A stretch of 56,356 bases of DNA. Origin: an uncultured Opitutia bacterium. Its GTDB lineage: Bacteria; Verrucomicrobiota; Verrucomicrobiia; Opitutales; CAJWYM01. The position numbers and the translations under genes are program-made. The stretch covers positions 1-56,356 of the forward strand of contig CAJWYM010000012.1 of NCBI GenBank assembly GCA_913049555.1, given 5' to 3'. The stretch's first letter is position 1. Each line of letters begins with the position of its first letter. The notes beneath the pieces are model-generated. The model was given only the letters and a program-made list of their open reading frames with translations. It did no database searches and was not told the origin of the DNA. Positions 1-56,356 of this stretch are shown here, one piece after another.

Positions 1-6
1 CCATTC

Positions 7-2157
7 ATGACCTCAGAGACCCTTCTCTCTTGGTTCCCTCAGGAGATAGCCCAATACCCCAATTTTGTTGCCTTTTGCAAAAAAATAAATGCCTTGTCGT
101 ATGAACAAAACAAATATTATGAAAACCTTCAAAAAAGCTCCATTTTTGAAACTCTAGGTAAGATTCCTTATGAGCTTTACCGTTCTTACAATTATAAGAA
201 GTTCTCTAAGAAAACAGGACCTTTCCTAGACTCTCTATTCCATCCAGTCCACTCTGGAGATCCGTCGATTTTCAGAGAAAGAATGGTTCTCAATACTTTA
301 TATTTTCATGCGGTCACCAGCCAAAATACGAACGAATTAAGGTTCGACCTTCCATTCTATCCATTTTTTTATCGATCCTCAGAATTTGTCAAAAGCGTAA
401 AAGTCGCGATTACACAATTTTTAATCAATAAACCCAATGGCATCCCTATTTTAATGTTAGAACCGCATTCACTGTTGAGTGGAGAATGGTTGACAGCTTC
501 AATGAAGAGCAGAAAAGGAATCTTTTTTTTCAAAAATGCTAAAACTTTATGGCAATGCTTAGGCTTTCGTTCGGTCGCTGATTTAATATTTTCTAATCAA
601 TTTGGCTATATTGTTGGAGATTTATACCTTAATAAAGATTGCTTAAAGCCTGTTTCTGGATCCAATAAAGAATCCTATGAGACCTTCATTCTTAGCGATC
701 ATCCCCTTTACTTGAGTCGTAAGATTAATTTGACCAATGCAATCAAGAAATATGTGGAGGACAGTGACTCAAAAAACTTCCAAGAAGGTTGTGAAAGCCA
801 GCGATGGTTGTATCAACTAGGGGTCTGTTTAACACAAGAAATGGATGAAAGGAAATATGGATATTCTTATGCTCTAGAATTAAACCGCATCCAATCTAAC
901 AAATCTTGGTTCGCTAAATACAAAGAGGCTTTGCCCGATCATTATGAAACTCATTCGTCTAGAAACAACCTTACAAAAGATCTTCTAGGTTCAAATCTCT
1001 TGAAAAGAGCGAAGAGGAGACCTCTAATTAAGAATGGTAAAATTCGTATTGCTCATGTGGTTCCACAAATTGTAGATGGAGGGCATGCCCCCTCTAAGTT
1101 ATTGAGAACACTCGTGGATCAGGCCAATCATCAACAATTTGAAGTCAGTGTAATTTGCCACGAATCGGATGTATTACGAAAAAAAATGTATCCAAGGGAT
1201 GACTTATTTAGTAAAAGAACGATCGAGCGAGCTCCGAATACCTTAGAAAATTGGAAAAAAACAGGGGTCTCCGTTTATATTTCCAATGCTGAAGAGGATT
1301 ATATTGGGACCGCTTATGAGGTTGCCAATCATCTATCAGAGCAAAAAATAGATGTCATTGCCTGTCACGGATTCAATTCAATCAATCAAGTGATTCCGAT
1401 TGTATGCGATGTTCCAAAAAGAATCTTTGTAGAACACTCCGGTTATCCTGTGATGCCTGAATTTGACTTAGTGCTTACATCCTTGGAAGGAAATGCAAAG
1501 AAACAAAAAGCTGTATTCGACAAAATAGGAACCAAAATAGCAGATTTACCTTATGGAGTGGACTGCCGCAAAGATTGGTTAAACCACCCTCCTGACTTCG
1601 GAGCTTCCCCTCAAGTAAGAATGTTGACCACCATTTCTAACCATCTTGAAAACCGGGTATCTGGGAAATTTGCGGATACGATTGCTAAAATTTTACAAAA
1701 AGTTCCTACGGCAGTTTATATGCCCATTGGGCCAGTGGAGGATATTCCTTCTTTTAAGGATCGTTTTAAATCTTATGGAGTACAAAACCGAGTTGTTTGT
1801 TTGAACAGACAAACTAGTCCAAGCCAAATGTGCAGGGGGATGCATGTTTACTTGAATGAATTTCCATTTGGTTCTGGTATTTCTATGTTAGATGCGATGG
1901 CATCAGGGATTCCAGTGGTAACAATGTATGACGAAAAAGGCGTTATGCAGGCTAGAAATGGTGGGAATTATATGGGATTGGATCACGCGATTCAATCTCT
2001 AGACCCTGAGGATTACATACAGCTTGCAGTAAAATTAATTACGGAGGATCGCTTTTATGAAAAGTGGAAAGAACATGCTCTAAAACGATATGATCTTTTC
2101 GGTCCAAAAAGATATATTGATAATTTTGAAAAATTAGTAAGTAGCCTTTTATCATAA
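7..2157 (+). CDS. Glycosyltransferase with large N-terminal region of unknown function
   Basis: The protein has 716 residues. The C-terminal part, from about residue 345, looks like a two-Rossmann (GT-B) glycosyltransferase: it opens with IRIAHVVPQIVDGG at I346 and has FPFGSGISMLDAMASGIPVV from about residue 619. The second stretch resembles the nucleotide-sugar binding region of O-GlcNAc transferase-like and family-1 enzymes. Residues 1 to about 340 match no domain I recognise. A few residues upstream of the ATG at position 7 stay open to the window edge, so the true start could lie outside. The sugar donor and acceptor cannot be read from the sequence. With the glycosyltransferase at 6544-7707 it suggests surface glycan or protein glycosylation. 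Confidence 0.75.
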   Translation: MTSETLLSWFPQEIAQYPNFVAFCKKINALSYEQNKYYENLQKSSIFETLGKIPYELYRSYNYKKFSKKTGPFLDSLFHPVHSGDPSIFRERMVLNTLYFHAVTSQNTNELRFDLPFYPFFYRSSEFVKSVKVAITQFLINKPNGIPILMLEPHSLLSGEWLTASMKSRKGIFFFKNAKTLWQCLGFRSVADLIFSNQFGYIVGDLYLNKDCLKPVSGSNKESYETFILSDHPLYLSRKINLTNAIKKYVEDSDSKNFQEGCESQRWLYQLGVCLTQEMDERKYGYSYALELNRIQSNKSWFAKYKEALPDHYETHSSRNNLTKDLLGSNLLKRAKRRPLIKNGKIRIAHVVPQIVDGGHAPSKLLRTLVDQANHQQFEVSVICHESDVLRKKMYPRDDLFSKRTIERAPNTLENWKKTGVSVYISNAEEDYIGTAYEVANHLSEQKIDVIACHGFNSINQVIPIVCDVPKRIFVEHSGYPVMPEFDLVLTSLEGNAKKQKAVFDKIGTKIADLPYGVDCRKDWLNHPPDFGASPQVRMLTTISNHLENRVSGKFADTIAKILQKVPTAVYMPIGPVEDIPSFKDRFKSYGVQNRVVCLNRQTSPSQMCRGMHVYLNEFPFGSGISMLDAMASGIPVVTMYDEKGVMQARNGGNYMGLDHAIQSLDPEDYIQLAVKLITEDRFYEKWKEHALKRYDLFGPKRYIDNFEKLVSSLLS

Positions 2158-2191
2158 AATCTTTCAAACTTAGGATGTTTTATCAGATTCT

Positions 2192-2220
2192 TCCTTTTTA
2201 ATAGAGAATTTTAAAAAGGA
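2192..2220. repeat. Inverted repeat upstream of sufU
   Basis: A perfect 10-bp inverted repeat (TCCTTTTTAA and TTAAAAAGGA) surrounds a 9-nt loop and ends about 38 bp before the sufU start. It is not followed by a clear T-run on either strand, so it is not a textbook terminator. It may be the 3' end hairpin of the upstream gene or a leader element of sufU. Confidence 0.35.
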
Positions 2221-2258
2221 CTTGGATCCCCTTTATAATCTTTTCATCACAATGAAAA

Positions 2259-2693
2259 ATGGAAGACGATGAGTTAATTAGAGATATCATTTTGGAGCAT
2301 TATCGCGATCCTCGTAATAAAAAAAAAATCGAAGACTCCTATTGTAGTTGTCACGGTGTCAATGAGCGTTGTGGGGATCATTTAAAAATGGCCATCCAAC
2401 TTGAAGAGGTTCTATCCATTCAAATAGATCCACAAGGGTGTGCTGTCAGCACTGCATCTGCATCTATACTTGCAGAATTATTGAATGGAAAAGATCGGAA
2501 AACTTTAAATGACTGGCTCCTCAAGATGGACGAAGTATTCGAACAAAAGCGAACTTTGAATTTTGAAGAAGAAGGTGAAATTGCAGCGATTGCTCATTTT
2601 GCCTCTAAAAGCAGTCGGAAAAATTGTGCGATGCTTCCATGGAGAATGTTAGAAGGATTCCTTCATGGAAAAGACCGAATTCATTTAAGATAA
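2259..2693 (+). CDS. sufU: SufU/IscU-like iron-sulphur scaffold or sulphur-transfer protein
   Basis: The 144-residue protein belongs to the NifU-N/IscU/SufU family, which accepts sulphur from a cysteine desulfurase. The three conserved cysteines are present: C38 in ERCGD (with D40), C61 in QGCAVSTASAS and C123 in NCAMLPW. The length and the CAxLPW ending fit SufU better than IscU. No cysteine desulfurase (SufS/IscS) is adjacent, and the main SUF operon lies about 30 kb away on the other strand (33203-37785). The start is an ATG without a Shine-Dalgarno motif. The next gene follows after only 9 bp, so the two are probably co-transcribed. Confidence 0.82.
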   Translation: MEDDELIRDIILEHYRDPRNKKKIEDSYCSCHGVNERCGDHLKMAIQLEEVLSIQIDPQGCAVSTASASILAELLNGKDRKTLNDWLLKMDEVFEQKRTLNFEEEGEIAAIAHFASKSSRKNCAMLPWRMLEGFLHGKDRIHLR

Positions 2694-2702
2694 TTCCACA
2701 CT

Positions 2703-3278
2703 ATGAATTGGGAAAATCGATACATTATGAATGACATCCCTTGGAATCAAGGGGAAGCAGCACCGGAGCTGGTAGAAATACTGAAGGAAGGAATTATAAA
2801 GAATCAAATTATTGTGCCGGGCTGTGGGTTTGGACATGATTGTGCTAAGATTGCCCAAAATCAAAGTTGCCAAGTTTTAGGATTGGATCTTTCAACCACA
2901 GCCATTCGTCAAGCTGTGAACCGGTATGGATCTTTAAATAATTTGAAATTTGTTGAAGGGGATATATTTCGAGTGTCTTCTGAATTTGAAATGCAATTTG
3001 ATTGGCTTGTGGAACACACTTGCTTTTGTGCATTGAATCCTGTCGATAGAAAAAGCTATCTTGATTTTGCAACTTTTATCCTAAAGCCAAAGGCCAAACT
3101 CTTTGGAATCTTTTTCAAAGATGTCGAAGGGCATTCAGGTCCTCCCTATCCCATTTCAAAAAAAGATTTCGAAGATTTATTTTCAAAGAATTTTAACCTC
3201 CTATCTATCTGGGATGCAAAAAAGTCCTTCAAAGGACGTGAAAACAATGAATTCTGTGCCCTTTTAGAACGTTCCTAA
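2703..3278 (+). CDS. TPMT-family SAM-dependent methyltransferase
   Basis: The 191-residue protein resembles the thiopurine S-methyltransferase family. It begins with WENRY and DIPWNQGEAAPEL, a typical TPMT-like start. It has a SAM-binding motif I, VPGCGFGHD (residues 38-46), and an acidic loop LDLS (61-64). These enzymes methylate small thiols, halides, tellurite/selenite or other small substrates; which one cannot be told here. The gene follows sufU by 9 bp, and whether this means a link to sulphur chemistry is only a guess. Confidence 0.78.
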   Translation: MNWENRYIMNDIPWNQGEAAPELVEILKEGIIKNQIIVPGCGFGHDCAKIAQNQSCQVLGLDLSTTAIRQAVNRYGSLNNLKFVEGDIFRVSSEFEMQFDWLVEHTCFCALNPVDRKSYLDFATFILKPKAKLFGIFFKDVEGHSGPPYPISKKDFEDLFSKNFNLLSIWDAKKSFKGRENNEFCALLERS

Positions 3279-3367
3279 ATTTCAGTTTATTGATGGAATC
3301 TTTGTTGGTTCTATTGGATTAATGATGTATGATAGAGCGCTAATCAGTTTATCCGTTCCCAATATTT

Positions 3368-5479
3368 ATGAGTCCAAAAGAAGCAAAACCATCCTATCCC
3401 TATTTTAATCGAGAGTTGAGTTGGCTTGCTTTCAACAGGCGAGTGTTAGAACAAGCAATGAATAAGGATTACCCAATTCTTGAGCGAATGAAGTATCTCT
3501 CCTTTGTCAGCTCAAATTTAGATGAATTTTTTGAAATTCGAGTTTCTGGCCTAATGCAGCAAGTAGATTCTAACGTGAGTGAGTATGCTTATTCAGACGG
3601 TATCGGTCGCAAAGACCTACTGAAAAGAACCTTGGAAATTACTCAGAAAATGGTCAGAGATGAATATCGATGCTGGAATATGGAAATTGTCCCAGAACTA
3701 GGAACGAATGGAATTTTATTCAAAGCCAAAGGGGAATTGAATGAAAAAGAAATGATTTGGGCTGAAAAGTACTTTAAAGACGAAGTTTATCCTGTTCTCA
3801 CTCCACTGGCTATTGATAGCGCCCACCCTTTTCCTCAAATTTTGAACAAAAGCCTCAACATTATTGTTGGACTTGAGGATGAAACCGTTGTAGAAGGCTG
3901 TAAAATGGCCATTATTCCAGTTCCTCGTATTTTACCTAGAGTCATCTCAGTTGGAGAAGAAGTGGATGGTAAACAAACGTATGTTTTTTTAAGCACAATT
4001 ATTACTCTTTTCGCTCAAACGTTGTTTCCTGGGTATCCTGTATACAGTGCTCATCCATTTAGAATTACTCGAAACAATGATCTTTATATTGACGAGGAAG
4101 AAATGGACAATTTACTTACTGAGATTGAAGAGGAGCTTTGGAAAATGAGAAAAAATTCTCCTGTTCGATTAGAAATTAGCAAACAGGTGAATGACCAAGT
4201 TTTGCAAAGTTTATTAAAGGCTACCGACTTACACGAAGATTTGGTTTATAAAGTAGATGGTCCGATCAATTTATCCAGACTAATGAGTGCATACGGTGAA
4301 ATTGATCGGCCTGATTTGAAATTTGAAAGTTTTACTCCGTTTTTACCCAATTCCATTTCGGAAAGATCCAAAATATTCAATGTAATTAAAAAAGAAGATC
4401 AACTCTTGCATCACCCCTACGAATCCTTCAATCCAGTTGTTGATTTTGTGAAGCAAGCGGCTCGAGATCCACTTGTGTTTGCGATCAAACAAACACTTTA
4501 CAGGACAAGTGGAGATTCCCCCATTGTCGCCGCTTTAAAAGAAGCCAGTTTGAATGGAAAGCAAGTAACGGCTTTGATTGAACTCAAGGCTCGCTTTGAT
4601 GAGGCAAATAATATCGAATGGGCTAGGCAACTAGAAGAAGTTGGAGTCCATGTTGTTTATGGTTTAGTGGGTTTAAAAACCCACTGCAAATGTTGCTTGA
4701 TTGTTCGACGGGAATCAGATGGGCTCAGACGATATGTTCATTTAGGGACAGGAAATTACAATCCAAAAACTGCTAAATTTTACACAGACTTTAGTTATTT
4801 CACAGCCAAAAAGAGCTTTACTGGAGAAGTTGCTGATTTATTCAATACTCTCACCGGTTTTGCCAAATCTCCAAAATTTAAAAAGTTATTGGTCGCCCCT
4901 TTTAACCTTCATGATCATTTTATAAAAATGATCCGGTCCGAGGCTCAAAACGCAAAAGCTGGAAAACCCGCTAGGATCATTGTAAAAGTAAACAGTTTAA
5001 TCGATACCCCTATAATCAATGAACTTTATGAAGCCTCTCAAGCAGGGGTAAAAATTGAGTTGATTGTTCGAGGAATTTGTGGCCTCGTTCCTAACATTAA
5101 AGGAGTCAGCGAACGTATAAAAGTTCGCAGTATTTTAGGCCCTTATTTAGAGCACAGTCGTCTGTTTTATTTTGAAAATGGAGAGGGAGAACCCGCTGTA
5201 TTTATCGGCAGTTCTGATTGGATGCCTAGAAACTTCTACCGACGAATTGAGTGTGTGTTTCCAATTGAAAATCCTGATTTAAAAGCAAAGGTTTTTGATG
5301 CTTTGGATTTTGCACTCAAAGACAATGTAGCTGCAAAATTATTGAGATCCAATGGCTCATACACTCCAGCTCCAAAAGGAAGGGGTAAAAAAGAATTCAG
5401 TTCACAAGACCATTTCGTAAAAACTGCAAACTTGGAGCGGGAAAAAGAAAAGGATCAAGAACCGTTATCCCCTTTATAA
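3368..5479 (+). CDS. ppk1: Polyphosphate kinase 1
   Basis: The 703-residue protein is full length for Ppk1, which reversibly polymerises ATP gamma-phosphate into polyphosphate. The N-terminal domain is clear ([19 protein letters not shown], then [14 protein letters not shown]). The two catalytic histidines fall at H439 in LKTHCKC and H458 in [11 protein letters not shown]. Their spacing of 19 is the same as in E. coli (H435 and H454). The C-terminal tail after residue 675 is charged and low in complexity. The start is an ATG with no Shine-Dalgarno motif. The gene stands 9 bp before a HAD hydrolase, so the pair is probably co-transcribed. Confidence 0.96.
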
Positions 5480-5488
5480 AAATCCCAA

Positions 5489-6133
5489 ATGATCCAAAAA
5501 AAGCACAGACACATCATCTGGGATTGGAATGGTACTTTAGTGAATGACACCGCTTTCTGTACCGAACTCCTAAATCAATCCCTTCGCAAATACAACTTGC
5601 CAGAAATCAATATTTGCGATTATCAAAATCGATTTCATTTTCCAGTGGAATCCTTTTACAGGGAACTAGGGTTCTTGGAGCGAGGAGTTACCTTTGAAGA
5701 AATCAGTTTCCTTTTTATTGAAAATTATCGATCTGGATGGGAACATTGTCTCTTACAAGACGAATCCATTGAGATCTTTGATCTATTAAAACAATGTGGG
5801 AAAACGCAATCTATACTTTCTGCAAGCAAACAAGGGCCGTTAGAGGAATATATCGATCATTTTAATATTCGACATCATTTTACGGATTTAATAGGGGTTC
5901 AACACCACTATGCAAGTGGTAAAGAGGCCGAGGGACTGGCTTGGATTCGAGAAAAAAATTTGAATCCCAATGAGATGCTTTTAATTGGAGATACTGTTCA
6001 TGATTATGAAGTCGCCCAACATTTGGGCACAGATTGTATTCTAGTTTCTCACGGCCATTATTGTAGAGAAAGATTAGAGTCCACCGGTGCTTTGATTATT
6101 GATTCATTTAGAGAACTTTTAGAGGATCTATGA
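5489..6133 (+). CDS. HAD-superfamily phosphatase (phosphoglycolate phosphatase-like)
   Basis: The 214-residue protein is a HAD hydrolase with a helical cap. Motif I is DWNGT at residues 12-16: D12 is the nucleophile, while the second aspartate of the usual DxDGT is N14. Motif II is the serine in ILSASKQ, and motif III/IV is IGDTVHDYEVA near residue 166. Such enzymes act as phosphoglycolate phosphatase or general phosphomonoesterases; the substrate is not determinable here. It starts 9 bp after ppk1. Confidence 0.8.
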   Translation: MIQKKHRHIIWDWNGTLVNDTAFCTELLNQSLRKYNLPEINICDYQNRFHFPVESFYRELGFLERGVTFEEISFLFIENYRSGWEHCLLQDESIEIFDLLKQCGKTQSILSASKQGPLEEYIDHFNIRHHFTDLIGVQHHYASGKEAEGLAWIREKNLNPNEMLLIGDTVHDYEVAQHLGTDCILVSHGHYCRERLESTGALIIDSFRELLEDL

Positions 6134-6208
6134 TTTAATTATTGACTCAACGGAAGATCTGCAACGTACTAAGACTTTTATATTTAACAACAAATCATTT
6201 TATAATTT

Positions 6209-6409
6209 ATGTCAGTTGAAGTCAGAATACGCAAAGGAGAACCTGTTGAACGTGCGCTTCGTCGCCTAAAAAAGCGTCTGGATCGCGAAGGAGTCATTCG
6301 AGATGTTCGTGCTAAGCGCTATTTCGAGAAACCTTGCGAAACCAAGCGTCGCATGATGAAAGCGGCTCGATTCACAAATATGATTCGTCTTCGTCACGAG
6401 AACCGATAA
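6209..6409 (+). CDS. rpsU: 30S ribosomal protein bS21
   Basis: The 66-residue, very basic protein matches bS21, a small-subunit protein near the anti-Shine-Dalgarno end of 16S rRNA. The start (MSVEVRIRKGEPVERALRRL) and the arginine/lysine-rich middle are typical of the family. The leader before the ATG is AT-rich with no Shine-Dalgarno motif, which is relevant because bS21 affects initiation on such messages. A strong terminator follows the stop within 15 bp. Confidence 0.96.
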   Translation: MSVEVRIRKGEPVERALRRLKKRLDREGVIRDVRAKRYFEKPCETKRRMMKAARFTNMIRLRHENR

Positions 6410-6422
6410 TCATCGAATTTTT

Positions 6423-6452
6423 AAAAGCTCGGATTGTTTCCGAGCTTTTTTT
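6423..6452 (+). terminator. Rho-independent terminator after rpsU
   Basis: A perfect 11-bp stem (AAAAGCTCGGA with TCCGAGCTTTT, 6423-6433 and 6439-6449) has a 5-nt loop and runs into a T tract. It sits 13 bp after the rpsU stop. Confidence 0.9.
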
Positions 6453-6543
6453 GTGCCTTTAACCAAAAAGTCATTGAATCCCTCCCTGCTCTAAAAATAC
6501 CTCTCTTATAAAATAAGATCGATCTTGCATCAGGAATTTGACT

Positions 6544-7707
6544 TTATCCATGCTCCTTTGTTTCTTTTAAAATCTGATCGGCTCGGTGACTCCATGTGTG
6601 ATTTTCAAGGGCAAAATCTCTGGCATTTAAAGCAATTTCCTCTCGATTCTTAGGATTCTCATTATAAAAATCAACTTTATCTGCTAGTTCCTCAGGGTTT
6701 AAGTAATTGATAGAATTCAATTCCGTTCTATTCATCTCAGACACAAAACTGCTTTCATTTGTCAGTGTCAAACTACCATTCAACATGGAATTAAAAATTC
6801 TTTCGTGAGCACCATGCATAAACATAAATGATATGTTAACAAACATCTTATAATTACCAATCTGATCGAGCAATTGGCTGTATGGAAGGGGTCCCTTGCA
6901 GGAATGGTTGACAAAAGATGCAAATTCCCAACCCTCTCCATAAATATCAACATGAATTCCTTGGCGGTCTAAACCTTTCAAAATTTCGAACCTTTTTTTA
7001 GCCCTTACATAAGATTCAAGAGAAATCAAAAGCTTGGAATAAATTTCAGCCTTGTTTCCCAAGGAAAATAAAGGTTCCACAATGGATTCCAGTTTTTCAA
7101 AAGTTTCATGGACAGACAACCATTCATCGCCTTCAATCAAATCCACTGCATTCGTTAAAAAATCTTTCACAAAAGGATCTGAATCTTGCCAGGAATGATA
7201 AATTGTATCGGGATCGTTTCCTGAACCTGCAAACATCAAATTATTTTCTCTATCCTTAAATCGCTTGTGCGCATTCGTCCCCTTACTGCCCCCATGAGGT
7301 AGAAAATTGAAGCGCCCTGGTATTTTGAAAATTGATGATAAACTATCTAGATGTTTTTTATCCACCCAAAATGTAGTCGGATTATTTTGAGGGATTTTTG
7401 CGAAACGAATTGCATGGTAAATAGGGTGATCTACAAACAATGAAGCGTATGTAAGTCCGGATAAATCATAAATAGATTTACCATTTATGTTAAACTGACC
7501 ATCCCCGTTGATTCCAAATATTAATCTTGGTTTCCCATATTGAAAAGCAGCACCCAACTCTTTTTGAACTTTATTAATATCTCCGAAGGCATTAATTATA
7601 AACACCTTATATCCCAAAATTGAAAAACCCTTGGCTAAATCTTCAATAAAATAGACATTGGCTCCATAATTTGAAATGGGCCTAAATAAAACAATGCACT
7701 TCTCCAT
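6544..7707 (-). CDS. Glycosyltransferase family 1-like / CgeB-type protein
   Basis: The 387-residue protein starts with a Rossmann-like segment (MEKCIVLFRPISNYGANVYF). It ends with a region like the Glyco_trans_1_2/CgeB family, including HERIFNSMLNGSLTLTNESS followed by a conserved glutamate-rich helix. Such proteins are GT-B glycosyltransferases, often acting on spore-coat, capsule or O-antigen sugars. No signal peptide or membrane segment is visible, so it is probably cytoplasmic. The substrate is unknown. It is preceded on its strand by a 174-bp gap with no clear promoter or terminator. Confidence 0.7.
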   Translation of the reverse strand: MEKCIVLFRPISNYGANVYFIEDLAKGFSILGYKVFIINAFGDINKVQKELGAAFQYGKPRLIFGINGDGQFNINGKSIYDLSGLTYASLFVDHPIYHAIRFAKIPQNNPTTFWVDKKHLDSLSSIFKIPGRFNFLPHGGSKGTNAHKRFKDRENNLMFAGSGNDPDTIYHSWQDSDPFVKDFLTNAVDLIEGDEWLSVHETFEKLESIVEPLFSLGNKAEIYSKLLISLESYVRAKKRFEILKGLDRQGIHVDIYGEGWEFASFVNHSCKGPLPYSQLLDQIGNYKMFVNISFMFMHGAHERIFNSMLNGSLTLTNESSFVSEMNRTELNSINYLNPEELADKVDFYNENPKNREEIALNARDFALENHTWSHRADQILKETKEHG

Positions 7708-7881
7708 TTATAATGAAAATAAGCCTAAATTCGGACGAGTCGAATCTTTTGTAAATTTCTGGAAAATATGACTTTTAGGAATACGATCAGAATTGCGGGT
7801 ATGGTCTACACAACTAGTAAAATAGGATTCTAAAAGTAAGAATAAACCTTTTATCTAGAAAAAAGTTTGTCAAAAAACTCG

Positions 7882-9354
7882 CTAATTGCGAATTGTAAGA
7901 AACTTATAAATCCCCTTTTCAAGAACATAAAATCCATTCATTCCAATTCTTAAATTATCTTTACAATCATTCAAGCTAGATACTGGAACACGATTGATCT
8001 CAATAATGACCATTCCAAGCTTAAAACCCCTTTCATAAGGGGAACCCTTTTCAATGTTGGAAACTACAACTCCGTTGACGTCTTCGTCAATCTCGTAATT
8101 CTTTCGATGAACGGTGTCTAACTCAGACACCTCAATACCCTTGATAATCTCAAACGTTTTCTTCTTTTTGCCAGCAGATAGGGTCTCTAAATCACCTAGA
8201 GTCACTTTTAAAGTAAGTTCCTCGGATTCCCTGATCAAGGTGACTTCAACATCCGCTCCAGGGCTGATTTGGGAAACATTCAACCTGAGGGCATCCGAAT
8301 CTTTAATACTTACACCCTGAACTGCAACAATCACATCCCCGTATTTGATTCCAGCTTCTTCAGCAGGGGTTCCTGTTTGAACATGCTCGACAAAAGAACC
8401 CTGATTGTTGGGCAAATTAAAATAGCTCGCCAATTCATCCGTTAAATTTTTGATTTGAACTCCGAGATAACCTCGACGAACCTCACCTTGATTGACTAAA
8501 GAAAGCATGATACTGCGAGCCATTTTGATTGGTATGGCAAAACCAATTCCAATGTTTCCTCCCGAACGAGACAAAATGGCAGTATTCACTCCAATCAATC
8601 TCCCTTTTGAATCCACCAAAGCACCGCCAGAATTTCCCATGTTAATAGAGGCATCTGTTTGGATGAAATTTTCGTAAGATTTACCGCCCAATATGTTAAG
8701 AGAGGATCTTTCCTTCGCTGAAACTATCCCCATGGTTACAGTGAGACCCACACCCATAGGATTGCCAACTGCAAAAACAACGTCCCCAACCTTTAAATTG
8801 TCGCTATTTGCCATTTTAATAAAAGGCAAACCCTCTTCTGCAATTTTCAATACAGCCACATCCGTTTGAGGATCAGAACCAACCAACTCGGCTTCAAATT
8901 TCCTTCCATCTGCTAAACTGACTTCAATCTTATCTACATTGTCCCCTCGTTCCCCCTCAATTACATGATTGTTGGTTAAAATGTAACCATCTTCAGAGAT
9001 AATGACACCACTCCCTAATCCAAGAGGACGAAATTCCTCTTTATCTCCAGTATGATCTCCTGATTCAGGGCGTATTCTGTCGTGAGGAATGCCAAAAAAG
9101 CGATGCATAAATTCTTGTCTCTGATCCATCGAAGCTGAGTTCATCTTTACCTTTGTGCTCACAGAAACAACAGCTTTTTGTGGACCCTCAAGAACATCAG
9201 AATAACTGTTTACAGTGGAATCCTGATTTCTTTCGATCACAGAATCATCCAATTGAATAGATTCCTCAGAAATACTAGCAGCAAGAAAGTAGGGAATGAA
9301 GCAGCTAATTAAAAAAGGGGAACGAAACTTTTTATTTAAAAATTTATTAATCAT
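7882..9354 (-). CDS. degP: Periplasmic HtrA/DegP serine protease (paralog 1)
   Basis: The 490-residue protein has a hydrophobic N-terminal signal (about residues 12-27) and a trypsin-like domain. The catalytic triad is H130 (TNNHVIEG), D165 (QTDVAVLK) and S242 (MGNSGGALVD). Two PDZ domains follow: one near residues 290-380 beginning YLGVQI, and a shorter one near residues 410-480. Members degrade or refold misfolded periplasmic proteins. The second PDZ domain is divergent. A paralog lies at 46960-48414, so this genome has at least two HtrA proteins. The gene is single on its strand and followed by a glycosyltransferase. Confidence 0.92.
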   Translation of the reverse strand: MINKFLNKKFRSPFLISCFIPYFLAASISEESIQLDDSVIERNQDSTVNSYSDVLEGPQKAVVSVSTKVKMNSASMDQRQEFMHRFFGIPHDRIRPESGDHTGDKEEFRPLGLGSGVIISEDGYILTNNHVIEGERGDNVDKIEVSLADGRKFEAELVGSDPQTDVAVLKIAEEGLPFIKMANSDNLKVGDVVFAVGNPMGVGLTVTMGIVSAKERSSLNILGGKSYENFIQTDASINMGNSGGALVDSKGRLIGVNTAILSRSGGNIGIGFAIPIKMARSIMLSLVNQGEVRRGYLGVQIKNLTDELASYFNLPNNQGSFVEHVQTGTPAEEAGIKYGDVIVAVQGVSIKDSDALRLNVSQISPGADVEVTLIRESEELTLKVTLGDLETLSAGKKKKTFEIIKGIEVSELDTVHRKNYEIDEDVNGVVVSNIEKGSPYERGFKLGMVIIEINRVPVSSLNDCKDNLRIGMNGFYVLEKGIYKFLTIRN

Positions 9355-9463
9355 GACCTACATGAGAAGAGGACTTTTAATTTATTCCTGAATAATCAAA
9401 TCCAGTATTTAAAAGTTCCAATTAAAAAATGGACTGTTTTTCTCAACATAAAATTAGGAAATT

Positions 9464-11011
9464 CTACAATCCAGAACGACGCCATTCATTTTTATTCGCC
9501 CACAATAATTGCTCAGCAGCTAAAGGACCCCAAGAACCAGCAACATATTCCTCTACACCTCTCTTTCCACACTTTTTCCAATATTCAAGTATAGGTGTAA
9601 TTAGTTTCCATGAGGCCTCTGTTTCATCCCCCCGAATAAAGAGCGTTGAATCTCCAACCATCGAATCTAAAATCAATCTCTCATAAGCCTCTGGCGTATT
9701 CGATCCAAAAGTCGTTGCGTATCTAAAATCCATCTTAACAGGTTGAGTTCTTGTTTCAAGACCTGGAACCTTGGAATTCATAACTATAGTAACTCCCTCA
9801 TCTGGTTGAATTTTTAATACCATTGTATTTGGAGCCAAATCAAAGCGCTGATCATCACTGAACAAGATCCCTGGAGGACGTTTGAACTGAATTGCAATTT
9901 CACTGACACGAGTACTCATAGATTTACCAGATCGCATGTAAAAAGGAATTCCTTTCCACCTCCAGTTGTTGATGGACAAACGAAGAGCTGCGTAAGTTTC
10001 AGTAGTAGATGTCTCGGGAATTCCCTCAGATTGCATATAACCTGGGACTCTCTCACCATTAATCAATCCCTCTGTGTATTGAGCCCTTACAACATCCCCG
10101 TTGTCAGGATTTAAATCTAAAGGTTGGATTGCTTTTAAAAGCTTCACTTTTTCATCGCGGATAGACTCTGGATCCAAGGATACAGGTGGCTCCATGGCAA
10201 CCAAAGCGAGTAACTGCATCGTATGATTTTGAATCATGTCTCTTAAAGCTCCACTTTGGTCGTAATAGCCACCTCGAGTGCCTACCCCTAATGATTCAGC
10301 AACCGTAATTTGAACACAATTTACATAGTTACGATTCCATATCGGTTCAAAAATTGCATTGGAAAACCTTTGAACTAACAAATCTTGGACGGTCTCTTTT
10401 CCAAGATAATGATCGATTCGATACACTTGCTTTTCATTAAAATTGCGAGTAATGGTTTGGTTCAAAGCTTTTGCTGATTCTAGATCTTTTCCAAATGGCT
10501 TCTCAATAATGACTTTTGACTCTATGGGACTGTTCGCATTGTGATTGGCTAAACCGGAAGCTCCAAGATTTTCTAATATCGGTTCAAAAACATTTGGAGG
10601 GGTTGATATATAAAAAAGGAGCTGTAATTTTCTATCCGAACTTTCTTCGATCTTCAAAATTTTCTCCTTAAGATCCAGATAAGATTTTGGATCATCGTAT
10701 CCACCAGCATGGTACTGAATATTGGCCTCAATTCTTGGCCATACATCGTCTACAATATCTCTTCTTGAGAAGCTTTTGACGGATGTGCGAGCAATTTCCT
10801 GAAACTGTTTATTTTCAATCGGTTTACGTCCCACTCCAATAAAGAAAAACTGAGAAGGCAATAAATTATCCACACCAAGATTGTAAATAGCTGGTATCAA
10901 TTTGCGTGCCGTTAAATCTCCGGAAGCGCCAAAAATAACAATAACCGTGGGTGGAGCCCCTCTGTGTTTGCTTAAACCGTTTAGAAAAGGATGTCTTTTA
11001 TCAGATTCCAT
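9464..11011 (-). CDS. zwf: Glucose-6-phosphate 1-dehydrogenase
   Basis: This enzyme oxidises glucose 6-phosphate with NAD(P) in the first step of the oxidative pentose phosphate pathway. From the ATG chosen here it has 515 residues. The coenzyme motif GASGDLT lies at residues 28-34 and the substrate-site signature RIDHYLGKE at about 198-206, including catalytic H201. The frame stays open 5 codons further up to a TTG at 11026, which would overlap yraN by 4 bp. I prefer the ATG at 11011, 12 bp after the yraN stop. yraN is directly upstream on the same strand. Confidence 0.95.
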   Translation of the reverse strand: MESDKRHPFLNGLSKHRGAPPTVIVIFGASGDLTARKLIPAIYNLGVDNLLPSQFFFIGVGRKPIENKQFQEIARTSVKSFSRRDIVDDVWPRIEANIQYHAGGYDDPKSYLDLKEKILKIEESSDRKLQLLFYISTPPNVFEPILENLGASGLANHNANSPIESKVIIEKPFGKDLESAKALNQTITRNFNEKQVYRIDHYLGKETVQDLLVQRFSNAIFEPIWNRNYVNCVQITVAESLGVGTRGGYYDQSGALRDMIQNHTMQLLALVAMEPPVSLDPESIRDEKVKLLKAIQPLDLNPDNGDVVRAQYTEGLINGERVPGYMQSEGIPETSTTETYAALRLSINNWRWKGIPFYMRSGKSMSTRVSEIAIQFKRPPGILFSDDQRFDLAPNTMVLKIQPDEGVTIVMNSKVPGLETRTQPVKMDFRYATTFGSNTPEAYERLILDSMVGDSTLFIRGDETEASWKLITPILEYWKKCGKRGVEEYVAGSWGPLAAEQLLWANKNEWRRSGL

Positions 11012-11022
11012 ATTTTTTGATC

Positions 11023-11463
11023 TCAATCAATTATACCAATGTTTTCGTAATGGGAAATATTTAATTTGGATTGTTCTATAACAACAATGTCAATTATATC
11101 TACCCTGTACATATATGGCCTATAACTTAGATGATTTAAGTAAGCTCTGCAAGCTTGGGCTAACAACTTTCTCTTTCGTTTGTCTACAGCTTGATAACCT
11201 CTAATAAAAGAGGAATCAGATCGAGTCTTCACTTCGATAAAAACAAGAACTTCTCCGTCCACTGCAATTATGTCTAATTCGCAGCGCTTAAAACGCCAGT
11301 TTCTTTTAACGATCTTGTAATTCTTTTTTTTTAGAAAACGCACAGCGTGGTTTTCTCCAAAATCACCAATCTCCTTCGATGTCCCAAAGGAGAAGCGATT
11401 CTTTGGGAACAAAAAAGATCGATTTGTAAAAAAAAATCGAAAAAAAGAGTATATAAGTTTCAA
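11023..11463 (-). CDS. yraN: UPF0102/YraN-like PD-(D/E)xK nuclease-fold protein
   Basis: The 146-residue protein belongs to the UPF0102 (YraN) family, a putative Holliday-junction-like nuclease fold of uncertain function. Recognisable motifs are KEIGDFGENHAVRFL (30-44), the acidic CELDIIAVDG (E62, D64) and FIEVKTR (E77, K79), which together form a PD-(D/E)xK core. About 25 N-terminal residues are hydrophobic and basic and extend beyond the usual start. zwf follows 12 bp downstream, so the two are probably co-transcribed. Confidence 0.85.
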   Translation of the reverse strand: MKLIYSFFRFFFTNRSFLFPKNRFSFGTSKEIGDFGENHAVRFLKKKNYKIVKRNWRFKRCELDIIAVDGEVLVFIEVKTRSDSSFIRGYQAVDKRKRKLLAQACRAYLNHLSYRPYMYRVDIIDIVVIEQSKLNISHYENIGIID

Positions 11464-11536
11464 CCAATATTAATTTTAAGGAAAGTGCCCTTTTGGAACT
11501 TATAAATATTTTTATAGAAACTGATTTCGAAAAAAA

Positions 11537-12949
11537 TCAACCCTTGATCGCAACGGTTTTACTTTTAAGAAGACTGAAGCGGCCTTTAAAGTCTCGTGCA
11601 AAGCCTTTCCAAACGCGTTGGTCCTCTTTAAATTGGTCTTTATCTTTATCCATTGCTTGTTTGATTTCATCATCTCCCATAAAAACAATGAGGTTCATAG
11701 AATATTTTTTCCTAGAAGCGCCCGTTCCGTAATTTTCATCTATCACACTTCTAAGGTAAGCTTGAACCTCTTTCTTTTCATAGAAAAACTTGTAATTACC
11801 AGGGGTATACATTTCCGGAGAATCTCCCTCGGGGCCTTCGGGCTGATCTTTGAAGTTTTTTTGAGCCCACTTATAATAATCTGTTCCTAATTGCCTGTTG
11901 CCTCCAGACTTGACACGCTTTTCTTGGTAAGCTTTGAAGGCAAGTTGAGCATCCCGAGTCCATTGAGCAATTTCTTTCGCATACTCTCTTAATTTGGCAC
12001 GATCCCAACCAGCCTTCTCATAAGCTTTCTTCGCTTTGTCTCTTTCCTTTTTGAGCCAATCAAGCTCCTTCTTATCCGGAGATCTTCGGACATTTTCATA
12101 AAGATCGGTCCAAGAACCTGATATGATAAAGGCCGCATCAGCCTTCTGCTCCATGGCCACCTGAGTGATCTGTAAGCTGTGATTCATTGTAGACCTTGGC
12201 ATTTTCTTTGTGAGTCTGTAATTACCATTGTTGTCGATACCTACATTGTCCGCATCCCTATTAATAGTCTTCACCCAAGAAGCAAATTCACTCTTTGCTG
12301 AGGGGGTAGCAGCCTGTAGACCTTGTTTAAAGAAAAGGAATTGCACAGTCGGTCCAGCTTTATCAAAAAAACCAACATTGAAAACAATTGAAGGAGGGAG
12401 TCCATTGATTAATTTAGTAATCTCATCACGAATCGCATTGTAAGCTTTGAGTCCCCCTTTGATGTCAGTCATCGTTCTATCTGTGCAATCAACCAGAAAT
12501 AAGAAGCGCTCTCCTGAGGCTTTTACTTTAAAGAGTGAAACTGCTTTGGCTCCCATACCAAGTCCACCTCCACCAAGAGCAGAACCTCTACCAATTCCTT
12601 TGCCGATACCAGCAACCCCGATCTTGGTATTTATTTGAGGCAAAGCGATATTGATTTTGGGGGTATTTAAATTATTGATCGCCTTTACTTGAATTCTCTT
12701 TTTAGGCTTCGAGCTTACACTTTTTTTTTGCTGTTGGGCCATTGCCACAGAATACTCAATTTTCTTGGGCACCATTTTTTCAGTTGGAGGAGGGGGAGCA
12801 AACTCTGGTTCCGGAGGAGCCATAGAGGTGGAGACAATCCATCCACCTATCAATACTGCTGCTACAACATGTAAGATTGCACTGATCACAATTACATTGA
12901 GTAACATTGGATTTAGTTTTCGGGTCTTTTTCTTAAATTGAGAAATCAT
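11537..12949 (-). CDS. TonB-like membrane anchor with VWA-like periplasmic domain, partner of ExbBD
   Basis: The 470-residue protein has one N-terminal transmembrane helix (about residues 15-40). A proline-rich segment follows (PPEPEFAPPPPTEK near residues 45-58), then a lysine-rich linker and a glycine-rich segment (near residues 112-135). This front half resembles TonB. The C-terminal part (about 145-460) resembles a von Willebrand A-type domain: SGERFLFLVDCTDRTM is at the MIDAS position, but it reads D-C-T-D-R, not the canonical DxSxS. The usual TonB C-terminal domain is not visible. It is the last gene of a cluster after two ExbD proteins (13004-13845), so I infer it is the energised partner of this ExbBD complex. 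Its ligand is unknown. Confidence 0.6.
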   Translation of the reverse strand: MISQFKKKTRKLNPMLLNVIVISAILHVVAAVLIGGWIVSTSMAPPEPEFAPPPPTEKMVPKKIEYSVAMAQQQKKSVSSKPKKRIQVKAINNLNTPKINIALPQINTKIGVAGIGKGIGRGSALGGGGLGMGAKAVSLFKVKASGERFLFLVDCTDRTMTDIKGGLKAYNAIRDEITKLINGLPPSIVFNVGFFDKAGPTVQFLFFKQGLQAATPSAKSEFASWVKTINRDADNVGIDNNGNYRLTKKMPRSTMNHSLQITQVAMEQKADAAFIISGSWTDLYENVRRSPDKKELDWLKKERDKAKKAYEKAGWDRAKLREYAKEIAQWTRDAQLAFKAYQEKRVKSGGNRQLGTDYYKWAQKNFKDQPEGPEGDSPEMYTPGNYKFFYEKKEVQAYLRSVIDENYGTGASRKKYSMNLIVFMGDDEIKQAMDKDKDQFKEDQRVWKGFARDFKGRFSLLKSKTVAIKG

Positions 12950-13003
12950 GAGTAATTACATTATAAATTAAAATAGTTTATTATCAAATTATAGTTTGTT
13001 GAA

Positions 13004-13429
13004 TCAACCGCCGAAAGAAATTGATTTAATTTTAGCCCTTGCACAAGCATTCAATACGTCTATGGATCTTTGATGGGGAGAATACTGATCCGCCTGTATG
13101 GTAACTACCGTCTTAGTTTGAGTCCTATCAGCTGAAACCTTCAATCGAGCTAGCGTAGAGGCAAGGCTTGGCATATCTCTTGAGTAGGGGTTATCCATTG
13201 GAGCTCCATTTAAAAGAACGTTCCCATTTGGCAATATTTGAACGATATGCTCACTGGGAAGATCCAAATTCTTAGAGGGAGGAGCATCTGCCGGCAAAGT
13301 AATTCCAAGATCCGACTCCTGCTGCAAAGGTAAAAACATAAAATATACAAGGAGTAAAAATACAACATCAATCATGGATGTCATATCATAATGGTCTTCT
13401 CCCTCGAGTGCTTCATTTTTCTTAGCCAT
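13004..13429 (-). CDS. ExbD/TolR-family proton-channel subunit (copy 2)
   Basis: The 141-residue protein has one transmembrane helix with the protonatable aspartate in SMIDVVFLLLVYFMF (near residue 21). The periplasmic domain after it is typical of ExbD/TolR. These proteins form, with ExbB, a proton channel that energises a TonB/TolA-like partner. The upstream ExbD copy ends only 8 bp before this start, so the two are co-transcribed. The two copies are only distantly alike, which fits a heteromeric or specialised complex. Confidence 0.88.
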   Translation of the reverse strand: MAKKNEALEGEDHYDMTSMIDVVFLLLVYFMFLPLQQESDLGITLPADAPPSKNLDLPSEHIVQILPNGNVLLNGAPMDNPYSRDMPSLASTLARLKVSADRTQTKTVVTIQADQYSPHQRSIDVLNACARAKIKSISFGG

Positions 13430-13437
13430 GAGATTCC

Positions 13438-13845
13438 TTAACCTTTCCTATTGGCGAAAATTACCTTGAAAACTCCCGCTTGAGCGATTGCATCCATCAC
13501 TTGTCTTATATGACGATGTTCCGTTGCCATATCTCCTCTCAGGAAAACTTCAAATCCTTTAATCCTTGAATTCTTGTCTAGTAATGTAGGTATGATATCT
13601 GTGGGGCTTTGCATTTTCTTGGCTCCTAAATAAACATCTCCAGAACTCGTGACTGTAAGATATTGTCTATTTTTAGCCAATTCGGGAACAATAGACTGAT
13701 CTGAAAAAGGGAGGTCAATTTCTACAGATTCATCGGAAACCATACTCGCAACCGTCATAAAAAAAGCTATCAATAGAAATACAATATCGATCATGGGTGT
13801 CATATCAAATGCACCGTCATCTTGAGGAGGTTGTTCCACCTTCAT
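13438..13845 (-). CDS. ExbD/TolR-family proton-channel subunit (copy 1)
   Basis: The 135-residue protein has the family layout: a short cytoplasmic tail, a transmembrane helix with the key aspartate (DMTPMIDIVFLLIAFFM) and a periplasmic domain. Upstream of the ATG is an AAGGAG Shine-Dalgarno motif about 6 to 7 nt away, one of the few clear ribosome binding sites in the window. ExbB ends 42 bp upstream. Confidence 0.9.
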   Translation of the reverse strand: MKVEQPPQDDGAFDMTPMIDIVFLLIAFFMTVASMVSDESVEIDLPFSDQSIVPELAKNRQYLTVTSSGDVYLGAKKMQSPTDIIPTLLDKNSRIKGFEVFLRGDMATEHRHIRQVMDAIAQAGVFKVIFANRKG

Positions 13846-13887
13846 CGTCTTCTCCTTTATTTTTTATTAAAAATAAGAGCTTACCGA

Positions 13888-14700
13888 TTACTCCTCGGTT
13901 TCCTCTTCTACGTATTCTTCCTCTAAATCCTGAGCAGCTTCATCCTCTCCTTCAGCATAAGCTTCACCCCCTGTTCTTACAGAGTTAACAAAGATAAAGA
14001 GAATGTCTCCAACCTGTTGAGATACTTTTGCGACAATTGCTCCGTATTTGTTCTTAAAGAAAAAGTAGAAAAACATCGCTGGAATACCGACAATCATACC
14101 ACTTGCGGTTGTGATGAGTGCTTCTGAGATATTCCCAGCGAGCAATTTTGGATCTCCAGTTCCTTGAGCAGCAATTACATTGAAAGCTTTTACCATACCA
14201 GAAACAGTTCCTAATAGTCCTACCATAGGAGCTAAAGTAGCAATGACATTTAAATAATTAATCAATACAAAAGGAGCTGCCATTTCTTGACCAGAGGTTT
14301 CCTCCATCGCTTTTTCTATAGATTCTGGGTCTAACTCATCAGTAACTCGATTTAAACCAGCACCTACAATGTTAGTGACCGCACAATTATTCTGTGAACA
14401 AACTTCTATTGCGCTTGGAACATCCAATCTTTTTAAAGAGTCCTTAACCTGCTCTTGAAGATCCGGGCGTAGAAATTGTTTCGGTCTGATGGCAAGAAAA
14501 TTGTATATAATGAATCCGACCATAGCCATTGACATTAACGTAAGGGGATACATAGCCCATCCACCTGTAACATACATATCAATGAGAGATTTACTCTCCA
14601 CTTCGGTCACCTGCTCTGCGGAATCCTGAGCATAGATGAATAATGGTGCGAGAAATGCCATAATTATAGACAACAGAGGCAATTTATAGTTTCTGAACAT
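13888..14700 (-). CDS. ExbB/TolQ/MotA-family proton-channel subunit
   Basis: From the ATG chosen here the protein has 270 residues: a signal-like N-terminus (about residues 8-24) and then three transmembrane segments. The last two carry the MotA/TolQ/ExbB signature (LAPMVGLLGTVSGMVKAF, then ALITTASGMIVGIPAMFFYF). The C-terminus is strongly acidic. The frame extends 19 codons upstream to 14757, but that overlaps the preceding TPR gene, so I chose the internal ATG that gives a good signal peptide. With ExbD it should form an inner-membrane proton channel. Confidence 0.88.
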   Translation of the reverse strand: MFRNYKLPLLSIIMAFLAPLFIYAQDSAEQVTEVESKSLIDMYVTGGWAMYPLTLMSMAMVGFIIYNFLAIRPKQFLRPDLQEQVKDSLKRLDVPSAIEVCSQNNCAVTNIVGAGLNRVTDELDPESIEKAMEETSGQEMAAPFVLINYLNVIATLAPMVGLLGTVSGMVKAFNVIAAQGTGDPKLLAGNISEALITTASGMIVGIPAMFFYFFFKNKYGAIVAKVSQQVGDILFIFVNSVRTGGEAYAEGEDEAAQDLEEEYVEEETEE

Positions 14701-14735
14701 AGATTTGTAGTTTAGTTTTCGTTTGATTTTGAAAG

Positions 14736-15806
14736 TTATAAGGGTTTGGAAGACCACACTGAATTTGGATAAAAAAGCTTAATTTCATCAATAATGCTTT
14801 TAGCAACCTCTTTTTGATCAAGATTGAAATAGCACAATGCACTTTGAAATAACAATTCAGGCATCCATAAAAATCCACGATCTGAAGAAACGACCCCTTG
14901 TGAAATCAAATCCATGGCTGCTCGATAATCCCTACTCTTAATGGAACTTAAAGCCTGAACAAGTTGGTACAAAGAAAAGTCAGGGTTGTTATTATCCAAA
15001 GGATCCAACTTTTCTAAATAATAAGTAGATCCATTCATATCCCCTGTTTTAACCTTACAGTATGCAATCCACAAAATTACTTGTTCATAAAGATCACTCT
15101 CGCGAAATCTTTGAGCTCGCTCGTACAAACCAAGAGCACTGGTATATTCCTCTACCAATATAAACAAACCTGCAGCATGGATAACATTGTCTAAATACTG
15201 GGTCTCAGAGGAACTCAAAGGAATTCTTTTGATCAATTTTAGAGCTTTTTCGTATTCCTTGAGTTGAATCAAACTTGCGGTCACATCGAAGATTTTTTCG
15301 ACAAACAAATCGTCTACTTTCTTAATGTCAAATTCTTCATAAATCTCATAAATTTCATTTGCAGCACCTATCTCAAGCAGTGAATCAATAAAAATTCTAA
15401 GAGGCTTGTGAATATCAATTTTACTATTGGAAATATTCGCAAACTTTATTAAAGGGTAAGCGGATTCTCGAAAAATCTCAACTCCTTCGGCAAACTTTCG
15501 ATCTGCTAATAAAGCAATCGCTTGGTTGTATAAGTCCTTCTGTATATATTTTAATGATTCTGAGCTGGAAACGGGTAAGAGAATTTCCATCTCCTCCATT
15601 CCTTTTTGTGACATTACAAAATTCCGACCATCGAAATCATGGAGGATATATTCTTTTTGGCTGACTCCCTTGCCCTGAGTGACATGGATGGGTAAATTTC
15701 CAAATTCATCAAGGTATTTATTTGCAAAGAGAGAAGCTGCAATGGTGAAAGAACCTAAGAGCAAATAGAAGTGAAATTTAAGAAAAGATAGATTTGAAGT
15801 ATTCAT
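14736..15806 (-). CDS. Exported TPR-like protein of the ExbBD cluster
   Basis: The 356-residue protein starts with a signal peptide (about residues 10-27, ending at a plausible SLFA cleavage site). The remainder is all-helical with repeated segments of the 34-residue TPR type, such as KYIQKDLYNQAIALLADRKF and later AMDLISQ. It likely folds as a periplasmic scaffold. It sits between the 1001-residue TPR protein and ExbB with no gaps of note, so it is part of the same operon. No specific function is recognisable. Confidence 0.6.
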   Translation of the reverse strand: MNTSNLSFLKFHFYLLLGSFTIAASLFANKYLDEFGNLPIHVTQGKGVSQKEYILHDFDGRNFVMSQKGMEEMEILLPVSSSESLKYIQKDLYNQAIALLADRKFAEGVEIFRESAYPLIKFANISNSKIDIHKPLRIFIDSLLEIGAANEIYEIYEEFDIKKVDDLFVEKIFDVTASLIQLKEYEKALKLIKRIPLSSSETQYLDNVIHAAGLFILVEEYTSALGLYERAQRFRESDLYEQVILWIAYCKVKTGDMNGSTYYLEKLDPLDNNNPDFSLYQLVQALSSIKSRDYRAAMDLISQGVVSSDRGFLWMPELLFQSALCYFNLDQKEVAKSIIDEIKLFYPNSVWSSKPL

Positions 15807-15815
15807 GAAATCTTT

Positions 15816-18800
15816 TTACAGGGTATTATTGAGTTCTTGAGCCTCCAAGAAGTAAGGGTTTTCTTTGTAAGAATCCTTAGCCAAACACTCTTTCAAGGTC
15901 TTTTTGGCATCTGCATTATTTCCCATTTTGGTCAAGGTTCGGGCATCCATCATGTATGCTTGTATCGCCCAATCAGCGAAATAAGCATGTCCAACAAAAA
16001 CTCTCTCAAAGAATCCGTGCGCCTCATTGTATTTTTGTTCATCAAAGTAAGAGAGTCCTAAATGATACAAAGCTTGGGCCTGTAAAGTTCCAGTCCTCCA
16101 AGAAGGGGTCTTCAGAATGGATTGATATTTTTCGCGCGCATTCTCGAACTGTCCTTGTTCTCGCATAATATCCCCCATTTTAATAACTAAGAGAGGAACT
16201 TGTTCATTGTCATAAAACTGTAAGGATGCTTTCTCATAATAATTCATTGCAGAATTGTAATTCTTATTTTTCTGAGCTAATTCACCCATTGAAATCAAAG
16301 CATCTAAAACATAGGAAGACTCGGGAAATTCGTCGATCACTTTAGAATTTGCATTTTTAGCAAGTTCTGGATCTGAAGACTTCAGTTTACTTGCAATCCA
16401 AACCAATAGTTTGGGACTTGCAAATTGAAAATCATCCTCTGAAAACACTTTAGACTTGTTTACAAAAATACCCCTTTCCTCAAGCGCCATCTGTAATCTA
16501 AAAGCCAAAGTATATTGCCCTGAATTGTTCGCCTTTTTAAAGGCTGGTTGAAATAAATCCTCGGGAGTTGTTTTTGGAAAAACTGCGTATTGGGTCTTGT
16601 AAGATTTAAGAGTCGATTTAAGAGGGTCAATAATGGTTTCCATGGATTCAAAATCCTTGTCGTTTCTAAACCGCTGTTCCACCTTTCGATCTATGAAACT
16701 ATTTTCCACAAAATATTCATACAGATATCCTTTGTCTTTAATAAAACGCTCACAAAAGTTACTATCTTTCAAACATTCCTCTAAAAATTGAATGGTCTTT
16801 TCAAGATGATTTCTAGTCGTATAGTATTTGCTTACAAATACATCCAGTAATTTATCAACTCCCTTGCTATCTGGGTAATTGCCATAATTAATAATACCCT
16901 CCATATAGTCTTTCTGCATTTCTCCAGGTTTGCCCATCAACTCTTTAGCTCGCCCCATCTCGTAAATAGCATCTGTAAAAGAGGGACTTTCAGGATACTG
17001 ATCTAGAAAATCTTTATATACCCCAGCCATTTCCTGATACATCTTATTTTTAAAAAATAATTTACCTCTCTCAAAAAAAGAGTTCTTTATATAATCTTCA
17101 CTATCCGCATATAAACTCACCTCAGAATAATGCTCGACCGCTTTATCAATTTCTCCTCTAGATCCGTAAATTTGACCAAGAAAGTACTCACACTCACCCC
17201 TTAAACTTCCAGTATTGTATTTGTCGATGAAGTTTTTGAACGCCTCTTCACCTCCATCGACATCTCCAGACCCATAGATGGAGACCGCATATCTGTACAA
17301 TCCATCCTCATTGTAGGTGGAAAAAGGATATTTATCCACTAGAGGACCAAAAAACTCTTTTGCTCTATTGAAGTTGCCTTGATAAATAGAAGCCAATCCA
17401 ACCCAGTAATAACAACCGTCCAGCCAAGGGGCTTTTGGATAACTATTAATAAATTGTTTGAATTTTGAGATGAGCGTATCAATTTCGTTCAGTTGCAACC
17501 AAGTATTTCCCATCAAATAAATAACAACCCCCCCATCTTGATTTTCCGAAAATTGCTCTACGAATTCGTTGCCCAATTCGAAAAAGCGGTCATAGTCTCC
17601 CTGATCTTGGTAAACCTGCATCATCATCATAGCTACATCTTTTCTGAAAGCTTGATAAGATGGGTTTGCTAAATATTCACGCCCAATATCCATCGCCAAT
17701 TCAGGTTTTCCAATTTGATTGGCTCCATGAATCGTTGCAAAGATAAACTCTTCAATATTTTCATGGTCTTTGTAATCGTTTATAATTTTGTTGTGGGAAT
17801 AATAAGCTTCCCAAATTCGACCCGTATCAAAATAAACCCTAGCTTTTAAAATATCTAGATCAGGACCGTAGCTTTCCACCTTTCTGAGGGATTCCATCAA
17901 TTGTTGAGTGTTGAAAATATCGAGCTCTAACTCTTCGATCATTTCTTGTCTCTTTTTTCGTTTAAAAAAAGAGAGCTTACTTTTTAAGGAGCGAATGCGC
18001 TTCTCATTGTAAGCAATCATCTCGTCCGGAGTTAAGGTTAAAGAAAAGAATAAAGAGGCTTGGTTGTACTTACCGGAAGCTCTCATTTGATTGCCTGCTT
18101 TTAGTAGAGCAACATTCAAACCTAGGGAGTAGCGTGAAGGAGATTCTTTCAACAAGGTGGGCAACAAAGCAATGGTTTTATCAACCTGATTTTTCTTTAA
18201 ATACAGTTCCACTAAAGCAGAAGCAGCCCTGCCTTTTTCTTCCTCTTTTTGGGTTTCATTCAATAATTTACGAAACCAAGATTCACCATTGTCCCAGTCT
18301 TGAAGAATGTAATAAGCTTCCACTATTTTTTCTAAAGTAGCCTGATACACTTCCTCGCTGTATCGATAAGGTCTATTGCGTTTATTAATCAACTCTTTAA
18401 GAGGAAGGATCGCATTTTTAAAATCCCCCAAAACTCGATAACAATCAGCCCTAGAGGATAATACATTTACATAGCGTTGCTCACTCTTGAATTCTTTCTC
18501 ATAGAACCCAAAATATTTCAAAGCTTCTCTTAATTCTGAAGGTTGAGTAGTTTGGGAGTGCTTCATCATGTGTCCCAAAGCAACAAAATAAAACAATGGC
18601 TCTAATGGTTTTCTTTTAGTAGCATCCCCTAATGCCTCTGTTCTTTTAATCATTTCCTTAAGATAAGGAAGAGCAGTCGGAAAATCACCAGATTCAATAA
18701 AAGATTCTGTTTGAGCCTTTAAATCAGAAAACGCTAAACTGTTGGGGTCTGATTTTAATGAAGAAGTTAATAATAAAAATAAACAAAAAGTTATTAAAAG

Positions 18801-18821
18801 TGTATTTTTAACAGGAACCAT
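15816..18821 (-). CDS. Large exported tetratricopeptide-repeat protein of the ExbBD cluster
   Basis: The 1001-residue protein has an N-terminal signal peptide (about residues 6-24). Almost the whole remainder is made of helical repeats of TPR character, with recurrent aromatic and alanine positions (AREKYQSIL, AKEFFGPLVDKYP, AVEHYSEVS). It is large for a TPR protein. It resembles the YbgF/CpoB-like scaffold repeats found beside Tol-Pal systems, but I cannot name a homolog. It is the first gene of the cluster, ahead of the second TPR protein and ExbB. The start is an ATG with no Shine-Dalgarno motif. Confidence 0.65.
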   Translation of the reverse strand: MVPVKNTLLITFCLFLLLTSSLKSDPNSLAFSDLKAQTESFIESGDFPTALPYLKEMIKRTEALGDATKRKPLEPLFYFVALGHMMKHSQTTQPSELREALKYFGFYEKEFKSEQRYVNVLSSRADCYRVLGDFKNAILPLKELINKRNRPYRYSEEVYQATLEKIVEAYYILQDWDNGESWFRKLLNETQKEEEKGRAASALVELYLKKNQVDKTIALLPTLLKESPSRYSLGLNVALLKAGNQMRASGKYNQASLFFSLTLTPDEMIAYNEKRIRSLKSKLSFFKRKKRQEMIEELELDIFNTQQLMESLRKVESYGPDLDILKARVYFDTGRIWEAYYSHNKIINDYKDHENIEEFIFATIHGANQIGKPELAMDIGREYLANPSYQAFRKDVAMMMMQVYQDQGDYDRFFELGNEFVEQFSENQDGGVVIYLMGNTWLQLNEIDTLISKFKQFINSYPKAPWLDGCYYWVGLASIYQGNFNRAKEFFGPLVDKYPFSTYNEDGLYRYAVSIYGSGDVDGGEEAFKNFIDKYNTGSLRGECEYFLGQIYGSRGEIDKAVEHYSEVSLYADSEDYIKNSFFERGKLFFKNKMYQEMAGVYKDFLDQYPESPSFTDAIYEMGRAKELMGKPGEMQKDYMEGIINYGNYPDSKGVDKLLDVFVSKYYTTRNHLEKTIQFLEECLKDSNFCERFIKDKGYLYEYFVENSFIDRKVEQRFRNDKDFESMETIIDPLKSTLKSYKTQYAVFPKTTPEDLFQPAFKKANNSGQYTLAFRLQMALEERGIFVNKSKVFSEDDFQFASPKLLVWIASKLKSSDPELAKNANSKVIDEFPESSYVLDALISMGELAQKNKNYNSAMNYYEKASLQFYDNEQVPLLVIKMGDIMREQGQFENAREKYQSILKTPSWRTGTLQAQALYHLGLSYFDEQKYNEAHGFFERVFVGHAYFADWAIQAYMMDARTLTKMGNNADAKKTLKECLAKDSYKENPYFLEAQELNNTL

Positions 18822-19278
18822 AGGGCAGAACCAGTGCAGGTTTAAAAGTAAAATTGAAAAAATGAAGTTATTAGAGGAAAGTAAAATTAAATATACCCTT
18901 TATTATTAATTGTTTTTAACGATCTGCAAAGAAGAAAATTTAAGAAATTTGCTTTTTTAATAAGACGTCTGTTCTTTTTAAACAAAAAATAAGAGTGAAA
19001 TTTTTTAATTCTATACTTGGATTTTAGATGCTTTAAAAATCTTAAGATTTGGCAGTGCATAGTATTTGAACCTAAATGATTGTTTGGAAAAGGACTTTTT
19101 GGTGGATGATTTAGTCCTTAATTCAGGTCACACTATTAAAAACAATAAAAAGTTGATTACATAAATTCTATGTAAAGAACTTCGCAGATTTTACGTTTTA
19201 CTCCTTCAAACAATGAAGGTGCTTAAAATCGATTGATCTCAAGCTCTATTGGATATTATGAATTCGATTGTGAGTATT
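18822..19278. other. 457-bp AT-rich intergenic region without a recognisable gene
   Basis: The region lies between the start of the large TPR gene (leftwards) and the stop of the GH57 gene. No convincing reading frame or RNA gene is visible. It holds one exact 7-bp inverted repeat at 19157-19175 (TTACATA, 5-nt spacer, TATGTAA). On the minus strand this is followed by a short T-run, so it could be a weak terminator for the GH57 pair. The promoter of the ExbBD/TPR cluster must also lie here. Confidence 0.5.
19157..19175 (-). repeat. Inverted repeat, possible weak terminator of the GH57 genes
   Basis: Exact 7-bp arms (TTACATA and TATGTAA) flank AATTC. On the minus strand TCAACTTTTT follows the repeat. 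The stem is AT-only apart from one pair, so it is a weak hairpin. Confidence 0.25.
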
Positions 19279-20454
19279 TTAGGACCAAATTGTCATGGAT
19301 TCTAAATCTTCTAGTATCGACTCACAATCATCCAAATCATTATGACACCGGTCTAACCAAGCCTCTCCCCAAAAAAGATTACAACTTGTCTGAGCTCTTA
19401 GTAGCCTCCAATATGCATCTTCAGTCCTGTCAGGCATTTCTTTTGAAATTTGACTCGCGATCGCATGGTATCGATCACTGACCTTCTGAATCCGTTCAAT
19501 TGCGTCAACCTGAGCCTTAGATCCAGTCCACTGAACAAAACCACTTCCATGGTGCCACCCTGTGTTCCAAGCCCCAGGTGCCACCCTTACTTCTTTTCCA
19601 ACCCCATGCTCTTCAATATACTCATGAATAAAACAAGGCCGAATTGGAGTATGCCCAGATTTAACTTCTTCCAAAAAAGGGAGGTAAAATGCATTCCAGA
19701 AATTCCCTTTATTATCAGTATTACGGAACCACCCGCCATTGTCACCATCAGTTGCAGTCATCACCAAGGGTTCAAAATCGCACCATTTTGTCCTTTCTTG
19801 CAATTCATGGTTGAACCAATCAAAACTCATTCCTGATTCTTGAGCATTTGAAACCTCCCGATCACGAACGATTACAATAATCTCCTCCCCCCCATATTTG
19901 GCAATGTGCGGTTGATAACGAATTTCTTGCCAGGTCAAATTTCCTTTGGGAATAATGTGACGGCTATCCACCATCACAAATTGATAACCCATTTTTTTTA
20001 TAAGAGGAATCAGTTCCATGCAAAAACCCATCTCAGAGGGCCAAAAACCTTGGAAATTATTACGATGAAATAAATGTCCTGCAATTTCTAACCAACGGGA
20101 AAGGTGAGCCTCCCGATCCGCCTTTGGAATCAGAGCCAATACAGGATGGTAATATCCCATTCCTAGGATATTTATAATTTTTTCATTTTGATAATGCCAG
20201 AGCAAGTCCCCTAATTTAACAGTCCCATAAACTTTCTCTTGAAAGTTAGGGCTAGCAATTGTCTCTAGTAGACTACCAGATAGTGTTAAATGAACACGAG
20301 CAATATCTTCATAATTCCACAACATCCGAGGAATTCGATCCAATGCCCACAAAATTTCCTTCGCTTCCCATTCTTCGTTGTCCCACAAATAGTTGAGATT
20401 GCCCGGAGGTTGATGCAGATTTAATACTAAAGCGTGATGAATCGTTCGAGCCAT
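19279..20454 (-). CDS. Glycoside hydrolase family 57 protein
   Basis: The 391-residue protein has the GH57 fold start (LNLHQPPG, residues 11-18). The nucleophile motif is WPSEMGF (E141). An acidic motif near TATDGDNGGWF (D236 or D238) is the candidate acid/base. GH57 enzymes hydrolyse or transglycosylate alpha-glucans such as glycogen and starch; the exact reaction (amylase, branching enzyme, 4-alpha-glucanotransferase) is not readable here. No signal peptide is seen, so it is cytoplasmic. It follows a second GH57 gene 134 bp upstream on the same strand. Confidence 0.8.
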   Translation of the reverse strand: MARTIHHALVLNLHQPPGNLNYLWDNEEWEAKEILWALDRIPRMLWNYEDIARVHLTLSGSLLETIASPNFQEKVYGTVKLGDLLWHYQNEKIINILGMGYYHPVLALIPKADREAHLSRWLEIAGHLFHRNNFQGFWPSEMGFCMELIPLIKKMGYQFVMVDSRHIIPKGNLTWQEIRYQPHIAKYGGEEIIVIVRDREVSNAQESGMSFDWFNHELQERTKWCDFEPLVMTATDGDNGGWFRNTDNKGNFWNAFYLPFLEEVKSGHTPIRPCFIHEYIEEHGVGKEVRVAPGAWNTGWHHGSGFVQWTGSKAQVDAIERIQKVSDRYHAIASQISKEMPDRTEDAYWRLLRAQTSCNLFWGEAWLDRCHNDLDDCESILEDLESMTIWS

Positions 20455-20525
20455 AATTATTTTTAGGTATTAGAAGCAATTATATACACTGTAGTAATAA
20501 GTTGGTGGATCTCAAATTTATTGTA

Positions 20526-20545
20526 CTTTAATATCGTTATTAAAG
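20526..20545 (-). repeat. Inverted repeat between the two GH57 genes
   Basis: Exact 8-bp arms (CTTTAATA and TATTAAAG) flank a 4-nt loop. It could be a weak attenuation or termination hairpin for the upstream GH57 gene. No T-run follows on the coding strand. Confidence 0.3.
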
Positions 20546-20588
20546 GACTGAAGAAAATTGTAAGTAACTTTTTTAAAATCCATGAAAT

Positions 20589-22058
20589 TTAAAAATCGTT
20601 TTCAACAATCGCTTCTGCTCTACGACAAATCTCTTTCCCGTAGTCGGTCCAAAGCCCTTGACCCCAATACCTGTAGCAGGAGGTTTGAGAACTCATTAGA
20701 TAAAACAAGGCTTTGTTGAAATTTGGATGCGTGGTTGGAACCTTTTGCTTGAGAACTTTCTGATAGAAAGATGCACTTGCCTGCTCCATAGGCACTAATA
20801 CATTGTCATACCCGTTCACCCATGAAATGTCATCCGTCCAAGAACCGCCATCCATATGAAAGTTCGAATCCTGTTCTTTAAGCTCTTTTATTGTTTTTTC
20901 CAGTTTTTCTGGACCCTCTCCAGCTTCGAAAATATCCCAGATCTGCTTTTGTTTGACAGGTTGAACCGTTTGAAAATCGTCTTCAGTAATTCCTCTGGAA
21001 CTCAAAAATTCCAAGTATTCGGTAGCGTTCATTAAAGGTGTCTGGGTGCCTGTGCAATGGGATGCGACTTCGTTGAACTTAGATGGGAATTCATTCATCA
21101 TCACCCCTCCGTTTTCACCATCGGCAATTTGGGTAACTAGTGGAGGCACTGATTTTCCTGATAAATCCCAACGATTTAAACTTTTAGCTTCGTACCAAGG
21201 TTGCATTTGAGCTACCAATTTTGTGTCCGATCCCTGAGTTTTAACGATAGCAATTATGCTTACTGTATCCCCTTTCGAATTCTTACATTCTAAACGATGT
21301 GGCAAATGAGACTGGTGAGGATGGTGACCGGTGCTAGCTATTTCAATTGTATGCTCTTGAACTAAAACCCAATCATAGCCGCAGTCTTTAAGGGATTTGA
21401 CATACTCATAAGAAATATCAGGGTGATTAGGCAAAGCCATTTCTGATGGAGAAAAACCTCGGACTCGACTCAGTGCCTCCATTCCAAAAATCCCAGCAAA
21501 ATGTTGTTGCCAAGCCTGAATCTGCAATTTGAAATCTTGAGTAGGAGTTGAAGGCGCTACAGCATGCCCCCAAGGGCACCCAAGCCACTCGATTTTTGAC
21601 CTATATTTAGAGTCACAGGTTATATTTTTCAAAGTATCAATCACATCATGCAAACCCATTTTTCTCAATCCATGCAAAAGAACACCGCTATATTCTAACA
21701 TCACCCGGGGACTTTTTCCTTCATTGACCAAATTTGGGATAAATTCTCCAATTCTCTTGTAACACCAATGGAATCCAGGGGCATTGTGATTGTCTCCTAT
21801 ATGTTGGTTGTCCATCATATACTGCAGATTGGAGATCATATCTGCAGTCTCTAAATCCTCACCTCCAGCGGGAATCAATGGCTGTTGCATGTGCAAGGCA
21901 ATTGCAGCAGCACTGTGAATACTGTCAAAATTGATGTCAGAATCATTCAGGTAAACTGGAGATTTTTTTGACTCCTTGAGCGCGCTTAAGATTTCATCTT
22001 CGAAACCGGAAACTGTGGGATAATCGCCAGTGTATTCAGGGATTTGAGTATTTATCAT
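20589..22058 (-). CDS. Glycoside hydrolase family 57 protein (second copy, longer)
   Basis: The 489-residue protein carries the GH57 motifs in a more divergent form: the first as ALHMQQPLIP (residues 54-63), the nucleophile motif as GFSPSEMALP (E206), and an acidic motif IADGENGG (D313, E315). No signal peptide is visible. Its substrate is presumably an alpha-glucan, but that is inferred from the family. It is transcribed first, with the 391-residue GH57 behind it; the two are not close duplicates of each other. Confidence 0.75.
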   Translation of the reverse strand: MINTQIPEYTGDYPTVSGFEDEILSALKESKKSPVYLNDSDINFDSIHSAAAIALHMQQPLIPAGGEDLETADMISNLQYMMDNQHIGDNHNAPGFHWCYKRIGEFIPNLVNEGKSPRVMLEYSGVLLHGLRKMGLHDVIDTLKNITCDSKYRSKIEWLGCPWGHAVAPSTPTQDFKLQIQAWQQHFAGIFGMEALSRVRGFSPSEMALPNHPDISYEYVKSLKDCGYDWVLVQEHTIEIASTGHHPHQSHLPHRLECKNSKGDTVSIIAIVKTQGSDTKLVAQMQPWYEAKSLNRWDLSGKSVPPLVTQIADGENGGVMMNEFPSKFNEVASHCTGTQTPLMNATEYLEFLSSRGITEDDFQTVQPVKQKQIWDIFEAGEGPEKLEKTIKELKEQDSNFHMDGGSWTDDISWVNGYDNVLVPMEQASASFYQKVLKQKVPTTHPNFNKALFYLMSSQTSCYRYWGQGLWTDYGKEICRRAEAIVENDF

Positions 22059-22296
22059 ATTAATTTAGATTTAAGAAACGGGGACCATCAATAAACTATA
22101 GATGGAGGGGTTGGGAAATGAAATTTTACATTGAGGAATTGAAAAAAAATGTCAAGTTCACAAGACATTACAAGAGGTTCGGAGCGGAAAAATCAAACCC
22201 CTAAAAAGAATTGTAACTTGCCTTTTAGCTCTATTTCTAATCGTATGAGGGATTAATACAATCAACCTGACAGAAAAGAAGTAGAGACGAAAAAGA

Positions 22297-23244
22297 ATGA
22301 ATGATAATTTGGATCAAAAACTAAGCAGATCCTATGATGCAAATTTTCTTGTATCGGACGCATACAAGAAAAGCATGCCTGATATGCAAAATGGAAAAAG
22401 TGAAACCATCTGTGGTGCAAATGTTCCTATCATTCAGGTCGGATCTTCCAATTTTAAACTGCCTTTATTTTTCAAACAAAAAGGGGGCGCTGTTATTCAA
22501 CTTGAAGCCTCTATTTCCGGAACTGTTTCTTTAAAAAAGGATTCTAAGGGTATTAATATGTCTCGAATTGTTCGGACTTTTTATGACTACAAAAAAGAAG
22601 TATTCAGTCCAGAACTCATTGAAAAAATTCTATTAGATTACAAGATTAATTTAAAATCCTCTCGTGCTTGGTTAAAAATTGATTTTTCATTTCCGATGCT
22701 TCGCGAAAGTTTAAGGAGCGGACTTTCTGGTTATCAATATTACAATTGCGCATTTGAAGGACTTTTAGACGAGCAGGATCAATTTCACAAAATTGTTCAT
22801 TTTGATTATATTTACTCTTCTTCATGTCCATGCTCAATGGTACTTTCAGAGCATGCTAGAGAGGTAAGAGGGGTCTATGGAATTCCTCATTCTCAAAGAA
22901 GCACTGCCAGTATAAAAGCCCGAATTGATAACGAACAATCCATCAGCTTTAATGAACTCCACCATTTATGTGTTACCGGGATTCCCACTGAAACTCAAGT
23001 CATGGTAAAACGAGAGGATGAACAAGCCTTTGCCGAATTGAATGGGGCCAATTCTATTTTTGTAGAAGATGCAGTTCGTTTGCTTTACAAACAATTCAAT
23101 TCTGAAAGTAGAATTACAGACTTCGAGATTGCTTGTTCTCATCTTGAATCTTTGCATTCACATGACGCAGTGGCAGTCGTATCAAAGGGAATTCCAAATG
23201 GATTCAAGGGTGATTTTACTGAATATCAGCAATTGATCCGATAA
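22297..23244 (+). CDS. folE2: GTP cyclohydrolase FolE2 (type IB)
   Basis: This enzyme converts GTP to 7,8-dihydroneopterin triphosphate, the first step of folate synthesis, and replaces zinc-dependent FolE. The 315-residue protein contains the type IB signatures: DMQ near 29, an LPLFF stretch, KGINMSR (84-90; usual form KGTHMSR, so the histidine is Asn here), SSSCPCSM (C177, C179) and the GIPHSQRS stretch near 195-202. The start is an ATG with a weak purine-rich leader. A Nudix hydrolase follows after 4 bp. Confidence 0.92.
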   Translation: MNDNLDQKLSRSYDANFLVSDAYKKSMPDMQNGKSETICGANVPIIQVGSSNFKLPLFFKQKGGAVIQLEASISGTVSLKKDSKGINMSRIVRTFYDYKKEVFSPELIEKILLDYKINLKSSRAWLKIDFSFPMLRESLRSGLSGYQYYNCAFEGLLDEQDQFHKIVHFDYIYSSSCPCSMVLSEHAREVRGVYGIPHSQRSTASIKARIDNEQSISFNELHHLCVTGIPTETQVMVKREDEQAFAELNGANSIFVEDAVRLLYKQFNSESRITDFEIACSHLESLHSHDAVAVVSKGIPNGFKGDFTEYQQLIR

Positions 23245-23248
23245 TTCA

Positions 23249-23755
23249 ATGCCTGAATATTTTGATATTGTTGATAGGAATGACCATGTTGTGGGCAAGG
23301 ATTTGCGATCGAATGTCCATAGATACAGCAAAATGCATCGTGCGGTTCATGTAATGATTTTTAACAAAGAAAATGAATATTTTTTACAAAGAAGGTCCGC
23401 ATCTAAAGATGTTTCACCCCTATGCTGGGGAAGCTCAGTTTCTGGACATTTAGACAGCGGCGAAGACTACGATGCAGCTGCTTTAAGAGAAACATTTGAA
23501 GAAGTAGGAGCTCAACCTGAATCTCTAAATTTCATTCTAAAAACAAGTGCTAAAGAGGAAACTGGGCAAGAATTTGTTAAAGTCTACGATTTTCAACACG
23601 ACTCCTCTCTTCGTTTGAATACTGATGAAATCTGTGAGGGATGTTGGAAACAGGTTGAGGATATCAACGCTTGGATCAAAAGTGACCCAGAAATGTTTTC
23701 AAGGAGTTTTAGGTATATTTGGTCAAAATATAGAATATGCAAAGAAAGCTCTTAG
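23249..23755 (+). CDS. Nudix hydrolase, possible dihydroneopterin triphosphate pyrophosphatase
   Basis: The 168-residue protein carries a perfect Nudix box at residues 66-88 (G, five residues, E, seven residues, RE, then EE and G). The overall sequence resembles the IDI/YfcD-type Nudix group. It starts 4 bp after folE2, so it is almost certainly co-transcribed. This makes it a candidate for the pyrophosphatase that removes diphosphate from dihydroneopterin triphosphate, the next step of folate synthesis. That assignment is by context only; an unrelated nucleotide-clearing function is equally possible. Confidence 0.8.
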   Translation: MPEYFDIVDRNDHVVGKDLRSNVHRYSKMHRAVHVMIFNKENEYFLQRRSASKDVSPLCWGSSVSGHLDSGEDYDAAALRETFEEVGAQPESLNFILKTSAKEETGQEFVKVYDFQHDSSLRLNTDEICEGCWKQVEDINAWIKSDPEMFSRSFRYIWSKYRICKESS

Positions 23756-23811
23756 TTTTAAAAAAATTCTCATTTTGGTCTAAAAAAGGGATGAGAGGGA
23801 AATTTAAAACT
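23754..23811. terminator. Possible bidirectional terminator between convergent genes
   Basis: An imperfect inverted repeat (outer arms AGTTTTAAA and TTTAAAACT, inner arms CTCAT and ATGAG) spans the 48-bp gap between the Nudix and HDOD genes and overlaps their stop codons. It is AT-rich with A and T runs on both sides. This fits a bidirectional terminator for two converging genes. Confidence 0.4.
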
Positions 23812-24646
23812 CCAAATTTTCTTTAAGCGCCCCCAGTTCAATCTTTGCTTCCTCAACAATTTCTATAAGTTGAGTGATTGAGATTTGACTGGACACAAGG
23901 AATGGATCTTCAGGGTCGACTTTCCAGTCTTCATTTTCAAAACTTGAACCCGTTGCTTTTACTAAATCTTTGGAAAAGCAAAGAGCTTTTAACAATTCCG
24001 GCGAAAATGGAACCCGGTCCGGTTTCAATTGATTCAATACAATTCCACAAGTTTCATTAGGGAAATTCCATCTTTTCAGCAAAATAGATCCAGCATAGGC
24101 TGAGGTAAAACCGACAGATTCCACCTCCCATTCAGACAAATCACGATCCCCATCCCAAGATACCGTAAAACCAAAATCATTGAGTAACTGATTTATTAAT
24201 ACTCTACCGATGGAATGTAAAATACCAATGGTGTAAGCATCGTTGGACTCCTGATCATTTGCCTTTGCAAAGGATTCCATCAAAATCGCTACTGAAGCGC
24301 AAGAAGTCCAGTAATCTTGAGCGCTGACTCCGTAAGCGGTTAAGTCTTTAGCTAGAACACTTTTAGAAATGCTTAAATTTAGAAGACGTAGAACTTCGTA
24401 AAAGCCAACTCTGTTGATCGCACTAGTAAGGTTTGTACACTCTATAGCAAAACCATAATAGGCACTGTTGCTTAGACGGACGATGTCGGCAGTCAAACTA
24501 GCGTCTGTTTTCAGCAGATCCACCAAATCAGAAGCTTTCATGTCAGGATCCTGCATAATATCAACAGCTTTAGCCATCACTTGTGGAGCCGGGTAGAGCT
24601 CATCTATCCGAAGCAAAGCGTTTTGAAAATCAGTGTCTTGTGGCAT
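23804..24646 (-). CDS. HDOD-domain signalling protein
   Basis: The 280-residue protein is a single HDOD domain, the catalytically inactive relative of HD phosphohydrolases. Its start (LYPAPQVMAKAVDIMQDPDM, then DASLTADIVRLSNSAYYGF) is characteristic. HDOD proteins act in regulation and signal transduction, often next to response regulators, but no partner gene is adjacent here. It is convergent to the Nudix gene and divergent from rpmB. Confidence 0.85.
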   Translation of the reverse strand: MPQDTDFQNALLRIDELYPAPQVMAKAVDIMQDPDMKASDLVDLLKTDASLTADIVRLSNSAYYGFAIECTNLTSAINRVGFYEVLRLLNLSISKSVLAKDLTAYGVSAQDYWTSCASVAILMESFAKANDQESNDAYTIGILHSIGRVLINQLLNDFGFTVSWDGDRDLSEWEVESVGFTSAYAGSILLKRWNFPNETCGIVLNQLKPDRVPFSPELLKALCFSKDLVKATGSSFENEDWKVDPEDPFLVSSQISITQLIEIVEEAKIELGALKENLEF

Positions 24647-24748
24647 AAATTTTAAACTTAATTTAATAGGAGAATTACTTTAATCAATAAAAATATTTTT
24701 TTGGATTAGTCTTGATTAATGGTTTTAAAGGGCCATTATTGGATTCTT

Positions 24749-24979
24749 ATGTCTAGAATTTGTGCAATAACAGGAAAACGTCCTCATCAAGGTGGTAAAA
24801 TCATCCGCAAAGGACAAACTAAAAAAAGCGGTGGTATTGGTACTCACGTTGTTAAAAGCAACAAACGTACTTTTAGACCCAACTTACAAAGAGTTCGTGT
24901 AAAGTTACCCTCTGGTCAGGTGAAACGCATTTGGGTATCTGTCAAAGCTATTAAAGCGGGTAAAATAGTAAAAGCTTAG
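24749..24979 (+). CDS. rpmB: 50S ribosomal protein bL28
   Basis: The 76-residue protein matches bL28 (MSRICAITGKRPHQGGKI, then KRTFRPNLQRVRV). The frame continues upstream to 24719, but the extra ten residues are unlike the family, so the ATG at 24749 is chosen. A CxxC-type zinc motif is absent, so it is the zinc-free form. A terminator-like hairpin follows 20 bp after the stop. The leader contains an inverted repeat (TTAATCAA and TTGATTAA, 24680-24719) of unknown role. Confidence 0.95.
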   Translation: MSRICAITGKRPHQGGKIIRKGQTKKSGGIGTHVVKSNKRTFRPNLQRVRVKLPSGQVKRIWVSVKAIKAGKIVKA

Positions 24980-24998
24980 TTAATATTTCGTTCTCTTC

Positions 24999-25034
24999 AA
25001 AGGGTATTGCCTTCAAATGGCAATACCCTTTATT
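24999..25034 (+). terminator. Terminator hairpin after rpmB
   Basis: A perfect 13-bp stem (AAAGGGTATTGCC with GGCAATACCCTTT, 24999-25011 and 25019-25031) surrounds a 7-nt loop. The T-run that follows is short (only TTT then ATTG). It ends about 25 bp before the aroQ start, which supports the shorter aroQ start. Confidence 0.6.
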
Positions 25035-25058
25035 GTATATTTTAGCGAATATTGTATA

Positions 25059-25496
25059 ATGAAAATATTAATAATTAACGGTCCCAACTTAGCCAGACTT
25101 GGATTACGAGAGCCTGAAAAATATGGTTCCAAGACATTGAATGACCTTCAAAACTACCTAGAAGAAAAAATTAAAGTTTTAGACAACACCGAATTGGAAT
25201 TTTTTCAATCGAACTATGAAGGTTCTCTGATCGATAAAATTGAGGAGACATCCGACAACAAGATTACCAAGATGGTAATCAACCCTGGTGCTTTAACTCA
25301 CACATCCATAGCTCTTAGAGACTGTATCGCTGGCACAGAAATTGAAACCATTGAGGTTCACCTAACCAATATTTATTGTCGAGAAGATTTTCGCCAAAAA
25401 TCTTTTACAGCTCCTGTTTCTAAAGCGGTTATTTCTGGAATGGGATTTGAAGGTTATTGGTTTGCCATTCAATATTTAATAAGCAACAAAACCTAA
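25059..25496 (+). CDS. aroQ: 3-dehydroquinate dehydratase, type II
   Basis: This 145-residue enzyme catalyses the third step of the shikimate pathway. It is of the dodecameric type II class: INGPNLARLG (6-15), catalytic Y22, NPGALTHTS (75-83) and EVHLTNIYCREDFR (99-112) with catalytic H101. The frame is open upstream to 25017, but that includes the rpmB terminator stem, so the internal ATG at 25059 is used. It directly abuts the next gene. Confidence 0.93.
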   Translation: MKILIINGPNLARLGLREPEKYGSKTLNDLQNYLEEKIKVLDNTELEFFQSNYEGSLIDKIEETSDNKITKMVINPGALTHTSIALRDCIAGTEIETIEVHLTNIYCREDFRQKSFTAPVSKAVISGMGFEGYWFAIQYLISNKT

Positions 25497-25829
25497 ATGC
25501 ATATTATATTTGATTTTTTGGAAACGATCACCGAATGGATCCGTCCCTATACAAAAGACATCGGCATGGCTCAAGTCGCAACTTTATTAGTGATTTACGG
25601 GGACAGTCTGAACACAATGATAAAGAAGAGCATTGCTGAATTTCATGTAATTATGAGATTTGCTATCTATGTAATTATTTGTGCCTTTGGATACGGTGCG
25701 CTCACTGTGACAGCCTCTGAATCTTATACCCATTTTTTATCAGACCTAAGACCTGAAATCTTCCCATTTGTAGTTGTGGGCGGATTTTTATTTATAGCTT
25801 TTTTGGCTCAGCGAGTGAAACACATCTAA
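25497..25829 (+). CDS. DUF3392 family small membrane protein
   Basis: The 110-residue protein starts at the base after the aroQ stop, so the two are translated together. It has two or three hydrophobic segments (about residues 25-40, 52-75 and 88-104). The stretches ATLLVIYGDSLNTMIKK and CAFGYGALTV match what I recall of DUF3392. No function is known for the family. It is described mostly from marine gammaproteobacteria, so its presence here is unusual. Confidence 0.65.
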   Translation: MHIIFDFLETITEWIRPYTKDIGMAQVATLLVIYGDSLNTMIKKSIAEFHVIMRFAIYVIICAFGYGALTVTASESYTHFLSDLRPEIFPFVVVGGFLFIAFLAQRVKHI

Positions 25830-25852
25830 TCGGATAAAAATTAAAGCCAAAC

Positions 25853-26956
25853 TTAGCGATTGAATTTGAAAAGTGCTACATCTCCATCTTTAAACAAATA
25901 ATCTTTCCCTTCCAATCGATACTTACCAGCTTCTCTGGCAGAAACAATACTCCCCTCATCTATTAAATCTTGGTAAGAGACTACATCTGCTTTTATAAAA
26001 CCCTTTTGAAAGTCTGTATGAATGACACCTGCGCATTCAGGTGCACTCATTCCTCGTTTGAAAGTCCAAGCTCTAACTTCTTGTTCCCCTGCAGTAAAAT
26101 AAGAAGCTAAACCCAGTAGAGAATAGACAGAACGAATCAAATCTGAAACTCCTGAATCCTCCAAGCCTAGCTCTAGCAAATATTCTTGAGCTTCCTCGAC
26201 AGAAAAATCAATCAATTCAAATTCTACTCCAGCAGATAAAATGCAAATACCCGCGTTGGATTCCTGCAATGCATATTCTCGCACAGTTTCAATCAACGAA
26301 TTGGAACCCAAATTCGCCAAATCTTTTTCTGCTACGTTGCAAGCATACAAAACAGGTTTACTAGTAAGCATTCCAAATTGTCGAACTCTTTCCCGATCGT
26401 CTTTATCCAACTCCATCGTAACAATAGGTTTCCCCTTGTTCAAGTGATCCACAACTTTTTCCATAAGAGCCCGATTGACTACCGCTTCCTTTTCTTGACT
26501 TTTTGCTCGCTTGATGAGTTTCTGAAGTTGATTCTCTGCAGATTGCAAATCTGAAAGCATCAACTCAGTATTTATAATTTCAATGTCCCGAACAGGATCT
26601 ACAGAGCCCATGTTGTGAATAATCTCGTCGTCCTCAAAACACCTCACCACATGAACAATCGCATCCACCTCTCTAATATTGGCTAAAAATTGATTTCCCA
26701 ATCCTTCCCCCTTACTAGCTCCCTCTACAAGTCCAGCAATATCAAGCATTTCAATTGCCGCAGGGATAACTTTGTTCGTTTTGGCCAGTATTTTTAAAGG
26801 TTGCAGTCGATTGTCTGGAACTTGAACCACTCCAACGTTTGGATCTATGGTGCAAAATGGATAATTAGCCGACTCCGCTTTTCTAGTTTTTGTCAAAGCA
26901 TTAAAAAGTGTACTTTTACCGACATTCGGTAATCCCACAATACCAGCATTTAGCAT
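25853..26956 (-). CDS. ychF: YchF family ribosome-associated GTPase
   Basis: The 367-residue protein is the Obg-related ATPase/GTPase YchF. It carries GLPNVGKSTLFNALTK (G1/P-loop) near residues 7-22, NYPFCTIDPNVGVV (switch region) and a C-terminal TGS-like domain that ends in AREAGKYRLEGKDY. YchF binds the ribosome and usually prefers ATP over GTP. A purine-rich AAGGA lies about 9 nt before the ATG. The gene is convergent to the DUF3392 gene with a 23-bp gap. Confidence 0.95.
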   Translation of the reverse strand: MLNAGIVGLPNVGKSTLFNALTKTRKAESANYPFCTIDPNVGVVQVPDNRLQPLKILAKTNKVIPAAIEMLDIAGLVEGASKGEGLGNQFLANIREVDAIVHVVRCFEDDEIIHNMGSVDPVRDIEIINTELMLSDLQSAENQLQKLIKRAKSQEKEAVVNRALMEKVVDHLNKGKPIVTMELDKDDRERVRQFGMLTSKPVLYACNVAEKDLANLGSNSLIETVREYALQESNAGICILSAGVEFELIDFSVEEAQEYLLELGLEDSGVSDLIRSVYSLLGLASYFTAGEQEVRAWTFKRGMSAPECAGVIHTDFQKGFIKADVVSYQDLIDEGSIVSAREAGKYRLEGKDYLFKDGDVALFKFNR

Positions 26957-27046
26957 AAAAATGATTCCTTAATTGTTTTTATTAATAAGATTTAGTAATC
27001 AAAACCTTATAATTCGATTAATTTGCGCATGTGTAAATGAAATTCG

Positions 27047-27076
27047 TTGACACACGTCTTAAAAATGGGCTTGATT
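27047..27076 (+). promoter_or_regulatory. Possible promoter of the rpsP operon
   Basis: An exact -35 hexamer TTGACA (27047-27052) precedes a weak -10-like TTGATT about 17 bp downstream and lies 65 bp ahead of the rpsP start. Only the -35 box is strong, so this is a tentative call. Confidence 0.35.
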
Positions 27077-27116
27077 TAACGTTTCTCAATAAGTTTTAAC
27101 CGAAATAAATTACATA

Positions 27117-27392
27117 ATGGCAACAAAAATCAGATTGCAACGTCACGGAGCCACTCACCGCCCAGTTTTTAAATTGGTAGTGGCTGAATCAAGCGCTCGT
27201 CGTGATGGAAAATTCATTGAAGCTCTTGGGATCTATGATCCTCAATTTAAAAGAGAAGAGGAACAAATTAATTTTAAACTAGATCGAATCGATCACTGGA
27301 TCAGCGTTGGAGCTAAACCAACAGACACTGCAAAAAACTTGATTCGCAAAAGTCGCAACCAGTTAGCAGCTGAAACTGCAACCGCCGAGTAA
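27117..27392 (+). CDS. rpsP: 30S ribosomal protein bS16
   Basis: The 91-residue protein matches bS16 (MATKIRLQRHGATHRPVF at the start, GIYDP near residue 38). It is the first gene of an operon with trmD and rplS. The start is an ATG without a Shine-Dalgarno motif. Only 37 bp separate it from trmD, so rimM, which normally lies between them, is absent here. Confidence 0.97.
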   Translation: MATKIRLQRHGATHRPVFKLVVAESSARRDGKFIEALGIYDPQFKREEEQINFKLDRIDHWISVGAKPTDTAKNLIRKSRNQLAAETATAE

Positions 27393-27429
27393 TCATAGGA
27401 TTTAAATCTTCTCTTTCTTACAGGAAACA

Positions 27430-28113
27430 ATGGATATTCGGAAAAAATACGATATTCTCTCTTTGTTTCCAGAGATGATTTCTGGTTTTTGTTCCAACAG
27501 TATGCTTGGAAATGCTCAAAAAAAACAAATTTTGCAAATTCATCTTCATAATTTAAGAGATTGGACCTCAGGACCCCATTTTACAGCAGACGACCGTCCT
27601 TTTGGAGGTGGTGCTGGCATGGTAATCAAACCGGAACCTGTATTTTCTGCGGTTGAAGAACTAGCAGGAAACGACACTGAAGTTCTATATATGTCTCCTG
27701 ATGGGCAACCTTTAACCTCCTCATTGGCTAAAAAATTGGCTCATAAAGATCATCTCCTTTTTATCAGTGGACACTACGAAGGAATTGATCAAAGAATTCG
27801 TGATCATTTAGTAGATCGTGAAATTTCAATTGGAGATTACGTTTTAACTAATGGTACACTAGCAGCTGCAGTAGCTGTAGATTCTATTTCCAGATTTATC
27901 CCTGGAGTATTAGGAGATGACAAATCTTTAATGAATGAGTCCTTCACAAACAATTTACTTAGCCACCCTCAATACACTCGACCTGCTGTTTACCGAGACT
28001 TAGAAGTTCCTGAAGTTTTACTATCTGGTAATCATCAGAAAATAGAGGAATGGAGAGAAGAAAATAGAATTTCTAAAACACGCACATTGAGACCTGATTT
28101 AATAGAAAATTAA
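27430..28113 (+). CDS. trmD: tRNA (guanine-37-N1)-methyltransferase
   Basis: TrmD methylates G37 of tRNAs and prevents frameshifting. The 227-residue protein has the SPOUT trefoil-knot signatures DDRPFGGGAGMV, GHYEGIDQRI and IGDYVLTNGTLAA. The last is normally GDYVLTGGE, so two residues differ. The start ATG is preceded by AGGAAA, a modest Shine-Dalgarno motif. Confidence 0.96.
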   Translation: MDIRKKYDILSLFPEMISGFCSNSMLGNAQKKQILQIHLHNLRDWTSGPHFTADDRPFGGGAGMVIKPEPVFSAVEELAGNDTEVLYMSPDGQPLTSSLAKKLAHKDHLLFISGHYEGIDQRIRDHLVDREISIGDYVLTNGTLAAAVAVDSISRFIPGVLGDDKSLMNESFTNNLLSHPQYTRPAVYRDLEVPEVLLSGNHQKIEEWREENRISKTRTLRPDLIEN

Positions 28114-28125
28114 CATTACAAAGAT

Positions 28126-28491
28126 ATGAACCCAATTATTAACGAAATAACAAAAGAACAACTCCTCGAGGGACGTGAAAAATTTAAAGTTGGAGACGGA
28201 GTTCGCGTCCATTTAAAAGTAAGAGAGGGTGAGAAAGAAAGAATCCAAATATTCGCTGGCATCGTTATCTCTCGCAAAGGCAGTGGAATCCACGAAGCTT
28301 TCACAGTTAGAAAAATTGCCTCTGGTGTGGGTGTGGAAAGAGTATTTCCTGTTCACTCTCCTAATATTGAAAAAATTGAAATTGATCGTGAAAGTATCAC
28401 CATGAAGGCTCGCATGTACTATATGAGAGATCGTATTGGCAAAAGCGCTAATAAAGTTAAAGAAAGACGTCTATTCGAAAATAAAAGATAG
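28126..28491 (+). CDS. rplS: 50S ribosomal protein bL19
   Basis: The 121-residue protein matches bL19 (FKVGDGVRVHLKVREG, then RIQIFAGIVISRKGSGIHE). It is the last gene of the rpsP-trmD-rplS operon and starts 12 bp after trmD. A strong terminator follows. Confidence 0.97.
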   Translation: MNPIINEITKEQLLEGREKFKVGDGVRVHLKVREGEKERIQIFAGIVISRKGSGIHEAFTVRKIASGVGVERVFPVHSPNIEKIEIDRESITMKARMYYMRDRIGKSANKVKERRLFENKR

Positions 28492-28511
28492 ATTTTGTTA
28501 TAATTGAATAC

Positions 28512-28545
28512 AAAAGGGGGCGATTCGATTGCCCCCTTTTTTTTT
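28512..28545 (+). terminator. Rho-independent terminator after rplS
   Basis: A GC-rich 10-bp stem (AAAAGGGGGC with GCCCCCTTTT, 28512-28521 and 28531-28540) is followed by a run of five more T residues. Confidence 0.92.
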
Positions 28546-28592
28546 ACTTTTTCATTTGGGTTTCATTCTTAGTTTTGTAAGATAAGTTTTTC

Positions 28593-29936
28593 ATGCAAAA
28601 AAGAACAGATTGGTACATAACCGGTAGGACTTGGCTTGTAATTGATGCTATCCTTGCATTCATAACTGTTTTATTGGCCTATTCCTACAATGAGGATCTG
28701 AATGTTTCTTGGAACTCTACCATCCAGAATCAACCCTCCGCCTATCTTGCTGCGATTAGTTATGCTCTCTTTTTGTCGGTATGCTGTAACATAGTAGGAC
28801 TTCAAGACCCATTGAGACAAAGAAGGTTTTGGCCCAATATGGGAAGAACTTTGATTGGTGTATCCTCTGGAATGGCATGCTTCTTACTTTTTTTATACCT
28901 CGCATTTTTATTTCAGCTTGGGAGAACCGTTGGGATCCAAATATTTGTCACTAGCATCTTAATCCTACTAATTATAAGGATGATTATTTGGAGGATTAGT
29001 TCCCACTCAAACCGAAAAATTCTCCTCTTCTTACCACGCAAAGAACGCATTCACTTGGCCGCTATGATTAAATTGAGCGGCCTTCCATTTGAAACAGCGA
29101 GTTTGAATGAATCAGAGTTCAATCGCCATAATAACAGCGGTCAATTAATAGAGCTTTGTAAAAGTTTAAAAGCAGATGAGTTAGTCATTGATCATCAATC
29201 TTTTAGTCAAGACAACAATCCATGGATAAAGTGCTTATCTCATGGAATTCAAGTAAGTAGCAAAAGCAGCTTTTTAGAGCGCTATTTTTACAAAGTAAGT
29301 TGTAGTAAACTTGGAGTTAGTTGGTTGCTTGAATTAGACCTTAGACTCACCCACCCTATTTATCATAGGTGGAAACGATTGTTTGACATTGTTATCGCTC
29401 TAGTCGGTTTGCTTTTAACACTCCCTCTAATTGCTGCCATCTCTCTAGTCATCTTAGTTGAATCTGGGAGACCTGTTTTCTACAAACAAAAACGAGTTGG
29501 ACTGCGTGGGAATCCTTTTACAATTTGGAAATTCAGAACTATGTTTGTCCATTCTTCCGAATCCAATTCAAGATGGGCCAGTAAAAACGACGATCGCATT
29601 ACCTGGGTAGGAAAACTCTTAAGAAGAACTCGATTCGATGAAATTCCACAATTTTGGAATATACTTACTGGCGAAATGTCAATGATTGGGCCAAGGCCTG
29701 AATGGACTGATATTTCAGAAATATGGTCTCAGAAAATTTCGCTCTATCCTTACCGACATTTAGTAAAGCCTGGCCTCACTGGATGGGCCCAGATCAACTA
29801 CCCTTATGCAGCAACGGAAGAAGACGTTTTAGAAAAACTGAGTTATGATTTTTATTACATGAAGCACGCATCTGCACTTCTAGATTTACAGATTATTTTG
29901 AGGACGATCTCTGCAATCATGAAGGGGGCGCGCTGA
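28593..29936 (+). CDS. Undecaprenyl-phosphate sugar phosphotransferase (polysaccharide initiation)
   Basis: The 447-residue protein is a polyprenyl glycosylphosphotransferase of the WcaJ/PglC type. The N-terminal half has four or five transmembrane helices. The C-terminal half is the catalytic domain: after a helix it reads KRLFDIVIAL, then KFRTMFVHSSE, DEIPQFWNILTGEMSMIGPRP and KPGLTGWAQIN. It transfers a sugar-1-phosphate from a nucleotide sugar to undecaprenyl phosphate and starts a repeat unit. The next gene follows after 16 bp and encodes an exporter permease, which supports a surface-polysaccharide role. Confidence 0.93.
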   Translation: MQKRTDWYITGRTWLVIDAILAFITVLLAYSYNEDLNVSWNSTIQNQPSAYLAAISYALFLSVCCNIVGLQDPLRQRRFWPNMGRTLIGVSSGMACFLLFLYLAFLFQLGRTVGIQIFVTSILILLIIRMIIWRISSHSNRKILLFLPRKERIHLAAMIKLSGLPFETASLNESEFNRHNNSGQLIELCKSLKADELVIDHQSFSQDNNPWIKCLSHGIQVSSKSSFLERYFYKVSCSKLGVSWLLELDLRLTHPIYHRWKRLFDIVIALVGLLLTLPLIAAISLVILVESGRPVFYKQKRVGLRGNPFTIWKFRTMFVHSSESNSRWASKNDDRITWVGKLLRRTRFDEIPQFWNILTGEMSMIGPRPEWTDISEIWSQKISLYPYRHLVKPGLTGWAQINYPYAATEEDVLEKLSYDFYYMKHASALLDLQIILRTISAIMKGAR

Positions 29937-29952
29937 ATATTTAATTGTAATT

Positions 29953-30750
29953 ATGATTTCATTATTAAAACACTATCCCCTAGCTACCCAATTTATAAAG
30001 CGTAATATTCAGCAATCTCACAAGGGAAGCCTACTTGGGAATTTTTGGATGCTTCTCAGCCCGTTAATAATGTTTTCCATTTACGCAATCGTCTTTGGTA
30101 AAATCTTCAATGGAAGATACAACGCAATTGAAAATGAAACTTCAGCGGATTATGCGTTAGGGATCTTTTTGAGCTTAACCATTTTCCGATTGATTGCCGA
30201 AATCATTACCCAATCTCCTGTTCTAATTGTGAATCAACCTAATTTTGTTAAAAAAGTAGTATTTCCACTTGAGATTTTGTCCATATCATTGATTGGAGCA
30301 TCTATCTATAATTTTCTGATTACTATGATGTTAGTATTTGTAGGGATTATTTTTTGGGGCAATGGCCTGCATGTCACTGCTTTTTGGCTACCGGTTCTTT
30401 TGTTACCCATGTTTCTATTCTTATTAGGAACCTCTTGGCTTCTCTCAGCACTTGGGGTGTTTTTAAGAGACATTGCAAAGTTGATGGATAATTTTTCTAT
30501 TGTCTTGATGTACAGCAGTGCCGTCTTTTTCTCTACTGCTATGATTAAGGATTATTCAATTCTAGTATGGAATATAATTAAATGGAATCCTATCATCCAC
30601 TTTATAGACGTTGCTAGGAACATTATGCTTTGGAATCGGTCTCCCACCAATCATCAATTGATTTATATGTATGTATCCAGTTTTCTAATTTTTATAGTTG
30701 GCTATTGGGTGTTTGTGAAACTCAAGCCAAATTTTGCGGACGTTTTGTAA
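29953..30750 (+). CDS. ABC-2 type polysaccharide exporter permease (Wzm/TagG-like)
   Basis: The 265-residue protein has six predicted membrane helices. Its start (KRNIQQSHKGSLLGNFWMLL) is typical of Wzm/TagG permeases, which export lipid-linked polysaccharides with an ATPase partner (Wzt). No ATPase gene follows: the next 190 bp hold a terminator and then genes on the other strand. The subunit is therefore orphaned here, or its ATPase is elsewhere. The start ATG has no Shine-Dalgarno motif. Confidence 0.88.
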   Translation: MISLLKHYPLATQFIKRNIQQSHKGSLLGNFWMLLSPLIMFSIYAIVFGKIFNGRYNAIENETSADYALGIFLSLTIFRLIAEIITQSPVLIVNQPNFVKKVVFPLEILSISLIGASIYNFLITMMLVFVGIIFWGNGLHVTAFWLPVLLLPMFLFLLGTSWLLSALGVFLRDIAKLMDNFSIVLMYSSAVFFSTAMIKDYSILVWNIIKWNPIIHFIDVARNIMLWNRSPTNHQLIYMYVSSFLIFIVGYWVFVKLKPNFADVL

Positions 30751-30847
30751 AGAATTTGTTCTCTAGAATATTAGAAATCAAAGAGTGACTTTCAAAACAG
30801 AGATCGATCCAGATTGCTTGAAGTCATTCGTCGAGGACTCAATCAAT

Positions 30848-30880
30848 TAGGTATTCTTAAAAAATACCTATCCTTTTTTT
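30848..30880 (+). terminator. Terminator after the exporter permease
   Basis: An 8-bp stem (TAGGTATT with AATACCTA, 30848-30855 and 30863-30870) with a 7-nt loop is followed by TCC and seven T residues. It lies 97 bp after the permease stop. Confidence 0.65.
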
Positions 30881-30941
30881 GGAAGCAACTGTAAACAAGA
30901 GAAGTTAAATTTTGAAGCCATATCCATTTGCGGATAAAAGT

Positions 30942-31442
30942 TCAAGAAAGTGCTTCATTTTTAATAAGTAAACAAACAGATGAGGCTGCGATCCCTAGAC
31001 CTGCTCCTAAATCCCCTAGACCTTCATGAGTTGTGGCCTTGATCCCTACATTTTCAGTATCAATACCCATAGTTTTTGCTAACACATCCTTCATAGAAGC
31101 TACATAAGCAATAATTTTTGGTTTTTCTGCGATAATACTAGCATCCACATTGCCAATGCTGTAACCAATAGCAAAAGCTTCTTCAACCGCTTTTTTTAAA
31201 ATTTGCTGTGAATCAATTCCGGCAATGGAGGGGTCAGTAGGTGGAAAGTAATGTCCAATATCTTTTAAGCCGACCGCTCCTAGGATAGAATCTGCAATGG
31301 CATGTGTTAGGCAATCGGCATCTGAATGGCCTTCAAGACCTAATTTTGAATCAATTTTTATACCCCCTAAAATAAGTAATCTACCCGCTACCAACCGGTG
31401 AATGTCATATCCATAACCAACTCTAAAAGGCAATCTACTCAT
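30942..31442 (-). CDS. ispF: 2-C-methyl-D-erythritol 2,4-cyclodiphosphate synthase
   Basis: This 166-residue enzyme of the MEP isoprenoid pathway has the family signatures. GYGYDIHR holds the metal ligands D13 and H15. GHSDADCLTHAIADSILGA holds H39 and the third metal ligand H47. DIGHYFPP follows. It lies 86 bp after the NhaC-like gene on the same strand, so it may be in the same transcript or in a separate unit. Confidence 0.96.
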   Translation of the reverse strand: MSRLPFRVGYGYDIHRLVAGRLLILGGIKIDSKLGLEGHSDADCLTHAIADSILGAVGLKDIGHYFPPTDPSIAGIDSQQILKKAVEEAFAIGYSIGNVDASIIAEKPKIIAYVASMKDVLAKTMGIDTENVGIKATTHEGLGDLGAGLGIAASSVCLLIKNEALS

Positions 31443-31528
31443 AGAGATTTATTATATAGGATCCCAAAATAAGAGAGCGACTTTTTTTTTAAAGTTCCAG
31501 AATGAATCTATAGAAAATTATGAAATTC

Positions 31529-33136
31529 CTAAGATTTCCTCATTATTAAAACTAAAGGAATACCGGACATTAGGAGGATACCAAAAATATAAGCGAAAAT
31601 CCAATGAAGGTCTAAAAAACCAACAAATAGGCCCATGAAAATGCTCAATGTTAAAGCCAAGATAGCATAGGGCAACTGAGTGACAACATGCTGATAAGGA
31701 CTTACACCTGAAGCCACAGCAGAAACAATGGTTGTATCACTGAAAGGGCTGCAATGATCTCCAAATACAGAACCGCTAAATACAGCACCAATCACTGCAA
31801 GAAGAGGTCGCAAATCAGCCTCTGCATGCAAATCTAAAACCTCAACACTTAGTGAAATAGCTAATGGCATAAGGAGGGCCATGGTTCCCCATGAGGTTCC
31901 AGTAAAAAAGGAAACAATTACACCGATTATTAAAATTACAATCGGAAATAAAGCAGGAGAAATAGAACCCGTTAGTAGCGAGACTAGTTGATCAACCGTT
32001 CCTAATTCCGTAATCACTTTAGATAAGATCCAAGCACTCAATAAAACGACCAACGGACTAAGCATCGAAAAAGACCCATCACGAAAAGCCACTATAGCTG
32101 CGACAAAAGATCTCCGCTTATTCATGATCAGAGCGATCCCAATTGAAAGCATAGCAGAAACGTTTAAAATAAACATTGTCTGAGAATTACTAAAGGCCAT
32201 AGCAATTTTGAAAGTTGTAATTGGAAAAACCTCTGAGACACCGTCAAAATACATCCAGATTATTGAAAAGAAAATCAATACAAAAATTGGAATTGCTACC
32301 CGCAACCATCCCTTAGGATCGTAGGTCATTTTATTTACAGCATCTGATTCGCCATCATTTACAGGGGATACAGAAGATCTCATTCCATTGGTATAAAGCT
32401 GAAAATAGATGGCAAAAAACAATACAATTAGGGCAAAGAAACTGTAAAAATTGTAAGGAATGGATTGTATAAAAATCCAGTAAGAGCTTTCTGCGATTGA
32501 ATGGAGAGAAGAACGATTCAAGCCCTCAGAGATCAAGGCTACTTGAGTCGCTATCCAAGTGGAAAAAACCGCGATAGATGCGATACAAGAACCGGTAGTA
32601 TCGGCAATATAAGCCAATCGCACTCTTGGAATTTTGAGCATATCAAATAAAGGTTGGTTCATTTTACCAATCAACAAATTACTAGCCAATCCATCAAAGA
32701 AAGTAATGAATCCAGAGCTGGCAGCTAAACTTTCAGCCCTTCTCGATGATTTAGAAACCCCCATAAATCTATAGATTACAGATTTTAAACCCCCACCAAA
32801 ACGAATCAGTCCAGAAAAGCCTCCAAGTAAAAGCGTAAATAAAATAGAACCCATCTTCCAAGAATTTGTAAAAATCTCTTGGAGGGAATCTTTAAAAAAA
32901 ACGGCAACCTCTATAAGATTACCACTATGCAAAGCAATCATCCCAAGTAGCGAACCCAAGAATAAACTTATAGGAGCATTTCTTGTTACAAATAGAGCAA
33001 AAAAAGCAAATAAAGGAACTCCAAAAGACCAAAATACAAGATCACCTTTAATAATAGGAAATCCTAAAATCAAAGACAAAAAAAGATACTTTATAGGACT
33101 GTATTCCTTAAACTTGTTATGAATACTTTTTAACAT
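31529..33136 (-). CDS. NhaC-type Na+/H+ antiporter
   Basis: The 535-residue protein is a multi-spanning membrane protein with around 12 helices. Motifs such as FFDGLASNLLIG, RLAYIADTTGSC and the later GDHCSPFSDTTIVSA match the NhaC family (COG1757). NhaC proteins exchange Na+ for H+ or transport related solutes. It follows sufT by 66 bp on the same strand. Confidence 0.85.
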   Translation of the reverse strand: MLKSIHNKFKEYSPIKYLFLSLILGFPIIKGDLVFWSFGVPLFAFFALFVTRNAPISLFLGSLLGMIALHSGNLIEVAVFFKDSLQEIFTNSWKMGSILFTLLLGGFSGLIRFGGGLKSVIYRFMGVSKSSRRAESLAASSGFITFFDGLASNLLIGKMNQPLFDMLKIPRVRLAYIADTTGSCIASIAVFSTWIATQVALISEGLNRSSLHSIAESSYWIFIQSIPYNFYSFFALIVLFFAIYFQLYTNGMRSSVSPVNDGESDAVNKMTYDPKGWLRVAIPIFVLIFFSIIWMYFDGVSEVFPITTFKIAMAFSNSQTMFILNVSAMLSIGIALIMNKRRSFVAAIVAFRDGSFSMLSPLVVLLSAWILSKVITELGTVDQLVSLLTGSISPALFPIVILIIGVIVSFFTGTSWGTMALLMPLAISLSVEVLDLHAEADLRPLLAVIGAVFSGSVFGDHCSPFSDTTIVSAVASGVSPYQHVVTQLPYAILALTLSIFMGLFVGFLDLHWIFAYIFGILLMSGIPLVLIMRKS

Positions 33137-33202
33137 TTTGGTAGAAAAAAGTGCAGGCCCGAGTTGTTTTTTCAGAACTGATACAAGAAAAAAGAATAGA
33201 AA

Positions 33203-33751
33203 TTAAACCATACCCAAAATCATTCTTCCCTCTTCACTGATCATATCTTGGCTCCATACAGGATCCCAGACGATCTCTACCTTGCACTCATAGATACCCG
33301 AAACCTCCCTCACCCTTGACTCTGCATCCTCAGCAATTGTTGGACCCATACCACACCCTGGCGCCGTCAATGTCATAGATACATCCACTTTGAACTGTCC
33401 ATCATCGTTCTTAGAAAGTTCCATAGAATAAACAAGACCGAGATCAACAATATTAACAGGGATCTCAGGATCATAAACATTTCTAAGTTGATTCCAGATT
33501 TCATCTTCGTCCGGAGTTCCCTCAAAAACATCAGGAGTCTCAGGAGAAGCTCCTACAACCTCCTCTCCCAAAGCATCTGCATCTTCCCGTTTGATTCGAA
33601 ACATACCATTGTCAGTGAGGATTGTAAAATTTCCTCCTAAACGATGTGTGATTGTTACGAGCAGACCCTCAGGTAAATTCATAGGATCCCCGTTAGGAAT
33701 TAAAGTTCCCTCCACTTCCCTTGAAAGTGCTACTGTGTCATTAGAACTCAT
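33203..33751 (-). CDS. sufT: SufT (MIP18/DUF59) iron-sulphur assembly factor
   Basis: The 182-residue protein is the long form of SufT: an N-terminal region of about 75 residues is followed by a DUF59/MIP18 domain. The latter has VYDPEIPVNIVDLGLVY (DPEIP at 94-98) and the TAPGCGMGP stretch (PGCG at 131-134). It works in iron-sulphur cluster maturation. It overlaps the sufD stop by one base, so the two are translationally coupled. The start is an ATG. Confidence 0.9.
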   Translation of the reverse strand: MSSNDTVALSREVEGTLIPNGDPMNLPEGLLVTITHRLGGNFTILTDNGMFRIKREDADALGEEVVGASPETPDVFEGTPDEDEIWNQLRNVYDPEIPVNIVDLGLVYSMELSKNDDGQFKVDVSMTLTAPGCGMGPTIAEDAESRVREVSGIYECKVEIVWDPVWSQDMISEEGRMILGMV

Positions 33752-35100
33752 TATTTTGTAATTTTGTCTTCAAATTTTAAGTTTATTACTCTCCGGATAT
33801 TTTCTCGCAAATCCTCATTGTCAATTTTCTCAATGATTTCTTCGAAAAACCCAAAAACTAACAATTGTTTTGCCTGCCGCTCCTGAATCCCTCGAGCTTT
33901 CATATAAAATAATTCTTCGCTATCAATCTGTCCAGTAGTAGCACCATGGGAACATTTTACATCATTGGCTTCAATTTCTAAGCCCGGCAATGAATCCGCA
34001 GTTGCTAAAGGAGATAACAATAAATTCCTATTCGTTTGGTAGGCATCTGTTTGTTGAGCACATTTATCTACTTCAATCATCCCGCTAAATATTGTGTGTG
34101 ATTTATCTAACAACGCATTCTTGTATAAAAACTCAGAAGTCGCATTCGGAGCCAAATGGTATTGATGCGTTCTTTGATCAAATTCTTGTTTCTCCTCTGC
34201 GACAGTCAATGAATAAGTCTTCACATCTGCACCCGGTTCTATAATTTTAATACAGTTTTCAAAACGTGCTTTTTTAGACCCTAAATTAACGGAGATATTT
34301 TTAACTGAACAATCTCTTTTGGCAATCGTCTCTCCAATTTGAAAAGAAGTCGTATGTTCGTTCCAATTTTGGATGCTCTTCCGGAATACTTTTGAATTAG
34401 CTCCTGCATAAATCGTTTCTAATCCACAGGAAAATGCATCTCCCTCAGGTTTAAGGGATTGATAAATGTCCACATGATTAACAAGAGTGTTGTCTTCAGT
34501 AACAATCAGTGTGTGAGGGAATAAAGCAGTCTCACATTCGTGAGCCCAATGATAGGCAATAAAGGGCTTCTCAATTTCTACACCCTTAGGGATGTATAGA
34601 AACACCCCCGTTTCACAGTAGGATGCATGAAGAGCTAAAAACTTGTCCCCGCCCAACGTACTACGATCATTGAGGAAATAATTTTTTAAAAGATCAGGAT
34701 ACCGTTCAAAAGCAATATTTAAAGACTCCCAAATGACCCCTTTTGCTTTGAGTTCATCGGAGAGTTGATAATCAATCATAAAGTTATCAGTAAAAATCAT
34801 TCTACCCGAATATTCCGAAATCATTTTTGATTCAGAAATTGTCTTTTCTTTAACAGAATCAACGGGCTCTCTCGTTTTTATAAAAGGCTCAAGAAATATG
34901 TCTGAGGGATTTGAAAAGCGCCATTCTTCGTCGGTTCTTTTAGGCATCTTCAATGACTTGAATTTTTCCCAATATTCTATTTTCAATTCCTGAATCCAAG
35001 GAGAGGATGAAAACTGCTTTATATGATTATTAAAAGTTTCCTCAGTCAGGATACTTTTCCTCAAGGACGCCTCTTTTTTAGGATCGCAAATTTGTGTCAT
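33751..35100 (-). CDS. sufD: SufD, iron-sulphur scaffold subunit
   Basis: The 449-residue protein forms the SufBC2D scaffold complex. The C-terminal core has the SufD hallmark KCSHGATTGQID, with C383 and H385, the residues reported as important in SufD. The middle part holds the beta-helix repeats. It starts 37 bp after sufB and overlaps sufT by one base. Confidence 0.93.
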   Translation of the reverse strand: MTQICDPKKEASLRKSILTEETFNNHIKQFSSSPWIQELKIEYWEKFKSLKMPKRTDEEWRFSNPSDIFLEPFIKTREPVDSVKEKTISESKMISEYSGRMIFTDNFMIDYQLSDELKAKGVIWESLNIAFERYPDLLKNYFLNDRSTLGGDKFLALHASYCETGVFLYIPKGVEIEKPFIAYHWAHECETALFPHTLIVTEDNTLVNHVDIYQSLKPEGDAFSCGLETIYAGANSKVFRKSIQNWNEHTTSFQIGETIAKRDCSVKNISVNLGSKKARFENCIKIIEPGADVKTYSLTVAEEKQEFDQRTHQYHLAPNATSEFLYKNALLDKSHTIFSGMIEVDKCAQQTDAYQTNRNLLLSPLATADSLPGLEIEANDVKCSHGATTGQIDSEELFYMKARGIQERQAKQLLVFGFFEEIIEKIDNEDLRENIRRVINLKFEDKITK

Positions 35101-35137
35101 AATAAAATGTAAATGGTTAGATAATAATAAATCTAGA

Positions 35138-36544
35138 TTAACCTACCGAGCCCTCCATTTCCATATCAATCAATCTTTTTAACTCTACACTGTATTCCAT
35201 CGGAAATTCACGGATCAAATCATTCACAAAACCATTTACTGCCAAACTCATGGCTTCTCCCTCGGACAAACCTCGCTGTTGCATGTAAAAGATTTGCTCA
35301 GCACTGACCTTTGAAACACTCGCTTCATGCTGAACGGAGTTGTCATTTCCTCGAACTGTAATCGCTGGATAAGTATCGGTTCGACTGTTGGTATTGATTA
35401 ATAAGGCGTCGCACTCTGTGTTATTCTTGCAGCCTTTTAAATGTTTGGGCATATGAACTTGACCTCTATAAGAAGATCTGCCTGATCCAACGGAGATACT
35501 TTTAGCAATAATATTGCTTGTCGTATCATCTGCAGCATGAATCATTTTAGCACCGGTGTCTTGATGCTGTCCATCATTTGCCAATGCGATTGAGAGAACT
35601 TCCCCTCGAGCTCTTTTACCTTTAAGTATCACTCCAGGATATTTCATAGTTAGACGAGAGCCAATATTACAATCAATCCATTTGATGGTAGCATCTTCCT
35701 CTGCCATTCCTCTTTTGGTGACCAAATTAAAGACATTATTAGACCAATTTTGAACAGTGATATATTGAATTTTGGCACCCTTTAAGGCGACCAATTCAAC
35801 TACTGCACTGTGAAGTGTGCTGGTTTCAAACTTAGGAGCTGTGCAACCTTCCATATAAGTAACTTCAGCTCCCTCATCTGCAATAATAAGAGTTCTTTCA
35901 AATTGACCAAAATTTTCAGCATTGATCCTGAAATAAGCCTGCAAAGGTTGCTTCACTTTCACTCCTGGGGGAACATAAATAAAACTTCCACCACTAAAAA
36001 CAGCGCTGTTTAAAGCAGAGAATTTATTATCTCCGGTCGGGATGACTTTCCCAAAATATTTACGAAATATTTCTTCGTGTTCATTCAATCCCTCGGTAGG
36101 ACCAACAAAAATAACTCCCTCTTTTGCCAATTCCTCTTTCATATTAGAATATGCGGCCTCACTATCAAATTGAGCCTCCACTCCAGAAAGAAACTTTCTC
36201 TCTTGTTCTGGAATCCCAAGACGTTCAAACGTTTCTTTCATTTCATCAGGAACATCCTCCCAACTCCGACTCGGCTTTTGACCTTGTGACAAATAGTAAC
36301 GTATCTTATCAAAATCAATATTGTGCAGGTCTTTTGTTGCCCATTTAGTCGGCATTGGTTTACTTTTGAAAACTTCAAATGCCTTTTGTCGAAATTCTCG
36401 AACCCATTCGGACTCTTCTTTAACATCCACAATGTAGTCGATTACTTTAGAATCTAATCCAATCCCAGCATCAAATTCGTAATCCTGCTCATAGAAAAAA
36501 TTGCCCTTCTCGGTATCTATATTTATTGCTGCGGTATCACTCAT
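35138..36544 (-). CDS. sufB: SufB, iron-sulphur scaffold subunit
   Basis: The 468-residue protein is the main scaffold subunit. Conserved SufB stretches include [29 protein letters not shown] and the C-terminal [17 protein letters not shown]378 there corresponds to the cluster-assembly cysteine of E. coli SufB (C405). The ATG is preceded by AAAGGA, a moderate Shine-Dalgarno motif. It follows sufC by 19 bp. Confidence 0.95.
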
Positions 36545-36563
36545 AATTATCCTTTGTTCTCTT

Positions 36564-37328
36564 TTAAACAGCTGTATCCACTAATTCATTTTTGACCCAA
36601 TCATAACCACGAGATTCTAGCTCTTTGGCCAACTCTTTATCTCCGCTATGAACAATCGCTCCATCCCACATAATATGAACCGCATCAGGGATTATATAAT
36701 CTAATAACCTTTGGTAATGCGTGATGACTAACATACCCTTGTCTTCACCTCGCATCAGATTCACTCCATTGGAAACAATCTTCAATGCATCAATATCCAA
36801 TCCACTGTCTGTTTCATCTAATACGCAGTAGGCAGGGTCAAGCATTGCCATTTGCAATATTTCACATCGTTTTTTCTCCCCACCAGAAAAACCTTCGTTT
36901 ACGCTTCTAGCGGTAAATTTACGGTCTATCTTTAAGAGATCCATTTTTTCATAGAGTGCTCTATAATATTTAGGAGCATCAAACTTTTCATCCTCTGAAA
37001 TTCTTGCTGTTAGAGCAGCACGAATAAAATTTGCTATACTTACACCTGGAATTTCAAGGGGATATTGAAATGCCAAGAACAAGCCCGCTCTTGATATTTC
37101 ATCTGGCTCTACTCCAAGAATAGATTCACCATCCAGTAAAACCTCTCCCCCATCAACTTTATAGTCCTCATGACCAGCTAGCACCTTAGCTAAAGTGCTT
37201 TTACCAGTTCCATTAGGGCCCATTAGAGCATGCACCTCTCCTTTAGGAATCGTGAGTGAGAAATCTTTAAGAATCGGTTTCTCGTCTATAGATACGTTGA
37301 GGTTTTTAATTTCTAGTGTTTTGTTCAT
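36564..37328 (-). CDS. sufC: SufC, ABC-type ATPase
   Basis: The 254-residue protein has all ATPase motifs: Walker [10 protein letters not shown] (37-45), the signature [11 protein letters not shown] and Walker [15 protein letters not shown]. It energises the SufBC2D scaffold. It lies 31 bp after the Fur-family regulator and 19 bp before sufB, in the order sufC-sufB-sufD-sufT. Confidence 0.96.
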
Positions 37329-37359
37329 TTTGTAGTAATTGGATATAAAATCTGGATAA

Positions 37360-37785
37360 TTAGGGAGCTATTGGTCCTTTACCTCTGAAGGCAACTTCAA
37401 CCGCTTCAAGTTCAAATTCAGCAGGTAATAATTTTTGTAAGTAACTTTTAATTTCGTCATTAATAGGAATATCAAATACATCCCCACTTTCTTTACATTG
37501 AAAATGAGCATGGTCCGTCAAATCAGGGTCATATCTAGTTGCTTTTCTATCGAAGTTAAACGGTCTCACTAAGCCGCATTCAACAAATGTTTCCAAGCAA
37601 TTATAGACTGTTGCCAAAGAGATAGTAGGCAAATTAGTTTTGGCACTCAGGTGAACTTCATCTGCTGTAGGGTGATTGGATTCTATGATGACTTTGAACA
37701 AATGTTCACGTTGCTTGGTAGCTCTTAACCCCTTATGCGACAACGCATCATCTAGTTGTTTTTTATGGGATGGATTGAATTTCAT
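37360..37785 (-). CDS. Fur-family regulator, PerR-like, controlling the SUF operon
   Basis: The 141-residue protein is a Fur/PerR-type regulator: an N-terminal winged helix ([31 protein letters not shown]) and a dimerisation domain. The residues corresponding to the PerR regulatory metal site are all present at offset +1: H38, D86, H92, H94 and D105. The aspartate (D105) at the position that separates PerR (Asp) from Fur (Glu) is kept. The structural zinc site of four cysteines is lost: only C97 remains, and the protein ends without a second CxxC. It is the first gene of the operon, ahead of sufC, and likely represses itself and the SUF genes. Confidence 0.85.
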
Positions 37786-37798
37786 ATTTAAAAGCTAA

Positions 37799-37813
37799 TT
37801 GGAATCATTCTAA
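37799..37813. promoter_or_regulatory. Second PerR/Fur-box-like site
   Basis: A 7-1-7 arrangement TTGGAAT, C, ATTCTAA with one mismatch between the arms. It lies between the 37-bp palindrome and the regulator start. The centres of the two sites are 30 bp apart, close to three turns of the helix. Confidence 0.55.
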
Positions 37814-37817
37814 AAAG

Positions 37818-37854
37818 CAAATACTTATTTAGAATTATTCTAAATAAGTATTTG
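37818..37854. promoter_or_regulatory. 37-bp perfect palindrome with PerR-box-like core
   Basis: Two exact 18-bp arms (CAAATACTTATTTAGAAT and its reverse complement) flank a single T at 37836. The core TTAGAAT, T, ATTCTAA has the 7-1-7 layout of PerR/Fur boxes (PerR consensus TTATAATNATTATAA). It lies 33 bp upstream of the PerR-like gene and 92 bp before rplY on the other strand, so it most likely is the operator of the regulator-SUF operon. It could also affect rplY. Confidence 0.8.
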
Positions 37855-37945
37855 TAGACAGATTTAAATTTAATTTTGTTATTGATTCTTAAATTCATAT
37901 CAATATCTTTGTTTCTTTTTCTCGAAATAAGACCAAAGAACTACA

Positions 37946-38566
37946 ATGAAGAGCTTAAAACTTAGTGTAAGAAACAGAAAACGTTCTGGACGCAATCATG
38001 CGAACAGATTACGCAGAGCTGGTGAAATTCCAGCAATTATATACGGAAAATCAGGCTCCCATGCTTTTGCAACAAACCAAGTCGAATTTCTTTCTGTATA
38101 CAAACAAGCTTCAGGGTCTGCTGCTTTGATAGAAATTAACGATGACGAAAACAATTCTCATTTAGCTATTCTTAAGGAGGTTCAGAGGAACTCACTCAGT
38201 GGTCAAATGATTCACATTGATTTCCAAGAGGTCTCAAGAGACCAAGAATTCAACGCTCTGATTCCCGTTTCCATTGAAGGGATTTCTTTTGGAGTTAAAA
38301 ATGAAGGTGGGGTTTTAGATACTCAGTCCCACGAGATTGAAGTGAATTGTTTGGCTCAAAACTTACCTGAACAAATCAATGTGGATGTTACAGATTTGAA
38401 GTTGGGTGAATCTATTCTTGTTAAAAATATACCTGCCATCGATGGGGTCCGCTTTACAGACCCAGACGCTACCGTAGTCGTTTGCACTGGCACTTCGGCT
38501 GGAGCCTCCTCTGCAGGGGATGATGAAGAAGATGAGCCCGAAAATTCAGTCGCTGCCGCTGGATAA
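37946..38566 (+). CDS. rplY: 50S ribosomal protein bL25/Ctc (long form)
   Basis: The 206-residue protein has the 5S rRNA-binding L25 domain (RSGRNHANRLRRAGEIPAII near 13-32) and the C-terminal Ctc/TL5 beta domain (HIDFQEVSRDQEF). A strongly acidic tail ends the protein. The start is an ATG with no Shine-Dalgarno motif. It opens the rplY-pth-rpsF-ssb-rplI-dnaB run. Confidence 0.95.
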   Translation: MKSLKLSVRNRKRSGRNHANRLRRAGEIPAIIYGKSGSHAFATNQVEFLSVYKQASGSAALIEINDDENNSHLAILKEVQRNSLSGQMIHIDFQEVSRDQEFNALIPVSIEGISFGVKNEGGVLDTQSHEIEVNCLAQNLPEQINVDVTDLKLGESILVKNIPAIDGVRFTDPDATVVVCTGTSAGASSAGDDEEDEPENSVAAAG

Positions 38567-38651
38567 TAAATCGAAGCATTGAAAGGGTATCATTTTTTCA
38601 ATTTCAAAATTTTTCAATGGTAATAAAAATGCTACCCAAAAGCCAGATTGG

Positions 38652-39224
38652 TTGGTTGTTGGTCTCGGGAATCCAGGAAAGAATTACCTCAATACCAGAC
38701 ACAATGTTGGTTTTGAATTTGTTGATTTTATAGCTAACCAAGAAAATTGCATCTGGATTGAAGATAAAAAGACACATTCATTTCGAACACAGTTGCATTT
38801 AAAAGGAAAAAAAATCATACTAGCGAAACCTACTACTTTTATGAATCAAAGCGGAAAATCTGTTACAGCGTTGATGAGAAATTTTAAAATATTTCCAACG
38901 AACCTTGCTGTTATTCATGACGATATCACTCTCCCTGTAAATCGTATCAAAATGAGTATCAATGGTAGCTCAGGTGGACACAATGGCATTGATGATATTC
39001 TTTCAAGAATTGGTCCAAAATTTACACGAATCAAAATAGGGATTGGAAATAAAATCGATAAAGATCAGAGTCTAGCAGATTATGTTTTACAAAAATTTAC
39101 TAGTTCTGATGATTCTATTCTTAAAAATTTAAAACCAGAAGTGTTTCAAGGTATAAAACTCTTAATAGATAACGGAGTGGAAGCAGCTATGAATACGATA
39201 AATAGAAGACCCAAAACTTTATGA
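38652..39224 (+). CDS. pth: Peptidyl-tRNA hydrolase
   Basis: This enzyme frees tRNA from peptidyl-tRNA. The 190-residue form starts with VVGLGNPGKNYLNTRHNVGF, and the catalytic histidine lies in RHNVGFEFVD. Other conserved parts are KPTTFMNQSG and GSSGGHNGIDDI. The only standard start near the family N-terminus is the TTG at 38652; no in-frame ATG or GTG precedes it. The frame stays open upstream to the stop at 38580-38582, so an atypical longer start is possible. It overlaps rpsF by 4 bp. Confidence 0.93.
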   Translation: MVVGLGNPGKNYLNTRHNVGFEFVDFIANQENCIWIEDKKTHSFRTQLHLKGKKIILAKPTTFMNQSGKSVTALMRNFKIFPTNLAVIHDDITLPVNRIKMSINGSSGGHNGIDDILSRIGPKFTRIKIGIGNKIDKDQSLADYVLQKFTSSDDSILKNLKPEVFQGIKLLIDNGVEAAMNTINRRPKTL

Positions 39225-39517
39225 GCCAAGAAAACAAAAACTACACTGCGACATTTGTCATTGACGGTCGCCAAATTAAAGATTCAGTTGATAGTGCAAT
39301 TACATCTATAACTGAAGCAATTGAGGCAAGTGCTTCCGTTGTTAAAAAACTAGAAAATTTAGGTAACAAAGAATTTGCAAGAGTTAAAGACAAAAAGTTT
39401 ACCGCTGCTATTTTTGTAAAAATGGACATTTCAGCTCCTATTGATGGTCCAGACAAAATCAAGGAACATCTCCGCTTGAACAAAGCAGTGAATCGAATTT
39501 TAATACAAGCTGCATAA
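39221..39517 (+). CDS. rpsF: 30S ribosomal protein bS6
   Basis: The 98-residue protein matches bS6 (NYTATFVIDGRQ at the start, AIFVKMDISAP in the middle, HLRLNKAVNRILIQ at the end). It overlaps the pth stop by 4 bp and precedes ssb by 31 bp. The usual rpsF-ssb-rpsR-rplI order is kept except that rpsR is missing. Confidence 0.92.
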   Translation: MSQENKNYTATFVIDGRQIKDSVDSAITSITEAIEASASVVKKLENLGNKEFARVKDKKFTAAIFVKMDISAPIDGPDKIKEHLRLNKAVNRILIQAA

Positions 39518-39548
39518 TTTGTTCTCTAAATAACGGAACCTTCAATCA

Positions 39549-40028
39549 ATGGCCTCATTCAACAAAGTAATACTTATGGGTAACTTGACCAGAGACCCTG
39601 AGTTAAGAACAACCCCAACAGGCCAACATGTCTGTAAGTTTGGAATTGCTACTTCCCGTGTTTTCACTAGCAAAGAGGGTGAAAAAAGAGAGGATACAAC
39701 CTTTATTGATATTGAAGCTTGGGGAAAAACAGCCGAAGTAATTGGTAAATATTTTTCTAAAGGCAGACCCATTCACATCGAAGGTAGATTGAAATTTGAG
39801 TCTTGGGAGGATAAAAATTCTGGAGTTAAAAGAAATAGACTTTCCGTGTACGCTGAAAGTTTTCAATTTGTTGGCAATAAAAATGACAATCCGACTGACG
39901 GTCCCGATTTTTCAAACAGTCCGCAACCCAAAACATCCACCCCAATTGCTACTCAACGATCTAATTCTGGTCCAGAACCATTAAAAGACTCTGAAGCGGA
40001 TCCATTTGAAGACGACGTTCCCTTTTAA
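39549..40028 (+). CDS. ssb: Single-stranded DNA-binding protein
   Basis: The 159-residue protein has an OB fold (NKVILMGNLTRDPELRTTPT at the start) and a disordered linker rich in Pro, Ser and Thr. It ends in the acidic tip EDDVPF, which binds replication and repair partners. It is followed by rplI after 34 bp. Confidence 0.97.
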   Translation: MASFNKVILMGNLTRDPELRTTPTGQHVCKFGIATSRVFTSKEGEKREDTTFIDIEAWGKTAEVIGKYFSKGRPIHIEGRLKFESWEDKNSGVKRNRLSVYAESFQFVGNKNDNPTDGPDFSNSPQPKTSTPIATQRSNSGPEPLKDSEADPFEDDVPF

Positions 40029-40062
40029 ATTTAATAAATCAAAACACAAAACTAATAAAATC

Positions 40063-40530
40063 ATGGCAACTACTGAAATATTATTGCTCAAACCCGTCAA
40101 AAAACTCGGTTCCGAAGGGGAACAAGTTACTGTTAAAGCTGGTTACGCTAGAAACTTTTTATTTCCTCAAAAGATTGCATTGCCTTTAACGCAATCCAAC
40201 AAAAAGCAAATTGAGGCACTCGCTCGTAAAAAATTGGAACGTGAAGCAGGCGAGGTTGAATCTGCTAAAAACCTGGCAGACAAGTTAAGTTCAACCAGTA
40301 TAGCTATTGCTGTTAAGACTGGAGATCAAGGACGTATATTTGGTTCTGTGACCAATCGCGATATTATTTCTCGTTTGGCTGAAGAAAAAATTGAACTGGA
40401 TCGCAAACAAGTAAAATTGCAAGACTCCATAAAACAAATGGGTTCTTACACTGCAAAGATTACTCTACACAGTGAGGTTACTGTTGACTTCAAATTCGAA
40501 GTTGTATCAGAAAACCCGGTAGAAGCTTAA
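40063..40530 (+). CDS. rplI: 50S ribosomal protein bL9
   Basis: The 155-residue protein matches bL9: an N-terminal domain (EILLLKPVKKLGSEGEQVTVKAGYARNFL) and a long helix joined to a C-terminal domain (GDQGRIFGSVTNRDII). The frame continues upstream to 40006, inside ssb, but the family N-terminus begins at the ATG at 40063. The start has no Shine-Dalgarno motif. Confidence 0.96.
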   Translation: MATTEILLLKPVKKLGSEGEQVTVKAGYARNFLFPQKIALPLTQSNKKQIEALARKKLEREAGEVESAKNLADKLSSTSIAIAVKTGDQGRIFGSVTNRDIISRLAEEKIELDRKQVKLQDSIKQMGSYTAKITLHSEVTVDFKFEVVSENPVEA

Positions 40531-40588
40531 GCTTTTACTTATTTGAGTTTGAACTTTTGAATATTTAAAAAATAACTAGGTGAGTTCC

Positions 40589-42022
40589 ATGAATGAAACT
40601 ACACCGACTCCAATAGATCGTACAAAATCAAAAGCATCTATGCCGAATCTTGTCGGCAGAATATTACCCCACAACACTGAAGCTGAAGAGGTCTTACTGG
40701 CTGCCTGTTTGCTTGAAGGTGAGGAAATTCTTACCCAATGTGTTGAATTGAAAATTGAGCCGGACGCATTTTACAGACCTGCGCACAAACTCATTTTCAA
40801 ATCCCTTCAGAATTTACATCAAAAAGGGCTTGTAATTCATGAAATTGCACTTTCCGAGGCTTTAAAAAAGGAAGGGGAATTGGAAAATATTGGTGGTATG
40901 GTTGCCATCAATAACCTGACAGACAGAATCGAAACCACAGCTCACTTCAAATACTTCGCTGAGATTGTCAAAGAGAAAGCCACTCTCAGAAAGCTTATCA
41001 GAACCGCAACTACGATTGTAGAAAATGCATATACAGGTTCTGAGGACATTGAAACTTTCCTAAACACTGCAGAGCAAGAGTTCTTCAAAATAAGCCAAGA
41101 TCGTGTCACTGAATCTGCTACTCACATCAAGGAACCTATAGAAAGAGCCGCTGAGCTGGTTCAAAAATTGATTCGGAGAGAACATACTGGCATGGGAGTC
41201 AGTAGTGGGTTCAAAGACTTGGATGATATGACTTTCGGTTTCCACCCGGGCCAAATGATCGTTCTTGCTGCTAGGCCTTCTGTTGGTAAAACAAGTCTAG
41301 CTATGAACTTTGCAGAGGCATCCGCTTTACCATCTCCGGGTAAGGGCGTTCCCTTTAACACCCTTGTTTTCAGTCTTGAAATGACCGAAGACGACATCGC
41401 TATGCGATTATTATGTTGCCGAGCTAGAGTAAACATGAAAAGACTTCGAGATGGATTTGCCAGCAATGAAGAACAAACTAGTCTTGCAGAATCTGCTCAG
41501 GAAATTAAGAATTCTCCACTCTGGTTAGACGACACTTCAGGAATCAAGATCACAGAGTTGCGAGCGAAAGCAAGGCGAGTTCACTCGAAGGCTCAATTGG
41601 GTTTGATTGTTATAGATTACTTGCAACTGATCTCCGGATCTGACCCTAGAGCCCCAAGAGAACAGCAAATCTCTGATATTTCTCGTAATATTAAAGGAAT
41701 GGCAAAAGAACTTGATGTTCCTGTAGTGGTTCTAAGTCAATTGAATCGAGAATCCGAAAAAGAAAAAAGAGACCCAAGATTGTCAGATCTTCGTGAATCT
41801 GGAGCCATTGAACAAGATGCGGATGTTGTATTTATCTTACACCGCTCCAAAAAAAATTCCGAAGACGAGGATTCAGGATCTATAGAGGGAGTTGGATCTG
41901 GGGATATCGAAAATTTGAAATTAATAATAGCAAAACAAAGGAACGGTCCTGTAGGAGATATTGACCTAGTCTTCAATAGGAGTTATACAAGATTTGAGAA
42001 TTCAACAATAAACTATGTCTAA
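40589..42022 (+). CDS. dnaB: Replicative DNA helicase DnaB
   Basis: The 477-residue hexameric helicase has the N-terminal domain (PHNTEAEEVLLAACLLEGEE) and a RecA-type domain with Walker A ARPSVGKTSLA, Walker B LIVIDYLQLISG and the motif LSQLNRESEKEKRDPRLSDL. The ATG at 40589 is chosen over the GTG at 40580 because AGGTG sits at a good distance (7 bp) from it. The bamA start overlaps its last 8 bp. Confidence 0.96.
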   Translation: MNETTPTPIDRTKSKASMPNLVGRILPHNTEAEEVLLAACLLEGEEILTQCVELKIEPDAFYRPAHKLIFKSLQNLHQKGLVIHEIALSEALKKEGELENIGGMVAINNLTDRIETTAHFKYFAEIVKEKATLRKLIRTATTIVENAYTGSEDIETFLNTAEQEFFKISQDRVTESATHIKEPIERAAELVQKLIRREHTGMGVSSGFKDLDDMTFGFHPGQMIVLAARPSVGKTSLAMNFAEASALPSPGKGVPFNTLVFSLEMTEDDIAMRLLCCRARVNMKRLRDGFASNEEQTSLAESAQEIKNSPLWLDDTSGIKITELRAKARRVHSKAQLGLIVIDYLQLISGSDPRAPREQQISDISRNIKGMAKELDVPVVVLSQLNRESEKEKRDPRLSDLRESGAIEQDADVVFILHRSKKNSEDEDSGSIEGVGSGDIENLKLIIAKQRNGPVGDIDLVFNRSYTRFENSTINYV

Positions 42023-44345
42023 AAACAAAACCCTCTCCGCGTTGTTATTTGCAATGTTTGTCATTACAGGCTCGGCATCCTATGCACAGTCTTTATCTGC
42101 TGATCTCCCAGTCGTGGAAGAGATTGGCGTTCGCTTCCAAGGGCTGCGTAAAGTAAGCGAAGAATATGTCCTCAACAATATTATTATAAAAAAAGGCACC
42201 CCTTACAATCAAGGCCTTGTGGATGAATCAATTCGAGCCCTCTACAACACTGGTTTATTTGAGTTTATCGAAATCAAAGTTGCCACTTTAGAAAATAAAA
42301 ACGTCCGAGTGAACTTTATTGTTCAACCGAAATATGAAATTTCTCAAATCTCATTTATTGGCAATCGCAAATACAAAGAAAAAAAACTACTCACACTCAT
42401 AGAATCAAATCAAGGACAAACACTTGATGAATACACACTAAAACGAGACAGCGATGCCATAAAAGAATATTATTTGAAAAAAGGATTCTCCAACGTCGAT
42501 GTAGCCTATGCGATTGACAAAACAAACGCAGATGGAACTGCAGAGGTTCGCTTTGATATTGAAGAGGGCTTGAAAATTCGCATTAAAAATATTGAGTTCA
42601 ATGGAGAGATCACCCTTAAAAAACGCAAATTAAGAAGAATTATTGAAACCAAAGAATATGGATTCTTTTCTTGGATCACAGGAAGCGGTAAATTCAATGA
42701 ACAAATATTTAGAGATGATTTGGACCTTTTGAGGGATTTTTACAAAAGCAAAGGATTTTTGGATGTCAATATTTCTGAATCTAAGATCACTTATGATTAT
42801 CCCTCCCCCAATAGATTGGAAATCTCAATCGCCATCGATGAAGGCCAACAATATAAAGTCGGTGAAATATTAATCACGGGGAATACTTTATTTAGAGATC
42901 AAGAACTTTTAGATTTACTTTCTTTAAAGAAAGGAGATATTTTTTCTCCCCAAGGAGTGGATCGAGATAAAATTATTATTTCGGATCGTTATGGAAGCGA
43001 TGGATACCTAGAAACTAGAGTCAATCCTGAGCGAAAGCCCAATCTCAGAACTCGGGACATTGATCTAGTTTATAAAATCAGAGAAAGCGGTAAGTTCTAC
43101 GTTGAATCTGTCAACATACAAGGAAACACTAAAAGTAAAAGTATTGTTCTTTTGAGAGAATTGGCTCTAGCTCCCGGAGATGTTTTTGACTTAGTTAGAA
43201 TGAAAAAGAGCAAAGCACGATTAGAAAATACACGCTTTTTTGAACAAAATGAAGTCAATCTTAGCCCTGAGCCCACTGGTATTCCTAACCGAAAGAATTT
43301 AAGGGTTGTGGTCAAAGAGGGAAGAACTGGAAACTTAACCTTTGGAGGTGGTTTCAGCTCATTAGAGCAAGTGGTTTTGATGGCTGAAATTAGTCAAAGT
43401 AATTTTGATCTTTTTAACTACAGATCTTTTTTTCAAGGAGACGGTCAAAAATTTAGGCTAAAACTTCAATTGGGGGCCAAAAGCAGTGAGGCTGTTCTAT
43501 ACTTTGAAGAACCTTGGTTGTTTGAACAGAAACTTGCTCTCGGTGTGGAACTGTTTCGTAGAGAAACAGACTTTAACAGCTCACAATATGATGAAAGTAG
43601 AACTGGATTTGATGTTTCTCTAAGAAAAAGACTCTTCGAGCTTGTTGATGGAAGAATAAATTATAAATTAGAAAATGTTGACATATTTGACGTAGATACT
43701 GAGGCCTCTTCGGCAATTAAAGGGGAAGAGGGTAAAACTCTTACTTCTAAAGTAGGCCTTTCTTTGACTCGTGACACCCGAGACAATTTTCTTTTTCCCA
43801 CATCAGGCAGTCGCTATGAGTTGATAAACCAAATCGCTGGGGGTGCTTTTGGGGGAGATGCTGAATATTGGAAAGTAGAGGCACGTGGATCCAACTTTTT
43901 TACTCCGTTTGAAAACTTTGACCATACAATCTCATTTGTTTACCGAGCAGGAGCTATCAATCCCTACGGTTCCGAGGATGTTCCATTCTTTGATCGATAT
44001 TTTCTCGGAGGGCCTCATAGTCTAAGAGGATTTGACTACAGAAAAGTTGGACCACTAGATGAAAATAATGAGCCCATCGGAGGTGACAGTTACACTCTTA
44101 TAAGTGCGGAATATGAGATAAAAATCATTGATCCATTAAGGATGGCAGCTTTTTATGATGGGGGCTATGTCAACCAATCAGACTTTGACTTCAGTCCTGA
44201 AAACTACAACGACAATTGGGGTTTTGGTGCAAGAATTATGGTCATGGGAGCCCCACTTAGATTGGATTTAGGATTTCCAATAACCAGTGAAACCAACAAT
44301 GATGACGGTGCACAATTCCACTTTTCTTTCGGTACCAGATTTTAA
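42015..44345 (+). CDS. bamA: Outer membrane assembly protein BamA
   Basis: The 776-residue protein has a signal peptide (ending near residue 24, SYAQ). Five POTRA repeats follow (e.g. GLRKVSEEYVLNNI, GNRKYKEKKLL, GNTLFRDQELL, GNTKSKSIVLLRELAL). A C-terminal Omp85 barrel carries the LRGF motif (GGPHSLRGFDYRKVGP). It inserts outer membrane proteins and shows the cell is diderm. It starts 8 bp inside dnaB and is followed by skp after 35 bp. Confidence 0.95.
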   Translation: MSKNKTLSALLFAMFVITGSASYAQSLSADLPVVEEIGVRFQGLRKVSEEYVLNNIIIKKGTPYNQGLVDESIRALYNTGLFEFIEIKVATLENKNVRVNFIVQPKYEISQISFIGNRKYKEKKLLTLIESNQGQTLDEYTLKRDSDAIKEYYLKKGFSNVDVAYAIDKTNADGTAEVRFDIEEGLKIRIKNIEFNGEITLKKRKLRRIIETKEYGFFSWITGSGKFNEQIFRDDLDLLRDFYKSKGFLDVNISESKITYDYPSPNRLEISIAIDEGQQYKVGEILITGNTLFRDQELLDLLSLKKGDIFSPQGVDRDKIIISDRYGSDGYLETRVNPERKPNLRTRDIDLVYKIRESGKFYVESVNIQGNTKSKSIVLLRELALAPGDVFDLVRMKKSKARLENTRFFEQNEVNLSPEPTGIPNRKNLRVVVKEGRTGNLTFGGGFSSLEQVVLMAEISQSNFDLFNYRSFFQGDGQKFRLKLQLGAKSSEAVLYFEEPWLFEQKLALGVELFRRETDFNSSQYDESRTGFDVSLRKRLFELVDGRINYKLENVDIFDVDTEASSAIKGEEGKTLTSKVGLSLTRDTRDNFLFPTSGSRYELINQIAGGAFGGDAEYWKVEARGSNFFTPFENFDHTISFVYRAGAINPYGSEDVPFFDRYFLGGPHSLRGFDYRKVGPLDENNEPIGGDSYTLISAEYEIKIIDPLRMAAFYDGGYVNQSDFDFSPENYNDNWGFGARIMVMGAPLRLDLGFPITSETNNDDGAQFHFSFGTRF

Positions 44346-44380
44346 CACATACTAAACCCAACCACATAATTTCAGAAAAA

Positions 44381-44938
44381 ATGAAAAAAATATTTACCTT
44401 TTTATTAGCGTTCACTCTAAGTTCAATCTTTGCAAGTGCTTCAACGAAAATACTGACTATTAATATGCAAAAAGTTTTCAATGAGTATTACAAAGTAGTG
44501 GAAGCACAAAAAAAGTTCCAAGACTCGGTTAAAAATGCAAACGACGAGGTTGAACTTATGGTTGAAGAAGGACAACAGATTGCATCCAAGTTACAAGAAA
44601 TGGTTAAAAAAATACAAAGTCCTGCTTTATCTGAAGATGCGAAGACAAAAGCTAGGGCCGAAGCTTCTACTGTTCAACAACAACTTCGTCAAAAAGAGGC
44701 GGATGTCAATCAATACAGACAGCGGATGCAATCTACCTTAGGTCAACGTCGGCAGTTGATTATTAGTGATCATTTAGATGAGATAAAAGTAGTAATAGCT
44801 AGGGTGGCTAAGAGCAGGGACGCAGATGCAGTGTTAAATAAAACTGGGGATTCGATTATGTACTCCAGAGACTCTTTAGCCGTTACAGAGGAAGTTATTG
44901 GTATTTTAAATGCGGATGCACCTGTTTCCGTTGAATAA
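44381..44938 (+). CDS. skp: Periplasmic chaperone Skp/OmpH
   Basis: The 185-residue protein has a cleavable signal (about residues 1-20) and a long coiled-coil of the OmpH type (e.g. [18 protein letters not shown], later [20 protein letters not shown]). It carries unfolded outer membrane proteins to BamA. The gene order bamA-skp-lpxD is the standard one. Confidence 0.88.
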
Positions 44939-44967
44939 GTCAATTGCTATATCAGTATTTCTTTTTT

Positions 44968-46011
44968 ATGGAATTTTCATTATCACTGGAAGAAGTTAAG
45001 GGTTCTATTGGCACCTACAGTGATGAAGGAGATTACCAAGGAAACATCACTCAAATCTCGTCGCTAGCAAAAGCTGAAAAGAACCATTTAAGTTTTCTAT
45101 CCAACAGCAAATACAGAAGTGATGTAGCTACAAGTAAGGCGTCAGTCATTCTTCTAGAAAAGAATTATGATTTGTCTTCTCCTCTAAGGAATCAAATTTA
45201 TTTAAGGGTTGAAAATACATCTTTAAGTCTGGCTAAATTATGTTCCTTGATTGAAGGGATTTTGTCTCCCCGACCAGAACCTTCAATTTCAGAGAAAGCG
45301 CTTATTCACAATTCTGTAAAATTGGGTAAAAATGTTCATATTGCAGATTTTGTAATTATTGAGGCGAATTCGGTCATCGGGGATGATACTGTTATTTTAA
45401 ACAACACATTCATTGCTAAAAATGTTAAGATTGGTGATCATTGTTCCATTGATTCCGGCGTTCAAGTTCTTCATCACTGTGTAATAGGGAACCATGTCAA
45501 TATCAGTGCAGGAACCGTTGTCGGTTCTGATGGATTTGGATACGAAAGCGTTCGAGGTTGTCATCAGAAAATTTCTCACATTGGAAATGTGGTTATCGAA
45601 GATCATGTTGAAATAGGTGCCAATACTACTATAGATCGTGCTCGCTTCGCCTCTACAACTGTCGGGGAAGGCACTAAAATAGACAACCTTGTTCAAATTG
45701 GTCACAACGTTGAAATAGGAAAACACTGCTTAATTGTTGCCCAAGTTGGAATTAGTGGCAGTACTCTCATTGATGACCATACAGTCATCGGCGGACAAGC
45801 CGGGCTTGCCGGCCATTTAAAAATTGGAAAATCCTCTATGATAGCTGCTCAAAGTGGAGTCACAAAAGACATCCCAACAAAATCATTTGTAAGAGGATCT
45901 CCAGCAATGCCCCTCAATCAAGCACACAAACTTATGGCGCTTCAACGAAAGTTGCCTAACATTTATCAAAGATTAATTGAAGTTGAAACTAAAGTTACAG
46001 AAAGTGAATAA
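44968..46011 (+). CDS. lpxD: UDP-3-O-acylglucosamine N-acyltransferase
   Basis: This enzyme adds the second acyl chain in lipid A synthesis. The 347-residue protein has the hexapeptide-repeat left-handed helix (GENVHI-type repeats, e.g. [23 protein letters not shown]) and the LpxD block [30 protein letters not shown]. The ATG at 44968 is used, not the TTG at 44944. Its stop TAA and the ATG of prs share one base. Confidence 0.94.
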
Positions 46012-46958
46012 TGTCTACACTTGATTTAAAAATTTTTTCCGGAAATTCCAATATTCCATTGGCTCAAGAAATTTGCGACTATTTGTCTGTTCCTCTTGGA
46101 CAAGCACAAGTTTCAAGCTTTCCCGATGGTGAGACCTATGTTAAAATAAATGAAAATATTCGAGGGACAGATATTTTTTTAGTGCAATCAACTTGCGGGC
46201 CAGCAAATCATAACTTAATGGAAATGCTCATTATGATTGATGCTATGAAGAGGGCCTCTGCTCATCGTATCACTGCTGTGATCCCATTTTTTGGATATGC
46301 AAGACAAGACAGAAAAGATCAACCCCGAGTTCCAATTACTGCAAAATTAGTGGCTAATCTTCTTGTTGCTTCAGGGGCTCATAGAGTGCTAACCATCGAT
46401 TTGCACAGTCAACAACTTCAAGGATTTTTCGATATTCCTGTGGATCACCTCTATGGATCTTCTGTTTTTTACAACTATTTACACGCATTAGACAATCAGG
46501 ATTTAGCAGTTTTTTCTCCAGACGTTGGAAGTGCTAAGATGGCTGCAGCTTATGCGGACATGCTTAAATGTCCTTTGGGTTTTGTAGCTAAAAGAAGAAC
46601 TGGAGCGACTACTGTTGAAGCCCAGAATTTAGTGGGAGATCCTAAAGATAAAAATGTCCTTTTAGTGGATGATATGACTGAAACTGCCGGGACTCTTGTG
46701 GCTGCTTCCAATCTTATAAAAGAAAGTGGAGCCAAGAAAATTACTGCAATCGTAAGTCACGGAGTTTTGAATTCAATCGGCTACGAGCGTCTAAATAAAA
46801 GTGCTGTGGATGAACTCGTAACCACAAATACTGTTCCTGTAAATTCGCAAGACTTTCCTATGAAAGTGATGACAGTAGCCCCATTACTTGGAGAGGCTAT
46901 AAAAAGGATTCATGAGAACCTATCTGTAACAAGTTTATTTAAGATCAAAGGTTTTTAA
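46011..46958 (+). CDS. prs: Ribose-phosphate pyrophosphokinase
   Basis: This enzyme makes PRPP from ribose 5-phosphate and ATP. The 315-residue protein has the PRPP synthetase signatures FSGNSNIPLAQEIC, FPDGETYVKINENIRG, GYARQDRKDQPR and the PRPP-binding loop VDDMTETAGTL. The usual loop is VDDMIDTAGT, so the second aspartate is Glu here. The start overlaps the lpxD stop by one base. Confidence 0.96.
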   Translation: MSTLDLKIFSGNSNIPLAQEICDYLSVPLGQAQVSSFPDGETYVKINENIRGTDIFLVQSTCGPANHNLMEMLIMIDAMKRASAHRITAVIPFFGYARQDRKDQPRVPITAKLVANLLVASGAHRVLTIDLHSQQLQGFFDIPVDHLYGSSVFYNYLHALDNQDLAVFSPDVGSAKMAAAYADMLKCPLGFVAKRRTGATTVEAQNLVGDPKDKNVLLVDDMTETAGTLVAASNLIKESGAKKITAIVSHGVLNSIGYERLNKSAVDELVTTNTVPVNSQDFPMKVMTVAPLLGEAIKRIHENLSVTSLFKIKGF

Positions 46959-46959
46959 A

Positions 46960-48414
46960 ATGTCTTTTTTTAGAAAGGAATCGACAGTCCGTCGAATCCT
47001 CTCACTGAATCCAGTTTTATTATTAGAAAGTCCCTTTTTCGTTGTCTTTCTCTTAATTTCAGCTTCACCCTTTTTATTCTCTGAACCAGTATCTGGCTAC
47101 GAAGCAGAATTCATTGAAGATTTGGAACCGATTGAATACAGCCACCAACCGCTTTCTTCCTATTCTACGATTTTAAAAAAAGTGATCCCTAATGTTGTGG
47201 GAATTTACGTGGGCAGTCCTATACACCCTAGGCATAATGACAATCTTTCTCTTTTAGAGGACGATAATATCCGATCAGGAATTGGTTCGGGCCTTATTAT
47301 TGATAAAAACGGTTATATTGTTACTAACTCCCACGTTCTATTAAAGGATGATGGCAACCCTTCAGAACAAATTACAGTAGAACTTCATAACAAAGAATCT
47401 TTTCCTGCCGAATTCATTGCAATGGACAAAGCAACCGATTTAGCAGTGATTAAAATTGATAAAAAATTTGAAACCTCTGCAGTATTAGGGGATAGCAAAA
47501 ATCTTGAAATTGGAGACATTGTATTTGCCATCGGAAACCCCCACTCGATTGGATTGACTGTCACCATGGGAATTGTCTCTGCAAAAGGAAGGACAAATCT
47601 CGGAATTTTGGGATATGGCGGCTATGAAAACTTTATACAAACAGATGCTGCCATTAATTTTGGAAATTCTGGTGGGCCTCTTGTAGATGCTGAAGGTAGA
47701 ACTGTAGGAATCAATACCGCAATCTATTCTAAAAATGGAGGCAATATAGGTCTTGGTTTTTCTACTCCAGTTCATTTAGTTAAAAGTGTAGCTTACGACT
47801 TGATTACTTATGGAATGAAAGTCAGAGGTTACATTGGAGTTCTTCCTGAAAATATTACCGATACAATAAGAAAGTCCTTCAATATCCCAAGTGACCTCAA
47901 GGGAGCTTTTATCAGAAAAGTTCCAGAGAATTTACCCTCGCACAAAGCAGGAATAAAAGTTGGAGATATCATTACTAAGATTAACAATCAACCTATTGAA
48001 TCCGCAGAGCAGCTTCGATTAGTAATCTCCCAAATGGAACCAGGAACAATGGTAACCGCTTTGATTCTAAGGCTCAATAGATTCATCACTTTAGATCTGA
48101 CTGTTTCCACCCTGGGGGAACAGCCAATCCAATTGAGAAAAAAATCCTTGCCTCATGTTTTTATTGCCAAACTCAATGATAAATACAGGAAAACATTTAA
48201 AATTCCAAAAAACCTTGAGGGCATTTTAGTTGTAAAAAAGAAGGAAAATGCCTCCCCTACAAACGTTCTTCAAAAAGGAATGCTTATCCTTGAGATCAAT
48301 GATCGTCCGATCAAACATCTGAAGAGCGTTTCACAAATGCTCAAAAGAGGAAATAACCAACTTTACATTTGGTTCCAAGGCAATTTACAATTCATACGCA
48401 TCTTTGTAGACTAA
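46960..48414 (+). CDS. HtrA/Deg-family serine protease (paralog 2)
   Basis: The 484-residue protein has a hydrophobic N-terminal signal or anchor (about residues 24-41) and the trypsin-like triad H125 (TNSHVLLK), D160 (KATDLAVIK) and S237 (FGNSGGPLVD). One PDZ domain follows (GYIGVLPENI onward, residues 275-360) and a second shorter, divergent one closes the protein. It is about one third identical by eye to the HtrA at 7882-9354, sharing the GGNIGxGF and YENFIQTDA stretches. It starts 2 bp after prs. Confidence 0.9.
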   Translation: MSFFRKESTVRRILSLNPVLLLESPFFVVFLLISASPFLFSEPVSGYEAEFIEDLEPIEYSHQPLSSYSTILKKVIPNVVGIYVGSPIHPRHNDNLSLLEDDNIRSGIGSGLIIDKNGYIVTNSHVLLKDDGNPSEQITVELHNKESFPAEFIAMDKATDLAVIKIDKKFETSAVLGDSKNLEIGDIVFAIGNPHSIGLTVTMGIVSAKGRTNLGILGYGGYENFIQTDAAINFGNSGGPLVDAEGRTVGINTAIYSKNGGNIGLGFSTPVHLVKSVAYDLITYGMKVRGYIGVLPENITDTIRKSFNIPSDLKGAFIRKVPENLPSHKAGIKVGDIITKINNQPIESAEQLRLVISQMEPGTMVTALILRLNRFITLDLTVSTLGEQPIQLRKKSLPHVFIAKLNDKYRKTFKIPKNLEGILVVKKKENASPTNVLQKGMLILEINDRPIKHLKSVSQMLKRGNNQLYIWFQGNLQFIRIFVD

Positions 48415-48427
48415 AGTAATATAAAAT

Positions 48428-49000
48428 TCACTTAGAAGAGGCATCTAAAATTTGGGTTTCGGTAACGATGACATCCATCTTTATATCATGTTTCTCTGTT
48501 TCCACCTTTTCTATGATTTGATTCTCAAATGCTAAAGCGATTTTAAAGGCGTTTGGAAGCTCAAGAAACAAGCGATCATAAAACCCTCTCCCAAATCCAA
48601 CCCGATTGAGATCTCGATCAAATGCAACCCCAGGAACAAGCACATTTTTTATACCCTTTAAACTTTGGCTCTCAATTTTATACAATGAGCAAGGTTCCAA
48701 AATCCCCCAATTGTTTTCATTCAACTCAGAAAAATCAAACACCCGGTGTATAGAGATAGATTCTCCGTTTACTTTAGGCAACAAAAGGGAACCATTTCTA
48801 GCCAAATGCAATTTTAAAGCCTCTTGAGTGCTCACTTCATTCCTGAAAGATGCATAAAATAACAGATTTGGATCGGAACATGTGGCCGGAAAACGGAGAG
48901 AAACTGCATCCAAAATGAGAAGACTTTTGGACAGGACCTCTATTTGGGACAAAGAATTTCTTGCAGCTAAACCCAATCTTCTAAGCCCCGCTTTTCGCAT
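48428..49000 (-). CDS. ygfA: 5-formyltetrahydrofolate cyclo-ligase
   Basis: The protein recycles 5-formyl-THF to 5,10-methenyl-THF. It carries the signatures MRKAGLRRLGLAARNSL near the start, LVPGVAFDRDLNRVGFGRGF and YDRLF. The frame is open upstream to 49024, 19 bp inside lepB; the ATG at 49000 matches the family start and gives 190 residues. It converges with the HtrA gene with a 13-bp gap. Confidence 0.88.
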   Translation of the reverse strand: MRKAGLRRLGLAARNSLSQIEVLSKSLLILDAVSLRFPATCSDPNLLFYASFRNEVSTQEALKLHLARNGSLLLPKVNGESISIHRVFDFSELNENNWGILEPCSLYKIESQSLKGIKNVLVPGVAFDRDLNRVGFGRGFYDRLFLELPNAFKIALAFENQIIEKVETEKHDIKMDVIVTETQILDASSK

Positions 49001-49005
49001 TGGTT

Positions 49006-50286
49006 TTACTCCGTCAATCCCCAATGGGAGGAAAATGGATAATAAATAAATAAAGCTCGTCCCAAAACTTCAGTATCTGGAACTTGTCCCCAGTATCTAC
49101 TGTCTGCACTATTTCCGGAATTATCTCCCATAGCATAGTAATGATTGGGTAAAATTTCAACCTCTTTACCCTCTGCCAAAGCCTCTTCAGCTTTGTAACC
49201 TTTGTAATCCCCCAAAGCTTTGTTATTTTTATCAAAGGGAGCGACTCCATTTATAGGCTTCCCATTGCGATAAAGAATTGGTTCTTTAATTTTAAGAACA
49301 TCCCCACCGACCCCTACCAGACGTTTGATATAATATTTTTCTGGTTCCGCGACCAAGCTTTTGATTTTTGAGGTCTTAAAAACGATAGAATCTCCCACTT
49401 TTGGAGAGACGAAGTGATAGCTCATACGGTCAACAAAAAGAGCATCTCCACTAATTATATCGAAATCTACCATAATATCCCCCTTTTTAAATGAAGACTC
49501 CACTTCAACCCAAATTACTTTACTGAGTCCATTTCCTACAAATTGTCTAACATTTCCAAATTGTTCTTCAACGTGCTCTATGGCACTCTTCTTTGAAAAA
49601 AACTTTTCGGTGATCACCTCTTGGAATCTAAATTCGGCAGGAACCGATACCTCCATCTCCTCTGACCCTACCCTCAAATTATAGGTGTCTTTTTGGGTTG
49701 GAAGCATAATTCTCGAGAACCCTCTACTTCTTTTAGAAGGGATCACTGTTTGGACCTCAAATAGCCCCACTCCTTTGGAGACAATTCCTATCTGGATTGG
49801 AACCTTTAAAGACCCGTTTACTGGCGACTCTATTCGTTTTCTTGAAACTCCTTTGACTAAATAGTTGAACGATCTCGTTAAAATATTAGGTGGTTTTTCT
49901 TCATTATAAATATTGTAAGTCATCCCATTGAAAGAAGGATACATTGAATTGGTTGGAATTACAAAAGGCTGAAAGAAAAAGGTTCTGATCCCAATCACAA
50001 GAATTGCAGCCACTAACAACATCTCAACATTCTCATATGCAAAGCGTTTGGGATAGAAGCTTCCCCCATATTTTTTAAATAAAGGTTCCAGACTATCTAC
50101 TGCTTGAGCGATTAACCCGACATCGACTGGTTTGATTGACAATGCATTTTTAAGGACCTCAACCTTATTTTTAAAAGTTAACAAATCTTTCTCAGAAATT
50201 ATGTCCTTGTTATAATTGTATATTTTAACTGCCAGGGCCAAAGTTTCTTTACCGAGTTTCTGCTGTTTTTTAATGTGATTTGCCAT
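49006..50286 (-). CDS. lepB: Signal peptidase I with large insertion
   Basis: The 426-residue type I signal peptidase keeps the catalytic dyad: S114 in IPTNSMYPSF and K321 in YYIKRLVGVGGDV. The C-terminal GDNSGNSADSRYWGQVP block is also present. One transmembrane segment lies near 88-104. The region between box B and box C is about 150 residues longer than in typical SPase I, and the N-terminal 80 residues are also extra. It precedes the cyclo-ligase gene and follows lepA by 6 bp. Confidence 0.9.
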   Translation of the reverse strand: MANHIKKQQKLGKETLALAVKIYNYNKDIISEKDLLTFKNKVEVLKNALSIKPVDVGLIAQAVDSLEPLFKKYGGSFYPKRFAYENVEMLLVAAILVIGIRTFFFQPFVIPTNSMYPSFNGMTYNIYNEEKPPNILTRSFNYLVKGVSRKRIESPVNGSLKVPIQIGIVSKGVGLFEVQTVIPSKRSRGFSRIMLPTQKDTYNLRVGSEEMEVSVPAEFRFQEVITEKFFSKKSAIEHVEEQFGNVRQFVGNGLSKVIWVEVESSFKKGDIMVDFDIISGDALFVDRMSYHFVSPKVGDSIVFKTSKIKSLVAEPEKYYIKRLVGVGGDVLKIKEPILYRNGKPINGVAPFDKNNKALGDYKGYKAEEALAEGKEVEILPNHYYAMGDNSGNSADSRYWGQVPDTEVLGRALFIYYPFSSHWGLTE

Positions 50287-50292
50287 AACTAT

Positions 50293-52095
50293 TCAATCGT
50301 TGTTATTTTTTAGCACCTGAATGAAAGCTTCTTGTGGAATCGAGACTTTCCCAATTTGTTTCATTCTTTTTTTACCTTCTTTTTGCTTGTCCAACAATTT
50401 TCTTTTGCGACTGATATCACCTCCATAACATTTTGCTGTGACATCCTTACGCATAGCACTGATTGTTTCACGAGCGATAACTTTACTGCCAACCGCTGCC
50501 TGAATTGCCACTTTAAACATTTGCTTAGGTAAGATCTCTTTCAAACGTTCGCAAAGAACTCTTCCTCGATTTTCAGCTTTATCAGCATGAACAATTGAAG
50601 AAAAAGCATCTACAGGCTCCGCATTTACCATAATATCCATTTTTACCAACTTCGCTACCTGAAAATCGGACAACTCATAATCCATGGAACCATAACCACG
50701 AGTAATACTTTTAAGACGATCATTGAAGTCGACTAGAATTTCATTCAATGGCAATGTGCAGGTAAGAATGATTCTGTGTTCATCAATGGTTTCGGTATTG
50801 TCGCAGAATCCACGCTTTTCCATGATTAACGCTAACATGTCCCCGACAGACGTATGAGGTATATGGATAGTGGCCCGCACAGTAGGCTCAAATATTTTTT
50901 CAATTTCCGATGGATCTGGAAATTCAGTTGGATTGTCTATTTCCAAAAGAGTTCCTCCTGTCATTTCAATTTTATACACAACACTTGGATAGGTGGAAAT
51001 GATGTCAAGGTCGTATTCACGGCGAATTCTTTCCTGAATAATTTCCATGTGCAAAAGGCCTAGAAATCCACATCGAAAGCCAAAACCAAGAGCTACAGAA
51101 TTTTCAGATTGATAGGTAAAAGCGGCATCATTCAATCGAAGTTTGCCAACGCTTTTCTTTAATTTTTCGAAATCAGAGGTATCCAAAGGGTATATACCGC
51201 TAAAAACCATGGGTCGGACTTCCTTATATCCAGGCAACATTTCTTCAGCAGGATCTATCTGAGTAGTAATCGTATCTCCAAGTTTAACATCCGTGATAGA
51301 ACGAATATTTGTAACTATATAGCCGACTGAACCTTCATCCAGTTTATCTCTTTTGGTCATAGATGGAGAGAAAATTCCAACTTCTTTTACTATCATTTTG
51401 GATCCATCACTCATAGTTTGAATCTTATCGCCTGCTTTGAAAGATCCAGAAAAAACACGCAAATAACAAATTACCCCTCTAAATTCATCAAACAAGCAAT
51501 CAAAAATCAAAGCCCTAGCACTCTCATAGTCAGACCACCTTGGAGTTGGCATGCGCTTCACAACTCCATTCAGAATTTCATCAATGCCGATTCCGGATTT
51601 TCCACTAGCTAAGATACAATCCTCGGCTGGGATTGCCAAAACTTCCTCAACCTGTAATTGAGCTGCCTCAACATTCGCACTAGGCAAATCTATCTTATTG
51701 ATAACCGGTATAATTTCTAAGCCTTGATCCATTGCTAAATATGCATTTGCCAAGGTCTGAGCTTCAATTCCCTGAGCTGCATCCACTAGCAATAAAGCCC
51801 CTTCGCAGGCTGCCAGACTTCTAGAAACTTCGTAAGCAAAATCCACGTGGCCGGGAGTATCAATCAAATTGAACGTAAAATCTTCATCATTATAACTGTG
51901 AACCATCGTAACAGGATGACACTTTATTGTAATCCCTCGCTCTCGCTCTAAATCCATGGAATCCAACATTTGATCTTTCATCTCCCTTTGTTGAACGGTC
52001 TGCGTAGTCTCTAAGAGTCTATCTGAAAGAGTAGTCTTCCCATGGTCTACATGTGCAATAATACAAAAGTTACGAATTTTAGAAATATTTTCCAT
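50293..52095 (-). CDS. lepA: Elongation factor 4 (LepA)
   Basis: The 600-residue translational GTPase has the G1 motif AHVDHGKT (14-21), VDAAQGIEAQTLAN, NKIDLP and the C-terminal LepA block GSKVIARETISAMRKDVTAKC with KQKEGKKRMK. It back-translocates or rescues stalled ribosomes. The full length is kept. Confidence 0.97.
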   Translation of the reverse strand: MENISKIRNFCIIAHVDHGKTTLSDRLLETTQTVQQREMKDQMLDSMDLERERGITIKCHPVTMVHSYNDEDFTFNLIDTPGHVDFAYEVSRSLAACEGALLLVDAAQGIEAQTLANAYLAMDQGLEIIPVINKIDLPSANVEAAQLQVEEVLAIPAEDCILASGKSGIGIDEILNGVVKRMPTPRWSDYESARALIFDCLFDEFRGVICYLRVFSGSFKAGDKIQTMSDGSKMIVKEVGIFSPSMTKRDKLDEGSVGYIVTNIRSITDVKLGDTITTQIDPAEEMLPGYKEVRPMVFSGIYPLDTSDFEKLKKSVGKLRLNDAAFTYQSENSVALGFGFRCGFLGLLHMEIIQERIRREYDLDIISTYPSVVYKIEMTGGTLLEIDNPTEFPDPSEIEKIFEPTVRATIHIPHTSVGDMLALIMEKRGFCDNTETIDEHRIILTCTLPLNEILVDFNDRLKSITRGYGSMDYELSDFQVAKLVKMDIMVNAEPVDAFSSIVHADKAENRGRVLCERLKEILPKQMFKVAIQAAVGSKVIARETISAMRKDVTAKCYGGDISRKRKLLDKQKEGKKRMKQIGKVSIPQEAFIQVLKNNND

Positions 52096-52279
52096 TGATA
52101 CAAAGGGTATACTTAAAGATTAAAAAATTCACAACAATGATTTTGATTGTTCTGATATAGAGCTTCATTGATTTACAAAACCTAAAAAAAGAAAGATTGA
52201 GCCCTTAAAATTTAAGAAAAAGAGACCCTAGCTTGAAGATGAATGAAGTTGAATTGATTCTATTGTGATTCTTTCCTTC

Positions 52280-52312
52280 AATCTAATTAAAAATTAGCTG
52301 GCTAATTAGATT
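52280..52312. repeat. Overlapping inverted repeats upstream of the GreA-like gene
   Basis: Arms AATCTAATTA and TAATTAGATT (52280-52289 and 52303-52312) are exact over 10 bp. Nested inside is a second palindrome AATTAGC, TG, GCTAATT (52092-type, at 52292-52307). The two can form alternative structures. It lies 49 bp before the next start codon and could be an operator or a leader hairpin. Confidence 0.45.
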
Positions 52313-52360
52313 CTAATTTCATATAACTATGGATTCGAAATTGATAAGTAATTTTTAAAT

Positions 52361-54220
52361 ATGAATACAGAGGCGATTGATCGACTAATTGAAAAAAATT
52401 CTAAGCTTGAACTTGCTAGACCTATTCTTGAAAGGATGCAGCCGGGCAAATACTGCATACACAGAAGCTGGGGATTTGGACAGATCCAATCCTACAATGA
52501 AGAGGAGAACCGATTAATTATCGATTTCGAAGATGACAAAAAAGCCCATCCAATGGCTCCAGAATTCTGCATCGACAAATTGGAACTTTTACTAGATTCA
52601 AGTGTTTTAGTCCGAAAAAGAACCGACAAAGAGACTATTGATAGATTGATTAAAAAAGAACAAAACGAACTCATCGTTGAAATTCTTAAGGATCAGCCAG
52701 ATCAAAAGGCATTGGCTAGAGAAATAGAAAAAATATTAAGCTATTTATTAGGAATTACTAAATTTAAAAAATGGTGGACTAACACCAAAAAATTACTAGT
52801 CAAAGATCCCCGAATTGGAGTTCCATCTCGTCCCAATGAACCCTACGTTCTAAGGATAGACCCCATCACTCCAGAAGAGGAAATCTTAGATGAATTTTTT
52901 GAGACCAAAAAGCCGAAATCTAAAATCGAACTGGCGGAAAAACTTTTGATCCTTTCCAATGATCAACAAGAGCTTAAAGACAAACTCCCTGAAGTCTTGG
53001 ATGAACTCACAAATGCCATCAACGCGACTCGCCAACTAAACTACGCGGAACGATTGCAAGGAGTATGGGTGAGAAATGACTTGGCTCGTGACATCCATGA
53101 GGACGTAGAAACTTTAGTTCCAACTTCTGCATCGATCATAGAAGCTGCTGGAGAAATTTCAGAATTAGCACAAGACCTACCCTCCAACTATTACAAACGA
53201 CTCTTAGATTTATTAGGAAGAGTTTACCCTGAAAACTGGATTGAAGTCGTGCTCAAACTTTTGCATGCAAGCGCTGGCAAGCTTACATCTGAATGCATGA
53301 ATTTCCTAGTCGAAAGAGAAGCCAGTAAAGAACTCACTCAAAATTTAGAAACAGGACTCATCGAACAAACACTTAAAGCTCCTGTTCTAGTTTGGATTCT
53401 TAAAAATCGAAATTCTAAGAAATATGGAAGTTTGATGGATCCACTAATTACCCCTAGATTACTCTCAGCGATCTTCTATGCAATTGATTATGAAGCTCTT
53501 CAAAATGCAGGAACAAGAAGAATCCCTCTTGCTGATTTATTGAGTGATGATTCAGATCTTATTTCAGATCTATTGTCTACTTCCGACGGTGAAACCGCTA
53601 GAGATTTAGCCCAAACTTTGTTGTTGAATCAAGGTTTTGAAAATCTAACTAAAAAGTCTCTACTAGCTCGATTTATTGGTCAATTCCCAGCGATCCAAAG
53701 TCTTGTTGAGGGTTCTGATGGAAAGTCAGACAAGGAAGAAGGTCTTTTAGTTTCCTCTGCTAGTTTTGATGAAAGATCAAAAGAGTTAGAAACGATCATC
53801 CACACGAAAATTCCTGAAAACAAGCAGGCAATTTCTGTTGCAAGGGATCACGGTGATCTGAAAGAAAATTCTGAGTATAAAATGGCCAAAGAAGACCAAG
53901 CTACATTGTTAGCTAGAAGGTCTCAACTAGAGCTCGAACTTAGCAAAGCTTCAATTACAGATTTTACGGAAGCAAACGATACAACAATCAGCGTTGGTTC
54001 GGTCGTGAATGCAATCGATAACAGTGACAACACAGAGCAGACTTTTACTATACTTGGAGCGTGGGACAGCCAACCTGAAAAAAACATACTTTCATATAAA
54101 ACTCCCCTAGCGCAATCAATGCTTGGCAAAGAAGTCAAAGACCGGATCACTCTTAAACTTGGAAAAAATGAAAGCAGTTACACCATCAAAGGTATTAGAC
54201 GTTGGGTGGACAGCAAATAG
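52361..54220 (+). CDS. GreA/GreB-type transcription elongation factor with very long N-terminal extension
   Basis: The 619-residue protein ends (about residues 470-619) in a GreA domain. Its coiled-coil tip carries the acidic pair in GDLKENSEY (D499, E502), and a C-terminal beta domain follows (SVGSVVNAID to TIKGIRRWVD). GreA cleaves backtracked transcripts. The N-terminal 460 residues are unusual: first a small beta segment (CIHRSWGFGQI, then IDFEDDKKAHPM), then a long helical region. I associate this form with Verrucomicrobia. Whether the extension contacts RNA polymerase or other partners is unknown. Confidence 0.78.
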   Translation: MNTEAIDRLIEKNSKLELARPILERMQPGKYCIHRSWGFGQIQSYNEEENRLIIDFEDDKKAHPMAPEFCIDKLELLLDSSVLVRKRTDKETIDRLIKKEQNELIVEILKDQPDQKALAREIEKILSYLLGITKFKKWWTNTKKLLVKDPRIGVPSRPNEPYVLRIDPITPEEEILDEFFETKKPKSKIELAEKLLILSNDQQELKDKLPEVLDELTNAINATRQLNYAERLQGVWVRNDLARDIHEDVETLVPTSASIIEAAGEISELAQDLPSNYYKRLLDLLGRVYPENWIEVVLKLLHASAGKLTSECMNFLVEREASKELTQNLETGLIEQTLKAPVLVWILKNRNSKKYGSLMDPLITPRLLSAIFYAIDYEALQNAGTRRIPLADLLSDDSDLISDLLSTSDGETARDLAQTLLLNQGFENLTKKSLLARFIGQFPAIQSLVEGSDGKSDKEEGLLVSSASFDERSKELETIIHTKIPENKQAISVARDHGDLKENSEYKMAKEDQATLLARRSQLELELSKASITDFTEANDTTISVGSVVNAIDNSDNTEQTFTILGAWDSQPEKNILSYKTPLAQSMLGKEVKDRITLKLGKNESSYTIKGIRRWVDSK

Positions 54221-54236
54221 TTTGATCTAAACAGTT

Positions 54237-55169
54237 ATGAACACTCCCTGGGATTTGCTCAAATTATTTGGTGATCCCACTCGTATCAGGATTATTTTCC
54301 TTCTCTTGAAGGAGGAGTTGTCTGTTGCTGAGCTACAGGAAATATTTGGGATGGGGCAATCAAGAATTTCTTCCCATTTGTCATTACTTAAAAAAAATGA
54401 AGTTGTAATTGACAGAAAAGAAGGGAAAAAAACTTTTTACACTTCCCACTCTAAGTTTTTAGAAAAAAGTAATTCTCTAATAAACTTGATCAACGAATCT
54501 ATGACCACAAATGATCAAGGAATCGAAGATCTTAAGAATTTAGATAGAATCCTTGATAAAAGAAAGCAAACAGCCGCTCTATATTTTAATTCAATTGCAG
54601 GAAGATTGAGCAAATCCTATTGCCCTGGTAGATCATGGGAAGCAATTGGTCATGCTCTTTTCAATATAGTACCAGAAGTAATCATTGCCGATTTAGGTTC
54701 AGGAGACGGAATGATCTCTCAACTTTTAGCCAAGCAAGCAAAACATGTTTATTGTATTGATAATTCTGAAGCCATGGTTCAGGTAGGAAGGGAAATCGCA
54801 CTCAAGAACAATCTTACAAATGTAGAATATACACTTGGTGATTTGGAGAACGTCCCAATAAGCTCTGCTACCGTTGACATAGCTATTATGAGTCAAGCAT
54901 TGCATCATGCTGCACATCCAGAGAAGGCAGTATCAGAAGCTTATAGAATACTGAAAAGAGGAGGGAAATTGATAATTATGGATCTCCTAGAGCACCAATT
55001 TGACCAGGCAAGAGAGCTTTATGCCGATCTATGGCTTGGATTTACTCAAAATAAGCTTCATGAAATATTAAAAAATCAAGGCTTTAAGAATATAGAAGTC
55101 AACGTTGTGACAAAAGAAAAGTTAGAACCTCATTTTGAAACAATTTTAGCAAGCGCGTCTAAGTTCTAA
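54237..55169 (+). CDS. ArsR-type HTH fused to SAM-dependent methyltransferase
   Basis: The 310-residue protein is a fusion. An ArsR-type winged helix (about residues 1-80, with LFGDPTRIRIIFLLLKEELS and MGQSRISSHLSLLKK) is followed by a Rossmann methyltransferase (about 145-250, motif I IIADLGSGDG at 149-158, then SQALHHAAHPEKA). Such fusions often sit with methionine-cycle genes in other bacteria and are thought to sense SAM or SAH. No such gene is adjacent. The stop overlaps that of the convergent MenH-like gene by 4 bp. It starts 16 bp after the GreA-like gene. Confidence 0.85.
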   Translation: MNTPWDLLKLFGDPTRIRIIFLLLKEELSVAELQEIFGMGQSRISSHLSLLKKNEVVIDRKEGKKTFYTSHSKFLEKSNSLINLINESMTTNDQGIEDLKNLDRILDKRKQTAALYFNSIAGRLSKSYCPGRSWEAIGHALFNIVPEVIIADLGSGDGMISQLLAKQAKHVYCIDNSEAMVQVGREIALKNNLTNVEYTLGDLENVPISSATVDIAIMSQALHHAAHPEKAVSEAYRILKRGGKLIIMDLLEHQFDQARELYADLWLGFTQNKLHEILKNQGFKNIEVNVVTKEKLEPHFETILASASKF

Positions 55170-55984
55170 CGAGCTATTTTTAGATTTTTAACCAATGTTT
55201 TAAAAAATTCACTTGGTTTTTCTAAATGGCACGCGTGGCCTGCATCAGAAATTTCAAACCTTTTTGAATTATAAAAATTGTGAGACATATGCTCCATAAT
55301 TTTAGAAAACTTGGAATCCAAATTACCGTTGAATAGAAGAATATTTGGCACCATAAAATTAGAAAGAGAAAGATTTGAAATTGCAGAAACAACTCCGGAT
55401 CCAAAATTTTTCAAACTGAGAGTCAATCCTATTGGATTCAACAACAATTTATTGGATAAAATTTCAGAATAAAATCTTGGATCTATAGATTTTTGTGATT
55501 GAATGAGGGGTTGAGCATTCCATTTTTCAAGAAATAAAGACAAACCTTTGTCTTTCAAAATATTTTGCCACTTCCTATCTGAATGTATTCTTTTTATTCT
55601 TTCATCCTTAGCTTCCAAACCCGGTGTGACTCCCACTAAAACAACAGTTTCAACAAATCTAAGTATAGAAGAAGGCATTCTAAGAACATACCTACCACCC
55701 ATTGAATAAGCGATAAAAACAATTTTAGCGTCTTTTAGATTTAAGAGAACGGATGCAATGTAGTCCGTCCATTCGTCTAAATCAACAAGATCAGATCCGC
55801 AAGGTTGATGGTAAGGACAAGAGATAGAATGAAAAGAGTAAAAAGAGTGAGGGTCTTGCTCTGCTAGTATACGAAAATCAAATGGATTTCCAGTAAAGCC
55901 ATGAAAACAGAAAAAATGAACATTACTGGACCCGGTCCAAACAACATGTAGGTTCCTACTGTTTACAAGTAGGGAATTTCTCAT
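55166..55984 (-). CDS. menH: MenH-like alpha/beta hydrolase
   Basis: The 272-residue protein is an alpha/beta hydrolase with the nucleophile elbow YSMGGR (S94), an acidic D223 (FNGNLDSKF) and catalytic H250 (DAGHACHLEKP). The stretches HGFTGNPFDF, LVGVTPGLE and KWNAQPLIQSQ match the MenH (SHCHC synthase) family of the menaquinone pathway well. Unlike most MenH proteins the elbow starts with A, not G. No other men gene is in the window, so a different hydrolase role cannot be excluded. Confidence 0.68.
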   Translation of the reverse strand: MRNSLLVNSRNLHVVWTGSSNVHFFCFHGFTGNPFDFRILAEQDPHSFYSFHSISCPYHQPCGSDLVDLDEWTDYIASVLLNLKDAKIVFIAYSMGGRYVLRMPSSILRFVETVVLVGVTPGLEAKDERIKRIHSDRKWQNILKDKGLSLFLEKWNAQPLIQSQKSIDPRFYSEILSNKLLLNPIGLTLSLKNFGSGVVSAISNLSLSNFMVPNILLFNGNLDSKFSKIMEHMSHNFYNSKRFEISDAGHACHLEKPSEFFKTLVKNLKIAR

Positions 55985-55987
55985 TGC

Positions 55988-56356
55988 TTAATCAACCACA
56001 GAAGCTTTGATTATTTCTTGATTTACAAGAGGTTTGTCCCCTCTATCAACCTTTACACTTTCAAGTTTTTCAATAACATCATAGCCTTCAGAGACAAAGC
56101 CAAAGATCGTGTGCTTCATATGCAACCAGGAAGTTTCAACCGTAGTGATAAAAAATTGACTGCCATTAGTCCCAGGTCCAGAGTTTGCCATTGCAAGAAT
56201 TCCTTTTTTGTCAAATTTAACATCCGGACTCACCTCATCTTTAAAAGGGCTTCCCCATATAGATTCACCACCGCGGCCTGTTCCAGTTGGATCTCCCCCT
56301 TGAATCATAAAATCTTTAATAATTCGATGAAAAATAATCCCATCGTAATAACCCTT
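55988..56356 (-). CDS. Cyclophilin-type peptidyl-prolyl isomerase (partial, runs off the edge)
   Basis: The C-terminal part of a cyclophilin is present. Reading inwards from the edge, the frame gives [16 protein letters not shown] and continues with [16 protein letters not shown], then [19 protein letters not shown] and [10 protein letters not shown]. Catalytic and binding residues HR, QGG and SQFFIT are all there. The frame is open at 56356, so the N-terminus lies outside the window. The MenH-like gene follows with a 3-bp gap, so the two are probably co-transcribed. Confidence 0.93.

Follow-up and report, generated by a model that had tools for sequence, protein, structure and literature searches.

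The window analysed here, a stretch of 56,356 nucleotides from an uncultured Opitutia bacterium, carries a six-gene locus whose products resemble a proton-driven envelope motor, two exported repeat proteins and a TonB-like protein that lacks the TonB C-terminal domain. We specifically asked the following: (i) what the TonB-like protein carries at its C-terminus; (ii) whether the six genes form a conserved unit; and (iii) whether such a system is known. The operon is very probably a member of the 'vWA force transducer' kind predicted in PMC12204202, and a related clade was found in which the transducer and its TPR partners are encoded apart from the motor.

Gene content and flanks of the operon

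The sequence-only reading had described six adjacent same-strand genes encoding two TPR proteins, ExbB, two ExbD and a TonB-like protein, and this content was borne out by the ORF coordinates (minus strand, 18821-11537) and by Pfam. The first gene encodes TPR-L, an exported TPR protein of 1001 residues (15816..18821, minus strand; TPR_6, 85.8 bits), and is followed by that of TPR-S, of 356 residues (14736..15806, minus strand; TPR_19/TPR_6 marginally over cut-off), so that TPR was detected above the Pfam cut-offs in both proteins. Both N termini looked like export signals by eye, and the hydrophobic N-terminal segment of TPR-L alone passed the hydropathy cut-off. Adjacent TPR-L orthologues were found in every six-gene locus at 26-34% identity, and syntenic TPR-S orthologues were 20-30% identical; the range for the TPR proteins was thus 20-34%, the divergent locus L054 aside. 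TPR-L also scored 146 bits against TIGR02795 in NCBIfam (cut-off 90). Its identification as CpoB/YbgF was rejected: six generic repeats add up to this score, and the model for CpoB itself was missed, with 68 of 383 bits.

The motor subunits were assigned by Pfam above the cut-offs, in agreement with their first naming. ExbB, a proton channel subunit of the ExbB/TolQ type (13888..14700, minus strand; PF01618, 107 bits), has three channel helices and one signal-like N-terminal helix. Its start is probably the ATG at 14700 rather than the listed GTG at 14757; given the ATG start, the gene does not overlap that of TPR-S, and the intergenic gaps in the operon are about 8 to 55 bases. The two ExbD/TolR-type subunits are ExbD2 (13438..13845, minus strand; PF02472, 77 bits) and the divergent ExbD1 (13004..13429, minus strand; PF02472, 67 bits). 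The channel Asp was invariant in the orthologue alignments of both, as D20 in the transmembrane helix of ExbD2 and D21 in that of ExbD1. ExbD1 was the best conserved protein of the six (50-64% identity in all orthologues except L054), followed by ExbB (44-52% to most cluster orthologues, the divergent L054 set apart) and ExbD2 (37-43%, L054 aside). These values exceed those of the TPR proteins and of the transducer (25-31%, L054 aside), and the periplasmic parts therefore evolve faster than the conserved motor.

Downstream of the operon lie a UPF0102 gene and a glucose-6-phosphate dehydrogenase gene, and upstream, at 19279-22058, two adjacent genes resembling GH57-type glycoside hydrolases (the first by Pfam, the second by eye). 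No recurrent flanking genes able to hint at function were found beside the loci of relatives. The 3.1-Mb genome encodes twelve proteins of the MotA/ExbB/TolQ family, the operon ExbB included, and a single VWA transducer. Elsewhere in this genome, tandem ExbB-type genes of 497 and 205 residues are followed by ExbD (G000:C30:6929-9445, L060), a layout reminiscent of TtpC-ExbB2-ExbD2 in the TonB2 system of Vibrio.

A TonB-like transducer with a VWA head

The last gene (11537..12949, minus strand) encodes a protein of 470 residues with syntenic orthologues. As had been proposed, its anchor is TonB-like: a single N-terminal transmembrane helix (residues about 14-42) precedes a Pro/Lys-rich linker (12554..12823, minus strand), disordered at residues 54-131 (pLDDT <50 in the AlphaFold2 model). 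The transducer alignment revealed in the linker a conserved EYKVRMxxQQKxSxRPxQ-like stretch, a candidate 'motor box'. Searched alone, the protein matched no Pfam or NCBIfam domain, the TonB C-terminal domain (PF03544) included, and neither the FHA nor the TonB_C domain of the GltG type was present; one of 20 relatives reached PF00092, weakly. Single-sequence folding gave a pLDDT of 38, and a model based on a 20-sequence alignment was used instead (mean pLDDT 71, core >90). In this model an alpha/beta domain extends from about residue 133 to the C-terminus. The top matches among solved structures were VWA domains (Z 13.8 to 11.3), led by an inter-alpha-inhibitor heavy chain (Z 13.8, rmsd 2.8 over 159 residues); inter-alpha-inhibitor heavy chains were also picked by a profile search with the transducer (E 0.002). 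The predicted VWA fold (residues 133-470; 11540..12553, minus strand) is split by an alpha-helical stretch of some 110 residues, inserted at about 282-392, which is mostly absent from L047. Thus the modelled C-terminal region is well supported as a VWA fold. The suggestion that a VWA-like domain replaces the TonB C-terminal domain was upheld by this structure prediction and by the DxSGS motif of relatives, and an ordinary TonB with a normal C-terminal domain was rejected.

At the MIDAS metal site, the window transducer reads DCTDR (12476..12490, minus strand) and DxSxS is absent. The strict motif was kept in half of the motor-linked relatives (22/44), with classical examples in L047 and L102 (DVSGS) and in L227 (DMSGS). 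Motif comparison suggests that canonical metal binding has probably been lost in the clade of the window transducer, and the grip of the window's VWA head would then probably be protein-protein and metal-independent.

A rival reading takes the operon for TonB-type uptake machinery whose transducer has an unusual head. ExbBD and a TonB-like anchor are present, and the Vibrio TonB2 system cannot do without its TPR partner TtpD2 (PMC6957404); however, the transducer lacks a TonB_C domain, no receptor gene adjoins the operon, and four genuine TonB_C proteins are encoded elsewhere in the genome, one of them beside its own ExbB/ExbD. We regard an uptake role as highly improbable. Given the four TonB_C proteins, the operon exists alongside ordinary TonB systems.

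Within the transmembrane helix, Ser23-x3-His27 (12869..12883, minus strand) corresponds to the first two residues of SHLS, the motif by which TonB and TolA bind their motors according to PMC12204202. Among the 44 members with adjoining motor genes, His27 was kept in 42 (the exceptions being L245 and L249) and Ser23 in 34, and the next best helix column after His27 was Gly35 (35/44). The match to TonB and TolA is confined to this first half, and the Leu and Ser of the motif are not conserved; their positions, at +11/+15 in TonB numbering, are I34 and I38 in the window transducer. The comparison supports His27 as the putative motor contact, since Ser and His are both lost where the TPR-TPR-VWA unit stands apart from the motor genes, as described below. 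Stand-alone VWA paralogues located away from motor genes keep the His (L040, L042, L046 and others).

Distribution of the unit and its separation from the motor

The same six-gene order was found in nine genomes from five other families of the order (L039, L041, L043, L044, L045, L047, L048, L049 and L053), in further families of the phylum (L235, L236, L239, L243-L250 and L252) and on named Opitutia and Kiritimatiellales contigs (L100, L103 and L121). The check on neighbourhood conservation that the sequence-only reading had proposed was thus positive within the order and across the phylum, and the comparison of genomes established co-inheritance of the six genes as a unit. The transducer family was matched in 94 of 289 genomes of the Verrucomicrobiota sample. 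Named organisms were reached via ExbD1, because the transducer alignment lacked a sufficiently conserved stretch and no relative was found with the transducer as query against genome contigs. The nearest named ExbD1 relatives (61-63%) were Puniceicoccaceae, Opitutia and Verrucomicrobia MAGs, which places the window in Verrucomicrobiota and probably in Opitutia, and Kiritimatiellales-type homologues (L121 and L130) matched the transducer family profile at 220-224 bits.

Several variant loci were observed. On Verrucomicrobiales-type contigs (L122-L125 and L136), ExbB-ExbD-ExbD is followed by a TPR protein of at least 1000 residues with no recognisable VWA transducer, and in L123 and L136 an exported protein of 320-346 residues comes after that TPR gene; these loci possibly combine the same motor with a different output. 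Some genomes already having the cluster contain a further, divergent copy of all its genes (L227 and L228), with shorter VWA proteins in which MIDAS is intact, two of them in tandem in L227. In families f46 and f39 (L240-L242 and L237), several VWA transducer paralogues are encoded per genome, many far from motor genes, and one of 791 residues contains two matching stretches.

The distribution within the order also bears on whether the operon substitutes for Tol-Pal, with the VWA protein in the role of TolA in outer membrane-wall attachment and division. TolB_N was not matched in the own genome and gave one marginal match among the 52 relatives of the order, with positive controls in E. coli, Caulobacter and Bacteroides; by these profile searches the order seems to lack a canonical Tol-Pal system. 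TPR-L moreover resembles repeats of the CpoB/YbgF type in its TIGR02795 score. The generic repeats behind that score count against this role, as do the 11 other MotA/ExbB/TolQ proteins of the genome, which could serve instead. The VWA family was matched in just 26 of the 52 genomes, some matches being weak and about 15 strong, which is too patchy for a housekeeping function. A Tol-Pal substitute is accordingly an unlikely reading of the operon.

A different organisation was found in family f16, in which 17 of the 19 genomes searched had a VWA match. Here TPR-L, TPR-S and VWA form a three-gene unit in this order (L050-L052 and L196-L208), with ExbB/ExbD neither between nor adjoining. A cluster-type ExbB-ExbD2-ExbD1 was located at another locus in most f16 genomes (motor loci L209, L210 and L214-L226), and no TonB-like gene stood beside the relocated motor genes in the two loci inspected. 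In all 15 readable members, Ser23 is replaced by Val and His27 by Gln or Met. The tree placed f16 as a monophyletic clade (support 0.998) nested among His-bearing, motor-linked lineages, and the substitutions therefore count as one evolutionary event, not fifteen. For genus g181, only distant ExbB/ExbD were found in two genomes that are about 90% complete, and this genus may be without a cognate motor altogether.

One tentative explanation is that in f16 the unit left the motor operon, and that the former force transducer works without a motor or by a different link. A related idea, which we hold as tentatively, is that VWA and TPR together make up the functional core, for which the motor serves as an optional actuator and can be moved or lost. 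Three observations are consistent with such a core: f16 keeps the three genes together with no motor genes among them and with another residue in place of the helix His, g181 seemingly lacks a cognate motor, and motor-less VWA paralogues occur in several genomes. However, most f16 genomes retain motor genes elsewhere, and coupling in trans via other contacts is possible; the completeness of the g181 genomes, only about 90%, also weakens the point drawn from them.

Relation to known machines and proposed mechanism

The system had been put forward as possibly undescribed, and this part of the proposal did not stand: the arrangement and the idea of a vWA transducer were in print in 2025, an already described neighbourhood being what the sequence-only reading had itself named as refuting novelty. 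In its available text, PMC12204202 (Mol Biol Evol 2025) predicts 'vWA force transducers' in PVC bacteria, in a Tichowtungia family, with the transducer gene following a TPR gene, a tolQ and two heterologous tolR genes, and reports AF3 docking of the transducer helix by its His. Literature searches for such systems turned up only this paper. Four features of this kind were found in the window, namely the His of the transmembrane helix, a disordered and proline-rich linker (about 100 residues long in the kind as described), the C-terminal vWA and the gene order. Both share a TPR gene, a tolQ-like gene, two different tolR-like genes and then a transmembrane helix-linker-vWA protein with the motor-binding His. 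As far as the available text describes the kind, the window member differs in having two distinct TPR genes rather than one, a degenerate MIDAS and only the Ser-x3-His of SHLS. The operon is thus a fairly ordinary, good example of a kind already predicted. The separated f16 clade goes beyond the available text of the paper, which does not mention such a clade.

The operon shares with TonB-ExbB-ExbD and TolA-TolQ-TolR the motor subunits, a Ser-x3-His helix and a flexible linker, and differs from them in its VWA head in place of the C-terminal domain, its two ExbD and the lack of an adjoining receptor, TolB or Pal. The nearest experimentally studied machines are AglRQS/Glt and Vibrio TonB2, whose transducer heads differ from that of the window. 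The Vibrio TonB2 operon TtpB-TtpC-ExbB2-ExbD2-TonB2-TtpD (PMC6957404) likewise joins ExbBD to a TonB-like and a TPR protein, but its transducer has the TonB C-terminal domain, and it contains TtpB and TtpC in addition and one ExbD. A further parallel in composition is AglRQS/Glt of Myxococcus (PMC3169522), in which one TolQ-like and two TolR-like subunits (AglR, AglQ and AglS) occur with TPR proteins and a single-helix, TonB-like transducer, GltG. This parallel raises a motor for surface motility or cell-surface transport as the function of the operon, and gliding is also suggested in the available text of PMC12204202. GltG, however, has FHA and TonB domains where the window transducer has VWA, no outer-membrane Glt homologue was seen adjoining the operon, the flanking genes are not conserved, and gliding is not established for these bacteria. 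Motility is therefore an improbable function.

We favour as the probable mechanism a motor-driven trans-periplasmic machine of the vWA force transducer kind. ExbB would be the proton channel, and the synteny of ExbD1 and ExbD2 suggests that they form its central dimer, which would hence be a heterodimer. The transducer helix would dock on ExbB via Ser23/His27, as in TonB and TolA, and the linker may bind the periplasmic domain of an ExbD. Proton flow would then pull or release the VWA head, which, as the gene order suggests, may act on a periplasmic TPR-L/TPR-S scaffold. The earlier proposal of a proton-driven complex with a VWA and TPR scaffold is the best reading by fold, motif and synteny; its force transmission and its TPR scaffold stand as predictions.

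Proton-driven envelope motors beyond the E. coli-type Ton, Tol and flagellar systems mostly have no known output, and the operon provides a clean and conserved instance of such a motor. A transducer that in nature stands apart from the motor, and whose helix has lost Ser and His, offers a direct and testable link between the His and motor coupling. This separation also marks out the TPR-VWA pair for study before the other parts; if the tentative explanation of the f16 separation is true, VWA and TPR would be the working core, with the motor as an optional actuator.
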